Shown here in pieces: positions 1 to 64,000 of a stretch of 64,000 nt of DNA. The translations under genes were made by a program, and so were the position numbers. The DNA is from Microbacterium proteolyticum (lineage in GTDB: Bacteria; Actinomycetota; Actinomycetes; Actinomycetales; Microbacteriaceae), in NCBI RefSeq assembly GCF_029639405.1, contig NZ_CP121274.1, positions 1,426,001 through 1,490,000 of the forward strand, in the 5' to 3' direction. The notes beneath the pieces are model-generated. The model saw only the letters and a program-made list of their open reading frames with translations, did not search any database and was not told the DNA's origin. Each line of letters begins with the position of its first letter. The first letter of the stretch is position 1.

Positions 1-50
1 CGGATGCCACGGCCGCGGGCACGCCCGAGGGCGCGGTGCCGTGGCATCCG
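1..50. terminator. GC-rich hairpin, probable terminator
   Basis: A perfect 13-bp stem (1-13 with 38-50) encloses a 24-nt loop. It lies 29 bp beyond the stop codon of the leftward ABC permease gene, so it fits a terminator for that operon. No T-run follows. The outer stem is CGGATGCC, a word used in other hairpins in this window. Confidence 0.5.
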
Positions 51-78
51 GTGTCTGTGAGGTGGGGGCGCTTCCGCG

Positions 79-975
79 TCAGCGGACGGCGTCGTACCAG
101 CGGCCGACGGCGACCTTCGACAGCCAGCCGAAGAAGGCGAAGATGGCGACGCCGAGGAGGCAGGCCGCGAGGATCGCGGCGAACAGCTCGGCGCTCTGCA
201 GGCGCGACTGGTAGTTGGAGATGAGGGAGCCGATGCCCGGATCGCCGCGGCGGAAGAAGTAGTCGCCGACGATCGCGCCGATCACCGAGAGCCCGGCCGA
301 GGTGCGCATGCCGACGAAGATCGAGGGGAGCGCGGCGGGGAGGGTGAGCTTGGTGAGCACGGTCCACTTGTTCGCCTTCTGCAAGCGGAACAGTTCGCGC
401 TGCGACTTGTCCACCGACTGCAGACCGAACAGGGTGTTCGAGACCATCGGGAACAGCGCGATCAGGATGCAGACGATCACACGGGCCGTGAATTCGTAGC
501 CGAACCAGAAGCCGACCAGCGGCACGAGCGCGAGGATCGGGATGCACTGCAGGATCACCGCGTACGCGTACGTGCTGCGCTCGACCCACCGGGCCAGCGA
601 CATCGCGACGGCCCAGCCGATGCCGATCACCATGGCGACCGCGAGACCGGTGAGGGCGACGCCCGTGGTGCGGAAGAGCGCGGTCCAGATGTCGACGCTG
701 ACCTGCGGGTCGAAGAAGCCCTTCGTGAACATCTCGTGCGGCATCGGCAGCAGGAAGCCCTTGCCGGTGGCGGTGAGGATGCCCGCGATGAGGTACCAGA
801 TCCCCACGAGCACGGCGAGGACGCCCAGTGGCGGGCCCGCGAGGATCAGTGCGCGCGAGATCGGGCCGCGACCGCGGGGCGGTGCCGCCGGGGCGGAGCC
901 GACGGGCGGTACAGGGGTGGATGCCGACGGCTCGGACGTCTCGGAGACGACCGGCTCTGCAGAGGTGGTGCTCAT
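79..975 (-). CDS. ABC transporter permease, NitT/TauT class
   Basis: Predicted inner-membrane permease of 298 aa that would form the pore of an importer with the ATPase encoded just upstream. After a Pro/Ala-rich cytoplasmic N-terminus (about 40 residues) come roughly six hydrophobic segments; the coupling loop carries an EAA-type stretch (LTLPAALPSIFVGMRTSAG) typical of the SsuC/TauC/ThiX group. The ATG at 975 overlaps the ATPase stop as ATGA, indicating translational coupling. The operon starts with a cytosine-deaminase-like amidohydrolase, so a pyrimidine-like or other N-heterocyclic substrate is plausible; this is inference from context. No substrate-binding protein gene is present nearby, so it must lie left of the window or elsewhere. 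Confidence 0.85.
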   Translation of the reverse strand: MSTTSAEPVVSETSEPSASTPVPPVGSAPAAPPRGRGPISRALILAGPPLGVLAVLVGIWYLIAGILTATGKGFLLPMPHEMFTKGFFDPQVSVDIWTALFRTTGVALTGLAVAMVIGIGWAVAMSLARWVERSTYAYAVILQCIPILALVPLVGFWFGYEFTARVIVCILIALFPMVSNTLFGLQSVDKSQRELFRLQKANKWTVLTKLTLPAALPSIFVGMRTSAGLSVIGAIVGDYFFRRGDPGIGSLISNYQSRLQSAELFAAILAACLLGVAIFAFFGWLSKVAVGRWYDAVR

Positions 976-1751
976 GAGTGTCCTTCCCGGAGGGCGTGGG
1001 AGACCTCGCCGACGAGCTTGGCGAACTCGCCCGTGTAGCGGATCTCGGGGTCGCGCGGCATGTCGAAGGGGACCTCGAACGTGTCGACGAGGTGGCCGGG
1101 GCGACCCGACATCACGACGACCTTGGTGGAGAGGTAGACCGCTTCGGAGACCGAGTGCGTGATGAACAGTCCGCCGAACTTCTGCTCGACGAAGATCTTC
1201 AGCAGCTCGTCGTTCAGGCGTTCGCGGGTGATCTCGTCGAGCGCGCCGAACGGCTCGTCGAAGAGGAACAGTTCGGGGTCGAGGGTGAGCGAACGGGCGA
1301 GCGACGCGCGCATCTTCATGCCGCCCGACATCTGCTTGGGCAGGTGCTTCTCGAAGCCGTTGAGGCCCACGAGGTCGATGGCCCACTGGGCCTTGGGGGT
1401 GCGGATGCGCTTGGGCTGCCAGTTCAGTTCGGCGAGGAGCTCGACGTTGGACTGCACGTCGCGCCAGGGGAGGAGGGTCGCGTCCTGGAAGACGTAGCCG
1501 ATCCGGTCGGTGTTGACCGTCGCGGTGCCTTCGCTCGCGGACTCGAGTCCCGAGGCGATGCGCAGGAGGGTCGACTTGCCGCAGCCAGAGGGGCCGACGA
1601 CGCTGACGAACTCGCCGCGCTCGACGACGAGGTCGACGCCGGAGAGAGCGGTGGTGCCGTTGGGGAACGTCATGGCGACGTTCCGGAAGTCCAGCAGCGG
1701 CGGGGTGGGGCCCGCGAGGGTGGCTGCCGGGGAAGGGGAGGCGAGAGTCAC
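972..1751 (-). CDS. ABC transporter ATP-binding protein, NitT/TauT class
   Basis: ATPase subunit (259 aa) expected to drive import through the adjacent permease. Walker A is GPSGCGKST, the ABC signature reads MSGGMKMRASLARSL, Walker B is LFLFDEPFGALD, and the switch His is in LFITHSVSEA; all motifs are intact. This pattern matches the SsuB/TauB/ThiZ group, which imports sulfonates, nitrate-like ions or pyrimidine precursors. The GTG at 1751 is chosen because it sits 7 bp after the stop of the amidohydrolase gene; an upstream in-frame extension would run antisense-like sequence through that gene. It overlaps the permease start by 4 nt. Confidence 0.85.
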   Translation of the reverse strand: MTLASPSPAATLAGPTPPLLDFRNVAMTFPNGTTALSGVDLVVERGEFVSVVGPSGCGKSTLLRIASGLESASEGTATVNTDRIGYVFQDATLLPWRDVQSNVELLAELNWQPKRIRTPKAQWAIDLVGLNGFEKHLPKQMSGGMKMRASLARSLTLDPELFLFDEPFGALDEITRERLNDELLKIFVEQKFGGLFITHSVSEAVYLSTKVVVMSGRPGHLVDTFEVPFDMPRDPEIRYTGEFAKLVGEVSHALREGHS

Positions 1752-1758
1752 GGAGCGC

Positions 1759-3057
1759 TCACTTTCCGGTCGGGACGAGGGTCGGAAGCGCCGGTGCGGG
1801 TGCGTCGGCGGGCGGTGCGGTCTTCGGGGTGGGGGCGGACGGGGAGGCGATGCGCGTCGAGACCGTGGTGCGGGCGACGACGCGGCCGCGGTGGAGGACC
1901 ACGCGGTCGGCGGAGGCGAACGCGACTGCCTCGCCGAGCGAGGCTGCGCGGACGGCGACGAGGTCGGCGCGGGCACCGGGGACGGGGCCGGCTGCCGGCA
2001 GTCCCATGACGTCGCGCGCGCCGGTGGTGACGGCATCCACCGCTTCTTCGGGGGCGAGGTGCCCCGCGGCGACGAGCAGGGAGGCGGTCTCGAGGTGGTC
2101 GCACCGGCCGACGGGGTTGAAGGGGTCGCGGACGTTGTCGGCGCCCGCGGCGACGCGGACACCCGCGGCCTTGAGTCGGCCGATCGGGGCGATCCCGCGG
2201 GGGACGGCGTGGTCGTCCTCCCACCCCTGCAGGTACAGGTTGGTGATCGGGAGGGCGATGATGCCGATGTCGGCCGCCCGCACCTCGTCGGCGAGGGTCG
2301 CGAGATCTTCGGTCGGCATCATGCTGAGTCGCACGCAGTGGCCGGCGGAGCGGGGGCGGTGCCAGCCGGTCACGGCCGCGGCGTACGCGGCGAGCGTGTC
2401 GGCGCCGGCGAGGCTCTCGTCGGTGTGGAGGTCGAGGCCGACGTCGCGACGCCGGGCGATCGCGATGAGACGGTCGAGGTCGTCGATCGGGTCCTCGGCG
2501 AGGTGCGGTGCCCCGCCGACGAGGTCGACGCCCGCGTCGAGGGCGGCGTCGAACACGGCGTCGGGCACGGTCGGCCCGCCGAGGGCGACGAGCTCGATGT
2601 CCATGAGGCCGCGGAGCTCTTCGCGCAGCCGCACGAGGGCGCGGACGCCGATCAGCGTGTCCGCCCCGTGCAGCAGGTCGACGTGGGTGCGGACGGCGGT
2701 GATCCCGGATGCCAGCATCCGCAGCGCCGTGGAGCGGGCCCGGTCGAGCGTCTCGTCCTCGTCGAGCGTCTGGGCGAAGGCCTGCCAGCTCTCGATGGCG
2801 CGCACGAGGTCGCCGAACGGGGGCTGGATGGCATCCCACGACTGGGACTTGTCGAGGTGCCCGTGGGGCTCGGCGCCGGCGGCCGTGACGACGTAGCCGG
2901 CGAGGTCGAGGATCTCGCCCTCGGTCCCGGGCAGCGGCGTTCCCGCCGGAACCACCGCGACGACCGTCTCGCCGTCGATCGCGATGTCCACGAGCGCGCC
3001 GGACGCCAGCCGCGCGTTGTGGATCGCGGTGATCGAGACGGGTGGAGCGGCGGACAC
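1759..3057 (-). CDS. Amidohydrolase, cytosine-deaminase (CodA/AtzC) type
   Basis: 432-aa metal-dependent hydrolase of the amidohydrolase superfamily, predicted to deaminate or hydrolyse a cytosine- or triazine-like ring. The canonical ligands of the CodA group are all visible: HGHLDK near residue 65 (HxH), LHTDES (His and Glu of strand 5), AGHCVRL (strand 6 His) and GADNVRDPFNPVG (strand 8 Asp with the typical DPF/DPW tail). The GTG start at 3057 is preceded by GGAGG at good spacing. It is the first gene of an operon with the ABC ATPase and permease, which suggests coupled uptake and deamination of the same compound. A GntR-type palindrome lies about 72 bp upstream. The exact substrate cannot be told from sequence alone. 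Confidence 0.8.
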   Translation of the reverse strand: MSAAPPVSITAIHNARLASGALVDIAIDGETVVAVVPAGTPLPGTEGEILDLAGYVVTAAGAEPHGHLDKSQSWDAIQPPFGDLVRAIESWQAFAQTLDEDETLDRARSTALRMLASGITAVRTHVDLLHGADTLIGVRALVRLREELRGLMDIELVALGGPTVPDAVFDAALDAGVDLVGGAPHLAEDPIDDLDRLIAIARRRDVGLDLHTDESLAGADTLAAYAAAVTGWHRPRSAGHCVRLSMMPTEDLATLADEVRAADIGIIALPITNLYLQGWEDDHAVPRGIAPIGRLKAAGVRVAAGADNVRDPFNPVGRCDHLETASLLVAAGHLAPEEAVDAVTTGARDVMGLPAAGPVPGARADLVAVRAASLGEAVAFASADRVVLHRGRVVARTTVSTRIASPSAPTPKTAPPADAPAPALPTLVPTGK

Positions 3058-3128
3058 GAGGACCTCCGGAGAATGAGGGTGAGGATGCCACTTCGTCGAG
3101 GCGGGCGCCGTCGGGAGCGGCTCTCCAG

Positions 3129-3145
3129 TGTTGGTGTGACCAACA
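3129..3145. promoter_or_regulatory. GntR-type operator candidate before the deaminase-ABC operon
   Basis: Interrupted palindrome TGTTGG-TGTGA-CCAACA. Its core TGGTGTGACCA fits the TNGTNNNACNA pattern of the FadR branch of GntR regulators. On the minus strand a TAGCAT -10-like box lies just upstream (3161-3166), placing the palindrome shortly after the predicted transcription start, a position that would block elongation or clearance. The regulator is not identified; the GntR protein at 17.4 kb, whose own target region has related sites, is a candidate. Confidence 0.45.
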
Positions 3146-3328
3146 TCCGGGCTGTTTCCGATGCTAGGAACCGGTCGTTTCCGCCGTATTTCCCGCTCGT
3201 GACCCTCGTGACAAACCTGCGGCGCGCGGCGCCGGATCAGCGTTCCGCGCAGCCTCCGCCCCGGCCGCCGTGCGTGACGGAGGTTCCGCGGATCGCGGAG
3301 GAACCGTCGGACGCCGCGGGGGTCGCGG

Positions 3329-4276
3329 CTACAACTCGATCGTGATGCGCGGGCAGGCCGCGCGCGAGACGCACAGCATCATCGTGCGGTTCGCCTCCTG
3401 CTCCTCGGGTGAGAGCACCGAGTCGCGGTGCTCGACGTCGCCGTCGATCACGGGCACTTCGCACGTTCCGCACGTGCCGACGCGGCAGCTCGAGGGGACG
3501 ACCGCGCCGTACTCCTCGACGACGTCGAGGATCGACTTCTCCGGCGGCACCACGACCGTCAGCCCCGACATCATGAGGTCGACCTCGAACGGTTCCGCCC
3601 ACACCGGCGGGCCGAGCACCTTCGCCTCGAACCGCTCGACGTGCAGGCTCCCGCGCGGCCAGCCCGACATCGCGGCATCCAGGGATTCCAACAGGCGTGC
3701 GGGCCCGCACGCGTAGACGACGGTCCGGGATGCCGGTGCGCCCAGGCGCGCGTCCAGGTCGAGGCGGCGTCCCTCGTCGGCGGCGAAGACCTCCACGCGG
3801 TCGCCGTAGAGCTCGGCCAGGTCGGCGGCGAACGCCATCGTGCTCCGCGACCGTCCGGCGTAGAGCAGCGTCCATGCGGCGCCGGCCGCCTCGGCGGCCT
3901 CGATCATGGGCACGATCGGTGTGATGCCGATGCCCCCGGCGACGAACACGTACGACCGGCCGGCGGTGGGGGCGAAGAGGAAGTGGTTCGCGGGGCCGCG
4001 GACGCGGAGGGCGGTTCCGGGGTGCGCGTTCTCGTGCAGCCACACCGAGCCCTCGCGCTCCCGCAGCACGCCGATGCGCCAGGTGCCGCGCTCGGTCGGC
4101 GACCCGCACAGCGAGTACTGCCGCTCGACGCCGCCGGGCAGGACGACGTCGATGTGCGCGCCGGGCGACCAGTGCGGCAGCACGCCGCCGGCGCGCTCGA
4201 GGTCGAGCACGACGACCCCGTCCGCGGCCTCGCGGCGCTCGCGGACCGTCACCTCGAACGTCAGACCGCCGCTCAT
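3329..4276 (-). CDS. PDR/VanB-type oxidoreductase (flavin, NAD, plant-type 2Fe-2S)
   Basis: 315-aa reductase resembling phthalate dioxygenase reductase, which passes electrons from NAD(P)H through flavin to a 2Fe-2S cluster and then to a partner oxygenase. Visible elements in order: flavin motif RQYSLCG near residue 54, the nucleotide loop GGIGITPIVPM near residue 113, a CGPARLL motif, and a C-terminal ferredoxin domain with CRVGTCGTC plus a final MLC cysteine. No Rieske oxygenase is encoded nearby, so the partner is unknown. The ATG overlaps the XRE-cupin stop by 4 nt, so it is the last gene of the XdhC-amidohydrolase operon; about 270 bp then separate it from the next leftward operon. Confidence 0.85.
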   Translation of the reverse strand: MSGGLTFEVTVRERREAADGVVVLDLERAGGVLPHWSPGAHIDVVLPGGVERQYSLCGSPTERGTWRIGVLREREGSVWLHENAHPGTALRVRGPANHFLFAPTAGRSYVFVAGGIGITPIVPMIEAAEAAGAAWTLLYAGRSRSTMAFAADLAELYGDRVEVFAADEGRRLDLDARLGAPASRTVVYACGPARLLESLDAAMSGWPRGSLHVERFEAKVLGPPVWAEPFEVDLMMSGLTVVVPPEKSILDVVEEYGAVVPSSCRVGTCGTCEVPVIDGDVEHRDSVLSPEEQEANRTMMLCVSRAACPRITIEL

Positions 4277-4908
4277 GTGTCTCCTTCGCCGGGGTCGGGG
4301 GCGCCGTGCACCAGTTCTTTCACGATCAGCAGCCGGTAGGGCGCACCGTCGGGCGAATGCCAGCGGTGAGGGGTTCCGGAACGGCAGTACACGGAATCGC
4401 CGACGGCCAGGGTCGTCTCGCCGAACGGGCCGAGCGAGATGACGATCGAGCCCTCGAGCACCGTGAGGAACTCGTCCTCCTCGTGCACGTAGTGGTCGCC
4501 CGGCTCGGTGTTCGCGCCGGTGAACTCCATGGGCTCGAAGCGGCGCGGACCTTCGGCGAGCATCCGCGCGCTGCCCTCGGCGTAGGGTCCGACGAGCCCC
4601 TCGTCGGCCCGCACGAACGTCGGGTGGGCGCTCTCGTCGGGGCGCGGGGGCTCGGACGCGGCGATGAGTTCGACCCGGCTCGTACCGAGGGCCCGCGCCA
4701 GGCGCTCGAGGCTGGCCATGCTGGGCCGGGCGAGACCGCGCTCGAGCTGGCTGAGGAACGGGTGCGACAGTGCCGCGGCCTCCGCGAGCTGGGTGAGCGT
4801 CAGCCCCCGCGCCTTGCGCAGGCCGCGGAGGTGCGCGCCGAGCCGCTCGTCGCCGGTGGAGCCGGTCGCGGGGTCGTCGGCGGGGATCGCGGGAGCCATG
4901 GTGGTCAT
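4273..4908 (-). CDS. XRE-family regulator with C-terminal cupin domain
   Basis: 211-aa predicted DNA-binding regulator. An N-terminal helix-turn-helix (about residues 25-80: LRGLRKARGLTLTQLAEAA, LSHPFLSQLERG) is followed by a linker and a cupin sensor (about 145-200, GDHYVHEEDEFLTVLEGS, then GTPHRWHS). Proteins of this layout usually sense a small metabolite and control adjacent catabolic genes. It is embedded in the operon with 4-nt overlaps on both sides, so it probably regulates its own operon. ATG 4908 is chosen over the internal ATG at residue 4 because it gives the ATGA overlap with the preceding stop. Confidence 0.85.
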   Translation of the reverse strand: MTTMAPAIPADDPATGSTGDERLGAHLRGLRKARGLTLTQLAEAAALSHPFLSQLERGLARPSMASLERLARALGTSRVELIAASEPPRPDESAHPTFVRADEGLVGPYAEGSARMLAEGPRRFEPMEFTGANTEPGDHYVHEEDEFLTVLEGSIVISLGPFGETTLAVGDSVYCRSGTPHRWHSPDGAPYRLLIVKELVHGAPDPGEGDT

Positions 4909-6203
4909 CGTCCCACCCTCTCGAACAGTCGCGCGGTGATCTCGGCCTCGTCGCCGCTGGTCAGGGTCCCGTTCTCCACGACGACGCGGCCCGCGACGAC
5001 GACCTCGCGCGGACGCCGACCGGGCGAGGCCCACAAGAGCCCCGCGACCCGGTCGGCCACTCCCGCGTCGGCGACGCCTGCGACGTCCCACAGGCACAGG
5101 TCGGCGGCCGAACCCGGGGTGAGTCGACCGAGCTCGCTGCGCCCGAGGCCCGCGGCGGATCCTTCGGTCGCCATCGCCAGAACGGTGGATGCCGCCAGCT
5201 GCGGCCCCACGAGAGCGGAGACCTGCATCGCGAGACGCGCGTCGGCGAGCAGGTGGCCGGCGTCGTTGCTGCCGCCGCCGCTCGTTCCGAGGCCCACCGG
5301 GATGCCGGCATCCCGGAGCTTCGCCACCGGCGCGACGCCCCACCCCATCGGCACGTCGCAGCCGGGGGCGTGGGTGGCCGTGACCCCGGCGGCGGCGAGC
5401 CGGGCGATCTCGTCGTCCGTGACCGCGCACAGGTGCGCGAGCGTGACATCGGGGGCGAGCCAGCCCCAGTCCTCCAGCAGGTCGAGGGGACGCCGACCGT
5501 ACTTCTGCTGTGCGATCTCGACGTCGACGACCTCGTTCGCCTGCGTGCGGCGTCGGAGCCCGCGGCGCTCGGCGACCTCGCCCAGCAGCGCGAACGTCTC
5601 GCGCGGGTCGCTGTGCACGCCCGCCGGCCCCACGGCGACCTGCAGCATCCCGTCGGCGCTGACACCGCCCGGGCGGCCGTCGACGAGCGCGGCGGCGATC
5701 GCCTCGGCCGACAGTGCGGCCTCCTGCGGATCGTCGCGCGCGGCGCCGCGGACGAACGCGAGCCGCGCACCGAGGTCGGCGGCCGCCTCGGCGGCGGCGC
5801 GGGCCATGCCGACCGTGTCGGCGCCGGAGGGCCAGGTCAGGTGGTGGTCGGCGACGGTCGTGACACCGCTCAACAGCGCTTCGGCGAGTCCCGCGCGCGC
5901 GGCGATCCCCGTCAGTCCGGGGTCGACGCCGGCCTCGGCGTAGGCGGCCGCCATCGCCGGCAGCCACTCGCGCATCGGGATGCCACGGGTGCCGGGCAGC
6001 GTCCGGAACGCCGTCTGCAGCAGGTGGTGGTGGGCGTTGACGAGGCCGGGCGTCACGACGCAGCCGCTCGCGTCGATCACCGTCGCGTCGGCGGGGGCGG
6101 GGGTGTCGACGACCATCCCGTCGATGCACACGACGTCGCCCGTGCGGATCCGGCCCTCGGCCTCGACGACCGCGACCGCGTCGCGGATGACGAGCGCCGT
6201 CAT
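4905..6203 (-). CDS. Amidohydrolase of the ATZ/TRZ/8-oxoguanine-deaminase group, altered metal site
   Basis: 432-aa protein with the fold signature of the COG0402 deaminases (VVTPGLVNAHHHLLQTAF near residue 55; ADHHLTW; LAHLCAV on strand 6). Against 8-oxoguanine deaminase and hydroxydechloroatrazine hydrolase types, recalled from memory, the strand-5 motif HTHLAE reads RTQANE, so the metal-binding His is Gln, and the strand-8 motif GLGVDGSASND reads GLGTSGGGSND, so the catalytic Asp is Ser. The frame is otherwise intact and the gene overlaps both neighbours by 4 nt, so it is not an obvious pseudogene. XdhC next door suggests purine-type substrates. The enzyme may use another metal geometry, a different reaction, or be non-catalytic. 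Confidence 0.75.
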   Translation of the reverse strand: MTALVIRDAVAVVEAEGRIRTGDVVCIDGMVVDTPAPADATVIDASGCVVTPGLVNAHHHLLQTAFRTLPGTRGIPMREWLPAMAAAYAEAGVDPGLTGIAARAGLAEALLSGVTTVADHHLTWPSGADTVGMARAAAEAAADLGARLAFVRGAARDDPQEAALSAEAIAAALVDGRPGGVSADGMLQVAVGPAGVHSDPRETFALLGEVAERRGLRRRTQANEVVDVEIAQQKYGRRPLDLLEDWGWLAPDVTLAHLCAVTDDEIARLAAAGVTATHAPGCDVPMGWGVAPVAKLRDAGIPVGLGTSGGGSNDAGHLLADARLAMQVSALVGPQLAASTVLAMATEGSAAGLGRSELGRLTPGSAADLCLWDVAGVADAGVADRVAGLLWASPGRRPREVVVAGRVVVENGTLTSGDEAEITARLFERVGR

Positions 6204-7177
6204 CCCGCGATCACCGGCGTCGGCACGGCGCATCCGCGCGCGGCATCGACGTGCAGCGGGCCCCCGGTCGACCGCAGCGGGAGCGCGCTCGCGCCACGTC
6301 GGGCCGCGACGATCTCCGCGATCACGGACAGGGCGGTCTCCTCCGGCGTCTCCGCACCGAGGTCGAGACCCAGCGGCGAGTGCAGCCGACCGAGCTCGGC
6401 ATCCGTCACTCCGGCCTGCGTGAGCAGCGCCGCACGTCGTGCCACGGTCGCGCGTGAGCCCATCGCTCCGACGAAGCCGACCGGGAGCCGCAACGCGGTG
6501 CGGATGGCGGGGACGTCGAGGCGCTCGTCGTGGGTCAGGACGCAGACGGCCGTGCGCTCGTCGGGCGCCTCGAGCGACGCGAGGTATTCGTGCGGCGGGG
6601 CGACGACGAGATCGGATGCCTCGGGGAAACGGTCGCGCGTCACCAGCAGCGCCCACGCGTCGCATATTGTCACCGCGAACCCAGCGGCAGCTCCCACGCG
6701 GCACAGGGCCGCCGCGTGTTCGCCGGCGCCCAGGACGATGAGGCGCGGGCGGGACCGTCGGTGCAGTCCGAGCACGGTCCCGTCGCCGAGGTCGAGGTCG
6801 ATCGCGCTCTCGCGTCCGGCCGCGGCGCGCCGCAACGCGTCGCGCACAGCGGGGTCGTCGCCGTCGACGGGGTACGCGACCACCTCGATCGCACCGCCGC
6901 ACGCGAGGCCGGCCGCGACGATCGCGTCGTCGGGACCGGTGAAACCGAAGCTTCCGCGACGGACCCCGCCCGAGCGGAGGGCGTCGAGACCGAGCATCAC
7001 GGCGTCGCCCTCGACGCAGCCGCCGGAGAGCGAACCGATGACGCGGGCGTCCGCGGTCACGGCGAGTGTGGCCCCCACCCCGCGCGGCGCGCTGCGCACG
7101 ACCCGGGTGATCGTGACCGCGGCCACGGGTACCCCCGCCTCCAGCAGGGGCAGCAGGTCGGCGGCCAGTTCGAGCAC
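6200..7177 (-). CDS. XdhC/CoxI family molybdenum-hydroxylase maturation protein
   Basis: 325-aa XdhC-family protein. Such proteins bind molybdenum cofactor, help sulfurate it and deliver it to xanthine dehydrogenase-type enzymes. The N-terminal XdhC domain has GSLSGGCVEG and the GLACGGAIEV motif; the C-terminal Rossmann-like domain has LIVLGAGEHA and PVGFVGAMGSR. The GTG at 7177 follows a TACGGT -10-like box by 7 nt, so the mRNA may be leaderless. It heads the four-gene operon with the altered amidohydrolase, XRE-cupin regulator and PDR reductase. No large molybdenum hydroxylase subunit is in the window, so the client enzyme is elsewhere. Confidence 0.85.
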   Translation of the reverse strand: MLELAADLLPLLEAGVPVAAVTITRVVRSAPRGVGATLAVTADARVIGSLSGGCVEGDAVMLGLDALRSGGVRRGSFGFTGPDDAIVAAGLACGGAIEVVAYPVDGDDPAVRDALRRAAAGRESAIDLDLGDGTVLGLHRRSRPRLIVLGAGEHAAALCRVGAAAGFAVTICDAWALLVTRDRFPEASDLVVAPPHEYLASLEAPDERTAVCVLTHDERLDVPAIRTALRLPVGFVGAMGSRATVARRAALLTQAGVTDAELGRLHSPLGLDLGAETPEETALSVIAEIVAARRGASALPLRSTGGPLHVDAARGCAVPTPVIAG

Positions 7178-7228
7178 GTGGGCGACCGTATCCGCGCCGT
7201 GTTTCGCGCACGCTACGCTGTCGTGACC
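7178..7228. promoter_or_regulatory. Divergent promoter between xdhC-like and mocA-like genes
   Basis: Only 51 bp separate two divergent starts. Facing left, TACGGT (7190-7185) lies 7 nt before GTG 7177; facing right, TACGCT (7214-7219) lies 9 nt before ATG 7229. Both fit TANNNT -10 boxes of leaderless or nearly leaderless actinobacterial transcripts, and suggest the two molybdenum-cofactor genes are expressed together. Confidence 0.4.
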
Positions 7229-7831
7229 ATGCCCGCCGAGCCTTCCGCGCCCCCCGTCGGCGGGCCCGCCGGCGCCCCGCTCGCCGGTCTCGTGCTGGCC
7301 GCCGGTGCGGGTCGCCGGTTCGGCGGACCGAAGGCCCTCGCGCGTGATCCGGATGGCGTCGCGTGGGTGGAGAGGGCGGTCGGCGCGCTGCGCGACGGGG
7401 GGTGCGACCCGGTCGTCGTCGTCCTGGGCGCGGCGTCCGACGACGCGGCTCGCCTCGTTCCCCCCGGCGCCATCGTCACGATCGCCGATGCCTGGTCAGA
7501 GGGTGTTTCCGCGTCTCTTCGCGCGGGCCTCGACGCCGTGGCGCGCACCGCGGCGAGCGCGGTCGTCGTGGTTCCGGTCGACACCCCCGACCTGCCCGCC
7601 GCGGCCGTGCGCCGGCTCGCCGCCCGCGTCGGCGCTGACCCTGCCGTGCTCGCGTCCGCGGAGTACGCCGGTGCCCCCGGGCACCCCGTCGTGATCGGTC
7701 GCGACCACTGGGCCGTGCTCGCCGCAGCGGTCCGCGGCGACGTCGGAGCGCGCCCGTACCTTCGCGCGCACGGTGCCTTGGCGGTGGAGTGCGGCGACCT
7801 GTGGTCCGGGGCCGATCAGGACATCCGCTGA
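7229..7831 (+). CDS. MocA/MobA-like nucleotidyltransferase
   Basis: 200-aa NTP-transferase-like protein. The N-terminal GLVLAAGAGRRFGGPKAL matches the LAAGxSxRxGxxK loop of molybdenum cofactor cytidylyl- and guanylyltransferases; VVPVDTPDLP provides the metal-binding Asp and GAPGHPVVIGRDHW fits the GxPxHPV motif of MocA. MocA adds CMP to molybdopterin for xanthine dehydrogenase-family enzymes, which agrees with the divergent xdhC-like neighbour. ATG 7229 is preferred; a GTG two codons upstream is possible. MobA or a related sugar-nucleotide enzyme cannot be excluded, but the neighbourhood favours MocA. Confidence 0.75.
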   Translation: MPAEPSAPPVGGPAGAPLAGLVLAAGAGRRFGGPKALARDPDGVAWVERAVGALRDGGCDPVVVVLGAASDDAARLVPPGAIVTIADAWSEGVSASLRAGLDAVARTAASAVVVVPVDTPDLPAAAVRRLAARVGADPAVLASAEYAGAPGHPVVIGRDHWAVLAAAVRGDVGARPYLRAHGALAVECGDLWSGADQDIR

Positions 7832-8066
7832 CGACCGCCGCGCCGCGGTGAGGGACCGACGAGTCCCGTTCCGTTACGCGTTCGTTGCATTCCTTCCGGG
7901 GTCGGACTCTGGACAAATCCGGGGAGGCGGGGATATGTTCACGGAGCCGTCATAATTACGACGGAACCAGGAAGCCGGGACGAGGACGTACCCGATCCGA
8001 CGCCGGGGAGGGCGGCGGGTGCGGACCACGGGGGTCCCTGCAGTTCAGAGAGGAACGCAGATCACA

Positions 8067-9185
8067 ATGCTGAAGAAAATCCTGACCGGCGCGGCCATCG
8101 CGGCGCTCGCCGTCGGCCTCGGAGCCTGTAGCTCCACGCGCCCCGCCGATGGCGGCGGAGACGCCGCCGGGGGCAGCGGCGACTGCAACGTCGGCATCGC
8201 GATGCCGACCCGCAGCCTCGAGCGCTGGATCAACGACGGTGAGCAGCTCCAGAAGAAGCTCACGGATGCCGGCTGCACCGTCGACCTGCAGTACGCCGAC
8301 AACAAGACCGACCAGCAGATCAGCCAGATCCAGAACCAGATCTCGGGCGGTGCCAAGATCCTCGTGATCGCGGCCATCGACGGTTCGACGCTGGGTCCGG
8401 TGCTGCAGGAGGCCAAGGCCCAGAACGCGACCGTCATCGCGTACGACCGCCTCATCAACGGCAGCGAGAACGTCGACTACTACGCCACGTTCGACAACTA
8501 CAAGGTGGGCACCCTGCAGGGCCAGTTCATCGAGGAGCAGCTGGGACTCAAGGACGGCAAGGGTCCGTTCAACCTCGAGCCCTTCGCCGGCAGCCCCGAC
8601 GACAACAACGCGAAGTTCTTCTTCGCGGGTGCCTGGGACGTGCTGAAGCCGTACATCGACAAGGGTCAGCTCGTCGTCCCCAGCGGCAAGTCGCCGGCCA
8701 ACGACGACGCGTGGGCCAGCATCGGCATCCAGGGCTGGGCGTCCGACAAGGCGCAGGCCGAGATGGACAACCGCCTCTCGTCGTTCTACGGCGACGGCAA
8801 GAAGGTCAACGTCGTCCTCTCTCCCAACGACAGCCTCGCCATCGGCATCGAGGCATCCCTCAAGTCGGCCGGCTACACCGCCGGTGCCGACTACCCGATC
8901 ATCACGGGTCAGGATGCCGACAAGGCCAACGTCAAGGCGATCCTCGAGGGTCTGCAGGCCATGACGGTCTGGAAGGACACCCGTGCTCTGGGTGACCGCG
9001 TCTTCCAGATGATCCAGGAGATCAAGGACGGCAAGACCGTCGAGGTCAACGACACCAAGACCTACGACAACGGCAAGAAGGTCGTCCCGTCCTACCTGCT
9101 GACGCCTGAGGTCGTCGTCAAGGACGACGTGCAGTCCAAGCTCATCGACTCGGGCTTCCTCAAGGCCTCCGACGTCGGGCTCTGA
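8067..9185 (+). CDS. chvE: Monosaccharide ABC transporter substrate-binding lipoprotein (ChvE type)
   Basis: 372-aa exported sugar-binding protein. A short signal peptide ends in a lipobox (VGLGAC, Cys at about 22), so it should be anchored to the outer face of the membrane. The mature part is a two-lobed periplasmic-binding fold of the xylose/ChvE group ([44 protein letters not shown]). ChvE and XylF homologues bind glucose, galactose, xylose or arabinose. ATG 8067 has a GAGAGGA ribosome-binding sequence 12 nt upstream. It is the first gene of the chvE-mmsA-mmsB operon; a 13-bp UUCG-capped hairpin follows it and probably sets higher expression of the binding protein than of the membrane parts. 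Confidence 0.85.
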
Positions 9186-9193
9186 TCCACTCT

Positions 9194-9223
9194 GCGGCGG
9201 GGCGGGTTCGCCCGCCCCGCCGC
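9194..9223 (+). terminator. UUCG-capped intercistronic hairpin after chvE
   Basis: Perfect 13-bp stem (9194-9206 with 9211-9223) closed by a UUCG tetraloop, an exceptionally stable RNA hairpin. It lies between the binding-protein gene and the ATPase gene of one operon, so partial termination or 3'-end protection of the chvE message is the likely role. Confidence 0.6.
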
Positions 9224-9285
9224 TCTCTCCGTCGCCGCACGGCGGCGGAGCTACCTGTCGCCCGCGGGCGACGGAGGGAGACACC

Positions 9286-10815
9286 ATGACCGAACCGATC
9301 CTGCGCATGTCGGGGATCTCCAAGTCGTTCAACGGCGTCCCGGCTCTCGCCGACGTGTCGGTGGACGTGCATCGCGGTGAGGTGCACGCGATCTGCGGCG
9401 AGAACGGCGCGGGGAAGTCGACGCTGATGAAGGTGCTGAGCGGTGTCTATCCCGCCGGCAGCTTCGACGGGACGATCACCCTCGAGGGGGAGCCGGTCGC
9501 GTTCCGCTCGATCAACGACAGCGAGGCCGCCGGCATCGTCATCATCCACCAGGAGCTGGCCCTCAGCCCCTACCTCTCGATCGCCGAGAACATCTTCCTC
9601 GGCAACGAGAAATCCAAGCGCGGGGTGATCGACTGGAACGCCACCAACACCGCCGCCGCAGACCTGCTCAAGCGCGTGGGGCTCCGCGAGAACCCGGCGA
9701 CCAAGATCTACGAGCTCGGCGTCGGCAAGCAGCAGCTCGTCGAGATCGCGAAGGCGCTGGCCAAGGAGGTCAAGCTCCTCATCCTCGACGAGCCGACCGC
9801 CGCCCTCAACGACGACGACTCCGCGCACCTGCTCGACCTCATCGACCAGCTGCGCGACCAGGGGATCACCTGCATCATCATCAGCCACAAGCTGAAGGAG
9901 GTGCTGCGCATCGCCGACCGCATCACGATCATCCGCGACGGCCGGACGATCGAGACCATGCGGCGCGACGACCCCGACACCGACGAGGGCCGCATCATCC
10001 GGGCGATGGTCGGTCGCGACCTCAACAGCCTCTTCCCGCCGCGCGAACCCGACATCGGCGAAGAGCTGTTCCGCGTCGAGAACTGGACCGTGCACCACCC
10101 CGTCGACACCGAGCGCGTGGTCATCGACGACGCGTCCTTCATGGTGCGTGCGGGCGAGATCGTCGGCTTCGCCGGTCTCATGGGTGCCGGGCGCACCGAG
10201 CTCGCGATGAGCATCTTCGGACGCATGTACGGCACCGGCATCTCCGGCGAGGTGTACAAGGGCGGCCGGCAGATCGACGTCCGCACCGTCGACGCGGCGA
10301 TCAAGAACGGCATCGCCTACGCCACGGAGGACCGCAAGAAGTACGGCCTCAACCTCATCGGCGACATCCAGGTCAACGTCTCGGCCTCCGCCCTCGCCCG
10401 CCTCGCGCGCCTCGGCGTCGTCGACCGGTACCGCGAGTACAAGGTCGCCGATTCGTACCGCTACAAGATGAACATCAAGGCGCCCAGTGTCGCCGCGATC
10501 ACCGGACGCCTCTCCGGCGGGAACCAGCAGAAAGTGGTCCTGTCGAAGTGGATGTTCACCGGACCCGACGTGCTGATCCTCGACGAGCCGACCCGCGGCA
10601 TCGACGTCGGGGCGAAGTACGAGATCTACGGCATCATCAACGAACTCGCGGCCCAGGGGAAGGCCGTCATCGTCATCTCGTCGGAGCTGCCCGAGGTCAT
10701 CGGCCTCTCCGACCGCATCTACACCATCTCCGAGGGACGCATCACGGCCGAGGTCAGCCGTGAGGAAGCCACGCAGGAGACGCTCATGCGGCACATGACC
10801 GCCGGAAGGAACTGA
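9286..10815 (+). CDS. mmsA: Monosaccharide ABC transporter ATP-binding protein (MmsA/XylG/GguA)
   Basis: 509-aa double ATPase that powers a CUT2-class sugar importer. The first nucleotide domain has Walker [10 protein letters not shown], a [10 protein letters not shown] signature region and [10 protein letters not shown]. The second domain has the degenerate Walker A typical of this class ([10 protein letters not shown]) but a complete signature LSGGNQQKV and Walker [15 protein letters not shown] 9286 follows GGAGGG. It starts 100 bp after chvE and its stop is 5 bp from the permease ATG, so the three genes form one operon. Confidence 0.9.
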
Positions 10816-10820
10816 CAGCA

Positions 10821-12041
10821 ATGGCCACCGCATCCACCCAGACGGTCGAAGCGCCGACGCAACCGGGACCGCGCCGCCGCGGTCTGCTCGCGCGCATCAA
10901 CTTCCGGCAGTTCGGCATCCTCGCTGCCCTGGTCATCATCATCGTGCTGTTCCAGGTGCTCACCGGCGGGCGCCTGCTCATGCCGGGCAACGTCAACAAC
11001 CTCATCCAGCAGAACGCGTACGTCCTGATCCTCGCGATCGGCATGGTGATGGTCATCATCGCCGGACACATCGACCTGTCGGTCGGTTCGGTCGTCGCCA
11101 TGGTCGGCGCGATCGCGGCGATCGCCATGAACCAATGGGGTCTGCCCTGGTACATCGCGGTCGTCCTGTCGCTCGTCGTCGGCGCGATCGTCGGCGCGTG
11201 GCAGGGCTTCTGGGTCGCCTTCGTCGGGATACCCGCGTTCATCGTCACGCTCGCGGGCATGCTGCTCTTCCGCGGGCTCACGCTCGTGCTCCTCACCGGC
11301 GGCACGATCAGCGGTCTGCCCGACGGATTCACCGCCATCGGTGCCGGATGGCTCCCGCCCGTTCTCGGCTACGTCGGCAACTGGGACAGCCTCACCCTCG
11401 TGCTCGGCGCGATCGCCAGCGTCCTGCTCATCGTGCAGCAGCTGCGCACCCGCGCGACGCTCCGCCGTCTCGAGCTGCCCCGCGAGGTCGCGTGGTCGTT
11501 CTGGCTGAAGAACGCGATCGCCGTCGTGGCGATCATGGCCGTCGCCTTCACGATCGCCGCCTACAACGGCACGCCGATCGTGCTCATCATCCTCGCCGTG
11601 CTCGTGCTGGCGTACACGTTCGTGCTCAACCGCACGACGTTCGGTCGGCACATCTACGCGATGGGCGGCAACCTGTTCGCCGCCGTGATGAGCGGCGTGA
11701 AGACGAAGTGGGTCAACTTCTTCATCTTCGTCAACATGGGTGTGCTCGCCGGTCTCGCCGCGGTGGTCAGCACCGCACGCGCCGGTGGGGCCGTGGCATC
11801 CGCCGGTCAGAACTACGAACTGGATGCCATCGCGGCGGTGTTCATCGGTGGCGCCGCGGTCCAGGGCGGTATCGGTACGGTCGTCGGCGCCGTCGTCGGT
11901 GGTCTGGTCATGGGCGTGCTCAACATGGGTCTATCCATCCTGAGCGTCGACGCGGCCTGGCAGATGGCGATCAAGGGCATCGTTCTGCTCCTGGCCGTCG
12001 CGTTCGACATCTTCAACAAGCGACGCAACGGCGGTGTCTGA
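10821..12041 (+). CDS. mmsB: Monosaccharide ABC transporter permease (MmsB/XylH/GguB)
   Basis: 406-aa multi-pass membrane protein with about ten hydrophobic segments, the CUT2 sugar permease partner of the preceding ATPase. Family features include GHIDLSVGSVVAMVGA in the second to third helices and FIGGAAVQGGIGTVVGAVVG near the C-terminus. Length is close to XylH/GguB (about 390-410). It ends the operon and is followed at once by a strong GC hairpin. With ChvE it should import one or several aldoses; which ones cannot be read from sequence. Confidence 0.9.
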   Translation: MATASTQTVEAPTQPGPRRRGLLARINFRQFGILAALVIIIVLFQVLTGGRLLMPGNVNNLIQQNAYVLILAIGMVMVIIAGHIDLSVGSVVAMVGAIAAIAMNQWGLPWYIAVVLSLVVGAIVGAWQGFWVAFVGIPAFIVTLAGMLLFRGLTLVLLTGGTISGLPDGFTAIGAGWLPPVLGYVGNWDSLTLVLGAIASVLLIVQQLRTRATLRRLELPREVAWSFWLKNAIAVVAIMAVAFTIAAYNGTPIVLIILAVLVLAYTFVLNRTTFGRHIYAMGGNLFAAVMSGVKTKWVNFFIFVNMGVLAGLAAVVSTARAGGAVASAGQNYELDAIAAVFIGGAAVQGGIGTVVGAVVGGLVMGVLNMGLSILSVDAAWQMAIKGIVLLLAVAFDIFNKRRNGGV

Positions 12042-12045
12042 TCGG

Positions 12046-12078
12046 GTGGGGAGCGCGGCCGTCCGCCGCGCTCCCCAC
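12046..12078 (+). terminator. Operon terminator hairpin after mmsB
   Basis: Perfect 14-bp stem (12046-12059 with 12065-12078) and 5-nt loop, starting 5 bp past the mmsB stop and 51 bp before the ROK gene. No T-run follows, but position and stability support termination. Confidence 0.7.
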
Positions 12079-12128
12079 ACCGGCCGTAACCGGGGGGCCG
12101 TCGATGCGAGAATGGGGGAGGTGCCCTC

Positions 12129-13340
12129 ATGACCCCTGCCGTGTTCGAGCCCGCCACGCCGCTCGCACCACCCTCAGGTCGTACGACGAACGACCTGATC
12201 CGTCAGCAGAACCTCGCGTCCGTCTTGTCGATGCTGCACCTCCGGGGAGCGCTCTCACGCGCTCAGCTGGGCGCGACGATCGGCCTGAACCGCTCGACGG
12301 TCACGGGCCTGGTCATGGAGTTGACCGAACTGGGGCTCGTCCGCGAGGTCGCCGCCGGCGAACGCACCGGTAAGGTCGGCCGCCCGACGCTCGACATCGA
12401 GCCCGAGGATCACGTCGCCGCGCTGAGCGTGCGGGCCGAGCCCCACGCCGTGACGGTCGCCCTCGTCGGGCTCGGCGGCGTCGTCCACGCGCGGCTACGC
12501 CACGACACCGCGAGCGCGCCGTCGCCCCGCCGCTTCGTGCAGATCGTCGCCTCCTCGGTCGAGGCGATGCGTGCCGACATCGACCGCCACTACCGGGTCG
12601 TCGGCGCGGGCCTCGCCGTCCCGGGACTCGTCAACGCCAACGGCTCCGTGCTGGTGTCGCCCACCCTCGGGTGGCGCCGGGATCCGGTGGCCGCGCGGTT
12701 GAGCGACGAACTCGGCATCCAGGTCTCCGCCGGAAACGACGCGAGCATCGGCGCGCTCGCCGAGTCGCGGTTCGGTGTCGGCGTCGGCGTCTCCAACCTC
12801 CTCTACCTCGGCGGCGCGATGCACAGCATCGGCGGCGGCCTGATCATCGATGGCACGCTCCTGCGCGGCACCTCCGGCTACGCCGGCGAACTCGGCCACA
12901 CCGTCGTCGACCCGCGCGGCCGCACGTGCGTGTGCGGACGCAAGGGATGCCTCGAAGCCGAGGTCCGGCTCGACCTCCTCGAACCGCTGCTCGGCCGGCG
13001 CAAGCTCGACGAGGACGAACTCGACGTGGAGCTCGGCGTCGCCCGCGATCCCCGCGTGCTCGCGGAGGTGACGCGCCAGGTCGAGGTGCTCTCGCTGGCG
13101 CTGACGAACTTCGTCAACGCCTTCAGCCCCGAGACCGTCGTGCTCTCGGGATACCTCGGCGCGCTGCTGTCGGTCAGCCGCGAGCGTCTGGCCGAGGCGG
13201 TGCGCGTGCACCCGCTGGGCGCGGACGGCCGCACGATTCGTCTCGAGCGCGCGCACCTGCGCTCGCGCCTGATGCTCATCGGCCCCGCCGAGCTCGCCTT
13301 CGCCGACCTCCTCGCGAATCCCGCGGGCTTCCGCGGCTGA
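12129..13340 (+). CDS. ROK-family transcriptional regulator
   Basis: 403-aa regulator with an N-terminal winged helix-turn-helix (about residues 22-80; LHLRGALSRAQLGATIGLNR, then STVTGLVMELTELGLV) and a sugar-kinase-like ROK domain. The zinc motif CVCGRKGCLE is present near residues 266-276, and ELGHTVVDPRG precedes it. ROK repressors such as XylR and NagC usually sense a sugar and control adjacent transport genes. It sits 87 bp downstream of the monosaccharide ABC operon on the same strand, separated by a terminator, and has its own ribosome-binding site (GGGGGAGG). It most likely regulates that operon. Confidence 0.85.
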   Translation: MTPAVFEPATPLAPPSGRTTNDLIRQQNLASVLSMLHLRGALSRAQLGATIGLNRSTVTGLVMELTELGLVREVAAGERTGKVGRPTLDIEPEDHVAALSVRAEPHAVTVALVGLGGVVHARLRHDTASAPSPRRFVQIVASSVEAMRADIDRHYRVVGAGLAVPGLVNANGSVLVSPTLGWRRDPVAARLSDELGIQVSAGNDASIGALAESRFGVGVGVSNLLYLGGAMHSIGGGLIIDGTLLRGTSGYAGELGHTVVDPRGRTCVCGRKGCLEAEVRLDLLEPLLGRRKLDEDELDVELGVARDPRVLAEVTRQVEVLSLALTNFVNAFSPETVVLSGYLGALLSVSRERLAEAVRVHPLGADGRTIRLERAHLRSRLMLIGPAELAFADLLANPAGFRG

Positions 13341-13350
13341 CCCCGGTCCC

Positions 13351-13418
13351 GCGGCGTCCGGCCGCGCTCGGTGCCGCGGCATCCGGCCGCGCTCGGTGCC
13401 TCCTCCGAGTTCGGTGCC
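13351..13418. repeat. Short tandem direct repeat
   Basis: A 25-bp unit (GCGGCRTCCGGCCGCGCTC plus GGTGCC) occurs at 13351-13375 and 13376-13400 with one difference, followed by a partial third copy ending at 13418. It lies in the intergenic region after the ROK gene, just before the palindromic element at 13434. Confidence 0.6.
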
Positions 13419-13433
13419 CCCTCTCCCGGTTGA

Positions 13434-13484
13434 GTGTCCAAGACACGCGGACGCCCTCGCGACGCATCCGCGTGTCTTGGACAC
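13434..13484. repeat. Palindromic intergenic element, copy 1 of 3
   Basis: Perfect 18-bp arms (13434-13451 and 13467-13484) around a 15-nt loop. The outer arm begins GTGTCCAAGACACGC, itself a small palindrome (GTGTC-CAA-GACAC). The same element recurs at 38241-38291 and 42386-42437. It could be a terminator-like or protein-binding repeat; convergent genes do not flank this copy. Confidence 0.7.
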
Positions 13485-13606
13485 CGAACCGGACGAGCGT
13501 GCCGCGGCGCCCCGGCTCGACGGCCCCCGTTCACCCGCACGTCGCCTCGCATGGCTAGTCTCGCCGCGGCGTTCCCTGCCCGGGTGGATGCCGAGGGAGG
13601 GTCCGC

Positions 13607-14422
13607 GTGGATCTCGACGCCGACCGCGGACGCTCGTGGTCTTCGATCGCCGCCGCCGTCGCGGCGGTGCTCTTCGTCGTGATCGCGATCGCCCTCGTCG
13701 TGTCGTCGCAGGCCGTCGGCCGTGAGCGTCCCCTCGAGGAAAGGGTGGGGGCGTACGCCCCCGCGGTCGAGCCGGATGCCGCGCCCGTCGCGGACGCGCC
13801 GGCCTCCGCCCCCGTACCGACCGCGGTTCCCGTGCCGTCGGCCCCGCCCCTCGCGGAGATCGTTCCCGCCGATCCGGCCTGGACCGCCCGCACGGCGGCG
13901 GCGACCGGCATCCCGGAGCGGGCCCTGCGCGCCTACGCGTCGGCCGCGCTCACGCTGAAGGCCGAACAGCCCGGCTGCGGGCTCGGCTGGAACACGCTCG
14001 CGGGGATCGGCGCCATCGAATCCGCCCACGGCACGCACTCCGGCGGGAATCTGGACGAGGCCGGGTACCCGCAGCCGGCGATCCGCGGCATCCCCCTCGA
14101 CGGCACTGCCAGCGCCGCGATCGGCGACACCGACGGCGGCGCGTGGGACGGGGATGCCACCTGGGACCGCGCCGTGGGCCCGTTGCAGTTCATCCCCGCG
14201 ACGTGGCAGCGGTGGGGCGCCGACGGCAACGGCGACGGGGTGGCCGACCCGAACCAGATCGACGACGCTGCACTCGCCGCGGGCCGCTACCTGTGCGCCG
14301 CCGGCGAGATGACGAGCGCGACCGGCTGGCGGCGGGCGATCTTCTCGTACAACCACCTCGACAGCTACGTCGACGACGTCGCCGCCACGGCCAACACGTA
14401 CGCCGCACGCGCGGACGGCTGA
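13607..14422 (+). CDS. Membrane-anchored lytic transglycosylase (SLT/MltB-like)
   Basis: 271-aa predicted peptidoglycan hydrolase. An N-terminal membrane segment (about residues 12-33) is followed by an Ala/Pro-rich linker and a lysozyme-like domain. GIGAIESAHG carries the probable catalytic Glu138, and AVGPLQFIPATWQRWG is the diagnostic transglycosylase motif; a GDGVADPNQIDDAALAAGRY segment and FSYNHLDSYV complete the fold. The protein would cleave glycan strands outside the membrane. GTG 13607 has GAGGGAGG at ideal spacing. The gene is monocistronic and convergent with the dehydrogenase gene 8 bp away. Confidence 0.8.
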   Translation: MDLDADRGRSWSSIAAAVAAVLFVVIAIALVVSSQAVGRERPLEERVGAYAPAVEPDAAPVADAPASAPVPTAVPVPSAPPLAEIVPADPAWTARTAAATGIPERALRAYASAALTLKAEQPGCGLGWNTLAGIGAIESAHGTHSGGNLDEAGYPQPAIRGIPLDGTASAAIGDTDGGAWDGDATWDRAVGPLQFIPATWQRWGADGNGDGVADPNQIDDAALAAGRYLCAAGEMTSATGWRRAIFSYNHLDSYVDDVAATANTYAARADG

Positions 14423-14430
14423 ACGGCGGA

Positions 14431-15354
14431 TCAGCCGCGCAGCACCACGTTCTCGGGCTCTTCGCCCGCGAGGAAGTGCTCGATCTGCCGGCGGACGAGC
14501 CGCGCGATCCGGGGGCGCATCGCTCCTGTGGCGCCGCCGACGTGCGGCGCGATGAGCACGCCCTCGAGAGTCCACAGCGGGTGGTCGGCGGGCAGCGGCT
14601 CGGGGTCGGTGACGTCCAGCGCCGCGCGGATGCGCCCGCGCCGCACGTGGTCGACGAGGGCGTCCGTGTCGATCACGGGGCCGCGGCCGACGTTCACGAC
14701 GAGCGCTCCGTCGGGCAGGGCCGACAGCGCGGCGTCGTCGACGAGGTGCTGGGTCTTGTCGCCGCCGGGGAGCGACACGATCAGCACGTCGGTGGCGGCG
14801 AGGACGTCGTACAGCTCGCCGAGGGGGAGGACCTCGACGTCGTCCTGCAGTCGTCCGTGCGACGCGACCGCGCGGAGATCGACCTCGAAGGGCTTCAGGC
14901 GGGCGGCGATCGCGCGGCCGACTCCGCCGAAGCCGAGCAAGGTGACGCGGGCGTCGGCGAGGCCCGGTGTCCACTTCCCCTCCCACTCCGCCCGGTCCTG
15001 CGCGCGGACGAAGTCCGGAAGCGCGCGCTGGGCCGCGAGCGCGAGGGCGACGGCGAGCTCGGCGGTCGCCGTCTCGTGCACGCTGGTGGCGTTGGCGAAC
15101 ACGATGCCCTCGGGGAGGCGCCCCTCGACGTTGTCGTACCCGATCGACTGGCCCTGCACGAGCCGCGTCGTCACCTCGGTCAGGCGCGCGATGACGCCGT
15201 CCATCGACATGTACGGCGGCACCACGATGTCGATGTGCGGGCGGGGGGCGGCATCCGTCATGTCCCAGACGAGCACCTCCACGCCCTCGGGTAGGGGCTG
15301 CAGATCGTCGCGGAGCTGCGCGGTGGGCACGGACACGATCAGCGGGGAAGTCAC
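14431..15354 (-). CDS. D-2-hydroxyacid dehydrogenase (phosphoglycerate-dehydrogenase-like)
   Basis: 307-aa NAD-dependent dehydrogenase. The Rossmann motif VTLLGFGGVGRAIAARL lies near residue 135, and the catalytic Arg (VNVGRGPVI), Glu (DVTDPEPLP) and His (APHVGGATG) are all in place. The substrate is an unknown 2-hydroxy/2-oxo acid. Two GTG codons are possible; GTG 15354 is chosen because a TAGCGT -10-like box ends 7 nt upstream and overlaps the alternative GTG 15363, implying a leaderless transcript. It is monocistronic and convergent with the transglycosylase gene. Confidence 0.85.
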   Translation of the reverse strand: MTSPLIVSVPTAQLRDDLQPLPEGVEVLVWDMTDAAPRPHIDIVVPPYMSMDGVIARLTEVTTRLVQGQSIGYDNVEGRLPEGIVFANATSVHETATAELAVALALAAQRALPDFVRAQDRAEWEGKWTPGLADARVTLLGFGGVGRAIAARLKPFEVDLRAVASHGRLQDDVEVLPLGELYDVLAATDVLIVSLPGGDKTQHLVDDAALSALPDGALVVNVGRGPVIDTDALVDHVRRGRIRAALDVTDPEPLPADHPLWTLEGVLIAPHVGGATGAMRPRIARLVRRQIEHFLAGEEPENVVLRG

Positions 15355-15361
15355 CCGTCCC

Positions 15362-15367
15362 ACGCTA
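15362..15367 (-). promoter_or_regulatory. Leaderless -10 box of the hydroxyacid dehydrogenase gene
   Basis: TAGCGT on the minus strand, 7 nt before GTG 15354, matching TANNNT. This spacing puts the transcription start at or next to the start codon. Confidence 0.45.
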
Positions 15368-15415
15368 CCCGCGGGTCCGGCGACCGCGGCCCCGCGGACA
15401 CGCGGCGCAGCCGGC

Positions 15416-16870
15416 TCAGCCGGTGACGTCCGCCGGTACGGGCCGCCGCCCGACGTGCACCCCGACCGGGACGTCGTAGGCGAGGTACTCCGCCATCAGC
15501 GACTCGGCGTGGCGGGTGAAGAGCCGTCGCGACAGCGCCGCGGCGAGCTTGGTCGCGCCCCCGACGAGTCCCGGGATCTGGTGGCTGAGCATGCCCTGGC
15601 TGATCCGCGCGCCGTGGTTGAACATGTGGATGCGCGACAGCGCCGACCCCGCGGCCGCACTCCGGCTGACGAGGCCGAAGTCGTCGTCGAGGTAGGGGAA
15701 CGCCGCGAGCCCGGGGTTCTCCGCGACCTGCGCCGGGGTGAGTCGATCGCTCCAGAGCGTGGCATCCGGGGCCACCGTCGACAGCTCCGGGCGGCGCGAG
15801 AGATCCGCGACGATCCCGGTCGCGGCGATGACGACGTCATAGCGATGGATGCCATGCGGCGTCGTCACGACGATCTCGGTGCCGTCCCACTCGACGGATC
15901 GCCACGGTGACGCCGTCAGGAAACGGAAGCCGTCGAAGGCGTGTGCGCGCCAGATCGCGTTCTGCGTGGCGGGCTGGTCGACGGCGGAGAGGTGCACGTT
16001 GAACGTCCACTTCTGCGCGTCGGTGAGCGAGCCGTAGTTCTCGATGAGGCCCGAGAATTCCATCCACCGGTAGGGGCTGACCTGCGGCATCGCGGTGCGC
16101 CGCATGTGCACGTCGACCGAGGCCGCGCCGTGCTCGAGGGCGGTGGCGGCGTTGTCGAACGCGCCGGTGCCGGCGCCCAGGATGCCGATGCGCTTCCCAG
16201 CGAGGGCGGCGAAATCGATCGCGTCGTGGGTGTGGTGCACCCGCTCGGCCGGGAGGTCGTCGAGGAGCGCCGGAACGTGCCGTCCCCCGGCGCCCTCGAT
16301 GCCGGTGGCGAGCACGACGTGCCGGGCGAGGAGCACCCACGACCCGTCGGGGCCCTCGAGGTGCAGGCGCAGGGGGCCGTCGGCATCCGGCGGCGTGATC
16401 GACGTGACGGCGGTGGAACCGACGACCTCGATGCCGGCGACCGTGCGGTACCACTGCAGGAACCCCTGCCACGCGACGGTCGGGAAGAAGGCGATATCGT
16501 CCCACGCCGCTGCGCCGTACACGGCCTCGAACCACGCGCGCGGACTCACCGCCGGGACGCCCCACGTCGGCCAGGCGATGTCCTTCGGGGTGCGCAGCGT
16601 GTGCATGCGCGCGTACGTGGTCCACGGCCCGGTGGCGTCGATCGGGGCGGAGTCGAGGACGACGACGTCGTCGATGCCGCGGCGGCGCAGGCCCCGGGCG
16701 AGCACGAGCCCGGCCTGTCCACCGCCCACGATCACGACCGGGTGTTCACCGTCGCGTTCGCCGACCCACGACCGTCCGTCCCCTGCGCTCAGCGCTTCCT
16801 GGTGCGCGGCCTCGCGTTCGAGGGCGGCCAGGCGAGCACTCGCATCGGCGAGCGGGGTGAGGGTGCTCAC
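15416..16870 (-). CDS. FAD/NAD(P)-binding flavoprotein monooxygenase-like
   Basis: 484-aa two-dinucleotide-domain flavoprotein. The FAD motif VVIVGGGQAGLVLARGL is near residue 40 and the NADPH motif GILGAGTGAFDNAATAL near residue 190, with two ATG(I) motifs (VVLATGIEGAGG, VIAATGIV) linking the domains. The arrangement resembles flavin-containing N- or Baeyer-Villiger-type monooxygenases. GTG 16870 overlaps the ureidoglycolate-lyase stop by 4 nt, so the two are co-translated and probably act on a common nitrogenous substrate. The true substrate is unknown; a ureide or other N-rich metabolite is a context-based guess. Confidence 0.75.
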   Translation of the reverse strand: MSTLTPLADASARLAALEREAAHQEALSAGDGRSWVGERDGEHPVVIVGGGQAGLVLARGLRRRGIDDVVVLDSAPIDATGPWTTYARMHTLRTPKDIAWPTWGVPAVSPRAWFEAVYGAAAWDDIAFFPTVAWQGFLQWYRTVAGIEVVGSTAVTSITPPDADGPLRLHLEGPDGSWVLLARHVVLATGIEGAGGRHVPALLDDLPAERVHHTHDAIDFAALAGKRIGILGAGTGAFDNAATALEHGAASVDVHMRRTAMPQVSPYRWMEFSGLIENYGSLTDAQKWTFNVHLSAVDQPATQNAIWRAHAFDGFRFLTASPWRSVEWDGTEIVVTTPHGIHRYDVVIAATGIVADLSRRPELSTVAPDATLWSDRLTPAQVAENPGLAAFPYLDDDFGLVSRSAAAGSALSRIHMFNHGARISQGMLSHQIPGLVGGATKLAAALSRRLFTRHAESLMAEYLAYDVPVGVHVGRRPVPADVTG

Positions 16871-17355
16871 TCGACGACGACGCGCACGCCGTAGGTGTCG
16901 TCGAGCCGGAAGTTGTGGTGATCGGTGACGTTGGTGTCGTCGAGTTCGAGGTTGACGAAGTCCATGCTCGGCTCGGCGAAGAACGGGCCGGCGTGCCACG
17001 TGCCCTTGAGCATCGTGATCGCGGTGCGTGCCGGGATCCGGAACGCGCGCAGGTCGTCGAGCGTGGGCTCGTCGATGCTGGCGGGCGCGACGGCGATCGT
17101 CCACTCGACGTCGCCGACGGCCATGAGGGTCTGGGTGGTCTCGAGGTGCCGCGTGACCCGGACGAATTCGGGCTTCTTGTCGTCGAGCGACATCAGGTAG
17201 AAGCGCGGGATGCCGCCGGACACGTCGAGCACGGCCTCTTCCGCCGTGAAGGGTGTGCCGTCTGCCATGGGGGTCAGAACGACACCGAAGGGGGCGAACG
17301 CCTCGGCGGTGACGGTCGCGGCGGTGAGGGGGTGGGTGGGGAGCGGCTCGGTCAT
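16867..17355 (-). CDS. Ureidoglycolate lyase (AllA family)
   Basis: 162-aa member of the AllA cupin-like family, which splits ureidoglycolate to glyoxylate and urea in the last steps of allantoin breakdown. Recognisable stretches are AFAPFGVVLTP near the N-terminus, ETTQTLMAVG, and GTWHAGPFF, a position usually GVWHHP in family members. Length fits (about 160-170). It is first in a two-gene operon with a flavoprotein and is preceded by a GntR regulator gene and a clear double operator; a TATCTT -10 box 6 nt before the ATG implies a leaderless mRNA. Confidence 0.75.
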   Translation of the reverse strand: MTEPLPTHPLTAATVTAEAFAPFGVVLTPMADGTPFTAEEAVLDVSGGIPRFYLMSLDDKKPEFVRVTRHLETTQTLMAVGDVEWTIAVAPASIDEPTLDDLRAFRIPARTAITMLKGTWHAGPFFAEPSMDFVNLELDDTNVTDHHNFRLDDTYGVRVVVE

Positions 17356-17361
17356 GCCCCG

Positions 17362-17404
17362 AAGATACGCCTGTCAGACAAGCCCTGCGACAACTTGTCT
17401 GACA
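17362..17404 (-). promoter_or_regulatory. Leaderless promoter with paired GntR-type operators
   Basis: TATCTT (17367-17362) lies 6 nt before the AllA ATG. Just upstream, TGTCAGACAAG (17372-17382) and CTTGTCTGACA (17394-17404) form a perfect 11-bp inverted repeat, and each arm holds its own small TGTC-W-GACA palindrome. TTGTCTGACAC resembles the TNGTNNNACNA GntR pattern. The sites cover about -15 to -47, so binding should block RNA polymerase. The GntR gene is immediately upstream. Confidence 0.65.
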
Positions 17405-17418
17405 CGTTCACGACCTCG

Positions 17419-18147
17419 TTACGACCCCGAAACGCCCCGATCGTGGCGGACGCGCCGGATGAGGGCGTTCCGCAGCCCCGCGGGGGCGGACACCTGCACC
17501 TCGCGCGACCAATACCCGACGTCGTCGCCCGTCCCGTATCCGCAGTAGGTCATCTCGACGACCGGGACCCCCGGCGTCGTCGCCAGCAGCGCCGCCCGCT
17601 CGGTATCCAGGCTCACCGCGTCGACCCACAGGGTCTCCCACGCGACTCGGATGCCGTTCGCCTCCTCCGCCAGGTCGAACACCGGCCGTCGCGGGTCGAG
17701 GTCGACGACGTGGGCGAGGGGGACGAGGTCTTCCGCCAGCGCGTACGGCGTGCCGTCGACGCTCCACACCTTCACGGTGCGGAACACCCGTGTGCCGTCG
17801 GGTAGATCGTCGAACCGTTCGGGGTCGCCCGCGGCGAGAACCCGGACCCCGGATACCGCGACCTCGAGCCGCGGCTCGTATCCGGCCGCACGGATCGACA
17901 GGGAGTGGTCGAACTGCTCGTCGATCCGGCGCCCGACGTCGGGCAGCCGGCGGTTGGGTGTCGTGCGCGTCCCCTGCGTCCGGTGCACGTACCCGCGCTC
18001 CTCGAGCCGCACGAGTGCTTCGCGGACCGAGGCCCTGCTCGCCCCCGTGAGCTCCGCGAGCCGCGGCTCGGACGGCAACGTCTCGAGATCGCCGCTCCAG
18101 AGCGCGAGGATCCGGTCGATGACGGCATCCTGGTCTGTCGCGCGCAT
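17419..18147 (-). CDS. GntR-family regulator with UTRA sensor domain
   Basis: 242-aa repressor-type protein. The N-terminal winged helix (about residues 8-68: LPSEPRLAELTGASRASVRE, LVRLEERGYVHR) is followed by a UTRA-like ligand domain (about 90-235). It probably controls the AllA-flavoprotein operon, whose promoter 15 bp downstream of this gene carries two palindromes of GntR type. ATG 18147 is listed; an in-frame GTG at 18180 overlaps the LuxR stop as GTGA and could be used instead, which would couple its translation to the LuxR gene. Confidence 0.8.
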   Translation of the reverse strand: MRATDQDAVIDRILALWSGDLETLPSEPRLAELTGASRASVREALVRLEERGYVHRTQGTRTTPNRRLPDVGRRIDEQFDHSLSIRAAGYEPRLEVAVSGVRVLAAGDPERFDDLPDGTRVFRTVKVWSVDGTPYALAEDLVPLAHVVDLDPRRPVFDLAEEANGIRVAWETLWVDAVSLDTERAALLATTPGVPVVEMTYCGYGTGDDVGYWSREVQVSAPAGLRNALIRRVRHDRGVSGS

Positions 18148-18176
18148 GGGCCCCTCGTTCGGTGCGAGCTCCCCGG

Positions 18177-19619
18177 TCACTCGTCCGGACGCTGCAGCAA
18201 CGCGACGGCATCCTCTCGGCTCGACACCCCCAGCTTGCCGTAGATCGACCGGACCTGTGACTTCACGGTGTTCACCGACACGTTCCGCGCCCGCGCGATG
18301 TCGGGGATGCCGAGGCTCGAGGTGAGGAGGTACGCGAGCTCCCGCTCGGTGGTGGTCAGCGCCGCGAAAGCTCCCGAGCCCTTGGATCGCGCGGCGATCG
18401 CGGGCAGCAGCTCCCGCATCAACGTGACCGTGGGGACGAGGTCGGGGTTGTGCTCGATCACGAGGTCGAGCAGACGCTCCGTGTCGGCGAACGGGATCAT
18501 CAGGAACGGGGTGACCGACCCGCCCGTCCGCTCGATGAGCCGCACGACCGACTCCATGCTCTGCACCGCCCGCTTCTCGCTGCCCAGCCGCAGGAATGCG
18601 ACGGCTCGGCGCGTGAGCAGCGGAGTCAGTGTCCGCAGGCAGTGTTCGTCGAGCAGGGCGACGCACGCGTTCGTGCTGTCGATGACGTCGCGCTCGCGAC
18701 CGACGTGCAGCATGATCCCGGCCCGCTGCATGGGGAAGCACACGGCATGCCCGGAGTGCGTGACCGCGGTCGAGAGGGTGTTCAGCGCCTCGTCGAACTC
18801 GCCCTGCGCGGCGAGCATGTCGGCGTGCAAGCCCAGGAGGAGGTCGCGCACGATGCGGAAACTCCGGGCGCGTCCCGAGCCGAGAAGGAGCTGGCGGCTC
18901 GCGGCCAGACCGGCTGTGAGGTTTCGCTCGATGAGCATGATCGTCACGCGGATCATTCCGACGCTGAACGCCCAGTACGGATCGTCGGGTTGGGCCGTCT
19001 CCAACTCGTCGGCGATCTCGCGCATGTGATCCATGTCGGCGTTGGTCACGGTGAGGAGTCCATCGCCCAGGAGCAGGCAGTGCGAGACGTCGGAGATCGC
19101 CCACCCCTGATCGGCGAACAGCCGGCGCGCCTCGCGGACCGTGCGCGCGGCGCCGGGGTACTCCGCGTTCAGCCCGAGGCTCAGCGCCTGGACGCTCAAC
19201 GCGCGGTAGCGCTGCGCCGGTGTCTCGGCGAAGAGCAGAGCCTCGGCGGCGTAGTGCCCGCCGATCTGCGGCCATCCGACCGCGGCACAGTACTCCGCGA
19301 CGCCCGCGTAGAGCGCGGAGCGGGCCGGACCCGACAGTGCGGCGGGACGCGTGAGACGTCCGCTGTCGAAGTAGCGTGACACGAGTTCGATGCCGTCGCC
19401 GAGCGCGTCATGACGCGCGCGTGCCACCAGCATCGCGGTGAGGACCATCGCCCGGGTGTCGGTCCAGATCAGGGGGGTCGCGCCCGGCTCGGCTTCCGCC
19501 AGGAGCGCGAGGTGGCGCTGGAGCGGTTGCCCGTGCCCGGGTTCCAGGCGCGCGAACGTGTGGGCCGCGGCCGCGCGGAGCGCGGCGCTCGGGCCGATGG
19601 GACCATCGGAATCGCTCAT
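18177..19619 (-). CDS. Large LuxR-type regulator, paralogue 1
   Basis: 480-aa protein with a C-terminal LuxR-type helix-turn-helix (about residues 410-475; LTTTERELAYLLTSSLGIPD, then SVNTVKSQVRSIYGKLGVSS). The first 400 residues look like stacked helical, TPR-like repeats with no receiver, PAS or NTPase motif; no Walker A is seen. It is about two thirds identical by eye to the protein encoded at 19946-21382. ATG 19619 follows GGAGGT, and the N-termini of the paralogues align from this start. It abuts the GntR gene and may be co-transcribed with it; its target and signal are unknown. Confidence 0.8.
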   Translation of the reverse strand: MSDSDGPIGPSAALRAAAAHTFARLEPGHGQPLQRHLALLAEAEPGATPLIWTDTRAMVLTAMLVARARHDALGDGIELVSRYFDSGRLTRPAALSGPARSALYAGVAEYCAAVGWPQIGGHYAAEALLFAETPAQRYRALSVQALSLGLNAEYPGAARTVREARRLFADQGWAISDVSHCLLLGDGLLTVTNADMDHMREIADELETAQPDDPYWAFSVGMIRVTIMLIERNLTAGLAASRQLLLGSGRARSFRIVRDLLLGLHADMLAAQGEFDEALNTLSTAVTHSGHAVCFPMQRAGIMLHVGRERDVIDSTNACVALLDEHCLRTLTPLLTRRAVAFLRLGSEKRAVQSMESVVRLIERTGGSVTPFLMIPFADTERLLDLVIEHNPDLVPTVTLMRELLPAIAARSKGSGAFAALTTTERELAYLLTSSLGIPDIARARNVSVNTVKSQVRSIYGKLGVSSREDAVALLQRPDE

Positions 19620-19945
19620 GTGACCTCCGTGACACGAACGCGACCGCCTGCGTGCGCGCATCGGTGCGCCCCACGGTCGCGTCATGGATAGACAGGCACC
19701 CAGGACGGGCGGTCGGACACGGATTCGGGTTCGCGAGCGGCCGCTGGAACCGCCAGCCCCCGGGGAGCGGTCCCATTCATGAGGATAGGACAAATGTCCG
19801 CCTTCCGCCCGGGGAGGGGCGGAGAAGCGGATGAACCGCGGCCGAGCGGCGCGGGGGAGGAGGGGTGGCCTGCGGCGAGCTCACGGGAGAGCCTGCTCGG
19901 TGACGGGTCGCTGGTCTCCGCGGGCCCGGGCGCCTCGCAGGCCCC
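19620..19945. other. Intergenic region between the two LuxR paralogues
   Basis: A 326-bp gap. On the minus strand a TATCCT -10-like box (19786-19781) could start paralogue 1. Directly next to it is a small palindrome GGACA-AA-TGTCC (19788-19799). No reading frame with coding character and no RNA gene is visible. Confidence 0.4.
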
Positions 19946-21382
19946 TCAGTCGGGGCGGGACTCCAGCACCCGCAGGGCCTCTTCGCGTCGGGAGACGCCG
20001 AGCTTGCCGTAGATCGAGCGCATCTGCGACTTCACGGTGTTCACCGAGACCCCGCGAGCCCGGGCGATCTCGGCCGCCGACCGGGTCGTGCGCAACAGGT
20101 GCGCGAGTTCCCGTTCGGTCGGTGTCAGCGGCGTCAGGGCCGGGGACAGGGCCTGACGGGCGGCGAGGGCAGGGAGGGCGGAACGCAGCCGGTCGATGGT
20201 CTCGCCCAGATCGTCGCGGACTCCGGCCACGAGGTCGAGAAGTCGGGCCGCGTCCGCGCTCGGGATCATCAGGAACGGCATGAGCGATCCGCCGGTCTGG
20301 GCGATGAGCACCACGGCGGATTCCATGCTCTGCGTCGCGCGCTGGTCGTTGCCCAGTCGCAGGAACGCCACCGCGCGGCGCGTGAGCAGCGGGGTGAGCG
20401 TGCGCAGGCAGTGCTCGTCGTGGAGGGCGACGCACGCGTTCGTCGACTCGATCACCTCGCGTTCGCGACCGGTGAGCAGCAGCGTCGCGGCGCGCTGCAT
20501 CGGGAAGCACACGGCGTGACCGGGATGCGTGACGCCGGTGGACAGAACCGCGAGGGCTTCGTCGAACTCGCCGTGGAGGGCGAGCATGTCGGCGTGCATC
20601 CCGAGGAGGAGGTCGCGCTGGAGGCGGGGGCTGCGGGCGCGATCGGAGGCGTGCAGCAGACGTCGGCTCTCGGCCAGGCCGGACGCGAGATCGCGGTCGA
20701 AGAAGTGCGCGGCGACACGCATCACCGCTGCACCGAAGTTCCAGTACGGCTGGTCCGACGGTGTGCGCTGCAAGCCGTCGGCGAGCTGGCGGAGGCGCTC
20801 GGCGTCGGCGCGGGTGAGGGCGAGCATCGCTTCGCCGAGGAAGAGACAGTGCGAGACGTCGTCGTCGTGCCAGTCGTGCGCAGCGAACAGGGCGTGCGCC
20901 TCCCGGACGGCGTCGGCGGCCGAGACGTATTCCGCGTTGAGGGCGAGAGCGAGGGCGCGGACGCTGTGCGCGCGGTATCGTTGCGCATCGGTGTCGGCGA
21001 ACTCCCGGGCCTCCGCGGCGTACCGCGCCGCGATCTGCGGCCAGCCGACCGCGGAGCAATACTCGCTGGCGCTCGCGTACAGACGCGAGCGGGCCGTGGC
21101 CGACAGGGAGGCCGGCCGCGTCAGACGTCCGTCGACGAAGTAGCGGTGGATCAGGTCCAGGCCGTCGCCGAGGGCGTCCCGCCGGGCGCGTGCGGCGAGG
21201 ACGCTCGAGAGCACGCCGGCGCGGGCGTCGGTCCACGTCGCCGGTGCCGGCCCGGGGTCCACCTCCGCGAGCAGGGTCAGATGCCGCCCGATCGGCTGAC
21301 CGTGTCCGGGTTCCAGTCGCAGCAGCGTCTGGACGGATGCCGCGCGCAAGAGGTCCCCGCCCACGGGTGCTTCCTCTGCCAC
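19946..21382 (-). CDS. Large LuxR-type regulator, paralogue 2
   Basis: 478-aa paralogue of the neighbouring regulator, sharing long blocks such as RLEPGHGQP, VGWPQI, NAEY, HAVCFPMQRA and the HTH SVNTVKSQMRSIYGKLGV. The N-terminal domain is again a long helical repeat region without a recognisable ligand or nucleotide motif. GTG 21382 is chosen over GTG 21406 because GGAGGGGG lies 6-7 nt upstream and because the start then aligns with paralogue 1. A TATCGT -10-like box near 21561-21566 (minus strand) may be the promoter. The tandem arrangement implies local duplication. Confidence 0.8.
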   Translation of the reverse strand: MAEEAPVGGDLLRAASVQTLLRLEPGHGQPIGRHLTLLAEVDPGPAPATWTDARAGVLSSVLAARARRDALGDGLDLIHRYFVDGRLTRPASLSATARSRLYASASEYCSAVGWPQIAARYAAEAREFADTDAQRYRAHSVRALALALNAEYVSAADAVREAHALFAAHDWHDDDVSHCLFLGEAMLALTRADAERLRQLADGLQRTPSDQPYWNFGAAVMRVAAHFFDRDLASGLAESRRLLHASDRARSPRLQRDLLLGMHADMLALHGEFDEALAVLSTGVTHPGHAVCFPMQRAATLLLTGREREVIESTNACVALHDEHCLRTLTPLLTRRAVAFLRLGNDQRATQSMESAVVLIAQTGGSLMPFLMIPSADAARLLDLVAGVRDDLGETIDRLRSALPALAARQALSPALTPLTPTERELAHLLRTTRSAAEIARARGVSVNTVKSQMRSIYGKLGVSRREEALRVLESRPD

Positions 21383-21619
21383 GACGATCCCCCTCCGCCC
21401 GCGCACGCGTCGACGTGCACCGGACTCCCCGTCCGTCGGTGCGGGTGAGCATCGGCGATCGCTGCGGTACGACGCGCAACGAATGGTGCGGATCGGGCGA
21501 TGTCGGGTTCGCCGCGACCATGCCGCCGGGCCCTCCGACCGTCGGTAGGAAGAACGATAGTCAGTCGGCCGGCATCGCGCACGATCCGGAGGTGGGACGG
21601 CGGGAACCCGCGAGGGGTG

Positions 21620-22323
<704 letters not shown>

Positions 22324-22327
<4 letters not shown>

Positions 22328-22572
22328 TCGACGACCTCGATGTTCACCACGTCCTCGATCACGGCGTTCGAGAGCATCTCGTCGGCGAGTTCGCGGGCGC
22401 GGGCCAGCGTGGCCTCGTCGACCTCGCCCTCGACGGTCAGCTCGAAGCGCTTGCCGATCCGCACGTCGGAGAAGCGGTTCTCGCCCAGTCGCGACAGGGC
22501 GCCGGCGACGGCCTTCCCCTGCGGGTCGAGAAGCTCGGCCTTGGGCATGACGTCGACGACGATGGTGGGCAT
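22324..22572 (-). CDS. purS: Phosphoribosylformylglycinamidine synthase subunit PurS
   Basis: 82-aa small subunit that bridges PurQ and PurL in the FGAM synthase complex. The sequence opens [20 protein letters not shown] and has the [11 protein letters not shown] core of PurS proteins; length is typical (80-85). ATG 22572 has GGAG-like pairing upstream, and a TAGACT -10-like box (22612-22607, minus strand) lies 34 nt before it. The gene is divergent from the cellobiose operon. Confidence 0.95.
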
Positions 22573-22685
22573 TCCAGCTCCAGGTGTCGGAAGGGCAGTG
22601 GATGCCAGTCTACGGGGCCGTCCCGTGCCGCCGCCGACACCGGCTTGCGCCGTCGAGACAAGGGCTTGCGCATCACGGCGGTTCG

Positions 22686-22754
22686 TGGGAGCGCTCTCTT
22701 GACACTTTGGGAGCGATCCCATAACGTCGTGCGGGATCGGTGAGAGCGCTCCCA
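22686..22754 (+). promoter_or_regulatory. cebE promoter with three CebR-type operators
   Basis: Three 14-bp sites close to TGGGAGCGCTCCCA, the known CebR/CelR operator of actinobacteria: TGGGAGCGCTCTCT (22686-22699, two differences), TGGGAGCGATCCCA (22708-22721, one) and TGAGAGCGCTCCCA (22741-22754, one). A TTGACA -35 box (22699-22704) and TAACGT -10 box (22722-22727) are 17 nt apart, with the middle operator inside the spacer, so repressor binding should block polymerase. The likely repressor is the LacI-family protein encoded at 30343. Confidence 0.85.
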
Positions 22755-22822
22755 CGGTTCAGTGGTCGAGGGAGCGCCGCGCACAGGAGCACACCGATTC
22801 ACCCACCACGAAGGAGTGTTCT

Positions 22823-24094
22823 GTGAAATCACGTGCCCTGCGTCGTGCCGCCCTCGTCGCGGCCGTCGCCTCCACCTCCGCCCTCGTGCTCGCCGGTTGC
22901 TCCGGTGGCGGGGGCACCGCATCGGCCGACGGCGAGGTCACCCTCACCGTCGCCACGTTCAACGACTTCGGCTACACCGACGCGCTCCTGCAGGAGTACA
23001 TGGACGCGCACCCGAACGTGAAGATCGTCCACAACAAGGCCGCGACCAGCAACGAGGCCCGCGAGAACTACTTCCAGAAGCTCGGCAAGACCGGCCTCGC
23101 CGACATCGAGGCGATCGAGGTCGACTGGCTGCCCGAGGTCATGCAGTACGCCGACCTCCTCGCCCCGGTCCCCGACGACCTGAAGAGCCGCTGGCTCGAC
23201 TACAAGGTGACGGCCGCGACGAGCCCCGAAGGCAACCTCATCGGCTACGGCACCGACATCGGACCCGAAGGCGTCTGCTACCGCTCCGACCTGTTCGCCG
23301 CGGCCGGTCTGCCCACTGATCGCGCCGAGGTCGCCAAGCTCCTCGAGGGCGACTGGTCCACGTATTTCGCCCTGGGTGACAAGTACGTCGCCGCGACCGG
23401 CAAGGCGTTCTTCGACTCCGCCGGCGGCACGTACCAGGGCGCCATCAACCAGGTCGAGGCCGCGTACGAGAACCCCGACAGCGGCGAGATCACCGCGACC
23501 CAGAACCCCGAGGTCAAGAAGATCTACGACGAGGTCCTCGCGGCCAGCGCCACACAGTCGGCGCACCTCGGCCAGTGGTCCGACGACTGGTTCGCGGGTC
23601 TGTCCAACGGCGCGTTCGCCACGATGCTCTGCCCCGGCTGGATGCTTGGCGTCATCTCGGGCAACGCCCCCGACGTCACGGGCTGGGACATCGCCAACGT
23701 CTTCCCCGGTGGCGCCGGCAACTGGGGCGGCTCGTACCTCACCGTCCCCGCCAACGGCAAGAACGTCGAGGCCGCGCAGGAGCTGGCCGACTGGCTGACG
23801 AGCCCCGAGACGCAGGTCAAGGCGTTCGAGAGCGCGGGGACCTTCCCCAGCCAGACGGACGCGCTGAAGGCCGAATCGCTGCTCGGCAACACCAACGAGT
23901 ACTTCAACAACGCACCCGTCGGGGAGATCCTGTCCGAGCGCGCGCAGGCCGTGAAGGTCTCGCCGTACAAGGGGAAGTTCTACTTCCAGATCAACGACGC
24001 CATGCAGAAGGCGCTGACCCGTGTCGAGGACGGCACGCAGAGCGCGACCGACTCCTGGAAGCAGTGGGCGGCAGAGGTCGACGCCCTGTCCTGA
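22823..24094 (+). CDS. cebE: Cellobiose/cellodextrin ABC transporter substrate-binding lipoprotein
   Basis: 423-aa family-1 solute-binding lipoprotein. The signal peptide ends in a lipobox (VLAGC, Cys at about 26), so it would be tethered outside the membrane and deliver sugar to CebF/CebG. GTG 22823 follows AAGGAG. Assignment to cellobiose rests on the three CebR-type operators in its promoter, the two CUT1 permeases and the GH1 beta-glucosidase downstream, the same order as cebEFG-bglC of Streptomyces. No ATPase gene is in the operon; such systems borrow the shared MsiK-type ATPase encoded elsewhere. Confidence 0.8.
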   Translation: MKSRALRRAALVAAVASTSALVLAGCSGGGGTASADGEVTLTVATFNDFGYTDALLQEYMDAHPNVKIVHNKAATSNEARENYFQKLGKTGLADIEAIEVDWLPEVMQYADLLAPVPDDLKSRWLDYKVTAATSPEGNLIGYGTDIGPEGVCYRSDLFAAAGLPTDRAEVAKLLEGDWSTYFALGDKYVAATGKAFFDSAGGTYQGAINQVEAAYENPDSGEITATQNPEVKKIYDEVLAASATQSAHLGQWSDDWFAGLSNGAFATMLCPGWMLGVISGNAPDVTGWDIANVFPGGAGNWGGSYLTVPANGKNVEAAQELADWLTSPETQVKAFESAGTFPSQTDALKAESLLGNTNEYFNNAPVGEILSERAQAVKVSPYKGKFYFQINDAMQKALTRVEDGTQSATDSWKQWAAEVDALS

Positions 24095-24103
24095 CCCCGC
24101 GAA

Positions 24104-24142
24104 CGGATGCCAGGGGCCGCGGCTTCGCGCCCCTGGCATCCG
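24104..24142 (+). terminator. First intercistronic hairpin after cebE
   Basis: Perfect 14-bp stem (24104-24117 with 24129-24142), 11-nt loop, 9 bp past the cebE stop. The outer stem is CGGATGCC again. It probably ends or stabilises the 3' end of a cebE-only message. Confidence 0.6.
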
Positions 24143-24158
24143 TCGCCCATCCCCTTCT

Positions 24159-24223
24159 CGCGTGAGGGGTCAAGAACTGTCGCTTGCGCTCGTCGCAGGC
24201 GACAGATTCTGACCCCTCACGCG
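24159..24223 (+). repeat. Long second intercistronic hairpin before cebF
   Basis: Arms 24159-24183 and 24199-24223 pair over about 25 bp with one bulged A and a 15-nt loop; outer 14 bp are perfect (CGCGTGAGGGGTCA). Together with the preceding hairpin it separates cebE from cebF and could lower expression of the permeases relative to the binding protein. Only one copy is present in this window. Confidence 0.6.
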
Positions 24224-24243
24224 TCAGAAACGGAGCACACACC

Positions 24244-25296
24244 GTGACCAGCACACTCGAACGACCCACGGGGGCCGCGGCGCCGAAGGCGCGCGAGCCC
24301 CGGCGGGTGGGCTTCAGCAAGCGCCGCAGCGCGTGGGATCTGAAGCTCTCGCCCTACCTCTACATCTCGCCGTTCTTCGTCCTGTTCGCGGTCACCGGGC
24401 TCTTCCCGATCGCGTACACCGCCGTGATCTCGTTCATGGACTGGGACCTGGTGCGCAACTCGGGCCAGTTCATCGGGTTCGACCAGTACGTGTGGGTGCT
24501 CAGCCAGCCGAAGTTCTGGATCGCGCTGCGCAACACGTTCAGCATCTTCCTTCTCTCGAGCGTGCCGCAGCTGATCCTTGCGATCTTCATCGCCGCGATG
24601 CTCGACCAGAACATCCGCGCCAAGACCTTCTGGCGCATGAGCGTCCTCATCCCCTACGTCATGGCCCCCGTGGCCGTGGCCCTCATCTTCAGCAACATGT
24701 TCGGCGACCAGTACGGCGTCGTGAACACCACGCTGCAGAACCTCGGTCTGCCCGCGGTGCCGTGGCACTCCGACGCCTTCGCCAGCCACATCGCCATCGC
24801 GACGATGGTGAACTTCCGCTGGACCGGGTACAACACCCTGATCCTCCTGGCCGCGATGCAGGCCGTGCCCCGCGAGTACTACGAGGCCGCGACCGTCGAC
24901 GGCGCGGGCAAGGTCCGGCAGTTCTTCTCGATCACGCTGCCGAGCCTCAAGCCGACGCTCATCTTCGTCATCATCACCTCGACCATCGGCGGCCTGCAGA
25001 TCTTCGACGAGCCGCGCATGTACGACCAGTACGGCACCGGCGGCGCCGACAACCAGTGGCTGACCGTCACGCTGTGGCTCTACAACGTCGGCTGGGGCGA
25101 GTGGAACTTCGGACGCGCGGCGGCGCTCGCGTGGATCCTGTTCCTCATCATCCTCGCGATCGGCGTCGTCAATCTGTTCATCACGCGCTCGCTCGTGCGC
25201 GACGAGGGCCGGCGCGACACGCGGTCCCGCCGCGAGTTGCGCGCCCAGGCGCGCGCGGCGAAGAAGCAGCTCCAGCGAGAGGAGGCGGCCCGATGA
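24244..25296 (+). CDS. cebF: Cellobiose ABC transporter permease CebF type
   Basis: 350-aa CUT1-class sugar permease (MalF-like) with six predicted membrane helices after a 40-residue basic N-terminus. The EAA coupling motif reads EYYEAATVDGAGKVRQFFSI near residue 215. The charged C-terminal tail is rich in Arg and Ala. GTG 24244 is preceded by GGAG. Its stop overlaps the cebG ATG (ATGA), so the two permeases are co-translated and should form the heterodimeric pore. Confidence 0.85.
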   Translation: MTSTLERPTGAAAPKAREPRRVGFSKRRSAWDLKLSPYLYISPFFVLFAVTGLFPIAYTAVISFMDWDLVRNSGQFIGFDQYVWVLSQPKFWIALRNTFSIFLLSSVPQLILAIFIAAMLDQNIRAKTFWRMSVLIPYVMAPVAVALIFSNMFGDQYGVVNTTLQNLGLPAVPWHSDAFASHIAIATMVNFRWTGYNTLILLAAMQAVPREYYEAATVDGAGKVRQFFSITLPSLKPTLIFVIITSTIGGLQIFDEPRMYDQYGTGGADNQWLTVTLWLYNVGWGEWNFGRAAALAWILFLIILAIGVVNLFITRSLVRDEGRRDTRSRRELRAQARAAKKQLQREEAAR

Positions 25297-26195
25297 CCGC
25301 CGTCAACGCCGTCCCGGTCGCCGTCGTCGACCCCGACCTGCCCACGAAGCCGCGTCGTCCCCGTGCGGTGCGCGGCTCGCGCCCCGGCTGGTTCGTGTAC
25401 ACCGCCCTCGGCGCGGTGCTGCTCGCGAGCGTGTTCCCCTTCTACTGGTCGCTGCTGATCGGGTCGGGCGATTCGTCGACCATCCGCGACGCGAACCGGT
25501 CGTGGATCCCCGGGGGCAACTTCTTCGCCAATGCCGCGTCCGTCATGGGCGATCCCGCGGTCAACTTCTGGCCGGCGCTGGTGAACTCCATCATCAGCTC
25601 GGGGCTGATCGCGGCATCCGTCGTCTTCTTCTCCACCCTCGCGGGGTGGGCGTTCGCGAAGCTGAAGTTCCGCGGGGGGCCGTGGCTCCTCGTATTCGTC
25701 GTCGCGACGATGGCCGTGCCGACGCAGCTGGGCGTCGTGCCGCTGTACATCCTGTTCAGCGAGCTCGGGTGGACCGGGCAGCTCGGCGCGATCATCATTC
25801 CGGCGCTGACCAGCGCATTCGGCGTGTTCTGGATGACGCAGTACCTGCGTCAGGCGGTGCCGGACGAGCTGATCGAGGCGGCGCGCGTCGACGGTGCCAG
25901 CTCGTTCCGCACGTTCCTGACCGTGGGCGTCCCGGCGGCTCGACCCGCCGCGGCGATGCTCGCGCTGTTCACGTTCGTGAGCGCGTGGAACAACTTCTTC
26001 TGGCCGTTCATCGTGCTCGACCGCCAGAACCCGACGCTGCCGGTGGCGCTCTCGCTCCTGCAGTCCAACTACTTCGTCGACTACTCCATCGTGCTCGCGG
26101 GCGTGCTGCTGTCGACGATCCCGCTGCTGCTGCTGTTCGTCTTCGCGGGCAAGCAGCTGGTCAGTGGCATCATGCAAGGGGCGGTCAAGGGATGA
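25293..26195 (+). CDS. cebG: Cellobiose ABC transporter permease CebG type
   Basis: 300-aa CUT1-class permease (MalG-like) with six predicted helices. The EAA motif is ELIEAARVDGASSFRTFLTV near residue 190. ATG 25293 has AGAGGAGG upstream inside cebF. It pairs with CebF and would need a shared ATPase from elsewhere in the genome. The beta-glucosidase gene follows 29 bp later in the same operon. Confidence 0.85.
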   Translation: MTAVNAVPVAVVDPDLPTKPRRPRAVRGSRPGWFVYTALGAVLLASVFPFYWSLLIGSGDSSTIRDANRSWIPGGNFFANAASVMGDPAVNFWPALVNSIISSGLIAASVVFFSTLAGWAFAKLKFRGGPWLLVFVVATMAVPTQLGVVPLYILFSELGWTGQLGAIIIPALTSAFGVFWMTQYLRQAVPDELIEAARVDGASSFRTFLTVGVPAARPAAAMLALFTFVSAWNNFFWPFIVLDRQNPTLPVALSLLQSNYFVDYSIVLAGVLLSTIPLLLLFVFAGKQLVSGIMQGAVKG

Positions 26196-26224
26196 CGCTT
26201 GCGCCCACGGAAGGAACCCGATCC

Positions 26225-27685
26225 ATGTCCCACACCCGAGCCTTTCCCGAGGGCTTCCTCTTCGGCGCGGCGACCGCCGCGTACCAGATCGAGGGGGCCG
26301 CGTTCGAGGACGGGCGCACGGCCTCCATCTGGGACGCCTTCAGCCGGGTTCCCGACGCGGTGATCAACGCCGACAACGGCGATGTCGCGTGCGACCACTA
26401 CCACCGCTACGCCGACGACGTGCAGGTCATGAAGAGCCTCGGCCTCCAGACCTACCGCTTCTCCACGTCGTGGTCGCGCGTGCGTCCCGACGGCGGCGCG
26501 CTCAACCCGAGGGGCGTCGACTTCTACAAGCGTCTCGTCGACGAGCTCCTGGATGCCGGCATCCTCCCGTGGCTGACCCTGTATCACTGGGATCTCCCAC
26601 AGGCTCTGCAGGAACGTGGCGGCTGGACCGTCCGCGAGACGAGCGACCTCTTCGCCGAGTACGCGCTCGACATGCACGACGCCCTGGGCGACCGCGTGAA
26701 CGTGTGGACGACGCTCAACGAGCCGTGGTGCTCGTCGTTCCTCAGCTACACCGCCGGCGCCCACGCGCCCGGTCACTACTCGCAGGCCGAGGGCATGCTC
26801 GCCGCGCATCACCTGCTCCTGGGGCACGGCCAGACCGTCCGCGAGCTCCGCGCCCGCGACGCCTCGCTCAACCTCGGGCTCACGCTGAACCTGACCGTGG
26901 CGGATGCCGTCGACCCCACGAACCCCGCCGACCTCGACGCCGCCCGTCGCATCGACGGCCAGTTCAACCGATGGTTCCTCGACCCGGTGTTCCGGGGCAG
27001 CTACCCGGCCGACATCATCCAGGACTTCCGGAACGTGGATGCCGACGCGGTGAGGCAGTGGCAGGATGCCGTTCGCCCGGGCGACCTCGACGTCATCTCG
27101 ACCCCGATCGACACGCTCGGCGTGAACTACTACCACGGCGAGTACGTCGGTGGCAGGCCGCCGCTCGTGAACCCGCCGGCGGGCGACGCCCCCACGGTGC
27201 GCCCGATCGCGTCGCCGTTCCCCGCGCACGAGAACCTGTACTGGCACGAGCGGGGCCTTCCCCGCACGACGATGGGCTGGGAGGTGCAGCCCGAGGCGCT
27301 GACCGGCCTGCTCGAGCGCGTGAGCGCCGAGTACTCGGCCGAGGCCGGCGTCGCTCTGTACATCACCGAGAACGGTGCCGCCTACGACGACGTGCCCGTG
27401 ACCGAGGACGGCGAGACGCGCGTCCACGACTCCGAGCGCGTGGAGTTCGTGGAGGCGCATCTCGCCGCCGTCCTGGATGCCGTCGAGCAGGGCATCGACG
27501 TCCGTGGCTACTTCTACTGGTCGCTGCTCGACAACTTCGAGTGGGCCTGGGGCTACGAGAAGCGTTTCGGCATCGTGCACGTCGACTACGCGACGCAGGA
27601 GCGCTCCGTGAAGGACTCCGGCCTGGCGTACGCGCGGGTGATCGCGGAGCGGGCGCTGGTTGCGGAGCCCGCGGTGCGGCTGTAG
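26225..27685 (+). CDS. bglC: GH1 beta-glucosidase
   Basis: 486-aa family 1 glycoside hydrolase predicted to split imported cellobiose or short cellodextrins to glucose in the cytoplasm (no signal peptide). The N-terminal signature FLFGAATAAYQIEGA, acid/base Glu166 in TLNEPW and nucleophile Glu382 in YITENG are intact, and the WSLLDNFEWAWGY motif binds the -1 sugar. ATG 26225 is chosen for its GGAAGGA site; ATG 26192, overlapping the cebG stop, would add 11 residues ahead of the conserved start. It is the last gene of the CebR-regulated operon. Confidence 0.9.
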   Translation: MSHTRAFPEGFLFGAATAAYQIEGAAFEDGRTASIWDAFSRVPDAVINADNGDVACDHYHRYADDVQVMKSLGLQTYRFSTSWSRVRPDGGALNPRGVDFYKRLVDELLDAGILPWLTLYHWDLPQALQERGGWTVRETSDLFAEYALDMHDALGDRVNVWTTLNEPWCSSFLSYTAGAHAPGHYSQAEGMLAAHHLLLGHGQTVRELRARDASLNLGLTLNLTVADAVDPTNPADLDAARRIDGQFNRWFLDPVFRGSYPADIIQDFRNVDADAVRQWQDAVRPGDLDVISTPIDTLGVNYYHGEYVGGRPPLVNPPAGDAPTVRPIASPFPAHENLYWHERGLPRTTMGWEVQPEALTGLLERVSAEYSAEAGVALYITENGAAYDDVPVTEDGETRVHDSERVEFVEAHLAAVLDAVEQGIDVRGYFYWSLLDNFEWAWGYEKRFGIVHVDYATQERSVKDSGLAYARVIAERALVAEPAVRL

Positions 27686-27699
27686 CCCGTCAGCCGACG

Positions 27700-27729
27700 G
27701 CGGGGTGCCGTATACCCACGGCACCCCGC
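27700..27729 (+). terminator. Terminator hairpin after bglC
   Basis: Perfect 12-bp stem (27700-27711 with 27718-27729), 6-nt loop, 15 bp past the bglC stop. Likely end of the cebEFG-bglC transcript. Confidence 0.65.
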
Positions 27730-27863
27730 ACCAGCGCTCGTGTTGTCGACTCTTCCCGACCTGGCGAAACAGGTATGGCGACTGGGCGCCCGCTCGAATC
27801 CCCTTCCGAGGACGCTGCGGTCGCGTCGCCGAGGCGGGTGGGACGGAACCGGCCGGCGCCCAG

Positions 27864-29096
27864 TCAGCAGGTGCTCACGTTCGTGACGGCGAACCATCCT
27901 CCGGAGGCGGGGCCGCAGGAGGCGATGCCGGAGCGGACGGTGCTGCCGCTGCTTCCGACCAGTCGTCCGTCGGGGGTGAGGTAGAGGGCGCCGGGTCCGA
28001 GCGTGGAGTTGGCGGGGATGTTCGTGGCGCCGTGGTAGACGACGGAGCTGTCGAAGTAGCCGTACGTTCCGTCGGTGTTTTTGACGGCGAACCATCCTCC
28101 GGAGGCGGGGCCGCAGGAGGCGATGCCGGAGCGGACGGTGCTGCCGCTGCTTCCGACCAGTCGTCCGTCGGGGGTGAGGTAGAGGGCGCCGGGTCCGAGC
28201 GTGGAGTTGGCGGGGATGTTCGTGGCGCCGTGGTAGACGACGGAGCTGTCGAAGTAGCCGTACGTTCCGTCGGTGTTTTTGACGGCGAACCATCCTCCGG
28301 AGGCGGGGCCGCAGGAGGCGATGCCGGAGCGGACGGTGCTGCCGCTGCTTCCGACCAGTCGTCCGTCGGGGGTGAGGTAGAGGGCGCCGGGTCCGAGCGT
28401 GGAGTTGGCGGGGATGTTCGTGGCGCCGTGGTAGACGACGGAGCTGTCGAAGTAGCCGTACGTTCCGTCGGTGTTTTTGACGGCGAACCATCCTCCGGAG
28501 GCGGGGCCGCAGGAGGCGATGCCGGAGCGGACGGTGCTGCCGCTGCTTCCGACCAGTCGTCCGTCGGGGGTGAGGTAGAGGGCGCCGGGTCCGAGCGTGG
28601 AGTTGGCGGGGATGTTCGTGGCGCCGTGGTAGACGACGGAGCTGTCGAAATAGCCGTAGCTGACCGTGGCCGCTGAGGCGGCCGACAAGGCGGCCGAGTT
28701 GCTGGCCCCCGCACTGCTGCTGGTGACGGTACCTGAGCCGCCGACAGCAGGCACGCTGATGGTCGGCAGCGTGTATCGCCCATCCGTGCCCGACACCCCC
28801 GTGGCCGATGTCGATCCGCCGGCGAACGTGTACCCGTTCGACAGGGTGACCGTGATGGATGCGCCGGTCGTCGGTGTGCCGTCCGTCGTCGCGGTCACGT
28901 ACGCGCCGGTGATCGTCGAGCACGCCGTGCCGGAGTAGCTGGCCTGGTTGAACGCCAGCGCGAGCGTGCCCGAGGCCGAGGCCGCCGGGGCCACGGTCGC
29001 CGTCGCGATCACGGGGATGCTCCACGCCGCTCCGGCGAGGATGGTGCGGCGTGCGACGCCGTCGTCGGGCGCGGAGGCGCGCGAGAGGTCGGTCAT
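27864..29096 (-). CDS. Secreted protein with four 66-residue tandem repeats
   Basis: 410-aa exported protein that I do not recognise. A twin-arginine-like signal (VARRTILAGAAWSIPVIATA, cleavage near APAASAS) is of the kind common on Microbacteriaceae surface proteins. About 105 residues follow that resemble a Ser/Thr/Gly-rich beta-sandwich, then four copies of a 66-residue unit opening YGYFDSSVVYHGATNIP and ending GGWFAVKNTDGT, each with one Cys (SGIASCGPAS). The last copy ends TNVSTC. No LPXTG sorting signal or membrane anchor is visible, so it is probably released or held non-covalently. ATG 29096 follows AAGGAG. It is divergent from the poly-G AraC regulator gene, a possible controller. 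Confidence 0.7.
   Translation of the reverse strand: MTDLSRASAPDDGVARRTILAGAAWSIPVIATATVAPAASASGTLALAFNQASYSGTACSTITGAYVTATTDGTPTTGASITVTLSNGYTFAGGSTSATGVSGTDGRYTLPTISVPAVGGSGTVTSSSAGASNSAALSAASAATVSYGYFDSSVVYHGATNIPANSTLGPGALYLTPDGRLVGSSGSTVRSGIASCGPASGGWFAVKNTDGTYGYFDSSVVYHGATNIPANSTLGPGALYLTPDGRLVGSSGSTVRSGIASCGPASGGWFAVKNTDGTYGYFDSSVVYHGATNIPANSTLGPGALYLTPDGRLVGSSGSTVRSGIASCGPASGGWFAVKNTDGTYGYFDSSVVYHGATNIPANSTLGPGALYLTPDGRLVGSSGSTVRSGIASCGPASGGWFAVTNVSTC
27885..28676. repeat. Four tandem 198-bp repeats inside the secreted-protein gene
   Basis: Period exactly 198 bp (unit starts 27885, 28083, 28281, 28479). The copies are identical at nucleotide level by eye until the end of the fourth, where cgaagtag becomes cgaaatag near 28650 and homology stops. 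A multiple of three keeps the frame with any copy number. Such identity implies recent expansion or ongoing homogenisation. Confidence 0.9.
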
Positions 29097-29298
29097 GAGG
29101 GCTCCTTCGGTTCGGGTTCGTAGTGCCGTCATTCATGAAGCCGGGAACGGATGCCATTCCGCTCGTCCGTGTCGCAAGCGCGTGCGCACTGTCGGCGTTC
29201 CGGTGGCGCGGGTGAATCTCCCACGCGATTTCGGGACTGTTCGGGTGACCGCAGCCCCGCTTCCCCCCGATGCCCTCGGGCTGCGGCGACCGCGCCCC

Positions 29299-29304
29299 TA
29301 GAGT
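29299..29304 (+). promoter_or_regulatory. -10-like box of the AraC regulator gene
   Basis: TAGAGT, 43 nt before the ATG at 29348; a GGAGG ribosome-binding sequence follows near 29334-29338. It lies in the region shared with the divergent secreted-protein gene. Confidence 0.35.
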
Positions 29305-29347
29305 GTCCGGACCCGTCCCGGCATCCATCCGACGGAGGTGCACGCCC

Positions 29348-30302
29348 ATGTCCCACTCTCGGTCGCCGTGGCGCGTGCGCCGCGTCCCCCTGGAGGGGCG
29401 CGAGGTCGCGGAGTGGTTCCGCATGCGCGGGTGGACCGCGATCGACGCGGAGGCCGCGGCATCCCATGCCTTCATCGACGAGGCGATCGTGGCGGACGTC
29501 ACGATCCGACGCGTGTGGCACACGGCTCTCGCGCTCTCGCGGCCCGCGTCGGGCGAGACAGAGAGCGACACCCTCGTCGTCCACGTCGCGGGGGCGGGGA
29601 CCGTCCGGATCGGGGACGCCCCGCCCGCAGCCCTCGTGCCCGACGATGTCCTCTTCGTGCCGCGCGGCGAAGCGGTGGCGTACCGCAGCGACGAGCCGAT
29701 CGCGCGGATCGAGATCGATCACGGTGCGCGCGATCGCGCCGGCGACTTGTTCCACGTGCACGGCGAGCTCGTGTCGGCGGTCATGATCACCTCGGCCGTC
29801 AACGCCCTCTTCCACGCCCATGATTCGCGGGGGGGGGGGGGGGGGGGTATTCAGCGCTGCCGACGCAGTGGCAGCCTCGCTCCGAGCGCTGATCGCGGCG
29901 ATCCGCGCCGAGGCTCTCGCCATCGCCAGACCCCGGATGCCGCGCCTCCCGGTTGAGGTCGAGTACGACCGCCTCCATTCTCGCGCGCGCACGATCCTCG
30001 AGGCCGAGGCGGCGCGGCGCGACCTCACGATCGACGCGGTGGCGGAGCGCCTCGGCACGGGGCGCCGGCGCCTCGAGCGCGCCTTCCGCCTGCACGGCGA
30101 GTCGCCCGGAGACGTGCTGCGCGCCTCCCGTCTGCGCCTCGCGCGTGCGTTGCTCGATTCCGATCACGAGCTGCGCGCGCCCGAGATCGCCGACCTCGCC
30201 GGCTTCGCCTCCGCCCGCGCGCTGAAAGACGCGCTGGCGAAGCACGGCGTGACCGTTCCCGGACAGCGCGGAGGAGTACGCTCGCAACGTCGCCGGGAGT
30301 GA
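29348..30302 (+). CDS. AraC-family regulator, out of frame as written at a poly-G tract
   Basis: The N-terminal part (from ATG 29348) encodes a cupin-like sensor (VRIGDAPPAALVPDDVLFVP). After a run of 19 G at 29829-29847 this frame ends at 29956 as a 202-aa product without a DNA-binding domain. The next frame, open to 30302, encodes a clear AraC double helix-turn-helix (LTIDAVAERLGTGRRRLERA; APEIADLAGFASARALKDAL). Removing one G joins them into a normal 317-aa AraC protein with an oligo-Gly linker. So the locus is either a phase-variable gene caught in the off state or a homopolymer sequencing error. The ATG has GGAGG upstream; cebR starts 40 bp after the AraC stop on the same strand. Confidence 0.7.
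29829..29847. repeat. Homopolymer tract of 19 G
   Basis: Nineteen consecutive G at the junction of the sensor and DNA-binding domains of the AraC-type gene. Long poly-G runs are slippage-prone contingency sequences in several bacteria. With 18 (or 15, 21) G the gene is in frame; with 19 it is truncated. Confidence 0.9.
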
Positions 30303-30342
30303 TCCGGCTCACCGTCGCGTCGTTGATCCCGGGAGGAGCCCG

Positions 30343-31356
30343 ATGTCACTGACCCCCGTGCGCGGTGCCGCCACCATCGAAGAAGTCGCCGCTCGGGCGG
30401 GTGTCTCCCGCTCCACCGTGTCCCGGGTCGTCAATGGCTCGACCGCCGTCTCTCCGTCGGCGCTCGAATCGGTCCGCCGGGCGATCGAAGAGCTCCAGTA
30501 CGTCCCCAACCGCGCCGCCCGCTCGCTCGCCAGCCGGCAGACGCGCGCAATCGCCCTGGTCATCCCGGAAGACACCGACCGCTTCTTCGGCGACCCGTTC
30601 TTCGGGTCGATCGTCGCCGGGATCTCGCAGGTGATCGGCGAGTCCGACTACGTGATGAACATGCTCATCGCCACCGACGACGCCAGCGCCAAAGCCCTCG
30701 GCTACCTCCGCGGGGGTAGCGTCGACGGCGCCATCGTCGCCTCGCACCACACCAGCGACACGTTCGTCGACCGCCTGGCCGACACCGTGCCCGTGATCTT
30801 CGGCGGGCGCCCCGCGCGCGTGCGTCCCGCCGACCACTACGTCGACGTCGACAACGTCCAGGGCGGGCGGGATGCCACCCGCTACCTGGTCGACCGCGGC
30901 CACCGCCGAATCGCGACCGTCGCCGGACCCTCCGACATGCCCGCCGGCATCGACCGTCTGCAGGGCTTCCGCGACGTGCTCGCCGAGGCGGGACTGGAGC
31001 CCGTCGCGGTGGAGGACGGCGACTTCACCGAGGCCGGGGGCGCCGACGCGATGCGGAGGATCCTGGCATCCGGCGATCTTCCTGAGGCGCTGTTCGTCGC
31101 GAGCGATCTCATGGCCCGCGGCGCGTACACCGCTCTGCGCGAGCAGGGGCACGAGCCGGGTCGTGACATCGCGATCATCGGCTTCGACGACTCTGCGGTC
31201 GCGACCTCGCTCGTTCCCGCCCTCACGACCGTGCGGCAACCCTCGCGCGACCAGGGGCGGCAGATGGCGACGATGCTGCTCGACGTGCTCGCCGGCCGGG
31301 CGACGGCGAACACCGCGATCCTGCCAACGGAGATCATCGAGCGCGGATCCGCCTGA
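30343..31356 (+). CDS. cebR: LacI-family repressor, CebR type
   Basis: 337-aa LacI/GalR regulator. The N-terminal headpiece has TIEEVAARAGVSRSTVSRVV (about residues 11-30) and a hinge ending AARSLASRQ; the effector domain has IGFDDSAVATSLVPALTTVRQP. CebR of Streptomyces binds TGGGAGCGCTCCCA and is released by cellobiose; sites of that type control the cebEFG-bglC operon 7.6 kb upstream, so this is the expected repressor. ATG 30343 follows GGGAGGAG. It probably shares a transcript with the poly-G AraC gene, whose frame could therefore affect its expression by polarity. No CebR-type site lies directly before it. Confidence 0.8.
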   Translation: MSLTPVRGAATIEEVAARAGVSRSTVSRVVNGSTAVSPSALESVRRAIEELQYVPNRAARSLASRQTRAIALVIPEDTDRFFGDPFFGSIVAGISQVIGESDYVMNMLIATDDASAKALGYLRGGSVDGAIVASHHTSDTFVDRLADTVPVIFGGRPARVRPADHYVDVDNVQGGRDATRYLVDRGHRRIATVAGPSDMPAGIDRLQGFRDVLAEAGLEPVAVEDGDFTEAGGADAMRRILASGDLPEALFVASDLMARGAYTALREQGHEPGRDIAIIGFDDSAVATSLVPALTTVRQPSRDQGRQMATMLLDVLAGRATANTAILPTEIIERGSA

Positions 31357-31460
31357 CCCCGTGAGGTGACGGGCCGGGCGGACGTCGGCGCCAGCCGATA
31401 CTGTGAGCGCTATCGAGCGCGCGGATACCCGAGTCCGCGCCGGTGTCGAGAGGATCGACG

Positions 31461-32048
31461 ATGCGTCGATGGAGAAGCGTCGCCGCCGTTGCCGCGCTGG
31501 TGGCGATCGCGAGCCTGGCCGGATGCGTACCCGAACAGGCGACCCCGGTCGCGTCCGAGACCGCGACGCCGACGGTGACGGTCGCGACGCCGAGCCCGAC
31601 GCCGACACCCACCGCTTCCGAGACGCCGGCGAGCGCCGCCGCCAACATCCCGGCATCCTGCGACGACCTCGGCACCGCGAGCAGCCGCGACGAGACCGTC
31701 GGCGGCCTCACCGCGCAGCACGCCGACGGGTTCGTCCGCCCCTCGCCCCCGAACGCCACGACGAAGCTCTCGTGCAACTGGATCCAGGAAGAAGCCGCGG
31801 CGGTCCTGATCATCATCAGCACCGCGAGCGACGCCGACGTCTCGACCGGCCTCCAGCAGCTGGCATCCGAGGGTTACCAGTGCCAGGCGGCACAGGACTT
31901 CGGGGCGCAATACTGCATGCGCCCCGGCGACGCGGCCACCAGCGAAGACGTCGTCGTCGTGCGTGACGACGTCTGGATCTACCTCGAGACCGTGAACGTC
32001 AACGCGCGGTCCTGGTTGTCGGACATCGCCGCGCAGATCTACGGCTGA
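31461..32048 (+). CDS. Putative lipoprotein, unknown function
   Basis: 195-aa exported protein. A signal peptide ends in a lipobox (SLAGC, Cys at about 22), followed by a Thr/Pro/Ser-rich spacer (about residues 25-60) and a small globular domain with four Cys (near CDDL, SCNW, YQCQ, YCMR) that could form two disulfides. It resembles DUF3558-like actinobacterial lipoproteins only in general layout; I do not recognise the domain. ATG 31461 is favoured over ATG 31443 because GAGAGGA sits 6 nt upstream. It stands alone between cebR and the convergent nhaA. Confidence 0.7.
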   Translation: MRRWRSVAAVAALVAIASLAGCVPEQATPVASETATPTVTVATPSPTPTPTASETPASAAANIPASCDDLGTASSRDETVGGLTAQHADGFVRPSPPNATTKLSCNWIQEEAAAVLIIISTASDADVSTGLQQLASEGYQCQAAQDFGAQYCMRPGDAATSEDVVVVRDDVWIYLETVNVNARSWLSDIAAQIYG

Positions 32049-32060
32049 TCCGCTTCGGGA

Positions 32061-33392
32061 TCAGCTGTCGCGGGGGAGCGGCTGCTGGTACACGTCGGGG
32101 ACGTCGTCGCCGTCGGCATCCACCTCTTCCTCCGCCGCGAGCTGCTTGTAGCGGCGGTTGCGGGTGAGCAGCACGCTGGCCGCCAGCACGGATGCCAGCA
32201 GCGACGCGACCATGATCGCGATCTTCGCGTCGTCGGTGTGCGGTGAACCCGCGGGGAAACTGAGCTCGGCGATCAGCAGCGACACGGTGAAGCCGATCCC
32301 CGCGAGGAGGCCGACGCCCGCGAGGTCGATCCACTTGAGCGCCGGGTCGAGGCGCACCTTCGTTACGAGCGTGAGCAGACGGACTCCGAGCAGGATGCCG
32401 ATGGGCTTTCCGAGCACGAGACCCGCGACGACGCCGATGGTGACGGGGTCCTGGATGGCGCGGAGCAGGCCCTCGCCGCCGCCGATCGCGACGCCGGCCG
32501 CGAAGAACGCGAAGATCGGCACGGCGATGCCCGCGGACAGGGGGCGGAAGCGGTGCTCGAACTGCTCGGCGAGATCCATGCCGCGGATCTCGGGCTTCCG
32601 CTTCGACGCGGCCACCGGGATCGTGAACGCCAGCGCGACGCCCGCGATCGTCGCGTGGACGCCCGACGCGTGGAGGAACGCCCACGCCGCGAAACCGATC
32701 GGCAGCAGCACGACCCACGCCGCCCACGCGTTGCGGGCGAACCAGGCGCGGCCGAGGTGCGCGATCGTGCCGTAGACCACGACCAGCACCGCGAAAACGG
32801 CGAGGGGGACGAGCGCGATGTCGCTCGTGTAGAACAGCGCGATGATCGCGATCGCGATGAGGTCGTCGACCACCGCGAGGGTGAGCAGGAAGATGCGAAG
32901 CGGCCCGGGCAGATGCGAACCGACGAGCGCGAGCACGGCGACGGCGAACGCGATGTCGGTCGCGGCGGGGATCGCCCAGCCGGCGAGCAGGCTCGGCTGC
33001 GACGCGACGACGGCGACGTAGATGAGCGCGGGAACCGCGACACCGGCCGCAGCCGCGGTGATCGGCACGATCGCGGTGCTGAAGCGCCGGAGGCTTCCCA
33101 CCACGATCTCGCGCTTGAGCTCCAGCCCGACCATGAAGAAGAAGATCGCCAGCAGCCCGTCGGCCGCCCACGCGCCGACACTCAGCTCGAGGTGCCACGG
33201 CTCGTACCCGAAGCGCAGGTCGCGCAACGCGAAGTACGCGTCCGCGGCGGGGGAGTTGGCCCAGATGATCGCCGCGATCGCAGCGACGACGAGCAGCATC
33301 CCGCCGACCGACTCGCGGCGCAGCACGGTCGTGACGCGGTGGACTTCGCGGTAGCCCGGCCAGCTCGGCGCGCGCGTGTGGGTCTCGGTCAT
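32061..33392 (-). CDS. nhaA: Na+/H+ antiporter NhaA
   Basis: 443-aa multi-pass antiporter that expels Na+ in exchange for protons and helps pH and salt homeostasis. The [12 protein letters not shown] helix and [12 protein letters not shown] carry the essential Asp residues of the family; [13 protein letters not shown] and [12 protein letters not shown] are further signatures. The C-terminus has a short acidic extension. It is longer than the E. coli protein (388) because of N- and C-terminal tails, usual for actinobacteria. The gene is monocistronic, convergent with the lipoprotein gene, and followed upstream by a repeat-rich intergenic region. Confidence 0.92.
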
Positions 33393-33510
33393 GGCATCCC
33401 TTCCAGGGGTCGATCGACTCATTCGTCGACCAGACTTCCCGACACGCCTCATCCAGTTTACCGGGACGGCCCGGGTGATCGGTGCGGGACGGTGGTGCCG
33501 CGGTGGCCCA

Positions 33511-33582
33511 TTTCACGTGATCCGGCCGAGCGCACGGCTCCCGGCCGCGTCGCGTCGTGTGCGGTCGCCCAGTTCACGTGAA
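33511..33582. repeat. TTCACGTGAA-bounded palindromic element, copy 1
   Basis: Outer arms TTTCACGTGATCCGGCCGAG (left) and GTTCACGTGAAAC (right) enclose GAGCGCAC and GTGTGCGGTC, which pair as inverted repeats. A close relative lies at 50304-50373. The ends share the TTCACGTGAA core of the ParB site parS, but with only 12 of 14 consensus bases at best. Confidence 0.6.
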
Positions 33583-33630
33583 ACGGCTCCCCGCGCCGCG
33601 CACCGTCGCCGGGCCCCGCGCCGGGCTGTG

Positions 33631-33710
33631 CCGAGCGCATACGATCCGGTCGAGCGCACATGTCCTGGCCGTCCAGAGCGTGCGCGCTCGACCCGAACGT
33701 GTGCTTTCGA
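33631..33710. repeat. 80-bp palindromic element, copy downstream of uraA
   Basis: Begins CCGAGCGCATACGATCCGG and ends CCCGAACGTGTGCTTTCGA; the two ends are imperfect inverted repeats. It matches 35141-35220 at 63 of 80 positions in the same orientation, so the permease gene is bracketed by direct copies. Confidence 0.65.
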
Positions 33711-33768
33711 CGGCAGCGCGTGACCGCGGCGGACGCGCCGGACGCGGCGGATGCCGGGCGCCCGCGCG

Positions 33769-35106
33769 TCAGGACGGGTCGCCGCCCAGCGGGCCGACCG
33801 CGGGGATCGGACCGCCGTCGTCGGCGCCGGTCTTGCGGGCGCGCGCGATCGCGTTGCCGAGGTGGTAGATCACGAGGGCGGCGACGGCGCCGAGCACGAT
33901 CGCGCCGAGCTGGAAGTCGCCCCATTGCATCGTGAATCCGGCGATCGCGAGCACCAGCGCGACGGCGCCGGTGTACTGGTTCACGGGGCGCGAGAAGTCG
34001 ACGCGGTTGTCGACCCAGATCTTGATGCCGATGATCCCGATGAGGCCGTACAGCGCGGTCGTGACACCGCCGAGCACTCCCGGCGGGATGGTGTTGAACA
34101 CCGCTCCGACCTTCGGCGACAGGCTCAGCACGATGGCCGTGAGACCGGCGACCCAGTACACCGCGGTCGAGTACACGCGGGTGGCGGCCATGACGCCGAT
34201 GTTCTCGCCGTACGTCGTGGTGCCCGACCCGCCGAAGGTTCCGGCCAGCGTGGTGGCGACGCCGTCGGCGATCAGCGCACGTCCGGTGGAGCGGTTGGCC
34301 GTGGCATCCGTCATCGCCGCGACACCCCGCACGTGCCCGACGTTCTCGGCCACCAGCACCAGCACGACGGGGAGGAACATCGCGATGACCGACCACGTCT
34401 GCGGCGTCGTGAAATCGGCGAGGTGGAACTCCGGCAGGCCGATCCACGGCGCGGCCTCGACGGGCGCGAAGTCGATGAGCGTCTCACCCGTCCCGGCCTG
34501 GATCAGGACCGTCGCGACGTAGCCGACGATGACGCCGAGGAAGATGGAGATGCGCCCGAGGAACCCGCGGAACAGGACGCTGAACAGGATCACGGCAACG
34601 AGCGTGATCGTGCCGGGGAGCGGCTGCAGCTGGAAGTTCGACCACGCGACGGGGGCGAGGTTGAAGCCGATAAGGGCGACGATGGCGCCCGCGACGACCG
34701 GCGGCATGACCTTGTCGACCCAGCCGAGGCCGGCGAACTGCACGACGACCCCGATGAGCGCGAGCAGGATGCCGACCGCGACGATGCCCGCGAGAGCCGA
34801 TCCCGTTCCGCCGATCGCGGTGGCGGCGGTCACCGGCGCGATGAACGCGAACGACGAACCGAGGTAGCTGGGGAGCCGGTTTCGGGTGACGAGCAGGAAC
34901 AGCAGCGTCCCGAGACCCGAGAACAGCAGCGTCGTCGACACCGGGAAGCCGGTGAGCACAGGGACGAGGAAGGTCGCCCCGAACATCGCGATCACGTGCT
35001 GCAGCCCGATCGCGATCGTCGCGCCCCAGTTGAGGCGCTCGCCCGGTGCGACGACCGCTCCGGCCTCGACGGTGCGCCCGTTGCCGTGCAGCTTCCACTG
35101 GAACAT
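33769..35106 (-). CDS. uraA: Uracil/xanthine permease family (NCS2) transporter
   Basis: 445-aa membrane protein of the NAT/NCS2 family, a proton-coupled nucleobase importer. It has about 14 hydrophobic segments; VAENVGHVRGVAAMT and the GTFGGSGTTTYGENIGVMAATRV stretch contain the family's substrate-binding Glu and the signature repeat. Family members of this type carry uracil (UraA) or, in other branches, xanthine or uric acid; UraA/RutG-like is most likely from the GENIGV motif. ATG 35106 has GAGGAG upstream. purC lies next upstream on the same strand, 146 bp away, but the 80-bp repeat between them argues for separate units. Confidence 0.8.
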   Translation of the reverse strand: MFQWKLHGNGRTVEAGAVVAPGERLNWGATIAIGLQHVIAMFGATFLVPVLTGFPVSTTLLFSGLGTLLFLLVTRNRLPSYLGSSFAFIAPVTAATAIGGTGSALAGIVAVGILLALIGVVVQFAGLGWVDKVMPPVVAGAIVALIGFNLAPVAWSNFQLQPLPGTITLVAVILFSVLFRGFLGRISIFLGVIVGYVATVLIQAGTGETLIDFAPVEAAPWIGLPEFHLADFTTPQTWSVIAMFLPVVLVLVAENVGHVRGVAAMTDATANRSTGRALIADGVATTLAGTFGGSGTTTYGENIGVMAATRVYSTAVYWVAGLTAIVLSLSPKVGAVFNTIPPGVLGGVTTALYGLIGIIGIKIWVDNRVDFSRPVNQYTGAVALVLAIAGFTMQWGDFQLGAIVLGAVAALVIYHLGNAIARARKTGADDGGPIPAVGPLGGDPS

Positions 35107-35140
35107 GGTTCTCCTCGCGATGGGGGGTGGGGGATGGATG

Positions 35141-35220
35141 CCGAGCGCACACGTTCCGGCCGAAAGCACATGCTCCGTGCGTCCGCAGCGTACGCGCTGG
35201 GCCCGAACGTGTGTTCTCGA
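35141..35220. repeat. 80-bp palindromic element, copy upstream of uraA
   Basis: Begins CCGAGCGCACACGTTCCGG and ends CCCGAACGTGTGTTCTCGA; the ends pair as a 22-bp imperfect inverted repeat around GCACACGTTC. Direct copy of 33631-33710 (79% identical by eye). Confidence 0.65.
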
Positions 35221-35252
35221 CGCCGTGCGACGCCGCGCCCGCCGGCCCGGCG

Positions 35253-36182
35253 TCAGGACGTCAGGCGCTCGAGCAGCTCGGCGTAGCGGGCGCGGGTGCG
35301 CGTCACGATGTCGTCGGGCAGCGCGGGCGGCTCGCCCTGCTTGTCCCAGTTCGCGGCGAGCCAGTCGCGGACGATCTGCTTGTCGAAGCTCGCCATGCGC
35401 TCGGCGGGGGTCGTGCCGGTGCGCCAGGCCTCGGCATCCCAGTAGCGGGACGAGTCCGAGGTCAGCACCTCGTCGGCGAGCGTCAGCACCCCGGCGTCGT
35501 CGTACCCGAACTCGAACTTCGTGTCGGCGAGGATCAGCCCCCGCTCTTCGGCGATCGCGGCGGCGCGGCGGTAGATCTCGAGCGACAGGTCGCGCAGCGC
35601 GGTGGCGGTGTCGTCGCCGACGAGCTCGACGGAGCGCTCGTACGTGATGTTCTCGTCGTGCTCGCCCATCGGCGCCTTGTAGGCGGGCGTGTAAAGCGGC
35701 TCGGGGAGACGGTCGCCGTCCGTGAGTCCCTCGGGCAACGGGATGCCGCACACCGTGCGCGACGCCTGGTACTCGGCCCACCCCGACCCGGTCAGGTAGC
35801 CGCGCACGACGCACTCGATCGGCTGCATGTCGAGCGACCGGACGAGCATGGCGCGTCCGCGCACGGCATCCGGGATCAGCTCGACGGCCTCATCGCCCTC
35901 GAGCGCGTGGTCGGCGGCGAGATGATTCGGGATGCCACGCCCCCCGTCGGAGCCGACGAGACGGTCGAACCACCACAGGCTCAGCGTCGTCAGCAGCACG
36001 CCCTTGTCGGGGATGCCGGGGCTCAGCACGTGGTCGAAGGCGCTCACCCGGTCGCTCGCCACGACGAGGAGGTGTGCGGGCGAGGCTCCCTCGGCGGTGT
36101 CGGCGGGGACGTACAGGTCGCGGACCTTGCCCGAATAGACGTGGCGCCAGCCGTCGAGGGCGAGGGGGGAAGCGGGGATCAC
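35253..36182 (-). CDS. purC: SAICAR synthase PurC
   Basis: 309-aa phosphoribosylaminoimidazole-succinocarboxamide synthase, which couples CAIR and aspartate with ATP in purine synthesis. YSGKVRDLY, ASDRVSAFDHV, TLSLWWF, CVVRGYLTGSGW and LADTKFEFG are family signatures; length matches the longer (about 300 aa) PurC form. The GTG at 36182 is preceded by a GATAAT -10 box ending 6 nt upstream, so the message should be leaderless. It is divergent from the BCCT gene with only 119 bp between starts. Confidence 0.95.
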   Translation of the reverse strand: MIPASPLALDGWRHVYSGKVRDLYVPADTAEGASPAHLLVVASDRVSAFDHVLSPGIPDKGVLLTTLSLWWFDRLVGSDGGRGIPNHLAADHALEGDEAVELIPDAVRGRAMLVRSLDMQPIECVVRGYLTGSGWAEYQASRTVCGIPLPEGLTDGDRLPEPLYTPAYKAPMGEHDENITYERSVELVGDDTATALRDLSLEIYRRAAAIAEERGLILADTKFEFGYDDAGVLTLADEVLTSDSSRYWDAEAWRTGTTPAERMASFDKQIVRDWLAANWDKQGEPPALPDDIVTRTRARYAELLERLTS

Positions 36183-36188
36183 CCGCTC

Positions 36189-36194
36189 ATTATC
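36189..36194 (-). promoter_or_regulatory. Leaderless -10 box of purC
   Basis: GATAAT on the minus strand, 6 nt before GTG 36182. Transcription should begin at or next to the start codon. Confidence 0.55.
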
Positions 36195-36289
36195 GCGGGT
36201 CGGCTCGACCGACGACGGCCTCGAGGCCGGGGATTTTGTCACATCGCGCCCGCGCGCGCCCGCCCCCCTGCGCCGCGGGGACACCTCGC

Positions 36290-36295
36290 TACCGT
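36290..36295 (+). promoter_or_regulatory. Leaderless -10 box of the BCCT gene
   Basis: TACCGT, 6 nt before ATG 36302, fits TANNNT at the leaderless spacing. Confidence 0.45.
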
Positions 36296-36301
36296 TGAAG
36301 G

Positions 36302-38008
36302 ATGACCGAGGCGACCCCCGACACCGCGGCATCCATCGATCCCTCCGACGGAAGCTCCCCCCGCCACACCCTGCGCGGCTGGGTGTTCTGGCCCGCCGCC
36401 GCCATCGCGCTGGTGTTCATCGCTTTCTCGCTGATCTTCCCGGCCTCCGCCGAGACGGCGTTCAGCGCGCTGCAGACGGCGATCGTCTCGGCGTTCAACT
36501 GGTACTACGTGCTCATCGCGGCGTTCTTCGTCGTGTTCGCGCTCGTCGTCGGCTTCAGCCGTTTCGGCCGCATCAAGCTCGGTCGGGACGACGACGAGCC
36601 CGAGTTCTCGACGATGTCGTGGTTCTCGTTGCTGTTCGCCGCGGGCATGGGCATCGGTCTGGTGTTCTACGGCGTGAGCGAGCCGCTCAGCCACTTCGTC
36701 TCGCCCCGCCCCGGCGTCGAGGGGACGCCCACGCAGCTCGCGCAGCAGGCGATGTCGCAGACGTTCCTCCACTGGGGGGTGCACGCGTGGTCGATCTACG
36801 TCGTGCTCGGCCTCGCGCTGGCCTACGCCTTCCACCGTCGCCAGCGTCCCCGCACGATCCGATGGGCGCTCGAACCGATCCTCGGCGCCCGTCTCGTGCA
36901 GGGCGGGTGGGGCAACGCCATCGACGTCGCCGCCCTCGTGGGGACGCTGTTCGGTGTCGCGACGTCGCTCGGCCTCGGGGTCATCCAGATCAGCGCCGGC
37001 CTCGAGTTCTTGAACGTCGTGCCGACGTCGATCGTCAGCCAGGCGATCCTCATCGGCATCATCACCGGATTCGTCCTGTTCTCGGTGCTGTCGGGCGTGG
37101 GCCGCGGCATGAAGTGGCTGTCGAACATCAACCTCGTGCTGGCCGGGGTGCTGATGCTGTTCCTGCTCTTCGTCGGGCCCACCGAGTTCCTCCTGCGCGA
37201 TGTCGTGCAGTCCCTGGGCAACTACATCCAGAACTTCGTCGGGCTGTCGTTCACGGTCAGCGCCTATTCCGGCGACGCGGGCGTGGCGTGGCAGGGCGCG
37301 TGGACGGCCTTCTACTGGGGCTGGTGGATCTCGTGGGCGCCCTTCGTCGGCATCTTCATCGCGCGTATCTCGCGCGGCCGTACGGTGCGCGAGTTCGTGA
37401 CCGGGGTGATCCTCGTGCCCACGCTCGTCGGCATCCTGTGGTTCACCGTCCTCGGCGGCTCGGCGATCTACGCGCAACTCACCGATTCGGCGTCGTTCGT
37501 CGGACCGGACGGCACGGTCGATGTGTCCACCGCGCTGTTCCAGTTGCTCGAGACGGTCCCCGGGTCGGTGTTCCTCGTCGTCGGATTCCTGGTCCTCATC
37601 GGGATCTTCTTCATCACCTCCGCCGACTCCGGCGCCCTCGTGATGAGCATGATCGCCACGGGCGGCGAGGAGGAGCCCCCGCGCTGGACGCGCGTGTTCT
37701 TCGCGCTCGCGACCTCGGTGATCGCCTTCGCCCTGCTCCTCGCGGGCGGGCTCACGGCCCTGCAGGCGGCGGCCATCAGCATCGCCCTGCCCTTCAGCGT
37801 CGTTCTCCTGGCGATCTGCTGGGCCACCGTGGTCGCCTTCCGGCGCGAGCTCAAGGCGTACGACAAGGCCGATCGTGCTCGGCTGCGCGAGCAGATCGGC
37901 GAGCATTACGGCCTCGAGGTCGAAGAGGCGAACCAACGCGGCATCTTCGGCCTCCCCGCCCGCCGGCGGCGTCATCGCGCCGCGGAGCAGGACACCCCCG
38001 TCGGCTGA
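36302..38008 (+). CDS. BCCT-family transporter (betaine/carnitine/choline type)
   Basis: 568-aa transporter with about 12 membrane helices. GMGIGLVFYGVSEPLSHF and the family signature in YWGWWISWAPFVGIFIARIS, including the Trp box for quaternary amines, are clear. The protein is expected to import glycine betaine, choline or a related compound with Na+ or H+, for osmoprotection or as nutrient. GMGIGL resembles the Na+-coupled BetP motif (GMGIGL versus GMGVGL). The C-terminus is short and Arg-rich, unlike the long osmosensing tail of BetP. The last codons (DTPVG) are the first unit of a tandem repeat that continues past the stop. Confidence 0.88.
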   Translation: MTEATPDTAASIDPSDGSSPRHTLRGWVFWPAAAIALVFIAFSLIFPASAETAFSALQTAIVSAFNWYYVLIAAFFVVFALVVGFSRFGRIKLGRDDDEPEFSTMSWFSLLFAAGMGIGLVFYGVSEPLSHFVSPRPGVEGTPTQLAQQAMSQTFLHWGVHAWSIYVVLGLALAYAFHRRQRPRTIRWALEPILGARLVQGGWGNAIDVAALVGTLFGVATSLGLGVIQISAGLEFLNVVPTSIVSQAILIGIITGFVLFSVLSGVGRGMKWLSNINLVLAGVLMLFLLFVGPTEFLLRDVVQSLGNYIQNFVGLSFTVSAYSGDAGVAWQGAWTAFYWGWWISWAPFVGIFIARISRGRTVREFVTGVILVPTLVGILWFTVLGGSAIYAQLTDSASFVGPDGTVDVSTALFQLLETVPGSVFLVVGFLVLIGIFFITSADSGALVMSMIATGGEEEPPRWTRVFFALATSVIAFALLLAGGLTALQAAAISIALPFSVVLLAICWATVVAFRRELKAYDKADRARLREQIGEHYGLEVEEANQRGIFGLPARRRRHRAAEQDTPVG

Positions 38009-38162
38009 CACCCCCGTCGGCTGACGCCCCCGTCGGGTGACGCCCCGCCGGGTGAGGCGCCGCCGGGTGCCGCCCCGCCGGGTAACGCACCCGTCGGCTG
38101 ACACCCCCGTCGGGTGCCGCCCCGCGCGCTGACGCCGCCGCGCGGTGACGCCGCCGCGCGGT
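37991..38162. repeat. Eleven-unit 15-16 bp tandem repeat crossing the BCCT stop codon
   Basis: Units of the form GACRCCCCCGTCGGST repeat 11 times from 37991 to 38162 with drift; units 1-2 and 10-11 are identical pairs. The first unit supplies the last codons and stop (tgac) of the BCCT gene, and most units carry a TGA. This is a degenerate minisatellite with no coding content. Confidence 0.75.
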
Positions 38163-38240
38163 GACCGCGCGTCCCCGGGGGATGCCCGGGTGCCGGCATC
38201 CGGTGTCCCGCCTCCGCCCCCGCCCCCCGCTCCCGTCTCG

Positions 38241-38291
38241 GTGTCCAAGACACGCGGACGACCCGCGCGCGCATCCGCGTGTCCTGGACAC
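38241..38291. repeat. Palindromic intergenic element, copy 2 of 3
   Basis: Arms 38241-38258 and 38274-38291 (18 bp, one mismatch) with a 15-nt loop. Same outer core GTGTCCAAGACACGC and same loop length as the copy at 13434. Confidence 0.7.
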
Positions 38292-38338
38292 CGAACGTTC
38301 ACCCTCCGCGCGCGCCCCCGCCGGCCGTCGGTGCGATA

Positions 38339-38354
38339 TAGTCCACGTGGACTA
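38339..38354. promoter_or_regulatory. PadR-type operator overlapping a -10 box
   Basis: Perfect 16-bp palindrome TAGTCCACGTGGACTA. A TATAGT -10-like hexamer (38337-38342) overlaps its left end, 36 nt before the PadR start. The position suggests autorepression of the PadR-MFS operon. Confidence 0.65.
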
Positions 38355-38378
38355 GTCGACACGGACCATGGAGAGTGG

Positions 38379-38999
38379 ATGCCAGAGACCACGCGCCTCA
38401 CACCGCTCGCGGTGATGTTGCTCGCGACGCTGCGCGAGGGCGACATGCACCCGTACGAGCTGCTCCGCCTCCTGCGCGACCGCCGCGACGACCGGCTCGT
38501 CCCCCTTCAGAAGGGCACGATCTACCACACGATCGCCCGCCTCGAACGCGAGGGGCTGATCGCCGAGGTGGGCGTCGACCGCGACGGCAACCGCCCCGAG
38601 CGCACGACCTACCGGCTGCTCGACGCCGGACGCGACGCCGTCGACTCGTGGGTGCGCGCGGAACTCCCGCAGATCGATCGGCCCGGCGACTTCCGCGTGG
38701 CGCTCGCCGAGGCCCACAACCTCGACCGCGACGACGTCGTCGCGCTCCTCGACCGGCGGCGGGAGCTCCTCGTCGCCTCGCGCGAAGTGCATCGCGACGG
38801 GCTCTCCCGTGCGCGCGAGCGCGCGGTGCCGCATCAATTCATGGTCGAGGTCGAACGGCAGGCCGTCCTCCTCGACGCCGAACTCGCCTGGCAGGACTCC
38901 CTGCGCCACGGCCTGGTCACCGGCACCCTGCCCTGGGGTGTCGACGGCCTTCCCTCTCACCACCAACGACTCCACGTCTCGAAGGAGACCCTCGCATGA
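38379..38999 (+). CDS. PadR-family transcriptional regulator
   Basis: 206-aa PadR protein: N-terminal winged helix (MLLATLREGDMHPYELLRLL, then KGTIYHTIARLEREGLI) and a long C-terminal helical dimerisation part (Vir_act_alpha_C type). Such proteins repress multidrug exporters and are released by the exported compound. The stop overlaps the MFS ATG (ATGA), so repressor and exporter are coupled, and a 16-bp palindrome covers the promoter. ATG 38379 has GGAGAG upstream. Confidence 0.88.
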   Translation: MPETTRLTPLAVMLLATLREGDMHPYELLRLLRDRRDDRLVPLQKGTIYHTIARLEREGLIAEVGVDRDGNRPERTTYRLLDAGRDAVDSWVRAELPQIDRPGDFRVALAEAHNLDRDDVVALLDRRRELLVASREVHRDGLSRARERAVPHQFMVEVERQAVLLDAELAWQDSLRHGLVTGTLPWGVDGLPSHHQRLHVSKETLA

Positions 39000-40549
39000 C
39001 CGACTCCCGCGCCGCCTCCGCGGCATCCCCTCGAACCGGGACGCACGGCACACCCGCGCGCAGCCCGTGGCCGGCCCTCTGGGCGCTGGTCATCGGGTTC
39101 TTCATGATCCTGGTCGACACCACGATCGTCTCGGTCGCGAATCCCGCGATCAAGGCGGCCCTCGACCCGAACACCAACAACCTCGACAACGTCGTGTGGG
39201 TCACAAGCGCCTACCTGCTCACCTACGCGGTGCCCCTGCTGATCACCGGTCGTCTCGGCGACCGCTTCGGACCGAAGAACGTCTACCTGACGGGCCTCGC
39301 GATCTTCACCCTCGCCTCGCTCGCGTGCGGTCTGGCCCCGACGCTCGAGGTGCTCATCATCGCCCGCGCGGTGCAGGGTCTGGGTGCCGCGCTCATGACC
39401 CCGCAGACGATGGCCGTCATCACGCGCACCTTCCCGCCGCAGAACCGCGGTGCGGCGATGGGCCTGTGGGGCGCCACGGCCGGCGTCGCCACCCTCGTCG
39501 GCCCGCTCGCCGGCGGACTGCTCGTCGACGGACTCGGGTGGGAGTGGATCTTCTTCATCAACATCCCCGTCGGCGTGATCGGCTTCATCGCCGCGCTGAT
39601 CCTCGTTCCTCAGCTCCCGCGCACCGCCCACAAGTTCGACATCCTCGGCGTCGTCCTCAGCGCCGTCGGCCTGTTCCTCATCGTGTTCGGACTGCAGGAG
39701 GGGGAGCACTTCAGCTGGGCGCCCTGGATCTGGGCCATGGTCGCCGGAGGTGTCGTCGTCATGGCGCTGTTCGTGTGGACGCAGGCCCGGAGCACGACCG
39801 AGCCGCTCGTTCCGCTCGACCTGTTCCGCGATCGCAACTTCTCGATCGCGAACATCGCGATCGCGGCCGTCGGCTTCACCGTCACGAGCATGGCGCTGCC
39901 CCAGATGTTCTATCTGCAGCTCGCCCGCGGTCTCACGCCCACGGAGTCGGCGCTGCTGCTCATCCCGCTCGCGATCCTGTCGGGCGTGCTCGCTCCCTTC
40001 GCCGGCAAGCTGCTCGACCGCACCGACCCGCGCTTCCTCCTCGTGCCGGGCCTCCTCCTGGTCGGCGGATCGCTGGGCCTGTACACCGCGCTCATCCTGA
40101 ACAACGCCCCGATCTGGGCGTTCCTCATCCCCTCCGCCCTCATGGGCGTCGGCAACGCCGGCATGTGGGGTCCGCTCGCCACGACCGCGACGCGGAACCT
40201 CCCCCCTCGGCAGGCGGGTGCCGGCGCGGGCATCTACAACACCACCCGCACCGTCGGGTCGGTCATCGGGTCGGCATCCATCGCCGCCTTCATGCAGGCC
40301 CGCCTCGAAGCGAACCTGCCCGGGGCAGCGGATGCCGGTGCGAGCTTCGGTTCCGGAACGCTGCCGCCGCAGGTCGTCGACGGCTTCTCGCAGGCGATGG
40401 GCCAGTCGCTGCTGCTGCCGATCATCGTCATCGCGGTGGGTCTGGTCGCCGTGCTGTTCATGCAGCGTCCGTCGGTGATCCGTCCGCACGGCGCCCCGCG
40501 CGACGCGGCCCCCGCCGCCCAGGCAGCACCGGCCGCCGCCGGCGAGTAG
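38996..40549 (+). CDS. MFS exporter, DHA2 (EmrB/QacA) family
   Basis: 517-aa major-facilitator protein with 14 predicted helices. The DHA2 motif in helix 1 (LVDTTIVSVANPAIKAAL), motif A (GRLGDRFGPKNVYL) and motif C (GPLAGGLLVDGLGWEWIF) are present, so proton-driven efflux of a drug or toxic metabolite is likely. The acidic residue of helix 1 (Asp in LVDTT) is kept. It is translationally coupled to the PadR regulator. The Ala/Pro-rich tail is not conserved. A GC hairpin follows. Confidence 0.85.
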   Translation: MTDSRAASAASPRTGTHGTPARSPWPALWALVIGFFMILVDTTIVSVANPAIKAALDPNTNNLDNVVWVTSAYLLTYAVPLLITGRLGDRFGPKNVYLTGLAIFTLASLACGLAPTLEVLIIARAVQGLGAALMTPQTMAVITRTFPPQNRGAAMGLWGATAGVATLVGPLAGGLLVDGLGWEWIFFINIPVGVIGFIAALILVPQLPRTAHKFDILGVVLSAVGLFLIVFGLQEGEHFSWAPWIWAMVAGGVVVMALFVWTQARSTTEPLVPLDLFRDRNFSIANIAIAAVGFTVTSMALPQMFYLQLARGLTPTESALLLIPLAILSGVLAPFAGKLLDRTDPRFLLVPGLLLVGGSLGLYTALILNNAPIWAFLIPSALMGVGNAGMWGPLATTATRNLPPRQAGAGAGIYNTTRTVGSVIGSASIAAFMQARLEANLPGAADAGASFGSGTLPPQVVDGFSQAMGQSLLLPIIVIAVGLVAVLFMQRPSVIRPHGAPRDAAPAAQAAPAAAGE

Positions 40550-40582
40550 CCGCGTCAGTCGTCCGGGGGTCTCGGCGATCTC

Positions 40583-40610
40583 GCGCGAGGAGGCGGCAGC
40601 CTCCGCGCGC
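40583..40610 (+). terminator. Hairpin after the PadR-MFS operon
   Basis: 12-bp stem with one mismatch (40583-40594 with 40599-40610), GGCA loop, 34 bp past the MFS stop. It may also serve the convergent TfoX-N gene. Confidence 0.5.
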
Positions 40611-40647
40611 GGAGTCGGCCGCCGCGGCAGCAGCGGAGGCGACGGAC

Positions 40648-40983
40648 TCAGGGCGTGATCTCGTCGACGAAGCGGTGCGCCTCGTCGATCAGGGCGGCCC
40701 AGGTTTCGCCGGCGTCGGGTGAGACCTCGGCCCATTCCCGGAGCGGGCGCCCCCGCATGATCATCGGGGCGGCGACGCCGTCGGCGGTGAGCTCGCCGAT
40801 GCGCTGCTCCGGCAGCTTCACGACGAGAGACCCCCTATGCGCGACGAAGGCGAACACCTTGCCGCGCACGCGAACGCCCTCCGTGCCGAACATCCGACCC
40901 ATGTCGACGTCGGGCAGCGCGCACAGATCCTGCACGACGGGGTCGAAGATCGCGCGCCCGCGTGCCATGGCATCCCGGTTCAT
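40648..40983 (-). CDS. TfoX/Sxy N-terminal domain protein
   Basis: 111-aa protein made of a single TfoX N-terminal-like domain (VDMGRMFGTEGVRVRGKVFAFV, then LVVKLPEQR). In Gammaproteobacteria TfoX governs competence, but stand-alone N-domains in actinobacteria have no established role. ATG 40983 is chosen because a TACCGT -10 box ends exactly 6 nt upstream; GTG 40989 lies in that spacer. It is convergent with the MFS gene. Confidence 0.75.
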   Translation of the reverse strand: MNRDAMARGRAIFDPVVQDLCALPDVDMGRMFGTEGVRVRGKVFAFVAHRGSLVVKLPEQRIGELTADGVAAPMIMRGRPLREWAEVSPDAGETWAALIDEAHRFVDEITP

Positions 40984-40989
40984 GCGCAC

Positions 40990-40995
40990 ACGGTA
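40990..40995 (-). promoter_or_regulatory. Leaderless -10 box of the TfoX-N gene
   Basis: TACCGT on the minus strand, 6 nt before ATG 40983. Confidence 0.45.
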
Positions 40996-41055
40996 GCCCG
41001 AACCGGATGCCAGGGCGAGGGGCCGCAGCCCCGGGACGACGCCGGTCCGCCCGGG

Positions 41056-42327
41056 TCAGTTCTCGACGACGCGGGCGGCGATGTCGGTGCGGTACTGGCC
41101 GCCCTCGAGTCCGATCAGGCCCAGCGCCTCGTAGGCGGCGGAGCGGGCCTCGCGGAACGTCGTGCCGAGCGCCACGACGTTGAGCACGCGACCCCCGGTC
41201 GCGTGCAGACGGCCGTCGCGCAGCGCGGTCGCGGCGTGGGCGACGTGCACGCCGTCGACCTCGTCCGCGTCGTCGAGCCCGGTGAGCGGGCGACCCGTGA
41301 TCGGGGCCTCGGGGTACCCCTCGCTCGCCAGCACGACGGTCACCGCGGTCGCGCCCGCGAACGCCGGGCGAGGCTGATCCTCGAGGGTGCCCGAGGCCGC
41401 GGCCATGAGCAGGGTCGACAGCGGGTCGACGAGACGCGGCAGCACGACCTGCGTCTCGGGGTCGCCGAAGCGCGCGTTGAACTCGATGACCTTCACGCCC
41501 GACTCTGTGAGGATCAGCCCGGCGTACAGCAGTCCGATGAACGGGGTGCCCTCGGCATCCATCTGCCGGATCACCGGCTCGGCCACCTCGCGCGTGATCT
41601 GATCGACGAACTGCTCCTCGCCGCCGAAGCGCTCGAGCAGCCACGGCAGCGGCGAGTACGCGCCCATGCCGCCGGTGTTCGGGCCCTCATCGCCGTCGCG
41701 GAGGCGCTTGAAGTCCTGCGCGGGGCTGAGCGGCAGTACGCGGTCGCCGTCGCTGAGGAAGAAGAGCGAGACCTCAGGGCCGGCGAGGAACTCCTCGATG
41801 AGCACCGGGCCGGTCGGCAGATACGCCTCGGCGTGGGCCAGGGCGGCGGCGCGATCGGACGTCACGATGACGCCCTTGCCCGCGGCGAGCCCGTCGGCCT
41901 TCACCACGTGCGGAGCGCCGAGCTCGTCGAGCGCCGCCTCGACGCCGGCGAGATCGTGCGCGCGCACGGCTCGGCCGGTCGGCACGCCCGCGGCATCCAT
42001 GATCCGCTTCGCGTACGTCTTCGAGCCCTCGAGCTGCGCTGCGGCCCTGCCCGGGCCGAACACCGGGATGCCGCGCTCGCGGAGCGCATCGGCGACACCG
42101 GCGACGAGAGGCGCCTCGGGACCGATCACGACGAGGTCGATGGCCTCGGTGTTCGCGAACCCGGTCACGGCGGCCGGGTCGTTCGCGTCGAGCTCGACGA
42201 CGTGGGCGTCGCGGGCGATGCCGGCGTTGCCGGGGGCGGCGTAGATCGCGTGCGAGACCTCTTCGGAGCGCAGGGCGAGGATGATGGCGTGCTCGCGCGC
42301 GCCCGAACCGAGGACCAGGATTCTCAC
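41056..42327 (-). CDS. purD: Phosphoribosylamine-glycine ligase PurD
   Basis: 423-aa GAR synthetase, step 2 of purine synthesis, of the ATP-grasp superfamily. The N-terminus ILVLGSGAREHAI, the GPEAPLVAGVAD loop, SKTYAKRIM, YSPLPWL and the Mg/ATP motif IEFNARFGDPETQV are all present at usual spacing and length. GTG 42327 follows a TAGGCT -10 box by 6 nt, so the mRNA should be leaderless. It is divergent from the sterol-carrier-like gene, with palindromic element copy 3 between them. Confidence 0.95.
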   Translation of the reverse strand: MRILVLGSGAREHAIILALRSEEVSHAIYAAPGNAGIARDAHVVELDANDPAAVTGFANTEAIDLVVIGPEAPLVAGVADALRERGIPVFGPGRAAAQLEGSKTYAKRIMDAAGVPTGRAVRAHDLAGVEAALDELGAPHVVKADGLAAGKGVIVTSDRAAALAHAEAYLPTGPVLIEEFLAGPEVSLFFLSDGDRVLPLSPAQDFKRLRDGDEGPNTGGMGAYSPLPWLLERFGGEEQFVDQITREVAEPVIRQMDAEGTPFIGLLYAGLILTESGVKVIEFNARFGDPETQVVLPRLVDPLSTLLMAAASGTLEDQPRPAFAGATAVTVVLASEGYPEAPITGRPLTGLDDADEVDGVHVAHAATALRDGRLHATGGRVLNVVALGTTFREARSAAYEALGLIGLEGGQYRTDIAARVVEN

Positions 42328-42333
42328 GCCGTC

Positions 42334-42339
42334 AGCCTA
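42334..42339 (-). promoter_or_regulatory. Leaderless -10 box of purD
   Basis: TAGGCT on the minus strand, 6 nt before GTG 42327. Confidence 0.5.
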
Positions 42340-42385
42340 CCGAGCGCCCCGGACACCGCCCGCCGCGGCTCGGACCGTCCGCTCA

Positions 42386-42437
42386 GTGTCCAAGACACGC
42401 CGTACGGCGGGCGCTCCATACGGCGTGTCTTGGACAC
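42386..42437. repeat. Palindromic intergenic element, copy 3 of 3
   Basis: Perfect 19-bp arms (42386-42404 and 42419-42437), 14-nt loop. The outer GTGTCCAAGACACGC matches the other copies, while the inner arm reads CGTA/TACG in place of CGGA/TCCG: the change is matched on both sides. It lies between the divergent purD and sterol-carrier-like promoters. Confidence 0.7.
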
Positions 42438-42470
42438 TCGACCTTCGCGCCCCGTCGCAACGCTCGCGAG

Positions 42471-42476
42471 TACCGT
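42471..42476 (+). promoter_or_regulatory. Leaderless -10 box of the sterol-carrier-like gene
   Basis: TACCGT, 7 nt before ATG 42484. Confidence 0.4.
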
Positions 42477-42483
42477 GGATGCC

Positions 42484-42840
42484 ATGCCTCCCCGCCGCAT
42501 CGAGACCGGAGACGGCCGCGCGGCGCTCGCCGCGGTGGCCGCGGGTGACGCGGCCCGGACGGCGACCGCCACCGCCGTCCGATACCTGCTGCAACTGCTC
42601 GTGGAGAAGGCGCCGGGCAACTCGGTCGAGATGCGCGTCCCGCCGTTCGGCGCCGTCCAGGTGATCGAAGGACCCCGGCACACGCGCGGCACCCCGCCCA
42701 ACGTCGTCGAGACCGACGCCGCCACGTGGATCGCCGTCGCCACGGGCGCGGAGGACTGGGCGGATGCCGCGGTCTCGGGGCGGATCGTCGCCTCCGGCGT
42801 CCGCGCCGACCTCAGCGCGCTGCTACCGCTGCGGCCGTGA
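42484..42840 (+). CDS. Sterol-carrier-family small protein
   Basis: 118-aa protein resembling the actinobacterial sterol-carrier-like family (related to the MDMPI C-terminal fold): VRYLLQLLVEKAPGNSVEMRVPPFGAVQ, then GTPPNVVETDAATWIAVATG. Its ligand is unknown; no catalytic motif is visible. It starts after a leaderless-type -10 box and lies in the stretch between purD and purM where many Microbacteriaceae keep small conserved genes. Confidence 0.6.
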   Translation: MPPRRIETGDGRAALAAVAAGDAARTATATAVRYLLQLLVEKAPGNSVEMRVPPFGAVQVIEGPRHTRGTPPNVVETDAATWIAVATGAEDWADAAVSGRIVASGVRADLSALLPLRP

Positions 42841-42908
42841 CCGTCGCGGACGCTGCGCCATGATCTCGACGTCGCGGAATCGGCGACCCGCCGATGCTGC
42901 CGCGGTGG

Positions 42909-42914
42909 GACAAT
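42909..42914 (+). promoter_or_regulatory. Possible leaderless -10 box of the two-helix membrane protein gene
   Basis: GACAAT, 6 nt before ATG 42921. The first base departs from TANNNT. Confidence 0.3.
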
Positions 42915-42920
42915 GTGAGC

Positions 42921-43256
42921 ATGGCTGAGCAGCCCGCCCCCGAACGCAAGCCCCTCGTGCACGAGGAGATCGTCACGCTGCGCGTGCGGCGCGCCCCGAA
43001 GTACGGCGTGTTCTTGGCCGCTGGTGCGGTGCTCGGCATCCTGGCTGCCCTCATCCTCACCTTCGCGATCGACGGCACCGACCTGAGCCCGTACACGAAC
43101 GTCGTCTACTCGCAGCTGCAGGTCTTCGGGTTCACCGCCCTCATCTGCGTCGTCATCGGCGCGACGCTCGGGGCGATCGCGGCGCTCATCTTCGAGCGCG
43201 TCGTGGGTCGGAAGGTCCGCGACGTCGCCGTCGACCACGAGCGCTACCGCCACTGA
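42921..43256 (+). CDS. Conserved small membrane protein, two helices
   Basis: 111-aa protein with two clear hydrophobic segments (YGVFLAAGAVLGILAALIL near residue 30; FTALICVVIGATLGAIAALI near residue 72) and basic ends. I do not recognise a domain; similar proteins occur beside purM/purF in related actinobacteria and are sometimes labelled potassium-transporter-like without proof. ATG 42921 follows a possible leaderless -10 box by 6 nt. It is convergent with the next gene, 9 bp apart. Confidence 0.7.
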   Translation: MAEQPAPERKPLVHEEIVTLRVRRAPKYGVFLAAGAVLGILAALILTFAIDGTDLSPYTNVVYSQLQVFGFTALICVVIGATLGAIAALIFERVVGRKVRDVAVDHERYRH

Positions 43257-43265
43257 TCCCGGGGA

Positions 43266-43877
43266 TCACGCCAGCTCGGCGATGATCGGGTGGATCGCGG
43301 CGTCGAAGGCGACGACGTCGCTGCGCAGTCCGTCGGTCACCGCGACGGTGAGCGAGCCGATCCACCACACCCCCCGCTGGGCCAGCGGAAGAACCTGGAC
43401 GTTCAATTCGAACGAGTGCGCGCGGCGACCCACCCGGCGCTCGTGCACGGCGATCGCGCTGGCGTAGGCGCGATACGAGACGCCGGGACGCGCGGCGCCC
43501 TCGGCTCCGTACCGCGCGTGGGCGGACCGGGCGAACTCCAGAGCGCCGGCCGCGTGCGGTGCGATCGCCTCGCGCAACGCCTCGGCCCGCCCGACCGGCA
43601 GCGCCAACAGGTCGTCGAAGCCCTCGACCAGCTCGAGCGGGACGGGCGAGGGGTGCGCGAGCGGCTCGACGCTCATCGCCCAGAACTCCCGCCACTCCCG
43701 TTCGAGGAGCGCCTGATCGTCGTCGGGGCGGGCGACGCCGTCGTACCCCGGGACCCTCCGCAGCGCGGGGAGCTCCTCGGGGGAGCGGATGCCGCAGACC
43801 TGGCGGAGGTAGAGCGCGATGAGCACGGGAATCGCCGCATCCTCGCGGATCACCCACTCCGGCTGGCCGCCCGTCAT
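43266..43877 (-). CDS. Conserved hypothetical protein
   Basis: 203-aa soluble protein I do not recognise. No signal peptide, membrane helix or nucleotide-binding loop is visible. It has a Leu-rich helical N-terminal half, and a beta-rich C-terminal third (HSFELNVQVLPLAQRG, then VWWIGSLTVAVTDG) with a conserved-looking end. A TACAAT -10 box 6 nt before ATG 43877 supports expression as a leaderless gene. It faces away from purM. Confidence 0.65.
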   Translation of the reverse strand: MTGGQPEWVIREDAAIPVLIALYLRQVCGIRSPEELPALRRVPGYDGVARPDDDQALLEREWREFWAMSVEPLAHPSPVPLELVEGFDDLLALPVGRAEALREAIAPHAAGALEFARSAHARYGAEGAARPGVSYRAYASAIAVHERRVGRRAHSFELNVQVLPLAQRGVWWIGSLTVAVTDGLRSDVVAFDAAIHPIIAELA

Positions 43878-43883
43878 GGCGCC

Positions 43884-43889
43884 ATTGTA
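43884..43889 (-). promoter_or_regulatory. Leaderless -10 box of the hypothetical gene
   Basis: TACAAT on the minus strand, 6 nt before ATG 43877; close to the TATAAT consensus. Confidence 0.55.
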
Positions 43890-43992
43890 GGGATCGAGGC
43901 GGTCGCCGGGGACCGGCCTTGCATCCACGTCGAGCGCGGGGGCGCCTGGCGCCGGCGCAGACGGGCGCGGGGAGCGTGTCGGATCCTGCGGG

Positions 43993-43998
43993 TAGTCT
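43993..43998 (+). promoter_or_regulatory. Leaderless -10 box of purM
   Basis: TAGTCT, 6 nt before GTG 44005. Confidence 0.5.
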
Positions 43999-44004
43999 GG
44001 TGCG

Positions 44005-45147
44005 GTGGCCTCTGCTCCCCACGAAAACCCCTACTCCGCTGCCGGCGTCGACACCGCCGCGGGTGATCTCGCCGTCGAACTGATGAAGTCGGCCGTCAAA
44101 CGCACGCACGGCCCCGAGGTGCTCGGGGGAGTGGGTGGCTTCGCCGGCCTCTTCGACGCCTCCGCGTTGCGCGACTACGCGCGACCGCTGCTGGCGACCA
44201 GCACCGACGGCGTCGGAACGAAGGTCGCCATCGCCCAGGCGATCGACAAGCACGACACGATCGGCGAAGACCTCGTCGGCATGGTCGTCGACGACATCGT
44301 CGTGGTCGGTGCGCGGCCGCTCTTCATGACCGACTACATCGCGTGCGGCAAGGTCGTCCCCACCCGCATCGCCGACATCGTCGCCGGGATCGCGCGCGGC
44401 TGCGCGCTGACCGGCACGGCGCTCGTCGGCGGCGAGACGGCCGAGCACCCGGGCCTGCTCGGAATCGACGACTACGACGTCGCGGGCGCCGCGACCGGTG
44501 CGGTCGAGGCCGACCGCGTGCTCGGGGCCGACCGTGTCCGCGGTGGCGACGTCGTGCTCGCCCTCGCCTCCAGCGGTCTGCACTCCAACGGGTACTCCCT
44601 CGTGCGGCACATCGTCGCCGGCCGCGGCATCGCATACGGCGCGGCCTCCGCCGAGCTCGGCGGCACCTGGGGAGAGGCGCTGCTCGAGCCCACGCGCCTG
44701 TACACCTCGCCGCTGCTGCGTCTGATCGACGATGCGGCCGTGGGGGTCGGCATCCATTCGCTCAGCCACGTGACCGGCGGCGGCATCGCCGCGAACCTCG
44801 CCCGGGTGCTGCCGCAGAACACGTGGGTCGACGTCGACCGCTCGACGTGGAGCCCTTCGCCGGTGTTCCGCGTCCTGGCCGACATGGGCGGCCTCGACCT
44901 GACCGCGACCGAGGGGACGTGGAACCTCGGGATCGGCTTCCTGGCCGTCGTGGCCCCCGAAGTGGCGGATGCCGCGACCGCGGCGCTCCGGGCCGACGGC
45001 ATCGACACCTGGCAGGTCGGTGTGGTGCGCGACGACGCGCGCCCCGACGGAGAGTTCGAACAGGGCGCGAAGGGCGTCGACGGAGGCGCGGTGCGCCTGG
45101 TCGGCTCGTACGCGGATGCCGGGTTCCCGGCGAACGGAGCGAAGTAA
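44005..45147 (+). CDS. purM: AIR synthase PurM
   Basis: 380-aa phosphoribosylformylglycinamidine cyclo-ligase, step 5 of purine synthesis. The N-terminal AGVDTAAGD is the usual start region; LLATSTDGVGTK, ALVGGETAEHPG, ASSGLHSNGYSLVR and HVTGGGIAANLARVLP are ATP- and substrate-binding signatures. Length is slightly above E. coli PurM (345). GTG 44005 is placed 6 nt after a TAGTCT -10 box. purF starts 6 bp after its stop, so the two genes form an operon. Confidence 0.95.
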   Translation: MASAPHENPYSAAGVDTAAGDLAVELMKSAVKRTHGPEVLGGVGGFAGLFDASALRDYARPLLATSTDGVGTKVAIAQAIDKHDTIGEDLVGMVVDDIVVVGARPLFMTDYIACGKVVPTRIADIVAGIARGCALTGTALVGGETAEHPGLLGIDDYDVAGAATGAVEADRVLGADRVRGGDVVLALASSGLHSNGYSLVRHIVAGRGIAYGAASAELGGTWGEALLEPTRLYTSPLLRLIDDAAVGVGIHSLSHVTGGGIAANLARVLPQNTWVDVDRSTWSPSPVFRVLADMGGLDLTATEGTWNLGIGFLAVVAPEVADAATAALRADGIDTWQVGVVRDDARPDGEFEQGAKGVDGGAVRLVGSYADAGFPANGAK

Positions 45148-45153
45148 CCCCCC

Positions 45154-46620
45154 ATGTGCGGCATCGTCGGCATGGCCGGGCAGGGCCCGGTCAACCAGGA
45201 GATCTACGACGCGCTCCTTCTCCTCCAGCACCGCGGGCAGGACTCCACGGGCATGGCCACCGCCGAGTCCAGCGGCGTGTTCCACATCCACAAGGCCCGC
45301 GGGCAGGTGCGCGAGGCGTTCCGTACGCGCGACATGCGCGCGCTGCTGGGCGACATCGGTCTCGGGCACGTGCGCTACGCCACGAAGGGCACGGCCTCCA
45401 ACGAAGAAGAGGCGCAGCCCTTCTACGTCAACGCCCCGTACGGCATCGTGCTGGTGCACAACGGCAACCTCACCAACACGCGCGAGCTCACGCGCGAGCT
45501 GTTCAGCAAGGACCGCCGGCACCTGAACACCAGCAGCGACACCGAGCTGCTGGTGAACATCCTCGGCTCCGAGCTGCAGTCCGAGATCTCCGGCCCCGAC
45601 CTCGACCCGGCGCAGGTGTTCCGCGCGGTCGCACGGGTGCACGAGCGCGTCGAGGGCTCGTACGCGACGATCGCGCTGATCGCCGGCTACGGCCTCCTCG
45701 CGTTCCGCGACCCCTTCGGCATCCGTCCCCTCATCCTCGGCAAGCGCCCGGCGGGCGGGCGCGACGGCCGTGAGGAATGGGTCGTCGCCTCCGAGTCGCT
45801 CGTGCTCGAGAACGCCGGTTTCGAGGTCGTCCGCGATGTCGAGCCCGGGGAGGCCGTGTTCATCACCCTCGACGGCACGCTCCACGCGCAGCAGTGCGCC
45901 CGGAACCCGACGCTGGCGCCGTGCTCCTTCGAGTACGTGTACCTCGCCCGTCCCGACTCCGTGATGAACGGCATCTCGGTGTACGAGGCGCGCCTGCGCA
46001 TGGGCGAGCGCCTCGCCGACACGATCGCGAAGTACACCCCGCACGGGTCGATCGACGTCGTCATGCCGATCCCCGACTCCTCGCGCCCCGCCGCGATGCA
46101 GGTCGCGCGCAAGCTCGGCATCGAGTACCGCGAGGGCTTCTACAAGAACCGCTACGTCGGGCGGACGTTCATCATGCCCGGGCAGGCGATCCGCAAGAAG
46201 AGCGTTCGCCAGAAGCTCAACGCGATGTCGACGGAGTTCCAGGGCAAGAACGTCCTGCTCATCGACGACTCGATCGTGCGGGGGACGACCAGCCGCGAGA
46301 TCATCCAGATGGCTCGGGATGCCGGTGCCAAGAGCGTGACGTTCGCGTCGGCGGCCCCGCCGGTGCGCTACCCCCACGTGTACGGCATCAACATGCCGTC
46401 GCGCCAGGAGCTCGTCGCCCACGGCCGCACGATCCCGCAGATCGCCGAAGAGCTCGGCTGCGACTACCTCGTGTACCAGGAGGTCGAGGATCTCAAGGCC
46501 GCGATCATGGAGGGCACCGACCTCGTCGACCTCGACATGAGCTGCTTCGACGGCCGGTACGTCACCGGCACCGTGTCGGAGGAGTACCTCGCCTGGGTCG
46601 AGGGCAGCCAGGAGTCTTGA
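45154..46620 (+). CDS. purF: Amidophosphoribosyltransferase PurF
   Basis: 488-aa first enzyme of purine synthesis, which makes phosphoribosylamine from PRPP and glutamine. The mature N-terminal nucleophile is Cys2 (MCGIVGMAGQG), with no propeptide; HRGQDSTGMAT and FRDPFGIRPLILG belong to the glutaminase domain, and VLLIDDSIVRGTTSREII is the PRPP-binding loop of the C-terminal domain. It has a weak ribosome-binding site and is probably coupled to purM. An MFS gene begins inside its stop codon. Confidence 0.95.
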   Translation: MCGIVGMAGQGPVNQEIYDALLLLQHRGQDSTGMATAESSGVFHIHKARGQVREAFRTRDMRALLGDIGLGHVRYATKGTASNEEEAQPFYVNAPYGIVLVHNGNLTNTRELTRELFSKDRRHLNTSSDTELLVNILGSELQSEISGPDLDPAQVFRAVARVHERVEGSYATIALIAGYGLLAFRDPFGIRPLILGKRPAGGRDGREEWVVASESLVLENAGFEVVRDVEPGEAVFITLDGTLHAQQCARNPTLAPCSFEYVYLARPDSVMNGISVYEARLRMGERLADTIAKYTPHGSIDVVMPIPDSSRPAAMQVARKLGIEYREGFYKNRYVGRTFIMPGQAIRKKSVRQKLNAMSTEFQGKNVLLIDDSIVRGTTSREIIQMARDAGAKSVTFASAAPPVRYPHVYGINMPSRQELVAHGRTIPQIAEELGCDYLVYQEVEDLKAAIMEGTDLVDLDMSCFDGRYVTGTVSEEYLAWVEGSQES

Positions 46621-47843
46621 CGCCCCGCCGCGCGGGGACGGTCGTGTGGGCGGCTGCGGCCATCGTGCTGCTCGCGTTGACGTTGCGCATCGCCGTGGCG
46701 TCCCTGTCGCCGCTGCTGACCGTCATCTCGCGTGACTTCCCTCTGCCGGCGGCGGTCGTGGGGCTCATCGGAATGGCGCCGCCCGTGGCCTTCGCGCTCT
46801 CGGCGGTCGTGACACCGGTCATCGAGCGTCGGGTCGGGCTGGAGCGCCTCGTCCTCATCGCCGCGGTGGCCGCGGCTGCGGCGCTGGGCCTGCGGGCGGT
46901 GGCGGTGGATGCCTGGACCCTCCTCGCCGCGACGGCGGGGGTGTTCGCGGCGGTCGGTGTCGCCAACGTGCTGATCCCGGCGGTGGTGAAAAAGTACTTC
47001 CCCGAGCGCGTCGGGCTGATGACCACGGTCTATACGACGACGATGGCGGTCGCCACCTTCACCCCGCCACTGGTCGCCGTGCCGCTCGCCGGAGCGATCG
47101 GGTGGCGCGGGTCGTTCGCGGTGTGGGCCTTCGTCGCGGTCGTCGCGGTCGTGCCCTGGGTGGTGACGAGCCTCCGGGCCCGGGCCGGACGCGGGGATGC
47201 CGTGGAAGAACCGCGTGCGTCGGTGCTCTCGCGTGTGGTGCGCGTGCCGCAGGCGTGGGCGCTCGTGATCACCTTCGCCGTCAACTCGTCGGTGGCGTAC
47301 GGCATGTTCGCGTGGCTGCCGACGATCCTCATCGACACCGCCGGTGTCGACGCCGCCACCGCGGGGAGTCTGCTCGCGCTGTTCTCGTTCATGGGGCTGC
47401 CGGTATCGCTGGTGGTGCCGCTTCTCGCGGCACGCCTGCGGCGGACCACACCGTTCTACGTCTTCGCGGTCGCCAGCGGCCTCGCCGGGGTCGCCGGGCT
47501 GCTCTTCGCGCCGGGCGCCGCCACCGTGCTGTGGGTCGTCCTCATCGGACTCCCGCCGCTGATGTTCCCGATGGTGCTGGTGCTGTTCAGCCTGCGCACG
47601 CGGTCGCACGAGACGGCGGTCGCGCTGAGCGGGTTCGTGCAGAGCCTGGGCTACGCCCTGGCCGCGCTCGTTCCGCTCGCGATCGGAGTCACCCACGAAC
47701 TGACCGGCGGATGGACCGCCGGACTGCTCGTCGTGGGCGGTGTCATCGTGCTCGTCGTCCCCGCGGCCGTCGTCGTGGCGCGCTCGGAATCGATCGAGGA
47801 GGCGTGGGAACGCCGCCACGGTCGAGCGTGGGACGCGGGCTAG
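46617..47843 (+). CDS. MFS transporter, CynX/NimT (cyanate-nitroimidazole) type
   Basis: 408-aa major-facilitator protein with 12 predicted helices (LRIAVASLSPLLTVISRDF, NVLIPAVVKKYFPERVGLMT are typical of the CynX/YeaN group). Substrates of this group are poorly defined. The proposed start is TTG 46617, overlapping the purF stop as TTGA and preceded by AGGAG inside purF; a TTG start is unusual here but no later ATG or GTG precedes the first helix at good spacing. Translational coupling to purM-purF is notable and might mean nucleobase or drug export. It overlaps the convergent DUF3073 stop by 4 nt. Confidence 0.75.
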   Translation: MTPRRAGTVVWAAAAIVLLALTLRIAVASLSPLLTVISRDFPLPAAVVGLIGMAPPVAFALSAVVTPVIERRVGLERLVLIAAVAAAAALGLRAVAVDAWTLLAATAGVFAAVGVANVLIPAVVKKYFPERVGLMTTVYTTTMAVATFTPPLVAVPLAGAIGWRGSFAVWAFVAVVAVVPWVVTSLRARAGRGDAVEEPRASVLSRVVRVPQAWALVITFAVNSSVAYGMFAWLPTILIDTAGVDAATAGSLLALFSFMGLPVSLVVPLLAARLRRTTPFYVFAVASGLAGVAGLLFAPGAATVLWVVLIGLPPLMFPMVLVLFSLRTRSHETAVALSGFVQSLGYALAALVPLAIGVTHELTGGWTAGLLVVGGVIVLVVPAAVVVARSESIEEAWERRHGRAWDAG

Positions 47844-48022
47844 GCCTTCTCGTCTTCGTACTCGTCCGCGTACTGGTCGGCCCACTTGTCGACGTACGCG
47901 TCCTCACCCGGTTCGGGTGCACCCAGTTCGCGCTCGAGAGCGGAGTAGTTCACCGAGTAGGTGTCGTACTTCAGCTCACGGGCGATCTTGGTGTTCTTCG
48001 CCTTCTGACGGCCACGCCCCAT
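47840..48022 (-). CDS. DUF3073 family protein
   Basis: 60-aa actinobacterial protein of unknown function. The basic N-terminus GRGRQKAKNTKIARELKYDT is the family hallmark, followed by a short acidic tail ending DEYEDEKA. No membrane segment. GAGGGGG precedes the ATG. It is convergent with the MFS gene and divergent from the universal stress protein gene. Confidence 0.85.
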   Translation of the reverse strand: MGRGRQKAKNTKIARELKYDTYSVNYSALERELGAPEPGEDAYVDKWADQYADEYEDEKA

Positions 48023-48184
48023 GCGAGACCCCCTCACGATCGACGTCGAGGGCCATGCTGTGGGCCCTGCGTATTGCGGTTCCGGACCGAGCCGGTAAGA
48101 GTAACAGCCAGGATATCACGGTGCTTTCCGCCCCCGCCTGCTGTGGGCCGACGGGAGTGGTGCCGCACGTTCAGAGGAGTCACC

Positions 48185-48700
48185 ATGGCAGACGACAACC
48201 CCGCCCCGAAGCGCCCCGGTGTCGTGATCGCGGGCGTCGTTCCGGGCCAGTCGCCGCGGGTCCTGCGGGCCGCCGCACGGCAGGCCGCGCTCGCGGGAAC
48301 GGACCTGATCGTGGCGCACGTCGACACGACCCGTTTCGTCGCCTTCGAGGACCCCGACGGTTACGTGAGCCCCTCCACGGTCGACGTCGCGGGAGCGGCG
48401 GCCAAGGCGGCCCTCTCCGAGGTGCAGGCCGCGGCGGACGCCGCGCTGGTCGACGCGCAGGTGACGTGGTCGGTGCGGCAGGCGATCGGCGATCCCGCGC
48501 TCGCGCTGATCCACCTCGCGGACGAGCTGGACGCGTCGCTCCTCGTCGTCGGCACCCGCAAACGCGGGCTGGGGGAGTCGCTGCGCGAGTTCCTCACCGG
48601 GTCCGTCGCCGCGCGACTCACCCACCGGCAGCGTCGACCCGTGCTGGTCGTCCCGCTGGGTGAGCCGCTCGCACCCGACGAGGAGCTCGTCTGGGAGTGA
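48185..48700 (+). CDS. Universal stress protein (UspA family)
   Basis: 171-aa single-domain UspA protein. An ATP-type binding signature is present near the C-terminus (VVGTRKRGLGESLREFLTGS, then VAARLTHRQRRPVLVVP), close to the G-2x-G-9x-GS pattern of ATP-binding members. Role in stress survival is inferred from family only. ATG 48185 follows AGAGGAG. It ends 3 bp before the convergent PadR stop. Confidence 0.85.
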   Translation: MADDNPAPKRPGVVIAGVVPGQSPRVLRAAARQAALAGTDLIVAHVDTTRFVAFEDPDGYVSPSTVDVAGAAAKAALSEVQAAADAALVDAQVTWSVRQAIGDPALALIHLADELDASLLVVGTRKRGLGESLREFLTGSVAARLTHRQRRPVLVVPLGEPLAPDEELVWE

Positions 48701-48703
48701 CCC

Positions 48704-49309
48704 TCAGCCGCGCACCGCGCGGGCGACGGCCTCCGACGCCTGCTGCAGCGCGGACTCGATGGCATCCACACCGGATGCCGTGAGCTCGCCCCCGCGAGCC
48801 ACGTGCGAGCGCAGCTCGGAGCGGACGCGTCCGCGGAACTCGGTGATCGCGGCATCCGCGCGATGGAGCTGTTCGCGGCTGAGCGCGCGCGGGTCGTGCG
48901 CGGGCGCCCTGTCGGCCTGCTCGCGTTCGTCGCGCGAGGCGGCGGCGAGATCGGCGCGGAGGCTGCGCATGGCATCCCGGACGCTCCCGCGGACTTCGTC
49001 GGCGATGAGGCGGACGCTGTCGGCGAGGCCCGCCTGGATGCCTTCGAGGTCTCCCTCGCGGGAGGTGACCTCGGCGCGACCGGCATCCGTGATCTCGTAG
49101 ACGGTCTTGCGGCCGTCGACGGTCTTGGTGACGAGACCCTCCTCCTCGAGCTTCGCGAGGCGCGGGTAGATCGTGCCGGCCGAGGGCGAGTAGGTCCCGC
49201 CCGTGCGCTCGGTGAGCGCCTGCATGAGGTCGTAGCCGTGGCGGGGGGCCTCGGCGAGCAGGCTGAGGATGTAGAGGCGCAGATCGCCGTGGGAGAAGAC
49301 GGGGCTCAT
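48704..49309 (-). CDS. PadR-family regulator coupled to DUF4097 gene
   Basis: 201-aa PadR regulator: winged helix in the first 90 residues (LYILSLLAEAPRHGYDLMQA, SPSAGTIYPRLAKLEEEGLV) and a charged, probably helical C-terminal half. Its ATG shares one base with the DUF4097 stop (TGATG), so the pair is translationally coupled. Two CGATATATCGCG sites in the operon promoter are the probable binding sites. The pairing of PadR with a DUF4097 beta-solenoid protein is common in actinobacteria; its purpose is not known. Confidence 0.85.
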   Translation of the reverse strand: MSPVFSHGDLRLYILSLLAEAPRHGYDLMQALTERTGGTYSPSAGTIYPRLAKLEEEGLVTKTVDGRKTVYEITDAGRAEVTSREGDLEGIQAGLADSVRLIADEVRGSVRDAMRSLRADLAAASRDEREQADRAPAHDPRALSREQLHRADAAITEFRGRVRSELRSHVARGGELTASGVDAIESALQQASEAVARAVRG

Positions 49310-50154
49310 CACCACTCCTCCTCTTCGGCGAGTTCGTCGGGGCGCAGACCCGAAACGCCCCGGCGGAGGACGGTGATCTCGCCCGAGACGGTGTTCGCCC
49401 GCACGTCGACGAACGACCCCGCGAGGGCGCCGGTCGAACCGGTGTAGTTGGTCGGGCCCGAGCCCGAGCGCACGCTGCCGTCGATCTGCACGCGCCCGCT
49501 CACCGACCGCGCGACGTAGTTGGCGGGGAGGCCGCGGTCGAGACGGATCGTGGCCGAACCGCTGACGGAGTTCAGGGTGATGGATTGCACGGTGCCGGTC
49601 GAGTCCACCAGCAGAGCGCCCGCGACGGTGTCGACCGAGGCCTTCGTGACGGCGCCGGTCACGGCGATGTCGCCCGAAACGCTGTTGGCGGTGAGGGCGC
49701 CCTGGAGCTCGCGCACCTGCACGTCGCCCGAGACGGCGTTGAGGCTCACGTCGCCGACGAGTCCGTCGACCATGATGTCGCCCGAGACGGTGTTGAGCTT
49801 GGCATCCGTCCGGAGTCCCGAGACGAGCGCGCTCGCGCTGACGACGCCGAGGGTGAGGGCGACGGTGCGCGGGACGGCGACGCTCACCTCGGCCTTGGGG
49901 CCGCCGGCGCCGAAGTTGCGGAACACCTCGAGGAAGTTGTCCCACCGCAGCTGCGGGTGGTCGATCTCGAGCCGGCCGTCGATCATCTCGATGCGCAGGT
50001 CTTTCACGGTGACGCCGTGCACCTCGATGCGGGCGCCCGGGTCGTCGTGCGCGATCACGTCGACCTGGCCCCCGACGAGGCCGATCTTCAGTTCCCGCAG
50101 TCCGTCGACGTCGATGACGCGCGTCTCGCCCGGGTGGACGATCCATTTCTCCAT
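49309..50154 (-). CDS. DUF4097 family beta-strand repeat protein
   Basis: 281-aa protein with repeated short strands of the form LNTVSGDI, LNAVSGDV, ANSVSGDI, LNSVSGSA, ARSVSGRV and ANTVSGEI, the adhesin-like solenoid repeat of DUF4097. No signal peptide or membrane helix is visible, so it appears cytoplasmic. Function is unknown; members often accompany PadR or LiaF-type stress regulators. ATG 50154 has AAGGAG upstream, and the promoter just before it has two matching PadR-type palindromes. Confidence 0.8.
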   Translation of the reverse strand: MEKWIVHPGETRVIDVDGLRELKIGLVGGQVDVIAHDDPGARIEVHGVTVKDLRIEMIDGRLEIDHPQLRWDNFLEVFRNFGAGGPKAEVSVAVPRTVALTLGVVSASALVSGLRTDAKLNTVSGDIMVDGLVGDVSLNAVSGDVQVRELQGALTANSVSGDIAVTGAVTKASVDTVAGALLVDSTGTVQSITLNSVSGSATIRLDRGLPANYVARSVSGRVQIDGSVRSGSGPTNYTGSTGALAGSFVDVRANTVSGEITVLRRGVSGLRPDELAEEEEW

Positions 50155-50171
50155 GGCGATCTCCTTACTCA

Positions 50172-50210
50172 CGATATATCGCGTTGATTCGAGTATCGCG
50201 ATATATCGCG
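50172..50210 (-). promoter_or_regulatory. Twin PadR-type operators
   Basis: CGATATATCGCG occurs at 50172-50183 and 50199-50210, 27 bp apart; the second is part of a perfect 14-bp palindrome CGCGATATATCGCG (50197-50210). These are the only strongly AT-rich words in the neighbourhood and lie 18-56 bp before the DUF4097 start, so they probably overlap the promoter of the DUF4097-PadR operon. Confidence 0.7.
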
Positions 50211-50303
50211 TCCGCGTCAAGGCCCACCCTCGGGTCGTGCGCCAGACCTCCAGGGCGAGGCCCCGCGTCTCGGTCTGCGTTCGGCGTCCCGGCATCCATT
50301 CAT

Positions 50304-50373
50304 TTCACGTGAACCGGCCGAGCGCACACGCTGCGCGCGTTCGCGGCGTGTGCGTTCGTCCAGATCACGTGAA
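50304..50373. repeat. TTCACGTGAA-bounded palindromic element, copy 2
   Basis: A 70-bp imperfect palindrome: left arm TTCACGTGAACCGGCCGAGC through GCACACGC, right arm GCGTGTGCGTTCGTCC through ATCACGTGAA, pairing over about 28 bp with four mismatches. It matches 33511-33582 closely. Confidence 0.65.
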
Positions 50374-50508
50374 GTGGCTCCGGCAGGAACTCAGGCGCGT
50401 GAAGTCGCTCCGCAGGAACCCGGGCGCGTGATGTGGCTCCACAGAAACCCGGGCGCGCGATGTGGCTCCGCAGGAACCAGATCACGTGAAGTGGCTCCGC
50501 AGGTACCC
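50368..50508. repeat. Five tandem units of about 29 bp
   Basis: Units begin CGTGAWGTGGCTCCGCAGG and continue AACCCGGG, at 50368, 50398, 50427, 50456 and 50483 (the last partial). The first and last units read CACGTGAAGTGGCTCC, joining the array to the palindrome on its left. No unique spacers separate the units, so this is not a CRISPR array. Confidence 0.75.
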
Positions 50509-50518
50509 GTAGAAACGA

Positions 50519-50553
50519 CGGATGCCACGTCCTGGGGGAGGACGTGGCATCCG
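50519..50553. terminator. Hairpin terminator for the small membrane protein gene
   Basis: Perfect 14-bp stem (50519-50532 with 50540-50553), 7-nt loop, 66 bp beyond the leftward stop at 50619. The outer stem is CGGATGCC. Confidence 0.55.
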
Positions 50554-50618
50554 GGGCGGGCGGACCCGCGGGGATGAGGAGGCTCGTGCACCCGAAACGC
50601 GAGCGCTCCTCTCGGGGG

Positions 50619-50783
50619 TTAAACCGGCTTGCGGCCGCTGATCAGGCGGAACAGCAGCACGATCAGGGCGATGAGGCCGACGATGATGGCGATCCAGAGC
50701 AGGAAGCTCGCGGCCTGACCCAGGCCGCTGAAGATCGCGATGACGATCGCGGCGACGATGATGATGATCAGGAAGATGTTCAT
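50619..50783 (-). CDS. Small hydrophobic membrane protein
   Basis: 54-aa protein, almost entirely two hydrophobic segments (MNIFLIIIIVAAIVIAIFSG; FLLWIAIIVGLIALIVLLF) with a basic C-terminal tail (RLISGRKPV). No family recognised with confidence; such peptides are often stress- or envelope-associated. ATG 50783 has AAGGAG at good spacing, which is the main support for it being a gene. Confidence 0.65.
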   Translation of the reverse strand: MNIFLIIIIVAAIVIAIFSGLGQAASFLLWIAIIVGLIALIVLLFRLISGRKPV

Positions 50784-51004
50784 GGGGGGCTCCTTGCTTT
50801 CTCCGCTGGGCACGGCAACCGGCGAGTGGTTGACCTCCACGTTCTCATTCCGCGCGGATCCCGGCAGGGGGTTGACGTTCCTGGAAATCGGCTGATAGCC
50901 CGCGCGGGCTCTGAGCGAGGGCGGTCGGGGTGCGGCTGTCAACCCCGCCGAAGCCGGTCGGCGCCCAGTCGTACCGTCGTGGCATCCCACGGAAGGAGGC
51001 GGCC

Positions 51005-51274
51005 ATGCCCCAGGGGCGAGGATCGAACAGCCTGAAGGACCCGGATCTCTACGAGGAGCTGCGGAAGCAGGGCGACTCGAAGGAGAAGGCCGCGCGCATC
51101 TCGAACGCCGCCGCCGCGCAAGGACGCGGGAAGGTCGGCGCCCGCGGGGGTCGCGCGGAGGACTACGAGGACCGCACCGTGGACGAGCTGAAGAAGCGGG
51201 CGAAGGAACTGGGCATCACCGGGTACACCGGCAAGAAGAAGGCGGAGCTGATCGAGATGCTCCGCACCCACTGA
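51005..51274 (+). CDS. Small protein with Rho N-terminal-like (SAP-type) domain
   Basis: 89-aa basic/acidic protein. The N-terminal half is a plasmid-stabilisation-like or DUF7218-type segment (DPDLYEELRKQGDSKEKAAR), and the C-terminal 35 residues form a Rho_N/SAP helix pair (VDELKKRAKELGITGYTGKK, KAELIEMLR), usually a nucleic-acid-binding element. ATG 51005 follows GGAAGGAGG. Topoisomerase IB starts 1 bp after its stop, so the two are probably co-expressed and may act together on DNA. Confidence 0.75.
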   Translation: MPQGRGSNSLKDPDLYEELRKQGDSKEKAARISNAAAAQGRGKVGARGGRAEDYEDRTVDELKKRAKELGITGYTGKKKAELIEMLRTH

Positions 51275-51275
51275 C

Positions 51276-52241
51276 GTGGCGCGCCTCGTCCGGGTGCGGC
51301 CCTACGAGGACCCCGGCTTTCGTCGTGTCCGCTCCGGGTCCGGTTTTCGTTTCGTCGACCACACCGGGGCTGCCGTCCCCGAGCGGGAGGCGGATCGCGC
51401 CCGGGGGCTCGTCATCCCGCCCGCCTGGCGCGAGGTGTGGATCGCCCGCCAGCCGAACGCCCACATTCAGGCGGTGGGCACCGACGAGGCTGGGCGACGC
51501 CAGTACACGTATCACGCGGACTGGTCGAAGCGTCAGGACAAGGGCAAGTACGCTCGCGCCCTGCAACTGGCCGAGGCGCTGCCGCGGGCTCGCGCGCGCG
51601 TCACCCAGTCGCTGCGCCGCTCGGACGTCGACCGTGAGCGGGTGCTCGCGGTCTCGTTCCGCCTGCTCGACCAGGTCGCCCCGCGCGTGGGCAACGCCCG
51701 CTACTTCGTCAGCAACGGCAGCCGCGGGCTCACGACCCTCCAGCGCCGGGATGCCACGGTCGAGGGCGACCTCATCCGCCTGTCGTTCCCCGCGAAGAGC
51801 GGCAAGCGGGCCGAGCTCTCGCTGAAGGACGCCGAGGTCGCGGCGCTCATGGCGGAGCTCGCGACCGGTCGCTCGCGCGCGGCCCTCCTCAGCTACCGTC
51901 GGGGACGCCGTCGCGTTCCGCTCACGCCGGGCGACGTGAACGCGTACGTGCGGTCGCTCACCGGCGGCCCGTTCAGCGCGAAGGACTTCCGAACCCTGCG
52001 CGGCACGATCCTCGCCGCCGAGGCGCTCGCGGAGGCGGGCGTCGCCGCGACGAAGAACGAGCGCAAGAAGGTCGAGCTCGCCGCCGTGCGCGCGGCGGCC
52101 GCCGCCCTCGGCAACACGCCCGCGGTGGCCCGCTCGAGCTACATCGACCCGCGGGTGTTCTCGCTCTACCGTCGCGGCCACACGATGGAGCTGGGCGGAT
52201 CGAAGGATGCCGCGATCCGCCGCCTCATCCTGGGCGAGTAG
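51276..52241 (+). CDS. DNA topoisomerase IB (poxvirus type)
   Basis: 321-aa type IB topoisomerase that relaxes supercoils through a 3'-phosphotyrosyl intermediate. The catalytic core shows RVGNARYFVSNGSRGLTTL (first Arg), SFPAKSGKRAELSL (Lys hairpin), SAKDFRTLRGTILA (second Arg) and ALGNTPAVARSSYIDP with the likely nucleophile Tyr near residue 289. Length is close to bacterial homologues (about 310-360). In many bacterial relatives the last motif reads SYIHP; here it is SYIDP. GTG 51276 is 1 bp after the preceding stop. It ends 1 bp before the convergent repressor gene. Confidence 0.88.
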   Translation: MARLVRVRPYEDPGFRRVRSGSGFRFVDHTGAAVPEREADRARGLVIPPAWREVWIARQPNAHIQAVGTDEAGRRQYTYHADWSKRQDKGKYARALQLAEALPRARARVTQSLRRSDVDRERVLAVSFRLLDQVAPRVGNARYFVSNGSRGLTTLQRRDATVEGDLIRLSFPAKSGKRAELSLKDAEVAALMAELATGRSRAALLSYRRGRRRVPLTPGDVNAYVRSLTGGPFSAKDFRTLRGTILAAEALAEAGVAATKNERKKVELAAVRAAAAALGNTPAVARSSYIDPRVFSLYRRGHTMELGGSKDAAIRRLILGE

Positions 52242-52242
52242 C

Positions 52243-52521
52243 TCAGGCCAGGGTCAGGAACAGCTTCTCGAGGTCCTCGAGCGAGAGCCGGTCGCCCTCT
52301 CGGTCGGCGGCTTCGTCGTCGGTGAGACACGTCCGCATCGCGGTGCTCACCACCGCGAATCCCGCCCGGTCGATCGCCTTGCTGACCGCCGCGAGCTGCG
52401 TCACGACCGCGCGGCAGTCGCCGCCGGCCTCGATCGCCTCGATGACGGCGGTGAGCTGGCCGCGGGCGCGCTTCAGGCGGTTCGCGGTCTTGCGGATGGT
52501 CTCGGCGTCCGTCTCGGTCAC
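52243..52521 (-). CDS. CsoR-family repressor, CstR-like (persulfide-sensing type)
   Basis: 92-aa all-helical DUF156 repressor. CsoR numbering fits exactly: Cys36 (GGDCRAVV) and Cys65 (RTCL) are present, but the copper ligand His61 is Ala. Loss of that His with both Cys kept is the pattern of CstR, which senses persulfides, not Cu(I). It is last in an operon with a CoA-disulfide reductase-rhodanese fusion, a typical CstR target, and a perfect ATACCCCCGGGGGTAT operator lies before the operon. GTG 52521 overlaps the reductase stop by 4 nt. Confidence 0.8.
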   Translation of the reverse strand: MTETDAETIRKTANRLKRARGQLTAVIEAIEAGGDCRAVVTQLAAVSKAIDRAGFAVVSTAMRTCLTDDEAADREGDRLSLEDLEKLFLTLA

Positions 52522-54182
52522 GAGCGGGTCCCTTCGGTAACGGTGCGGCCGGCGAGCCAGGTGAGGTAGCCGCCGTCGAGATTGCGGACGTCGCGCCCCG
52601 CCCCGGCGAGGAGCCGGGCGGCCGTGTGTCCGCGCTGTCCGACCTGGCAGTGTACGACGAGCGGGCCGTCCGGAAGCGGGGTCGTGCCCGCGCGGAGGTC
52701 GTCCAGCGGGATGTTCGTGCTGCCGGGGATCGCCCCCGCCGCGACCTCGGCGGGGGAGCGCACGTCGATGAGGGTCGCTCCCTCGGCCAGGACGCCGGCG
52801 AGCTCGTGCCACTGCACGGCGCGCGTCAGGCCGGTGCGGAGGTTGTCGGCGACGTACCCCAGCTGGTTGACCGGGTCTTTGGCCGACCCGAACGGCGGCG
52901 CGTAGGCGAGTTCGAGGCGGGAAAGACGCGAAGCGCTGACGCCGGTCTGCATCGCCAGGGACAGCACGTCGATGCGTCGGTCGACGCCACGCCCGCCGAC
53001 GATCTGCGCGCCCAGGATGCGGTCATCGCTCGGGCCGACGAGCAGCTTCATCGACATGCGCTCGGCCCCGGGGAAGTAGCCGGCGTGGTCGGTGGGGTGC
53101 GTGTGCAGCACCCGGTGCGGTCGCCCCTCGGCGCGCAGGCGTGCTTCTCCGGCCCCGACGGTGGCGATGACGAGGTCGAACACCCGCAGGATGGCCAGGC
53201 CGGTCGCGTCGTCGGCGGCGTCAACGGCATCCGTCCCGAGCGCGATGACGTCGGCGGCGGTGCGCCCGTGCCGATTGGCCAGTCCCGCCATGGTGACCAG
53301 CGCCGGTGCCCCCGAGACGACGTCGACCTTCTCGACCGCGTCGCCCACGGCGAAGATCCGGTGATCGGAGGTGCGCTGCCACGGGTCGACCGCGATGCCG
53401 CCGCTCGGTCCGAGCGCGAGGCCCGCCGCCGCGGCGAGGGCGGTGTCGGGACGAGTCCCCCGCGCGTCGATCACGAGGTCCGTCTCGATCTGGGCGCCGG
53501 AGGCCAGCGTCACCGCGGTCGCCGAGACGTGGGTGATCTCGTCCGCGAGGTGAAGGTCGATGTCGTGCCGCCGCAGCTCGTCGATCACGGGCCCCGCCAT
53601 CTCGGCATCCAGAGGGCGGAAGGGGTGCGAACCGCGGTGCACGAGCGAGACGCGGATGCCGCGGCGCGCGAGGTTCTCGACGGCCTCGAGCCCGATGAAG
53701 CCGCCGCCGGCGACCACCGCGCGCCGGGCGCCCGCGTCGAGTCGGGCGACGATGTCGTCCACGTCGTCGATGGTGCGCAGCGTCAGGATCGGAACGGAGT
53801 CCTCGTCGGCCGGCGGAGGGGGGACCGGCACGGACCCGGGCGACAGGATCAGTTGGTCGTACGTCATCGTCCGATCCGCGCCCGTGGCGAGGTCGTGAAC
53901 CCGCACCGCCCGGGCGACCCGATCGATGGCGACCACCTCGGTGCGGACGCGGACGTCGAGGCCGAAGCGGGCACCGAGGGTCTGCGGGGTCTGCAGAAGG
54001 AGGGCGGATCGATCCTCGATCTCGCCGCCGACGTAGTACGGCAGTCCGCAGTTCGCGAAGCTCACGTGCGGTCCGCGCTCGATGACGATGATCTCGCGGG
54101 CGTCGTCGAGTCGACGCAGGCGGGTGGCGGCGGACATGCCTCCGGCCACGCCGCCGACGATGATCGTGCGGGCGGCCGTCAT
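52518..54182 (-). CDS. CoA-disulfide reductase-rhodanese fusion (CoADR-RHD)
   Basis: 554-aa flavoenzyme. The FAD motif TIIVGGVAGGMSAATRLRRL opens the protein; SFANCGLPYYVGG carries the single active-site Cys45 of CoA-disulfide/persulfide reductases; ARRAVVAGGGFIGLEAVENL is the NAD(P)H fold; and a C-terminal rhodanese domain has the active loop HCQVGQRGHT with Cys512. Homologues reduce CoA disulfide, CoA persulfide or polysulfide with NAD(P)H. It overlaps the small Cys-rich gene upstream and the CstR-like gene downstream by 4 nt each, making a compact reactive-sulfur operon. Confidence 0.88.
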   Translation of the reverse strand: MTAARTIIVGGVAGGMSAATRLRRLDDAREIIVIERGPHVSFANCGLPYYVGGEIEDRSALLLQTPQTLGARFGLDVRVRTEVVAIDRVARAVRVHDLATGADRTMTYDQLILSPGSVPVPPPPADEDSVPILTLRTIDDVDDIVARLDAGARRAVVAGGGFIGLEAVENLARRGIRVSLVHRGSHPFRPLDAEMAGPVIDELRRHDIDLHLADEITHVSATAVTLASGAQIETDLVIDARGTRPDTALAAAAGLALGPSGGIAVDPWQRTSDHRIFAVGDAVEKVDVVSGAPALVTMAGLANRHGRTAADVIALGTDAVDAADDATGLAILRVFDLVIATVGAGEARLRAEGRPHRVLHTHPTDHAGYFPGAERMSMKLLVGPSDDRILGAQIVGGRGVDRRIDVLSLAMQTGVSASRLSRLELAYAPPFGSAKDPVNQLGYVADNLRTGLTRAVQWHELAGVLAEGATLIDVRSPAEVAAGAIPGSTNIPLDDLRAGTTPLPDGPLVVHCQVGQRGHTAARLLAGAGRDVRNLDGGYLTWLAGRTVTEGTRS

Positions 54183-54340
54183 CGTCCGAACAGTCGCGAC
54201 CAGAGCCCGCCGGACTCCGAGCGCTCGTGCCCGGGGCAGCGGTCGGCCCGGGGGACCCCGGCCATGACCATGTCCACGTGCTGGCCGCAACCGGCCCACG
54301 TGGTCTTCCCGCAGGTGCGGCAGGTGACGGCTCGACACAT
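54179..54340 (-). CDS. Small Cys-rich (zinc-ribbon-like) protein
   Basis: 53-aa protein with CRAVTCRTCGKTTWAGCGQH near its start: five Cys and one His in 20 residues, suited to bind a metal or carry persulfide, then a CPGH motif. No established function. ATG 54340 has GAAGGAG upstream. It leads the operon with CoADR-RHD and the CstR-like repressor and lies 36 bp after the palindromic operator. A metal-binding helper or sulfur carrier is an inference from composition and context. Confidence 0.75.
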   Translation of the reverse strand: MCRAVTCRTCGKTTWAGCGQHVDMVMAGVPRADRCPGHERSESGGLWSRLFGR

Positions 54341-54376
54341 ATCTGTCTCCTTCTCGGTCGTGGGCTCAGCGTAGCA

Positions 54377-54392
54377 ATACCCCCGGGGGTAT
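54377..54392 (-). promoter_or_regulatory. CsoR/CstR-type operator
   Basis: Perfect 16-bp palindrome ATACCCCCGGGGGTAT, matching the G-tract palindromes bound by CsoR-family repressors. It lies 36 bp before the first gene of the thiol-persulfide operon and 42 bp before the divergent crcB gene, so it could affect both. Confidence 0.75.
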
Positions 54393-54422
54393 GCAAAACG
54401 GCCGCCTGAGACCCGGGGCGCA

Positions 54423-54428
54423 TAAGGT
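54423..54428 (+). promoter_or_regulatory. Leaderless -10 box of the first crcB
   Basis: TAAGGT, 6 nt before GTG 54435. Confidence 0.4.
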
Positions 54429-54434
54429 GATCGC

Positions 54435-54803
54435 GTGGTGTCCTGGCGCGATCTGGTCTCGGTCTTCTTCGGCGGTGCGCTCGGGACCGCGGCGCGCGCC
54501 GGCCTGACCCTCGCCCTCGCCGATGATCTCGGCCCCGCGCTCGTTCCGCTCATCAACGTCGTCGGCGCGTTCGCCATCGGCATCCTGTTCGGGATCCGGG
54601 CGCGGATGCCGATGTCCACGCGCGCCCAGCGGGCGCAGCTGTTCTTCGGCACCGGCGTCCTCGGCGGATTCACGACGTACAGCGCGCTGGCGGTCGAGTC
54701 CGCCGACCTGTCGCTGCTGTGGTGGGGGGCGGCGACCGTCGTGGTCGGGACGCTCGCCGCGTGGCTCGGCGTTCTGATCGGGCGCGGAGGGCGCGTCGCG
54801 TGA
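54435..54803 (+). CDS. crcB: Fluoride channel subunit CrcB/Fluc, first of a pair
   Basis: 122-aa small membrane protein with four predicted helices. GGALGTAARAGL near the N-terminus, the polar PLINVVGAFAIGI helix (Asn of the GN/VN motif) and FFGTGVLGGFTTYSALAVE are Fluc signatures. Fluc channels expel toxic fluoride as antiparallel dimers; where two genes are adjacent they form heterodimers. The next crcB starts inside its stop codon. No fluoride riboswitch is visible, and the leaderless-type start leaves no room for one. Confidence 0.88.
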   Translation: MVSWRDLVSVFFGGALGTAARAGLTLALADDLGPALVPLINVVGAFAIGILFGIRARMPMSTRAQRAQLFFGTGVLGGFTTYSALAVESADLSLLWWGAATVVVGTLAAWLGVLIGRGGRVA

Positions 54804-55165
54804 CGCCCCTGGTCTTCCTCGCGGTGCTCGTGGCCGGTGGAGTCGGCGCGGCGCTCCGCTTCACGCTCGACACCGCCGTGCGCGGGCGCACCGGTGAACG
54901 GTTCCCCTGGGGGATCCTCGTGGTGAATCTGACCGGCGCTTTCGTGCTCGGGCTCGTCACCCCGCTCGTCGTGGACGAGGCGTGGCGGTGGATCGTCGGG
55001 ACCGGGTTGCTCGGCGGGTACACGACCTTCAGCGCGGTCGCGGTGACGACCGCCCTGCTCGCCGAAGAGGGGCGTGCCCGCGCCGCCACGACGTACGCGG
55101 TCGCCTCGTTCGCGGGATCCGTCCTCGCGGCGGCGGCGGGTCTCGCCCTCGGTCACGCCCTCTGA
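54800..55165 (+). CDS. crcB: Fluoride channel subunit CrcB/Fluc, second of a pair
   Basis: 121-aa four-helix Fluc homologue: GGVGAALRFTLD, GILVVNLTGAFVLGL (conserved Asn) and GTGLLGGYTTFSAVAVTTALL. GTG 54800 overlaps the stop of the first crcB as GTGA. The tandem, differing sequences imply a heterodimeric channel, as known in several Gram-positive bacteria. Confidence 0.88.
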   Translation: MTPLVFLAVLVAGGVGAALRFTLDTAVRGRTGERFPWGILVVNLTGAFVLGLVTPLVVDEAWRWIVGTGLLGGYTTFSAVAVTTALLAEEGRARAATTYAVASFAGSVLAAAAGLALGHAL

Positions 55166-55201
55166 GCGCGCTCCCACCGCCGCGGCCGTGGGATACTGGC
55201 C

Positions 55202-55223
55202 CTCGATACAGTCCTGTATCGAG
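55202..55223. promoter_or_regulatory. Palindromic operator before the RND exporter gene
   Basis: Perfect inverted repeat of 10-bp arms, CTCGATACAG then CTGTATCGAG, with a 2-bp centre, 23 bp before the RND start. The form (ATACAG-N2-CTGTAT) is typical of TetR-family operators on efflux genes. No TetR gene lies in this window, so the repressor must be elsewhere. Confidence 0.65.
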
Positions 55224-55246
55224 TCGGTCGACCCGAAGGGCCCCGC

Positions 55247-58200
55247 GTGTCGTATCTGGCCGTCCTGAGCCTCCGCAACAGGGCGCTCATCGCGCTCGTC
55301 ACGATCGTCGCCGCCGTCTTCGGCGGGCTCGCGCTGACGAACCTCAAGCAGGAGCTGATCCCGTCGATCGAGTTCCCCCAGCTCGCGGTCGTCACGACCT
55401 ACCCGGGTGCCTCGCCCGAGGTCGTCGAAGCCGACGTGTCGACCCCCATCGAGGGCGCGATCCGCGGCGTCGAGGGACTGGAATCCACGACGGCCACGAG
55501 CACGACGAACTCCTCGATCGTTTCGGCGTCCTTCACCTACGGCACCGACCTGGCCGCCGCGCAGCAGAAGATCCTCGCCGCGATCGCTCGCATCAAGGAC
55601 CAGCTTCCCGAATCGGCCGATACGACCGTGGCATCCGCGAGCATCGACGACTTCCCCGTCATCCAGCTCGCCGTCACCGGCTACTCCGACGCGCAGACCA
55701 TCCAGTCCACGCTCGAGTCGGTCGTCGTCCCGGCGCTCGAGGACGTCACGGGGGTCAATGCCGCCCAGGTGGTCGGCGGCACCGGACAGCGCGTCACGAT
55801 CACGCCCGACCCGACGCGCCTGGGCGAACGCGGGTTCGGCCAGCAGGCCATCTCCGACGCCCTCGAGGCCAACGGCGTGCTCTTCCCCGGCGGATCGATC
55901 ACCGAGGGCGACCAGACCCTGACGGTGCAGACGGGCGCCAAGCTCACCAGCGTCGACGAGATCACGGCGCTCCCGCTCGTCCCCACCGACGCCGCGCAGG
56001 CATCCGCCGGGCCCACGACGATCGGCGACGTCGCGACCGTGGCGCAGCAGTCCGACCCGGTCACGACCCTGTCGCGGGTCAACGGCGAGCCCGCGCTCAC
56101 GATCGCGGTCACGAAGCTCCCCGCGGCCAACACCGTCGACGTCTCGCGCGCCGTGCTGGCGGCGATCCCCGACCTCGAGTCCTCGCTCAACGGCGCGACT
56201 TTCACGGTCGTGTTCGATCAGGCGCCGTTCGTGGAGCAGTCGATCGAGGCGCTCGCGCAGGAAGGTCTCCTCGGACTCGCGTTCGCCGTCGTCGTCATCC
56301 TGATCTTCCTGATGTCCGTGCGCTCGACGCTCGTGACGGCGATCTCGATCCCCACGAGCGTCCTCGTGACCTTCGTCGGGCTGCAGGCGTTCGGCTACTC
56401 GCTCAACGTCCTGACCCTCGGCGCCCTCACGATCGCCATCGGGCGCGTGGTCGACGACTCCATCGTCGTCATCGAGAACATCAAGCGCCACTACGTCGGC
56501 GACGCCGACAAGATCCCCACGATCATCCGCGCCGTGCGGGAGGTGGCCGCCGCCATCACGGCATCCACGATCACCTCGGTCGCGGTGTTCCTCCCCATCG
56601 CCTTCGTCGGCGACGTGACCGGCGAGCTGTTCCGGCCGTTCGCGCTCACGGTCACCATCGCCATGGCGGCGTCACTGCTCGTGTCGCTGACGATCGTGCC
56701 CGTCCTGGCCTCGTGGTTCCTCAAGCCCGGGAAGGTGGTCCGGGATGCCGAGGGCAACCCGGTCGATCCCGAATCGCCGACCGCGCCGCCCTCGCGCCTG
56801 CAGAAGGCCTACGTCCCGATCCTCAGCTGGACCCTCCGGCACTCCTGGGTGACCCTCGGCCTCGCCCTCCTCGTGCTCGCCGGGACCGTGGCATCCGTCC
56901 CCCTCCTCAAGACCGACTTCCTGGGCGACTCGGGCCAGAACACGTTCACCGTGACGCAGAAGATCGGTTCGGCACCCAGCCTCACCGCCGAGGATGCCGC
57001 CGCTCAGAAGGTCGAGGCGGTGCTGCGCGACATCCCCGGTGTCGAGACCGTGCAGACCTCCATCGGGTCCAGCGGCTCCGCCCTTCGCGATGCCTTCTCC
57101 GGTGGGGGCTCGGGTATCACGTACTCGATCACGTCGGAGGCCGGGGTCGATCAGGTCGACCTGCGTGAGCGCGTCCGCACCGCCGTGTCCGACATCGCCG
57201 ACGCCGGCGACATCGAGGTCAGCGCCCAGGGCAGCGGATTCGGCTCGACCGACATCACCATCGACGTGACCGCCGCCGACGCCGACGGCCTGCAGCAGGC
57301 CACCGACGCGGTGGTCGGGGGGCTCGAGGGCCGCGACGGCATCGGACAGGTCTCCAGCAGCCTGTCGGCCTCGTTGCCCTTCGTCTCGGTGCGGGTGGAC
57401 CGGGATGCCGCCGCCGAGCGCGGACTCTCGGAGCGGACCGTGGGAGCGCTCGTGTCGGGGGCGATGCAGCCGCGCCAGGCGGGCACCGTCGAGATCGACG
57501 GGCGCGGCGTGAGCGTCTACATCGCGTCGGACGACCCGCCCACCACGGTCGACACGCTCAAGGCGCTCGAGATCCCCACGGCCGGCGGTGCCGTGCGGCT
57601 CGACGAGATCGCCACGGTGGAGACGAGTCAGACGCCGCCGAGCATCACCACGTCGCGCGGCCTGCGCACCGCCACCGTGACCGTCACCCCGACGACCGAC
57701 GACCTCAGCAGTTCTTCGGCCAGCGTCCGCGACGCGCTCGCGGACGTGGCGCTGCCGGACGGGGCCACCGCGAAGCTCGGCGGCGTCGTGACGAACCAGC
57801 AGGACGCCTTCGGGCAGCTCGGCCTCGCGCTGCTCGCGGCGATCCTCATCGTCTACGTCGTGATGGTCGCGACGTTCAAGTCGCTGCGGCAGCCGCTCGA
57901 GCTGCTCGTCTCCGTGCCGTTCGCCGCGACCGGTGCCATCCTCATGCTGGCGATCACGGGCGTCCCGCTCGGTGTGGCCGGCATGATCGGCGCGTTGATG
58001 CTCGTGGGCATCGTCGTCACGAACGCCATCGTCCTGATCGACCTGGTGAATCAGTATCGCGCGCGCGGACTCAGCGTCTTCGACGCCACCGTCGTCGGCG
58101 GCTCACGCCGACTGCGTCCGATCCTCATGACCGCGCTCGCGGCGATCTTCGCGCTCGTGCCCATGGCGCTGGGGATCACGGGACACGGGGGGTTCATCTC

Positions 58201-58411
58201 GCAGCCGCTGGCCGTCGTGGTGATCGGCGGACTCGTGTCGTCGACGTTCCTGACGCTGCTCGTGCTGCCGACGCTGTACAACCTCGTCGAGGGAGCGCGG
58301 GAGCGGCGGGCCGCCCGCCGCGCGGCGACATCGACGCCGGACGCAGGCGCGGCGGAGCCGACGACGGGCGAGCACCCGGTGAGCCGGCGACAGCTGCGCG
58401 AGGGCCACTGA
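55247..58411 (+). CDS. RND-superfamily efflux transporter (HAE1/SwrC-like)
   Basis: 1054-aa exporter with the RND plan: helix 1 (SLRNRALIALVTIVAAVFGG), a large external loop, six helices, a second external loop, then five helices. The proton-relay helix contains VVDDSIVVIENIKRHYV, equivalent to the Asp pair of AcrB, and AITASTITSVAVFLPIAF follows. Gram-positive relatives such as SwrC export surfactin-like or fatty compounds without an outer-membrane channel. GTG 55247 is preceded by a perfect palindrome that likely binds a TetR repressor. Its 3' end overlaps the convergent membrane-protein gene by 218 bp. Confidence 0.88.
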   Translation: MSYLAVLSLRNRALIALVTIVAAVFGGLALTNLKQELIPSIEFPQLAVVTTYPGASPEVVEADVSTPIEGAIRGVEGLESTTATSTTNSSIVSASFTYGTDLAAAQQKILAAIARIKDQLPESADTTVASASIDDFPVIQLAVTGYSDAQTIQSTLESVVVPALEDVTGVNAAQVVGGTGQRVTITPDPTRLGERGFGQQAISDALEANGVLFPGGSITEGDQTLTVQTGAKLTSVDEITALPLVPTDAAQASAGPTTIGDVATVAQQSDPVTTLSRVNGEPALTIAVTKLPAANTVDVSRAVLAAIPDLESSLNGATFTVVFDQAPFVEQSIEALAQEGLLGLAFAVVVILIFLMSVRSTLVTAISIPTSVLVTFVGLQAFGYSLNVLTLGALTIAIGRVVDDSIVVIENIKRHYVGDADKIPTIIRAVREVAAAITASTITSVAVFLPIAFVGDVTGELFRPFALTVTIAMAASLLVSLTIVPVLASWFLKPGKVVRDAEGNPVDPESPTAPPSRLQKAYVPILSWTLRHSWVTLGLALLVLAGTVASVPLLKTDFLGDSGQNTFTVTQKIGSAPSLTAEDAAAQKVEAVLRDIPGVETVQTSIGSSGSALRDAFSGGGSGITYSITSEAGVDQVDLRERVRTAVSDIADAGDIEVSAQGSGFGSTDITIDVTAADADGLQQATDAVVGGLEGRDGIGQVSSSLSASLPFVSVRVDRDAAAERGLSERTVGALVSGAMQPRQAGTVEIDGRGVSVYIASDDPPTTVDTLKALEIPTAGGAVRLDEIATVETSQTPPSITTSRGLRTATVTVTPTTDDLSSSSASVRDALADVALPDGATAKLGGVVTNQQDAFGQLGLALLAAILIVYVVMVATFKSLRQPLELLVSVPFAATGAILMLAITGVPLGVAGMIGALMLVGIVVTNAIVLIDLVNQYRARGLSVFDATVVGGSRRLRPILMTALAAIFALVPMALGITGHGGFISQPLAVVVIGGLVSSTFLTLLVLPTLYNLVEGARERRAARRAATSTPDAGAAEPTTGEHPVSRRQLREGH

Positions 58412-59252
58412 CGATCACCGGGCGGCGCCGGGCCAGGCTCGAACGGGCTCGGCCGGTGCCGACGAGCGCGCCGCGCATGCGCAGCGTCGAGCGCGACGAG
58501 AGGGCCGCCACGGCGACGTCGGTTCCCCGGGGCAGGATGCGGGGCGCGACGACGGTCGCGGGTGCGTCGACGGGCTCCACCGCGGAACGAATCCCGACGC
58601 CCGTCAGGCAGTGGGTGAACACGCCCGACCAGGCGAACATGGCGCTGAACGCGATGACCTCGAACAGGGCGAGGTTGATCGTCGCCGTCACGAACATCCA
58701 GGCGCCGGCGAAGAGGAACACGAACACGAGCGACGTGGAGATGACCAGGCGCTTCGGCAGGCGGTGCAGCAGGAAGGGTGACGTGAACAGCAGTGCCGCG
58801 AAACCGAGGACCATCATTCCGGCGACCTTGTCGTGCAGGTCTTTGTTGGTGTTGAGCGGAACGCATCCGACGAGTGCGAGGTTCACACCGATCACGGTCA
58901 GGAAGAACGCCGCCGAGGTGGGCGCGCCGCGGCGTCCGGCGCGACGACCGAGCCGACGGAGATCCCGCCGCACGCGGACCGCGTAGACGACGACCAACGA
59001 CCCGCCGATCTTGAGCGTGTTGTTGAAGAATGCGGCCGACAGGTCGTGGAACGTGCCGAGCTGGCTGAAGTGCAGCTGCCACCAGAGCGGGTCGCTGGTG
59101 GTGAGGATCGATGCCAGGATGCCGCCCACGAGCACGACGAGCACGAGCCCGGCGAGGTGCATGGTGGGGATGTCGTCGAAGCGACGGGCCAGCCGGCGCG
59201 CCAGGACGGGAAGGGAGGCGGAAGGGACGGCGGGGCGGACCGCAATGCTCAT
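58194..59252 (-). CDS. DUF998-like multi-pass membrane protein
   Basis: 352-aa protein with about six hydrophobic segments (for example MHLAGLVLVVLVGGILASIL and FFLTVIGVNLALVGCVPLN), resembling DUF998-type membrane proteins. The motif FHDLSAAFFNNTLKIGG fits that family. The first 230 residues look coding; the last 120 are low-complexity Arg/Ser/Pro, and the frame runs 218 bp antisense into the RND gene. The real stop may therefore have been lost, or the tail may be a by-product of an overlapping frame. ATG 59252 is chosen over more upstream starts because the preceding residues are not hydrophobic or conserved-looking. Confidence 0.6.
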   Translation of the reverse strand: MSIAVRPAVPSASLPVLARRLARRFDDIPTMHLAGLVLVVLVGGILASILTTSDPLWWQLHFSQLGTFHDLSAAFFNNTLKIGGSLVVVYAVRVRRDLRRLGRRAGRRGAPTSAAFFLTVIGVNLALVGCVPLNTNKDLHDKVAGMMVLGFAALLFTSPFLLHRLPKRLVISTSLVFVFLFAGAWMFVTATINLALFEVIAFSAMFAWSGVFTHCLTGVGIRSAVEPVDAPATVVAPRILPRGTDVAVAALSSRSTLRMRGALVGTGRARSSLARRRPVIVSGPRAAVAGSPGARPSSAPPRLRPASMSPRGGRPAAPALPRRGCTASAARAASGTSTTRVRRSPRRPAAAR

Positions 59253-59460
59253 GTCGGGCACTTTCGTCGTGGACGGAACGGGTGTCCCCCCACACCGCGA
59301 GACCCCCGGCCCCCGTCGGCTCATTCGGGTTGTGAACCGAGGGAACGATGGTCCTCGGTCTCCCCGGTGGCGACGGAATCCGTCAAGGGAATGGTAACTT
59401 TCCCCGAGCCCTCATAGGAAAGGTCTTGTCTGCGAATTCCCCAGATCGTCGGCGGAATTT

Positions 59461-59484
59461 CTTGTCCCCCATTTGGGGGACAAG
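59461..59484. terminator. Perfect hairpin between epimerase and membrane-protein genes
   Basis: Ten-bp stem CTTGTCCCCC/GGGGGACAAG with an ATTT loop, in an unusually AT-rich patch. It lies 26 bp beyond the leftward epimerase stop and reads GACAAG-AAATTCC on that strand. Probable terminator of the epimerase operon. Confidence 0.6.
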
Positions 59485-59509
59485 GGCCTTATTCAGGGGG
59501 ACGAGAACC

Positions 59510-60415
59510 TCATCCGCGGTAGGAAATACCCCATTCGCGACGCAATTCTCCACCCGGCTCGAGCGACAGCAGATCCGTCCCCGTCGCGAAAGCGTTCGAC
59601 GGCGCCGTCATCGGTTCGACGGCCACGGCCAGCGGGTTCCCCGGGTACCGGTCGGTGGTGAAGACCTGCACCCACTCGAAGCCGGCATCCTGCCAGAGCT
59701 CCACGACGCGACCGTCGGGGGCCGTGAGGGTGTGACGCGCGCGGCCATCGGCATCCCGCTCGAGCCCGCGATAGGCGTTGTCGAGCGACACGTCTCCGAG
59801 GCGACGACCCGCGCGGAGGTCGGTGGCCTCGTCGACCGGGACCTCGTCGACCGGGAGCTTCCGGTCGTCCAGGACGAGCGTCGTCGTGCCCGTCGAGTGC
59901 ACGACGAGATCCTCGGTGGCGACCCCGCCGATCTGCAGATACGGGTGGATGCCGAGCGCCACCGGCGCCGTGTCGGCGCCGACGTTCTCGATGCGGTGCT
60001 CCACGTGCAGACCGTCCGGGAGCAGGGTGAAGGTCACGTGCGTGCGCAGGTGGAACGGGTACCCGGTCTGGGGGACGACGTCCGCCGTCAGCACGAGCCG
60101 CTCGTCGGCGACCTCTTCGGCCGTGTACGAGCCGAAGCGCAGCAGTCCGTGGCTGGCGTTGCCGAACGCCGGCTCGCTGATCGCGAGCTGACGGTCCACT
60201 CCGCCGAAGGAGTACTTGCCGTCGCGGATGCGGTTCGGCCAGGGCACCAGGACGACGCCGGATGCCGCGGGCGTGGGCACGTCGTCGGCGTAGCGCGGGA
60301 CGAGATCGACGCCGTCGACGGTGAGGGCGCGCAGGGCCGCGCCCACCTGAGCGATCTCGGCCGAGGAACGGGGTCCGTTCAAGCGGAACCGGTAGCCGGT
60401 GGGGTCGGCGGTCAT
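59510..60415 (-). CDS. Aldose 1-epimerase family protein
   Basis: 301-aa galactose-mutarotase-like protein, which interconverts alpha and beta anomers of aldoses in the cytoplasm. VLVPWPNRIRDGKYSF carries the substrate-binding Arg, SHGLLRF the first His, LGIHPYLQIG the catalytic His, and VAVEPMTAPSNAF the catalytic Glu. This is the shorter YeaD/GalM-like actinobacterial type; the sugar is not predictable. ATG 60415 overlaps the stop of the upstream ABM-domain gene (ATGA). The last 30 codons run into a relatively AT-rich patch. Confidence 0.82.
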   Translation of the reverse strand: MTADPTGYRFRLNGPRSSAEIAQVGAALRALTVDGVDLVPRYADDVPTPAASGVVLVPWPNRIRDGKYSFGGVDRQLAISEPAFGNASHGLLRFGSYTAEEVADERLVLTADVVPQTGYPFHLRTHVTFTLLPDGLHVEHRIENVGADTAPVALGIHPYLQIGGVATEDLVVHSTGTTTLVLDDRKLPVDEVPVDEATDLRAGRRLGDVSLDNAYRGLERDADGRARHTLTAPDGRVVELWQDAGFEWVQVFTTDRYPGNPLAVAVEPMTAPSNAFATGTDLLSLEPGGELRREWGISYRG

Positions 60416-61035
60416 GAGGACACCTTTCGAGGACGCGGCGGGCGTTGCAACCAGGGTCGCAGCAGGCGGGTCACGCAGGGAAGAACCGCGTAGGTCATCA
60501 CAGGGGTGAGCAGCAACGTCGTGCCGAGGACGCGCAGCGGCAGCGGCACCTCGGCGAAGCCCGGGATGAACCCGAGCAGCCAGCTGGCGAGCAGGTTCGT
60601 GGGGAAGAAACCGATCCAGATCGTCACCGCCTGCTTCCATCGGGGCGGTGCGGGCGGGACCGGCTGCTGCACGGCCTGGGTCGTGGCATCCGTCCCGGTC
60701 AGCACCGATCCGAGCGAGGCGTCGAACCAGCCCTCGATGCCGGTGCGCCGTTCCACGCGCTCCTCGCGGGCGAACGGGCGGCCGGAATCCAGCCACCACT
60801 GCCGCTGCGACGAGGTCTCCCACTGCTCGAGCGTGGTGATGTCGCGGAAGCGGTACAGCATGTACCAGAGGTCGCTGTCTTCCCCCGCGCGTACCCAGCC
60901 CGAGCCGAGGAATCCGGGGAAGGCGGTCGCGAGGTCGGTGCCGGCCTGCATCCAGGAGGTCGCTTCGGCGGTGCGCGTCGGGTCGATGCGCCGCTCGATC
61001 GCCACCGTGATGGGGTGGGCGTCGGTGTCTGCCAT
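60412..61035 (-). CDS. Antibiotic-biosynthesis-monooxygenase-domain membrane protein
   Basis: 207-aa protein with an N-terminal ABM (dimeric ferredoxin-like) domain (ITVAIERRIDPTRTAEATSW, then DLWYMLYRFRDITTLEQWE) and two C-terminal membrane helices (WKQAVTIWIGFFPTNLLASW; VLGTTLLLTPVMTYAVLP), the COG3224 layout. Members are widespread but uncharacterised; the ABM fold may bind a small organic or heme-like ligand at the membrane. It is translationally coupled to the aldose epimerase gene. Confidence 0.8.
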   Translation of the reverse strand: MADTDAHPITVAIERRIDPTRTAEATSWMQAGTDLATAFPGFLGSGWVRAGEDSDLWYMLYRFRDITTLEQWETSSQRQWWLDSGRPFAREERVERRTGIEGWFDASLGSVLTGTDATTQAVQQPVPPAPPRWKQAVTIWIGFFPTNLLASWLLGFIPGFAEVPLPLRVLGTTLLLTPVMTYAVLPCVTRLLRPWLQRPPRPRKVSS

Positions 61036-61392
61036 GGTTCCATCTTCGGCTACCCTCCACGTCCCGGTTCTCCCGGCCCTCGTCCCGCTCATGGCGCCGC
61101 GTGTCCCGGAAGTGGTCAGTCCGGGCGCGTGAGAACCGCAGAAGGTGGGACGAGGTCCGACTCGGCAAGGACATGGATGCCATTCCCAGGCGCGGGCTGT
61201 AACGTGGTGCGGTCGGCTCTGGACGCCGCGTGTGATGCGCGGATGGGTTTGTGAGTCCAAGGGGCCGATGGACAGGACGCGATCGCGGCCTCGACCATCA
61301 TCAGTGAATGGCCCCCGGCCGACGACAGTCCGGGTTTCGCACCGCCCCGAGCGGTGTCGCTGTTTCGCGCGAACAGAACCCAGGAAGTCCCC
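61036..61392 (+). other. Promoter and long 5' leader of the helicase gene
   Basis: 357 bp without a gene. A TAACGT -10-like box at 61200-61205 would give an untranslated leader of about 180 nt. Long leaders are usual for cold-induced DEAD-box helicase genes and may fold to control translation; I see no riboswitch class I can name. The left part should contain the promoter of the leftward ABM-domain gene. Confidence 0.4.
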
Positions 61393-63675
61393 ATGCCCAA
61401 GAACAAGAAGCCCGCCGGCGGTCGCGCCGCGAAGAACTTCGAGCCCCGCTACGGCGCTCAGACCTCGTTCCAGGATCGCAAGCGTCGCCCCGGTGCCGAC
61501 GCGCCCGCCAAGCCCGGCAGCAAGAGCCCCACCCACCGCGGCTACCGCGCCCCCGAGGCCGACACCGCCCCCGCCAAGCGCCGCTGGAGCGCGTCGGACC
61601 GTGCCGGTCGCGACGAGGCCCGCGGCATCCGCAGCAACGCGCGCGCCGATGAGCGTCCGGCCCGGTCGTTCGACGACCGTCCCGCGCGGTCGTTCGACCG
61701 CAACGACCGTCCGGCTCGGTCGTTTGACCGCAATGACCGTCCGGCTCGTTCGTTCGAGCGCCGCGACGACCGTCCGGCCCGCGATGACCGTCCGGCCCGG
61801 TCCTTCGACCGCAGCGACCGTCCGGCCCGCGATGACCGTCCCGCTCGTTCGTTCGACCGCAATGACCGTCCGGCTCGTTCGTTCGACCGTAACGATCGTC
61901 CGGCTCGTTCGTTCGACCGTAACGATCGTCCGGCTCGGTCCTTCGAGCGCCGCGACGACCGTCCGGCCCGCGATGACCGTCCTGCCCGGTCCTTCGACCG
62001 CAGCGACCGTCCTGCCCGGGATGACCGTCCCGCTCGTTCGTTCGACCGCAGCGATCGTCCGGCTCGTTCCTTCGACCGCAGCGACCGTCCGGCTCGTTCG
62101 TTCGACCGCAGCGATCGTCCGGCTCGTTCCTTCGACCGTGACGACCGCCCCGCTCGTTCGTTCGACCGTAACGACCGTCCGGCTCGGTCCTTCGAGCGCC
62201 GCGACGACCGTCCGGCCCGCGATGACCGTCTCGCCCGTTCGTTCGACCGCAGCGACCGTCCTGCCCGCGATGACCGCCCCGCTCGTTCGTTCGACCGTAA
62301 CGATCGTCCCGCCCGCGATGACCGTCCCGCGCGGTCTTTCGAGCGTCGTGACGACCGTCCCCGCCGCACGGACGGCCCCAACCGTTCGGACTGGAACGCG
62401 TCGCCGAAGCGCTCGACCGAGCACGAGCAGCGGGTCGACGTCGTGCACGAGCGCCTCCAGGCCGAGGCCGTCGATGCGGCGACCGTGACCGGTGCCGGCT
62501 TCGCCGACCTGGGTCTGGGCGACAACATCGTCCGCGCGCTCGCCGGCCTCGGGGCCGAGAAGCCCTTCCCGATCCAGGCGGCCACGGTCGCGCCCATCCT
62601 CGAGGGTCGCGACGTCCTCGCCCGGGGCCGCACCGGCTCCGGCAAGACGATCGCCTTCGGCGCGCCGCTCGTCGAGCGCATCCTCCGCGCCCAGGCCGGT
62701 CAGCGTCGCGAGTTCGCCCGTGCGCCCAAGGCGCTCATCATGGCCCCGACGCGCGAGCTGGCCCTGCAGATCGACCGCACGGTGCAGGCCATCGCGCGCA
62801 GCGTCGGCCTGTTCACCACGCAGATCTACGGCGGTGTGCCCCAGGCGCGCCAGGTCGGTGCGCTGAGGAAGGGCGTCGACATCGTCATCGGCACCCCCGG
62901 TCGCATCGAAGATCTGCTGAACCAGGGCAAGCTCGACCTCTCGCAGGTGCAGGTGGCCGTGCTCGACGAGGCCGATCACATGTGCGAGCTCGGGTTCCTC
63001 GAGCCGGTCCAGCGCATCCTGCGCGCGACCGCCGAGGGTAGCCAGAAGCTGCTCTTCTCGGCCACGCTCGACCGCGAGGTCGCGGCCCTGGTCGACGAGT
63101 TCCTCGTCGAGCCGGCCGTCTACGAGGTCGCCGGCGAAGACCAGGACTCGAGCACCATCGAGCACCGCGTCCTCGTGATCGAGCACCGCGACAAGGCGCA
63201 GATCCTCGACTCGCTCGTCGACCGCGAGGGCAAGACGCTCGTCTTCGCCCGCACGCGCGCCTACGCCGAGATGCTCGCCGAGCAGTTCGACGAGGCGGGC
63301 ATCGCCGCGGTCGCCCTGCACGGTGACCTCAACCAGCAGAAGCGCACCCGCAACCTGGAGAAGCTCACCTCGGGTCGCGTGAACGTGCTCGTCGCCACGG
63401 ACGTCGCCGCGCGCGGCATCCATGTCGACGACATCGATCTGGTCATCCAGGCCGACGCCCCCGACGAGTACAAGACCTACCTGCACCGCTCCGGTCGTAC
63501 CGGTCGCGCCGGTCGCCGCGGCACCGTCGTGACGCTCATCACGCGTCAGCGTCAGCGCCGTATGACCGAGCTGCTCGATCGTGCCGAGATCGAGGCGCCG
63601 TTCGAGCCGACGCAGCTGGGTGACGACGTGCTCGAGGAGCTCGCGGGTCGTCAGCTCTCCGACGTCACGTCCTGA
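61393..63675 (+). CDS. DEAD-box RNA helicase with long Arg/Asp-rich N-terminal repeat domain
   Basis: 760-aa ATP-dependent RNA helicase. The core (about residues 370-755) has every motif: Q motif KPFPIQAAT, GRTGSGKT, PTRELALQI, TPGRIEDLL, DEAD, SATLD, LVFARTR, ATDVAARGIH and HRSGRTGRAG. Before it lies about 240 residues of DRPARSFDRN/S- and RDDRPARDD-type repeats, a low-complexity, disordered, charge-patterned region. Most bacterial helicases carry such tails at the C-terminus, so the N-terminal position is notable. Role in ribosome assembly, RNA decay or cold growth is inferred from family. ATG 61393 follows AGGA. Confidence 0.9.
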   Translation: MPKNKKPAGGRAAKNFEPRYGAQTSFQDRKRRPGADAPAKPGSKSPTHRGYRAPEADTAPAKRRWSASDRAGRDEARGIRSNARADERPARSFDDRPARSFDRNDRPARSFDRNDRPARSFERRDDRPARDDRPARSFDRSDRPARDDRPARSFDRNDRPARSFDRNDRPARSFDRNDRPARSFERRDDRPARDDRPARSFDRSDRPARDDRPARSFDRSDRPARSFDRSDRPARSFDRSDRPARSFDRDDRPARSFDRNDRPARSFERRDDRPARDDRLARSFDRSDRPARDDRPARSFDRNDRPARDDRPARSFERRDDRPRRTDGPNRSDWNASPKRSTEHEQRVDVVHERLQAEAVDAATVTGAGFADLGLGDNIVRALAGLGAEKPFPIQAATVAPILEGRDVLARGRTGSGKTIAFGAPLVERILRAQAGQRREFARAPKALIMAPTRELALQIDRTVQAIARSVGLFTTQIYGGVPQARQVGALRKGVDIVIGTPGRIEDLLNQGKLDLSQVQVAVLDEADHMCELGFLEPVQRILRATAEGSQKLLFSATLDREVAALVDEFLVEPAVYEVAGEDQDSSTIEHRVLVIEHRDKAQILDSLVDREGKTLVFARTRAYAEMLAEQFDEAGIAAVALHGDLNQQKRTRNLEKLTSGRVNVLVATDVAARGIHVDDIDLVIQADAPDEYKTYLHRSGRTGRAGRRGTVVTLITRQRQRRMTELLDRAEIEAPFEPTQLGDDVLEELAGRQLSDVTS
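61645..62370 (+). repeat. Arg/Asp-rich coding repeats of the helicase gene
   Basis: Degenerate repeats of about 27-30 nt encoding RPARSFDRN/S and DRPARD. Some neighbours are nearly identical at DNA level (for example TCGTTCGACCGTAACGATCG occurs in successive units), pointing to recent slippage or unequal exchange. Confidence 0.8.
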
Positions 63676-63684
63676 GTCGATCTC

Positions 63685-63719
63685 GAAAGCCCCGTCCGCC
63701 GTGTGCGGGCGGGGCTTTC
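63685..63719 (+). terminator. Terminator of the helicase gene
   Basis: 15-bp stem (63685-63699 with 63705-63719, one T-G pair) and 5-nt loop, 9 bp past the helicase stop, with T-rich sequence (CTTTCGCCGTTT) at its end. Likely bidirectional, since the partial leftward gene stops 7 bp beyond it. Confidence 0.8.
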
Positions 63720-63725
63720 GCCGTT

Positions 63726-64000
63726 TCAGAACAGGGTGGGTTCGCTCGCGGGGGCGACGGACGGGCGGGCGGATGCCGCCGACCCGGTGGTGCGGACGGG
63801 CCCGAGTCGCGGTGTGGTCGCCGTGCGCGCGGCGAGCCCCGGCTGCGGCCGGCCGCGCGGGTGGTCATCCTCGTCCCATCCGTCGAGGCGATGCATCCGC
63901 AGCAGCGGCTGCACGCGCTTACCGAGCCAGCGCCGGTAGGCCTGCGGTGCCTGCGCCGACACCCCCGGGTACAGACCACGGTAGGAGGAGACGAGTTCCG
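63726..64000 (-). CDS. Partial hypothetical protein, C-terminal end
   Basis: The frame is open to the right edge, so only the last 90 or so residues are seen. It begins (at the edge) ELVSSYRGLYPGVSAQ and continues YRRWLGKRVQPLLRMHRLDG, then an Ala/Pro/Arg-rich tail ending SEPTLF. No domain is recognised. The GTG at 63962 is in frame but probably internal, as coding character continues upstream to the edge. Confidence 0.55.
   Translation of the reverse strand, partial: ELVSSYRGLYPGVSAQAPQAYRRWLGKRVQPLLRMHRLDGWDEDDHPRGRPQPGLAARTATTPRLGPVRTTGSAASARPSVAPASEPTLF

Follow-up and report, generated by a model that had tools for sequence, protein, structure and literature searches.

A G tract inside an AraC-type regulator gene of Microbacterium that probably switches an adjacent exported repeat protein on and off

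The best-known contingency loci that switch by reading frame come from host-associated bacteria, and immune escape is the usual explanation for them. Poly-G and poly-C frame switches include bvgS of Bordetella. In Streptococcus pyogenes, an AraC-family gene, Spy1337, adjoins the divergent gene of the tandem-repeat surface protein Spy1336/R28, with the length of a homopolymer setting expression (PMC7098570). Variable homopolymers have also been reported for Gardnerella (PMC11287997), for Cutibacterium acnes, where variable G/C tracts follow clades and were read by the authors as slow accumulation (PMC4746626), and for espR of Mycobacterium tuberculosis, where the variable tract lies in the 5' UTR (PMC11898584). 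A search by title and beginning of the abstract, with subscription papers mostly outside its scope, returned no work on phase variation in Microbacterium or Microbacteriaceae, and this switch design in the regulator of an exported repeat protein is hardly known in this bacterial group. Here we describe a locus in a stretch of 64,000 nucleotides of the Microbacterium proteolyticum genome (contig NZ_CP121274.1, positions 1,426,001 to 1,490,000; hereafter the window), where the G run of an AraC-type regulator gene probably turns an adjacent exported repeat protein on and off at random, given that relatives carry runs of different length at the same spot.

The regulator gene and its divergent neighbour

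The regulator gene extends from an ATG at 29348-29350 to a stop codon at 30300-30302 and holds 19 G at 29829-29847, although the exact count may be off by some bases (Table 1). The ATG frame continues beyond the tract and closes after 202 aa, the open frame of the HTH half is the next one, and both halves fall into one 317-aa frame if the tract length is a multiple of three, which 19 is not. Matching of the C half to HTH_18 (42.5 bits, above the cut-off of 33.6) supplies the C-terminal AraC-type HTH of AraC/XylS-type regulators, and the N half resembles Cupin_6 with a score just under the cut-off (24.8 against 26.7 bits). Frames and domain matches agree with the preliminary description of this DNA, in which a 19-G run splits an AraC-type gene between its sensor and DNA-binding parts and a 317-aa protein results once the frame is restored. 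A search of the PDB with the AraC profile gave matches on the HTH side only. The model of the in-frame relative P0012 (7-row alignment, mean pLDDT 76.2, pTM 0.55) has a beta-rich N part, and its Gly165-169 lie within a loop modelled with low confidence (residues 162-170) that connects two linker helices; with the glycine tract placed in this interdomain loop, changes of tract length by whole codons should be tolerated by the regulator. The tract is the sole run of at least 12 G on either strand of the 3.97-Mb assembly, and all 11 overlapping 9-G matches in the window come from it, compared with a mean of 1.40 and a largest count of 6 in 100 shuffles.

Table 1. Positions of the features described (window coordinates unless a locus identifier is given)
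Feature	Position	Strand	Basis or remark
Two-gene module, absent from same-species genome G275	27665..30261		Locus L256: 96 other bases there, flanks about 97% identical
Divergent 410-aa tandem-repeat protein gene, likely target	27864..29096	-	Start chosen by eye from ribosome-binding site
Tandem repeats in the 410-aa protein gene, 198-nt spacing, four copies	27879..28772	-	Repeat analysis
Candidate operator TGTCG-N15-TGTCG	29170..29194	+	Present in 5/5 orthologous intergenic regions
AraC-type regulator gene, two halves in different frames in the assembly	29348..30302	+	Reading frames, domain matches
N half (cupin-like sensor region, linker helix 1)	29348..29828	+	Cupin_6 score below cut-off; model of in-frame relative P0012
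G tract, 19 nt, loop between two linker helices	29829..29847	+	Run count; P0012 model
C half (linker helix 2, AraC-type HTH domain)	29848..30302	+	HTH_18
5' C tracts in repeat-protein genes	L188:5922-5935, L189:4214-4222, L197:3928-3943, L202:3779-3804		Between start codon and Tat-type motif

The repeat protein encoded divergently from the regulator carries a motif that we take to be a twin-arginine-type (Tat-type) signal, and it ends in FAVTNVSTC, without LPXTG. Of the Pfam matches of the repeat proteins, a few pass the cut-off for the whole protein but no single stretch does so alone, and they were set aside as spurious. The AraC/repeat-protein pair also occurs in Microbacterium testaceum NS283 (G104), in Microbacterium sp. 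5K110 (G167) and twice in the single-contig genome G328. The direct repeat TGTCG-N15-TGTCG is present in all five intergenic regions (251 nt in the window), at 70-75 nt from the start of the repeat-protein gene and at 115-159 nt from that of the regulator gene, and it occurs once in the window. No other equally spaced pentamer repeat (8-39 nt) is common to the five regions, and 0 of 300 mononucleotide-shuffled sets of them shared any such repeat; the regions are related by descent, so that this conservation is only partly independent evidence. Because the direct repeat was absent from 15 other AraC/repeat-protein regions, cut out around the match ends, it is claimed for the orthologue group of the window only. 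Neither sigma-70-like promoters nor terminators were found in 28900-30500. Considering gene order and intergenic sequence, the repeat protein is the likely target of the AraC-type regulator. The divergent repeat protein as likely target, the direct repeat, the relatives with tracts of their own and the same-species genome free of the module are all new beyond the preliminary description.

Some side observations concern related genes. The genome of the window has a second divergent AraC/repeat-protein pair (L194, G000:C2:1368000-1376000) without a G or C tract of at least 8 nt. One of the repeat-protein partners in G328 retains the N part with repeats of an unrelated type. Additionally, two neighbouring repeat proteins (L143:8376-9617 and L143:11162-13045) have a common N part and unrelated repeat types, as if C-terminal parts had been exchanged.

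The reading that we favour, and hold to be likely, is a contingency locus in which slipped-strand events switch an AraC-type activator of the repeat protein. In the proposed mechanism, replication slippage would alter the length of the G tract; a length that joins both halves would yield the complete AraC-type protein, its linker helices connected by a short glycine loop (on), and any other length would leave the cupin half alone (off). The full regulator is predicted to bind the TGTCG-N15-TGTCG direct repeat and most likely to activate the divergent gene of the exported tandem-repeat protein, so that cells of one clone could switch this protein on or off, with adhesion, biofilm formation and escape from phages or grazers as guesses for its role. 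Slippage within a strain, DNA binding and activation by the regulator are what we infer, and the comparison among genomes supports the reading of the locus itself. AraC-type proteins can also repress and can act elsewhere, and it is possible, if somewhat unlikely, that the tract does switch the regulator while the regulator acts as a repressor of the repeat protein or has other genes as its main targets. Such a role would sit less easily with the direct repeat, whose distance to the repeat-protein start is steadier than that to the regulator start, and with the adjacency of the two genes in all five copies examined.

Orthologous tracts and selection on both halves

Orthologues of the regulator were searched in 198 genus genomes with the C half and the N half, and in 366 genus genomes with an N-half profile. 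Among the 198 genomes, the close relatives of the C half besides the window were found in Microbacterium sp. 5K110 (76%), Microbacterium sp. B19 (G055, 74%), Microbacterium sp. T32 (G009, 68%) and M. testaceum NS283 (53%), and those of the N half in sp. 5K110 (82%) and NS283 (55%). NS283 has the complete gene, in which a run of 14 G occupies the corresponding position and the 309-aa frame is unbroken. The N-half profile located two neighbouring copies in G328, which hold 22 and 14 G and of which neither is in frame. In the three draft assemblies G167, G055 and G009, the contig breaks exactly at the tract site: the N-half contig of G167 (27,670 nt) stops one base past the match and its C-half contig starts GGGGTAATCAGC, the contig of G055 terminates in 15 C (other strand), and that of G009 starts with 12 G. 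The absent N halves of G055 and G009 correspond to short contigs in the protein collection, namely those of P0014 (1,893 nt, together with the repeat protein P0037) and P0019 (1,229 nt), both glycine-ended.

The tract lengths read from DNA at this place are hence 14, 14, 19 and 22 G, and the reading frame changes with length among the relatives. Complete copies with at least four consecutive glycines were counted as tract-bearing (the window, G104, both G328 copies, P0008, P0010, P0011, P0012, P0016 and P0017); 2/10 are on (G104 and P0012) and 8/10 are off, as read from assemblies in which homopolymers are possibly miscalled. The out-of-frame tail of P0010 is the same as that of the window, P0011 is out of frame with an N half equal to that of G167, and P0008, whose N half is 94% identical, is out of frame in the class not used by the window, hence all three frames occur. 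This count leaves aside P0004 and P0006 for their odd tails, P0007 as too distant, and P0014 and P0019, which are truncated at contig ends. Overall, the tract is retained at the same place in orthologues to about 55% identity and in all three frame classes. It is not universal, since P0003 (as annotated, starting inside the N half), P0009, P0013 and P0018 are intact into the HTH half without a long glycine run. A family-wide search matched 7 of 299 genomes, the window's own included, and the 12 loci examined from other genera contained no run of at least 8 G or C.

This locus therefore combines a long mononucleotide tract in coding DNA with length and frame that vary among relatives, both of which are features of homopolymer contingency loci. 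The preliminary description had set beforehand that absence of the tract from relatives, or its replacement there by a non-homopolymeric stretch, would speak against switching; the comparison came out mostly in favour, with varied lengths at the same place, the exception being the four intact copies without a long glycine run. The variation in length also bears on slippage at the RNA level, transcriptional or ribosomal, by which the G tract would yield full and short protein together at a constant ratio, with no genetic switching involved. Slippage on long RNA homopolymers is known, but the tract varies between relatives over all three frames, as DNA slippage predicts; we consider the RNA-level explanation unlikely, even if both processes could act together.

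Purifying selection on both halves of the regulator is evident when close relatives are compared. For the N half, dN/dS is 0.17 (window and G167) and 0.19 (window and G328B), for the C half it is 0.28-0.33 (window with G009, G167 and G055), and the pair G328A and G104 gave 0.19 for the N half and 0.11 for the C half. Wider pairs reached at most 0.64 (N half) and 0.61 (C half), values that are weak since dS is high, and in shifted frames pN exceeded pS, as expected if the used frames are the coding ones. Accordingly, the coding parts on both sides of the tract are kept by selection in the closest relatives. A pseudogene in decay, with the G run there by coincidence, would account for the 8 of 10 complete tract-bearing copies that are out of frame and for the loss of the module from a same-species genome; it is nevertheless improbable, considering that the halves are open up to the tract, that dN/dS is low in close pairs, and that four copies without a long glycine run and two tract-bearing copies are intact. 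The reading of a phase-variable contingency locus in the preliminary description gains support from the same-place tracts, the three frames and the purifying selection. A homopolymer sequencing or assembly error over a gene that is really intact or has a short run, which was the alternative offered in that description, is very improbable, for even though long G runs are error-prone and many in the genus lie beside N gaps or at contig ends, orthologues in separate assemblies, including a single-contig genome with two copies, carry the run at the same place, which excludes a local artefact as the origin of the tract.

Tracts around repeat-protein genes in the genus and mismatch repair

The N part of the repeat protein was found in 65/366 genus genomes at E <= 1e-6, and 40 regions were taken around the better hits. 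Four complete repeat-protein genes carry C tracts (L188 C14, L189 C9, L197 C16 and L202 C26) that begin 7-11 codons downstream of the start codon and precede the Tat-type motif; one of these genes is in frame and the other three are out of frame. The contigs of L193 and L205 terminate in a 5' C tract of this kind. Two other AraC lineages beside repeat-protein genes also hold tracts: at L203:5851-5892 a G42 run directly precedes the HTH and the gene is out of frame, and at L223:5114-5134 a C21 run lies further upstream in the linker of a gene that is in frame; both genes are distantly related to the regulator of the window, and their tracts occupy other linker positions. In L012, a run of C11 near the AraC start is ambiguous because another start stays in frame. 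By eye, a motif resembling GAGAATCGACGGTC was seen upstream of the lone repeat-protein genes L189, L193, L196 and L211, perhaps a promoter element.

Across 22 genomes chosen for holding the repeat-protein family, 10/67 runs of at least 12 G lie within 3 kb of repeat-protein hits, where 0.38 were expected (binomial P 7e-12); the ten include the run of the window itself, which had given rise to the search. A strict DNA pattern of a C tract before the Tat-type motif was present in 2/341 genus genomes, G340 being outside the draw and the copies of G055 and G167 having a variant motif or being cut, so that gene-borne tracts, these missed copies included, are seen in few genomes only. Runs of at least 12 G exist in 109 of 198 genus genomes; such bare poly-G counts were dropped as support, since many runs lie at N gaps, at contig ends or in clusters. 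At L064, L067, L070, L082 and L088, for example, the long G runs of draft genomes fall at N gaps or at the ends of contigs and resemble sequencing artefacts.

The mismatch repair genes were searched by profile, with control genomes as expected: NucS_C was found in the genome of the window (139.7 bits), and MutS_V was not. In Mycobacterium smegmatis, NucS leaves indels of 1-2 nt unrepaired, which the authors tie to mycobacterial phase variation (PMC11551767). As the NucS of M. smegmatis leaves such small indels, slippage at the G tract of the window is plausible with NucS present and MutS_V not found.

Taken together, these patterns lead us to lean towards a broader proposal, in which an environmental group of Microbacterium may run a phasome whose G/C tracts are centred on one family of exported repeat proteins. 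The switches would have arisen separately in the regulator linker (at three positions) and in the first codons of repeat-protein genes, aided by a NucS-reliant mismatch repair that leaves indels, and would represent antigen-like switching outside animal hosts, convergent with streptococcal R28/Spy1337.

Comparison with described switches

If the proposal is true, such switches, conserved in Microbacterium and directed at an exported repeat protein, would suggest that phages, grazers or plant surfaces drive them rather than immune escape. Besides, the locus offers a test of whether NucS-type repair favours homopolymer switches.

With the poly-G/poly-C switches of Neisseria, Campylobacter, Helicobacter and Bordetella, the locus shares a long G/C tract in a coding frame that would set on and off by frame; it differs in its hosts and lineage, and a tract in the interdomain loop of an AraC-type protein was not found in that literature search. 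The tracts of Gardnerella, C. acnes and M. tuberculosis espR are likewise actinobacterial variable homopolymers, some of them in surface-protein or regulator genes, whereas those cases are host-associated and the portions of the sources covered contain no divergent AraC/repeat-protein module.

The layout of Spy1337/R28, an AraC-family gene divergent from the gene of a tandem-repeat exported protein, is found in the window as well, the expression-setting homopolymer being putative here. The intergenic variable tract and the LPXTG anchor of that module are lacking in the window: the streptococcal tract consists of T, is about 9-10 nt long and is intergenic, whereas that of the window consists of G, is 19 nt long and lies inside the regulator, and R28 is LPXTG-anchored, unlike the repeat protein described here. 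The likeness is one of layout, and by analogy the module of the window appears to work like Spy1337/R28 without being a member of that module.
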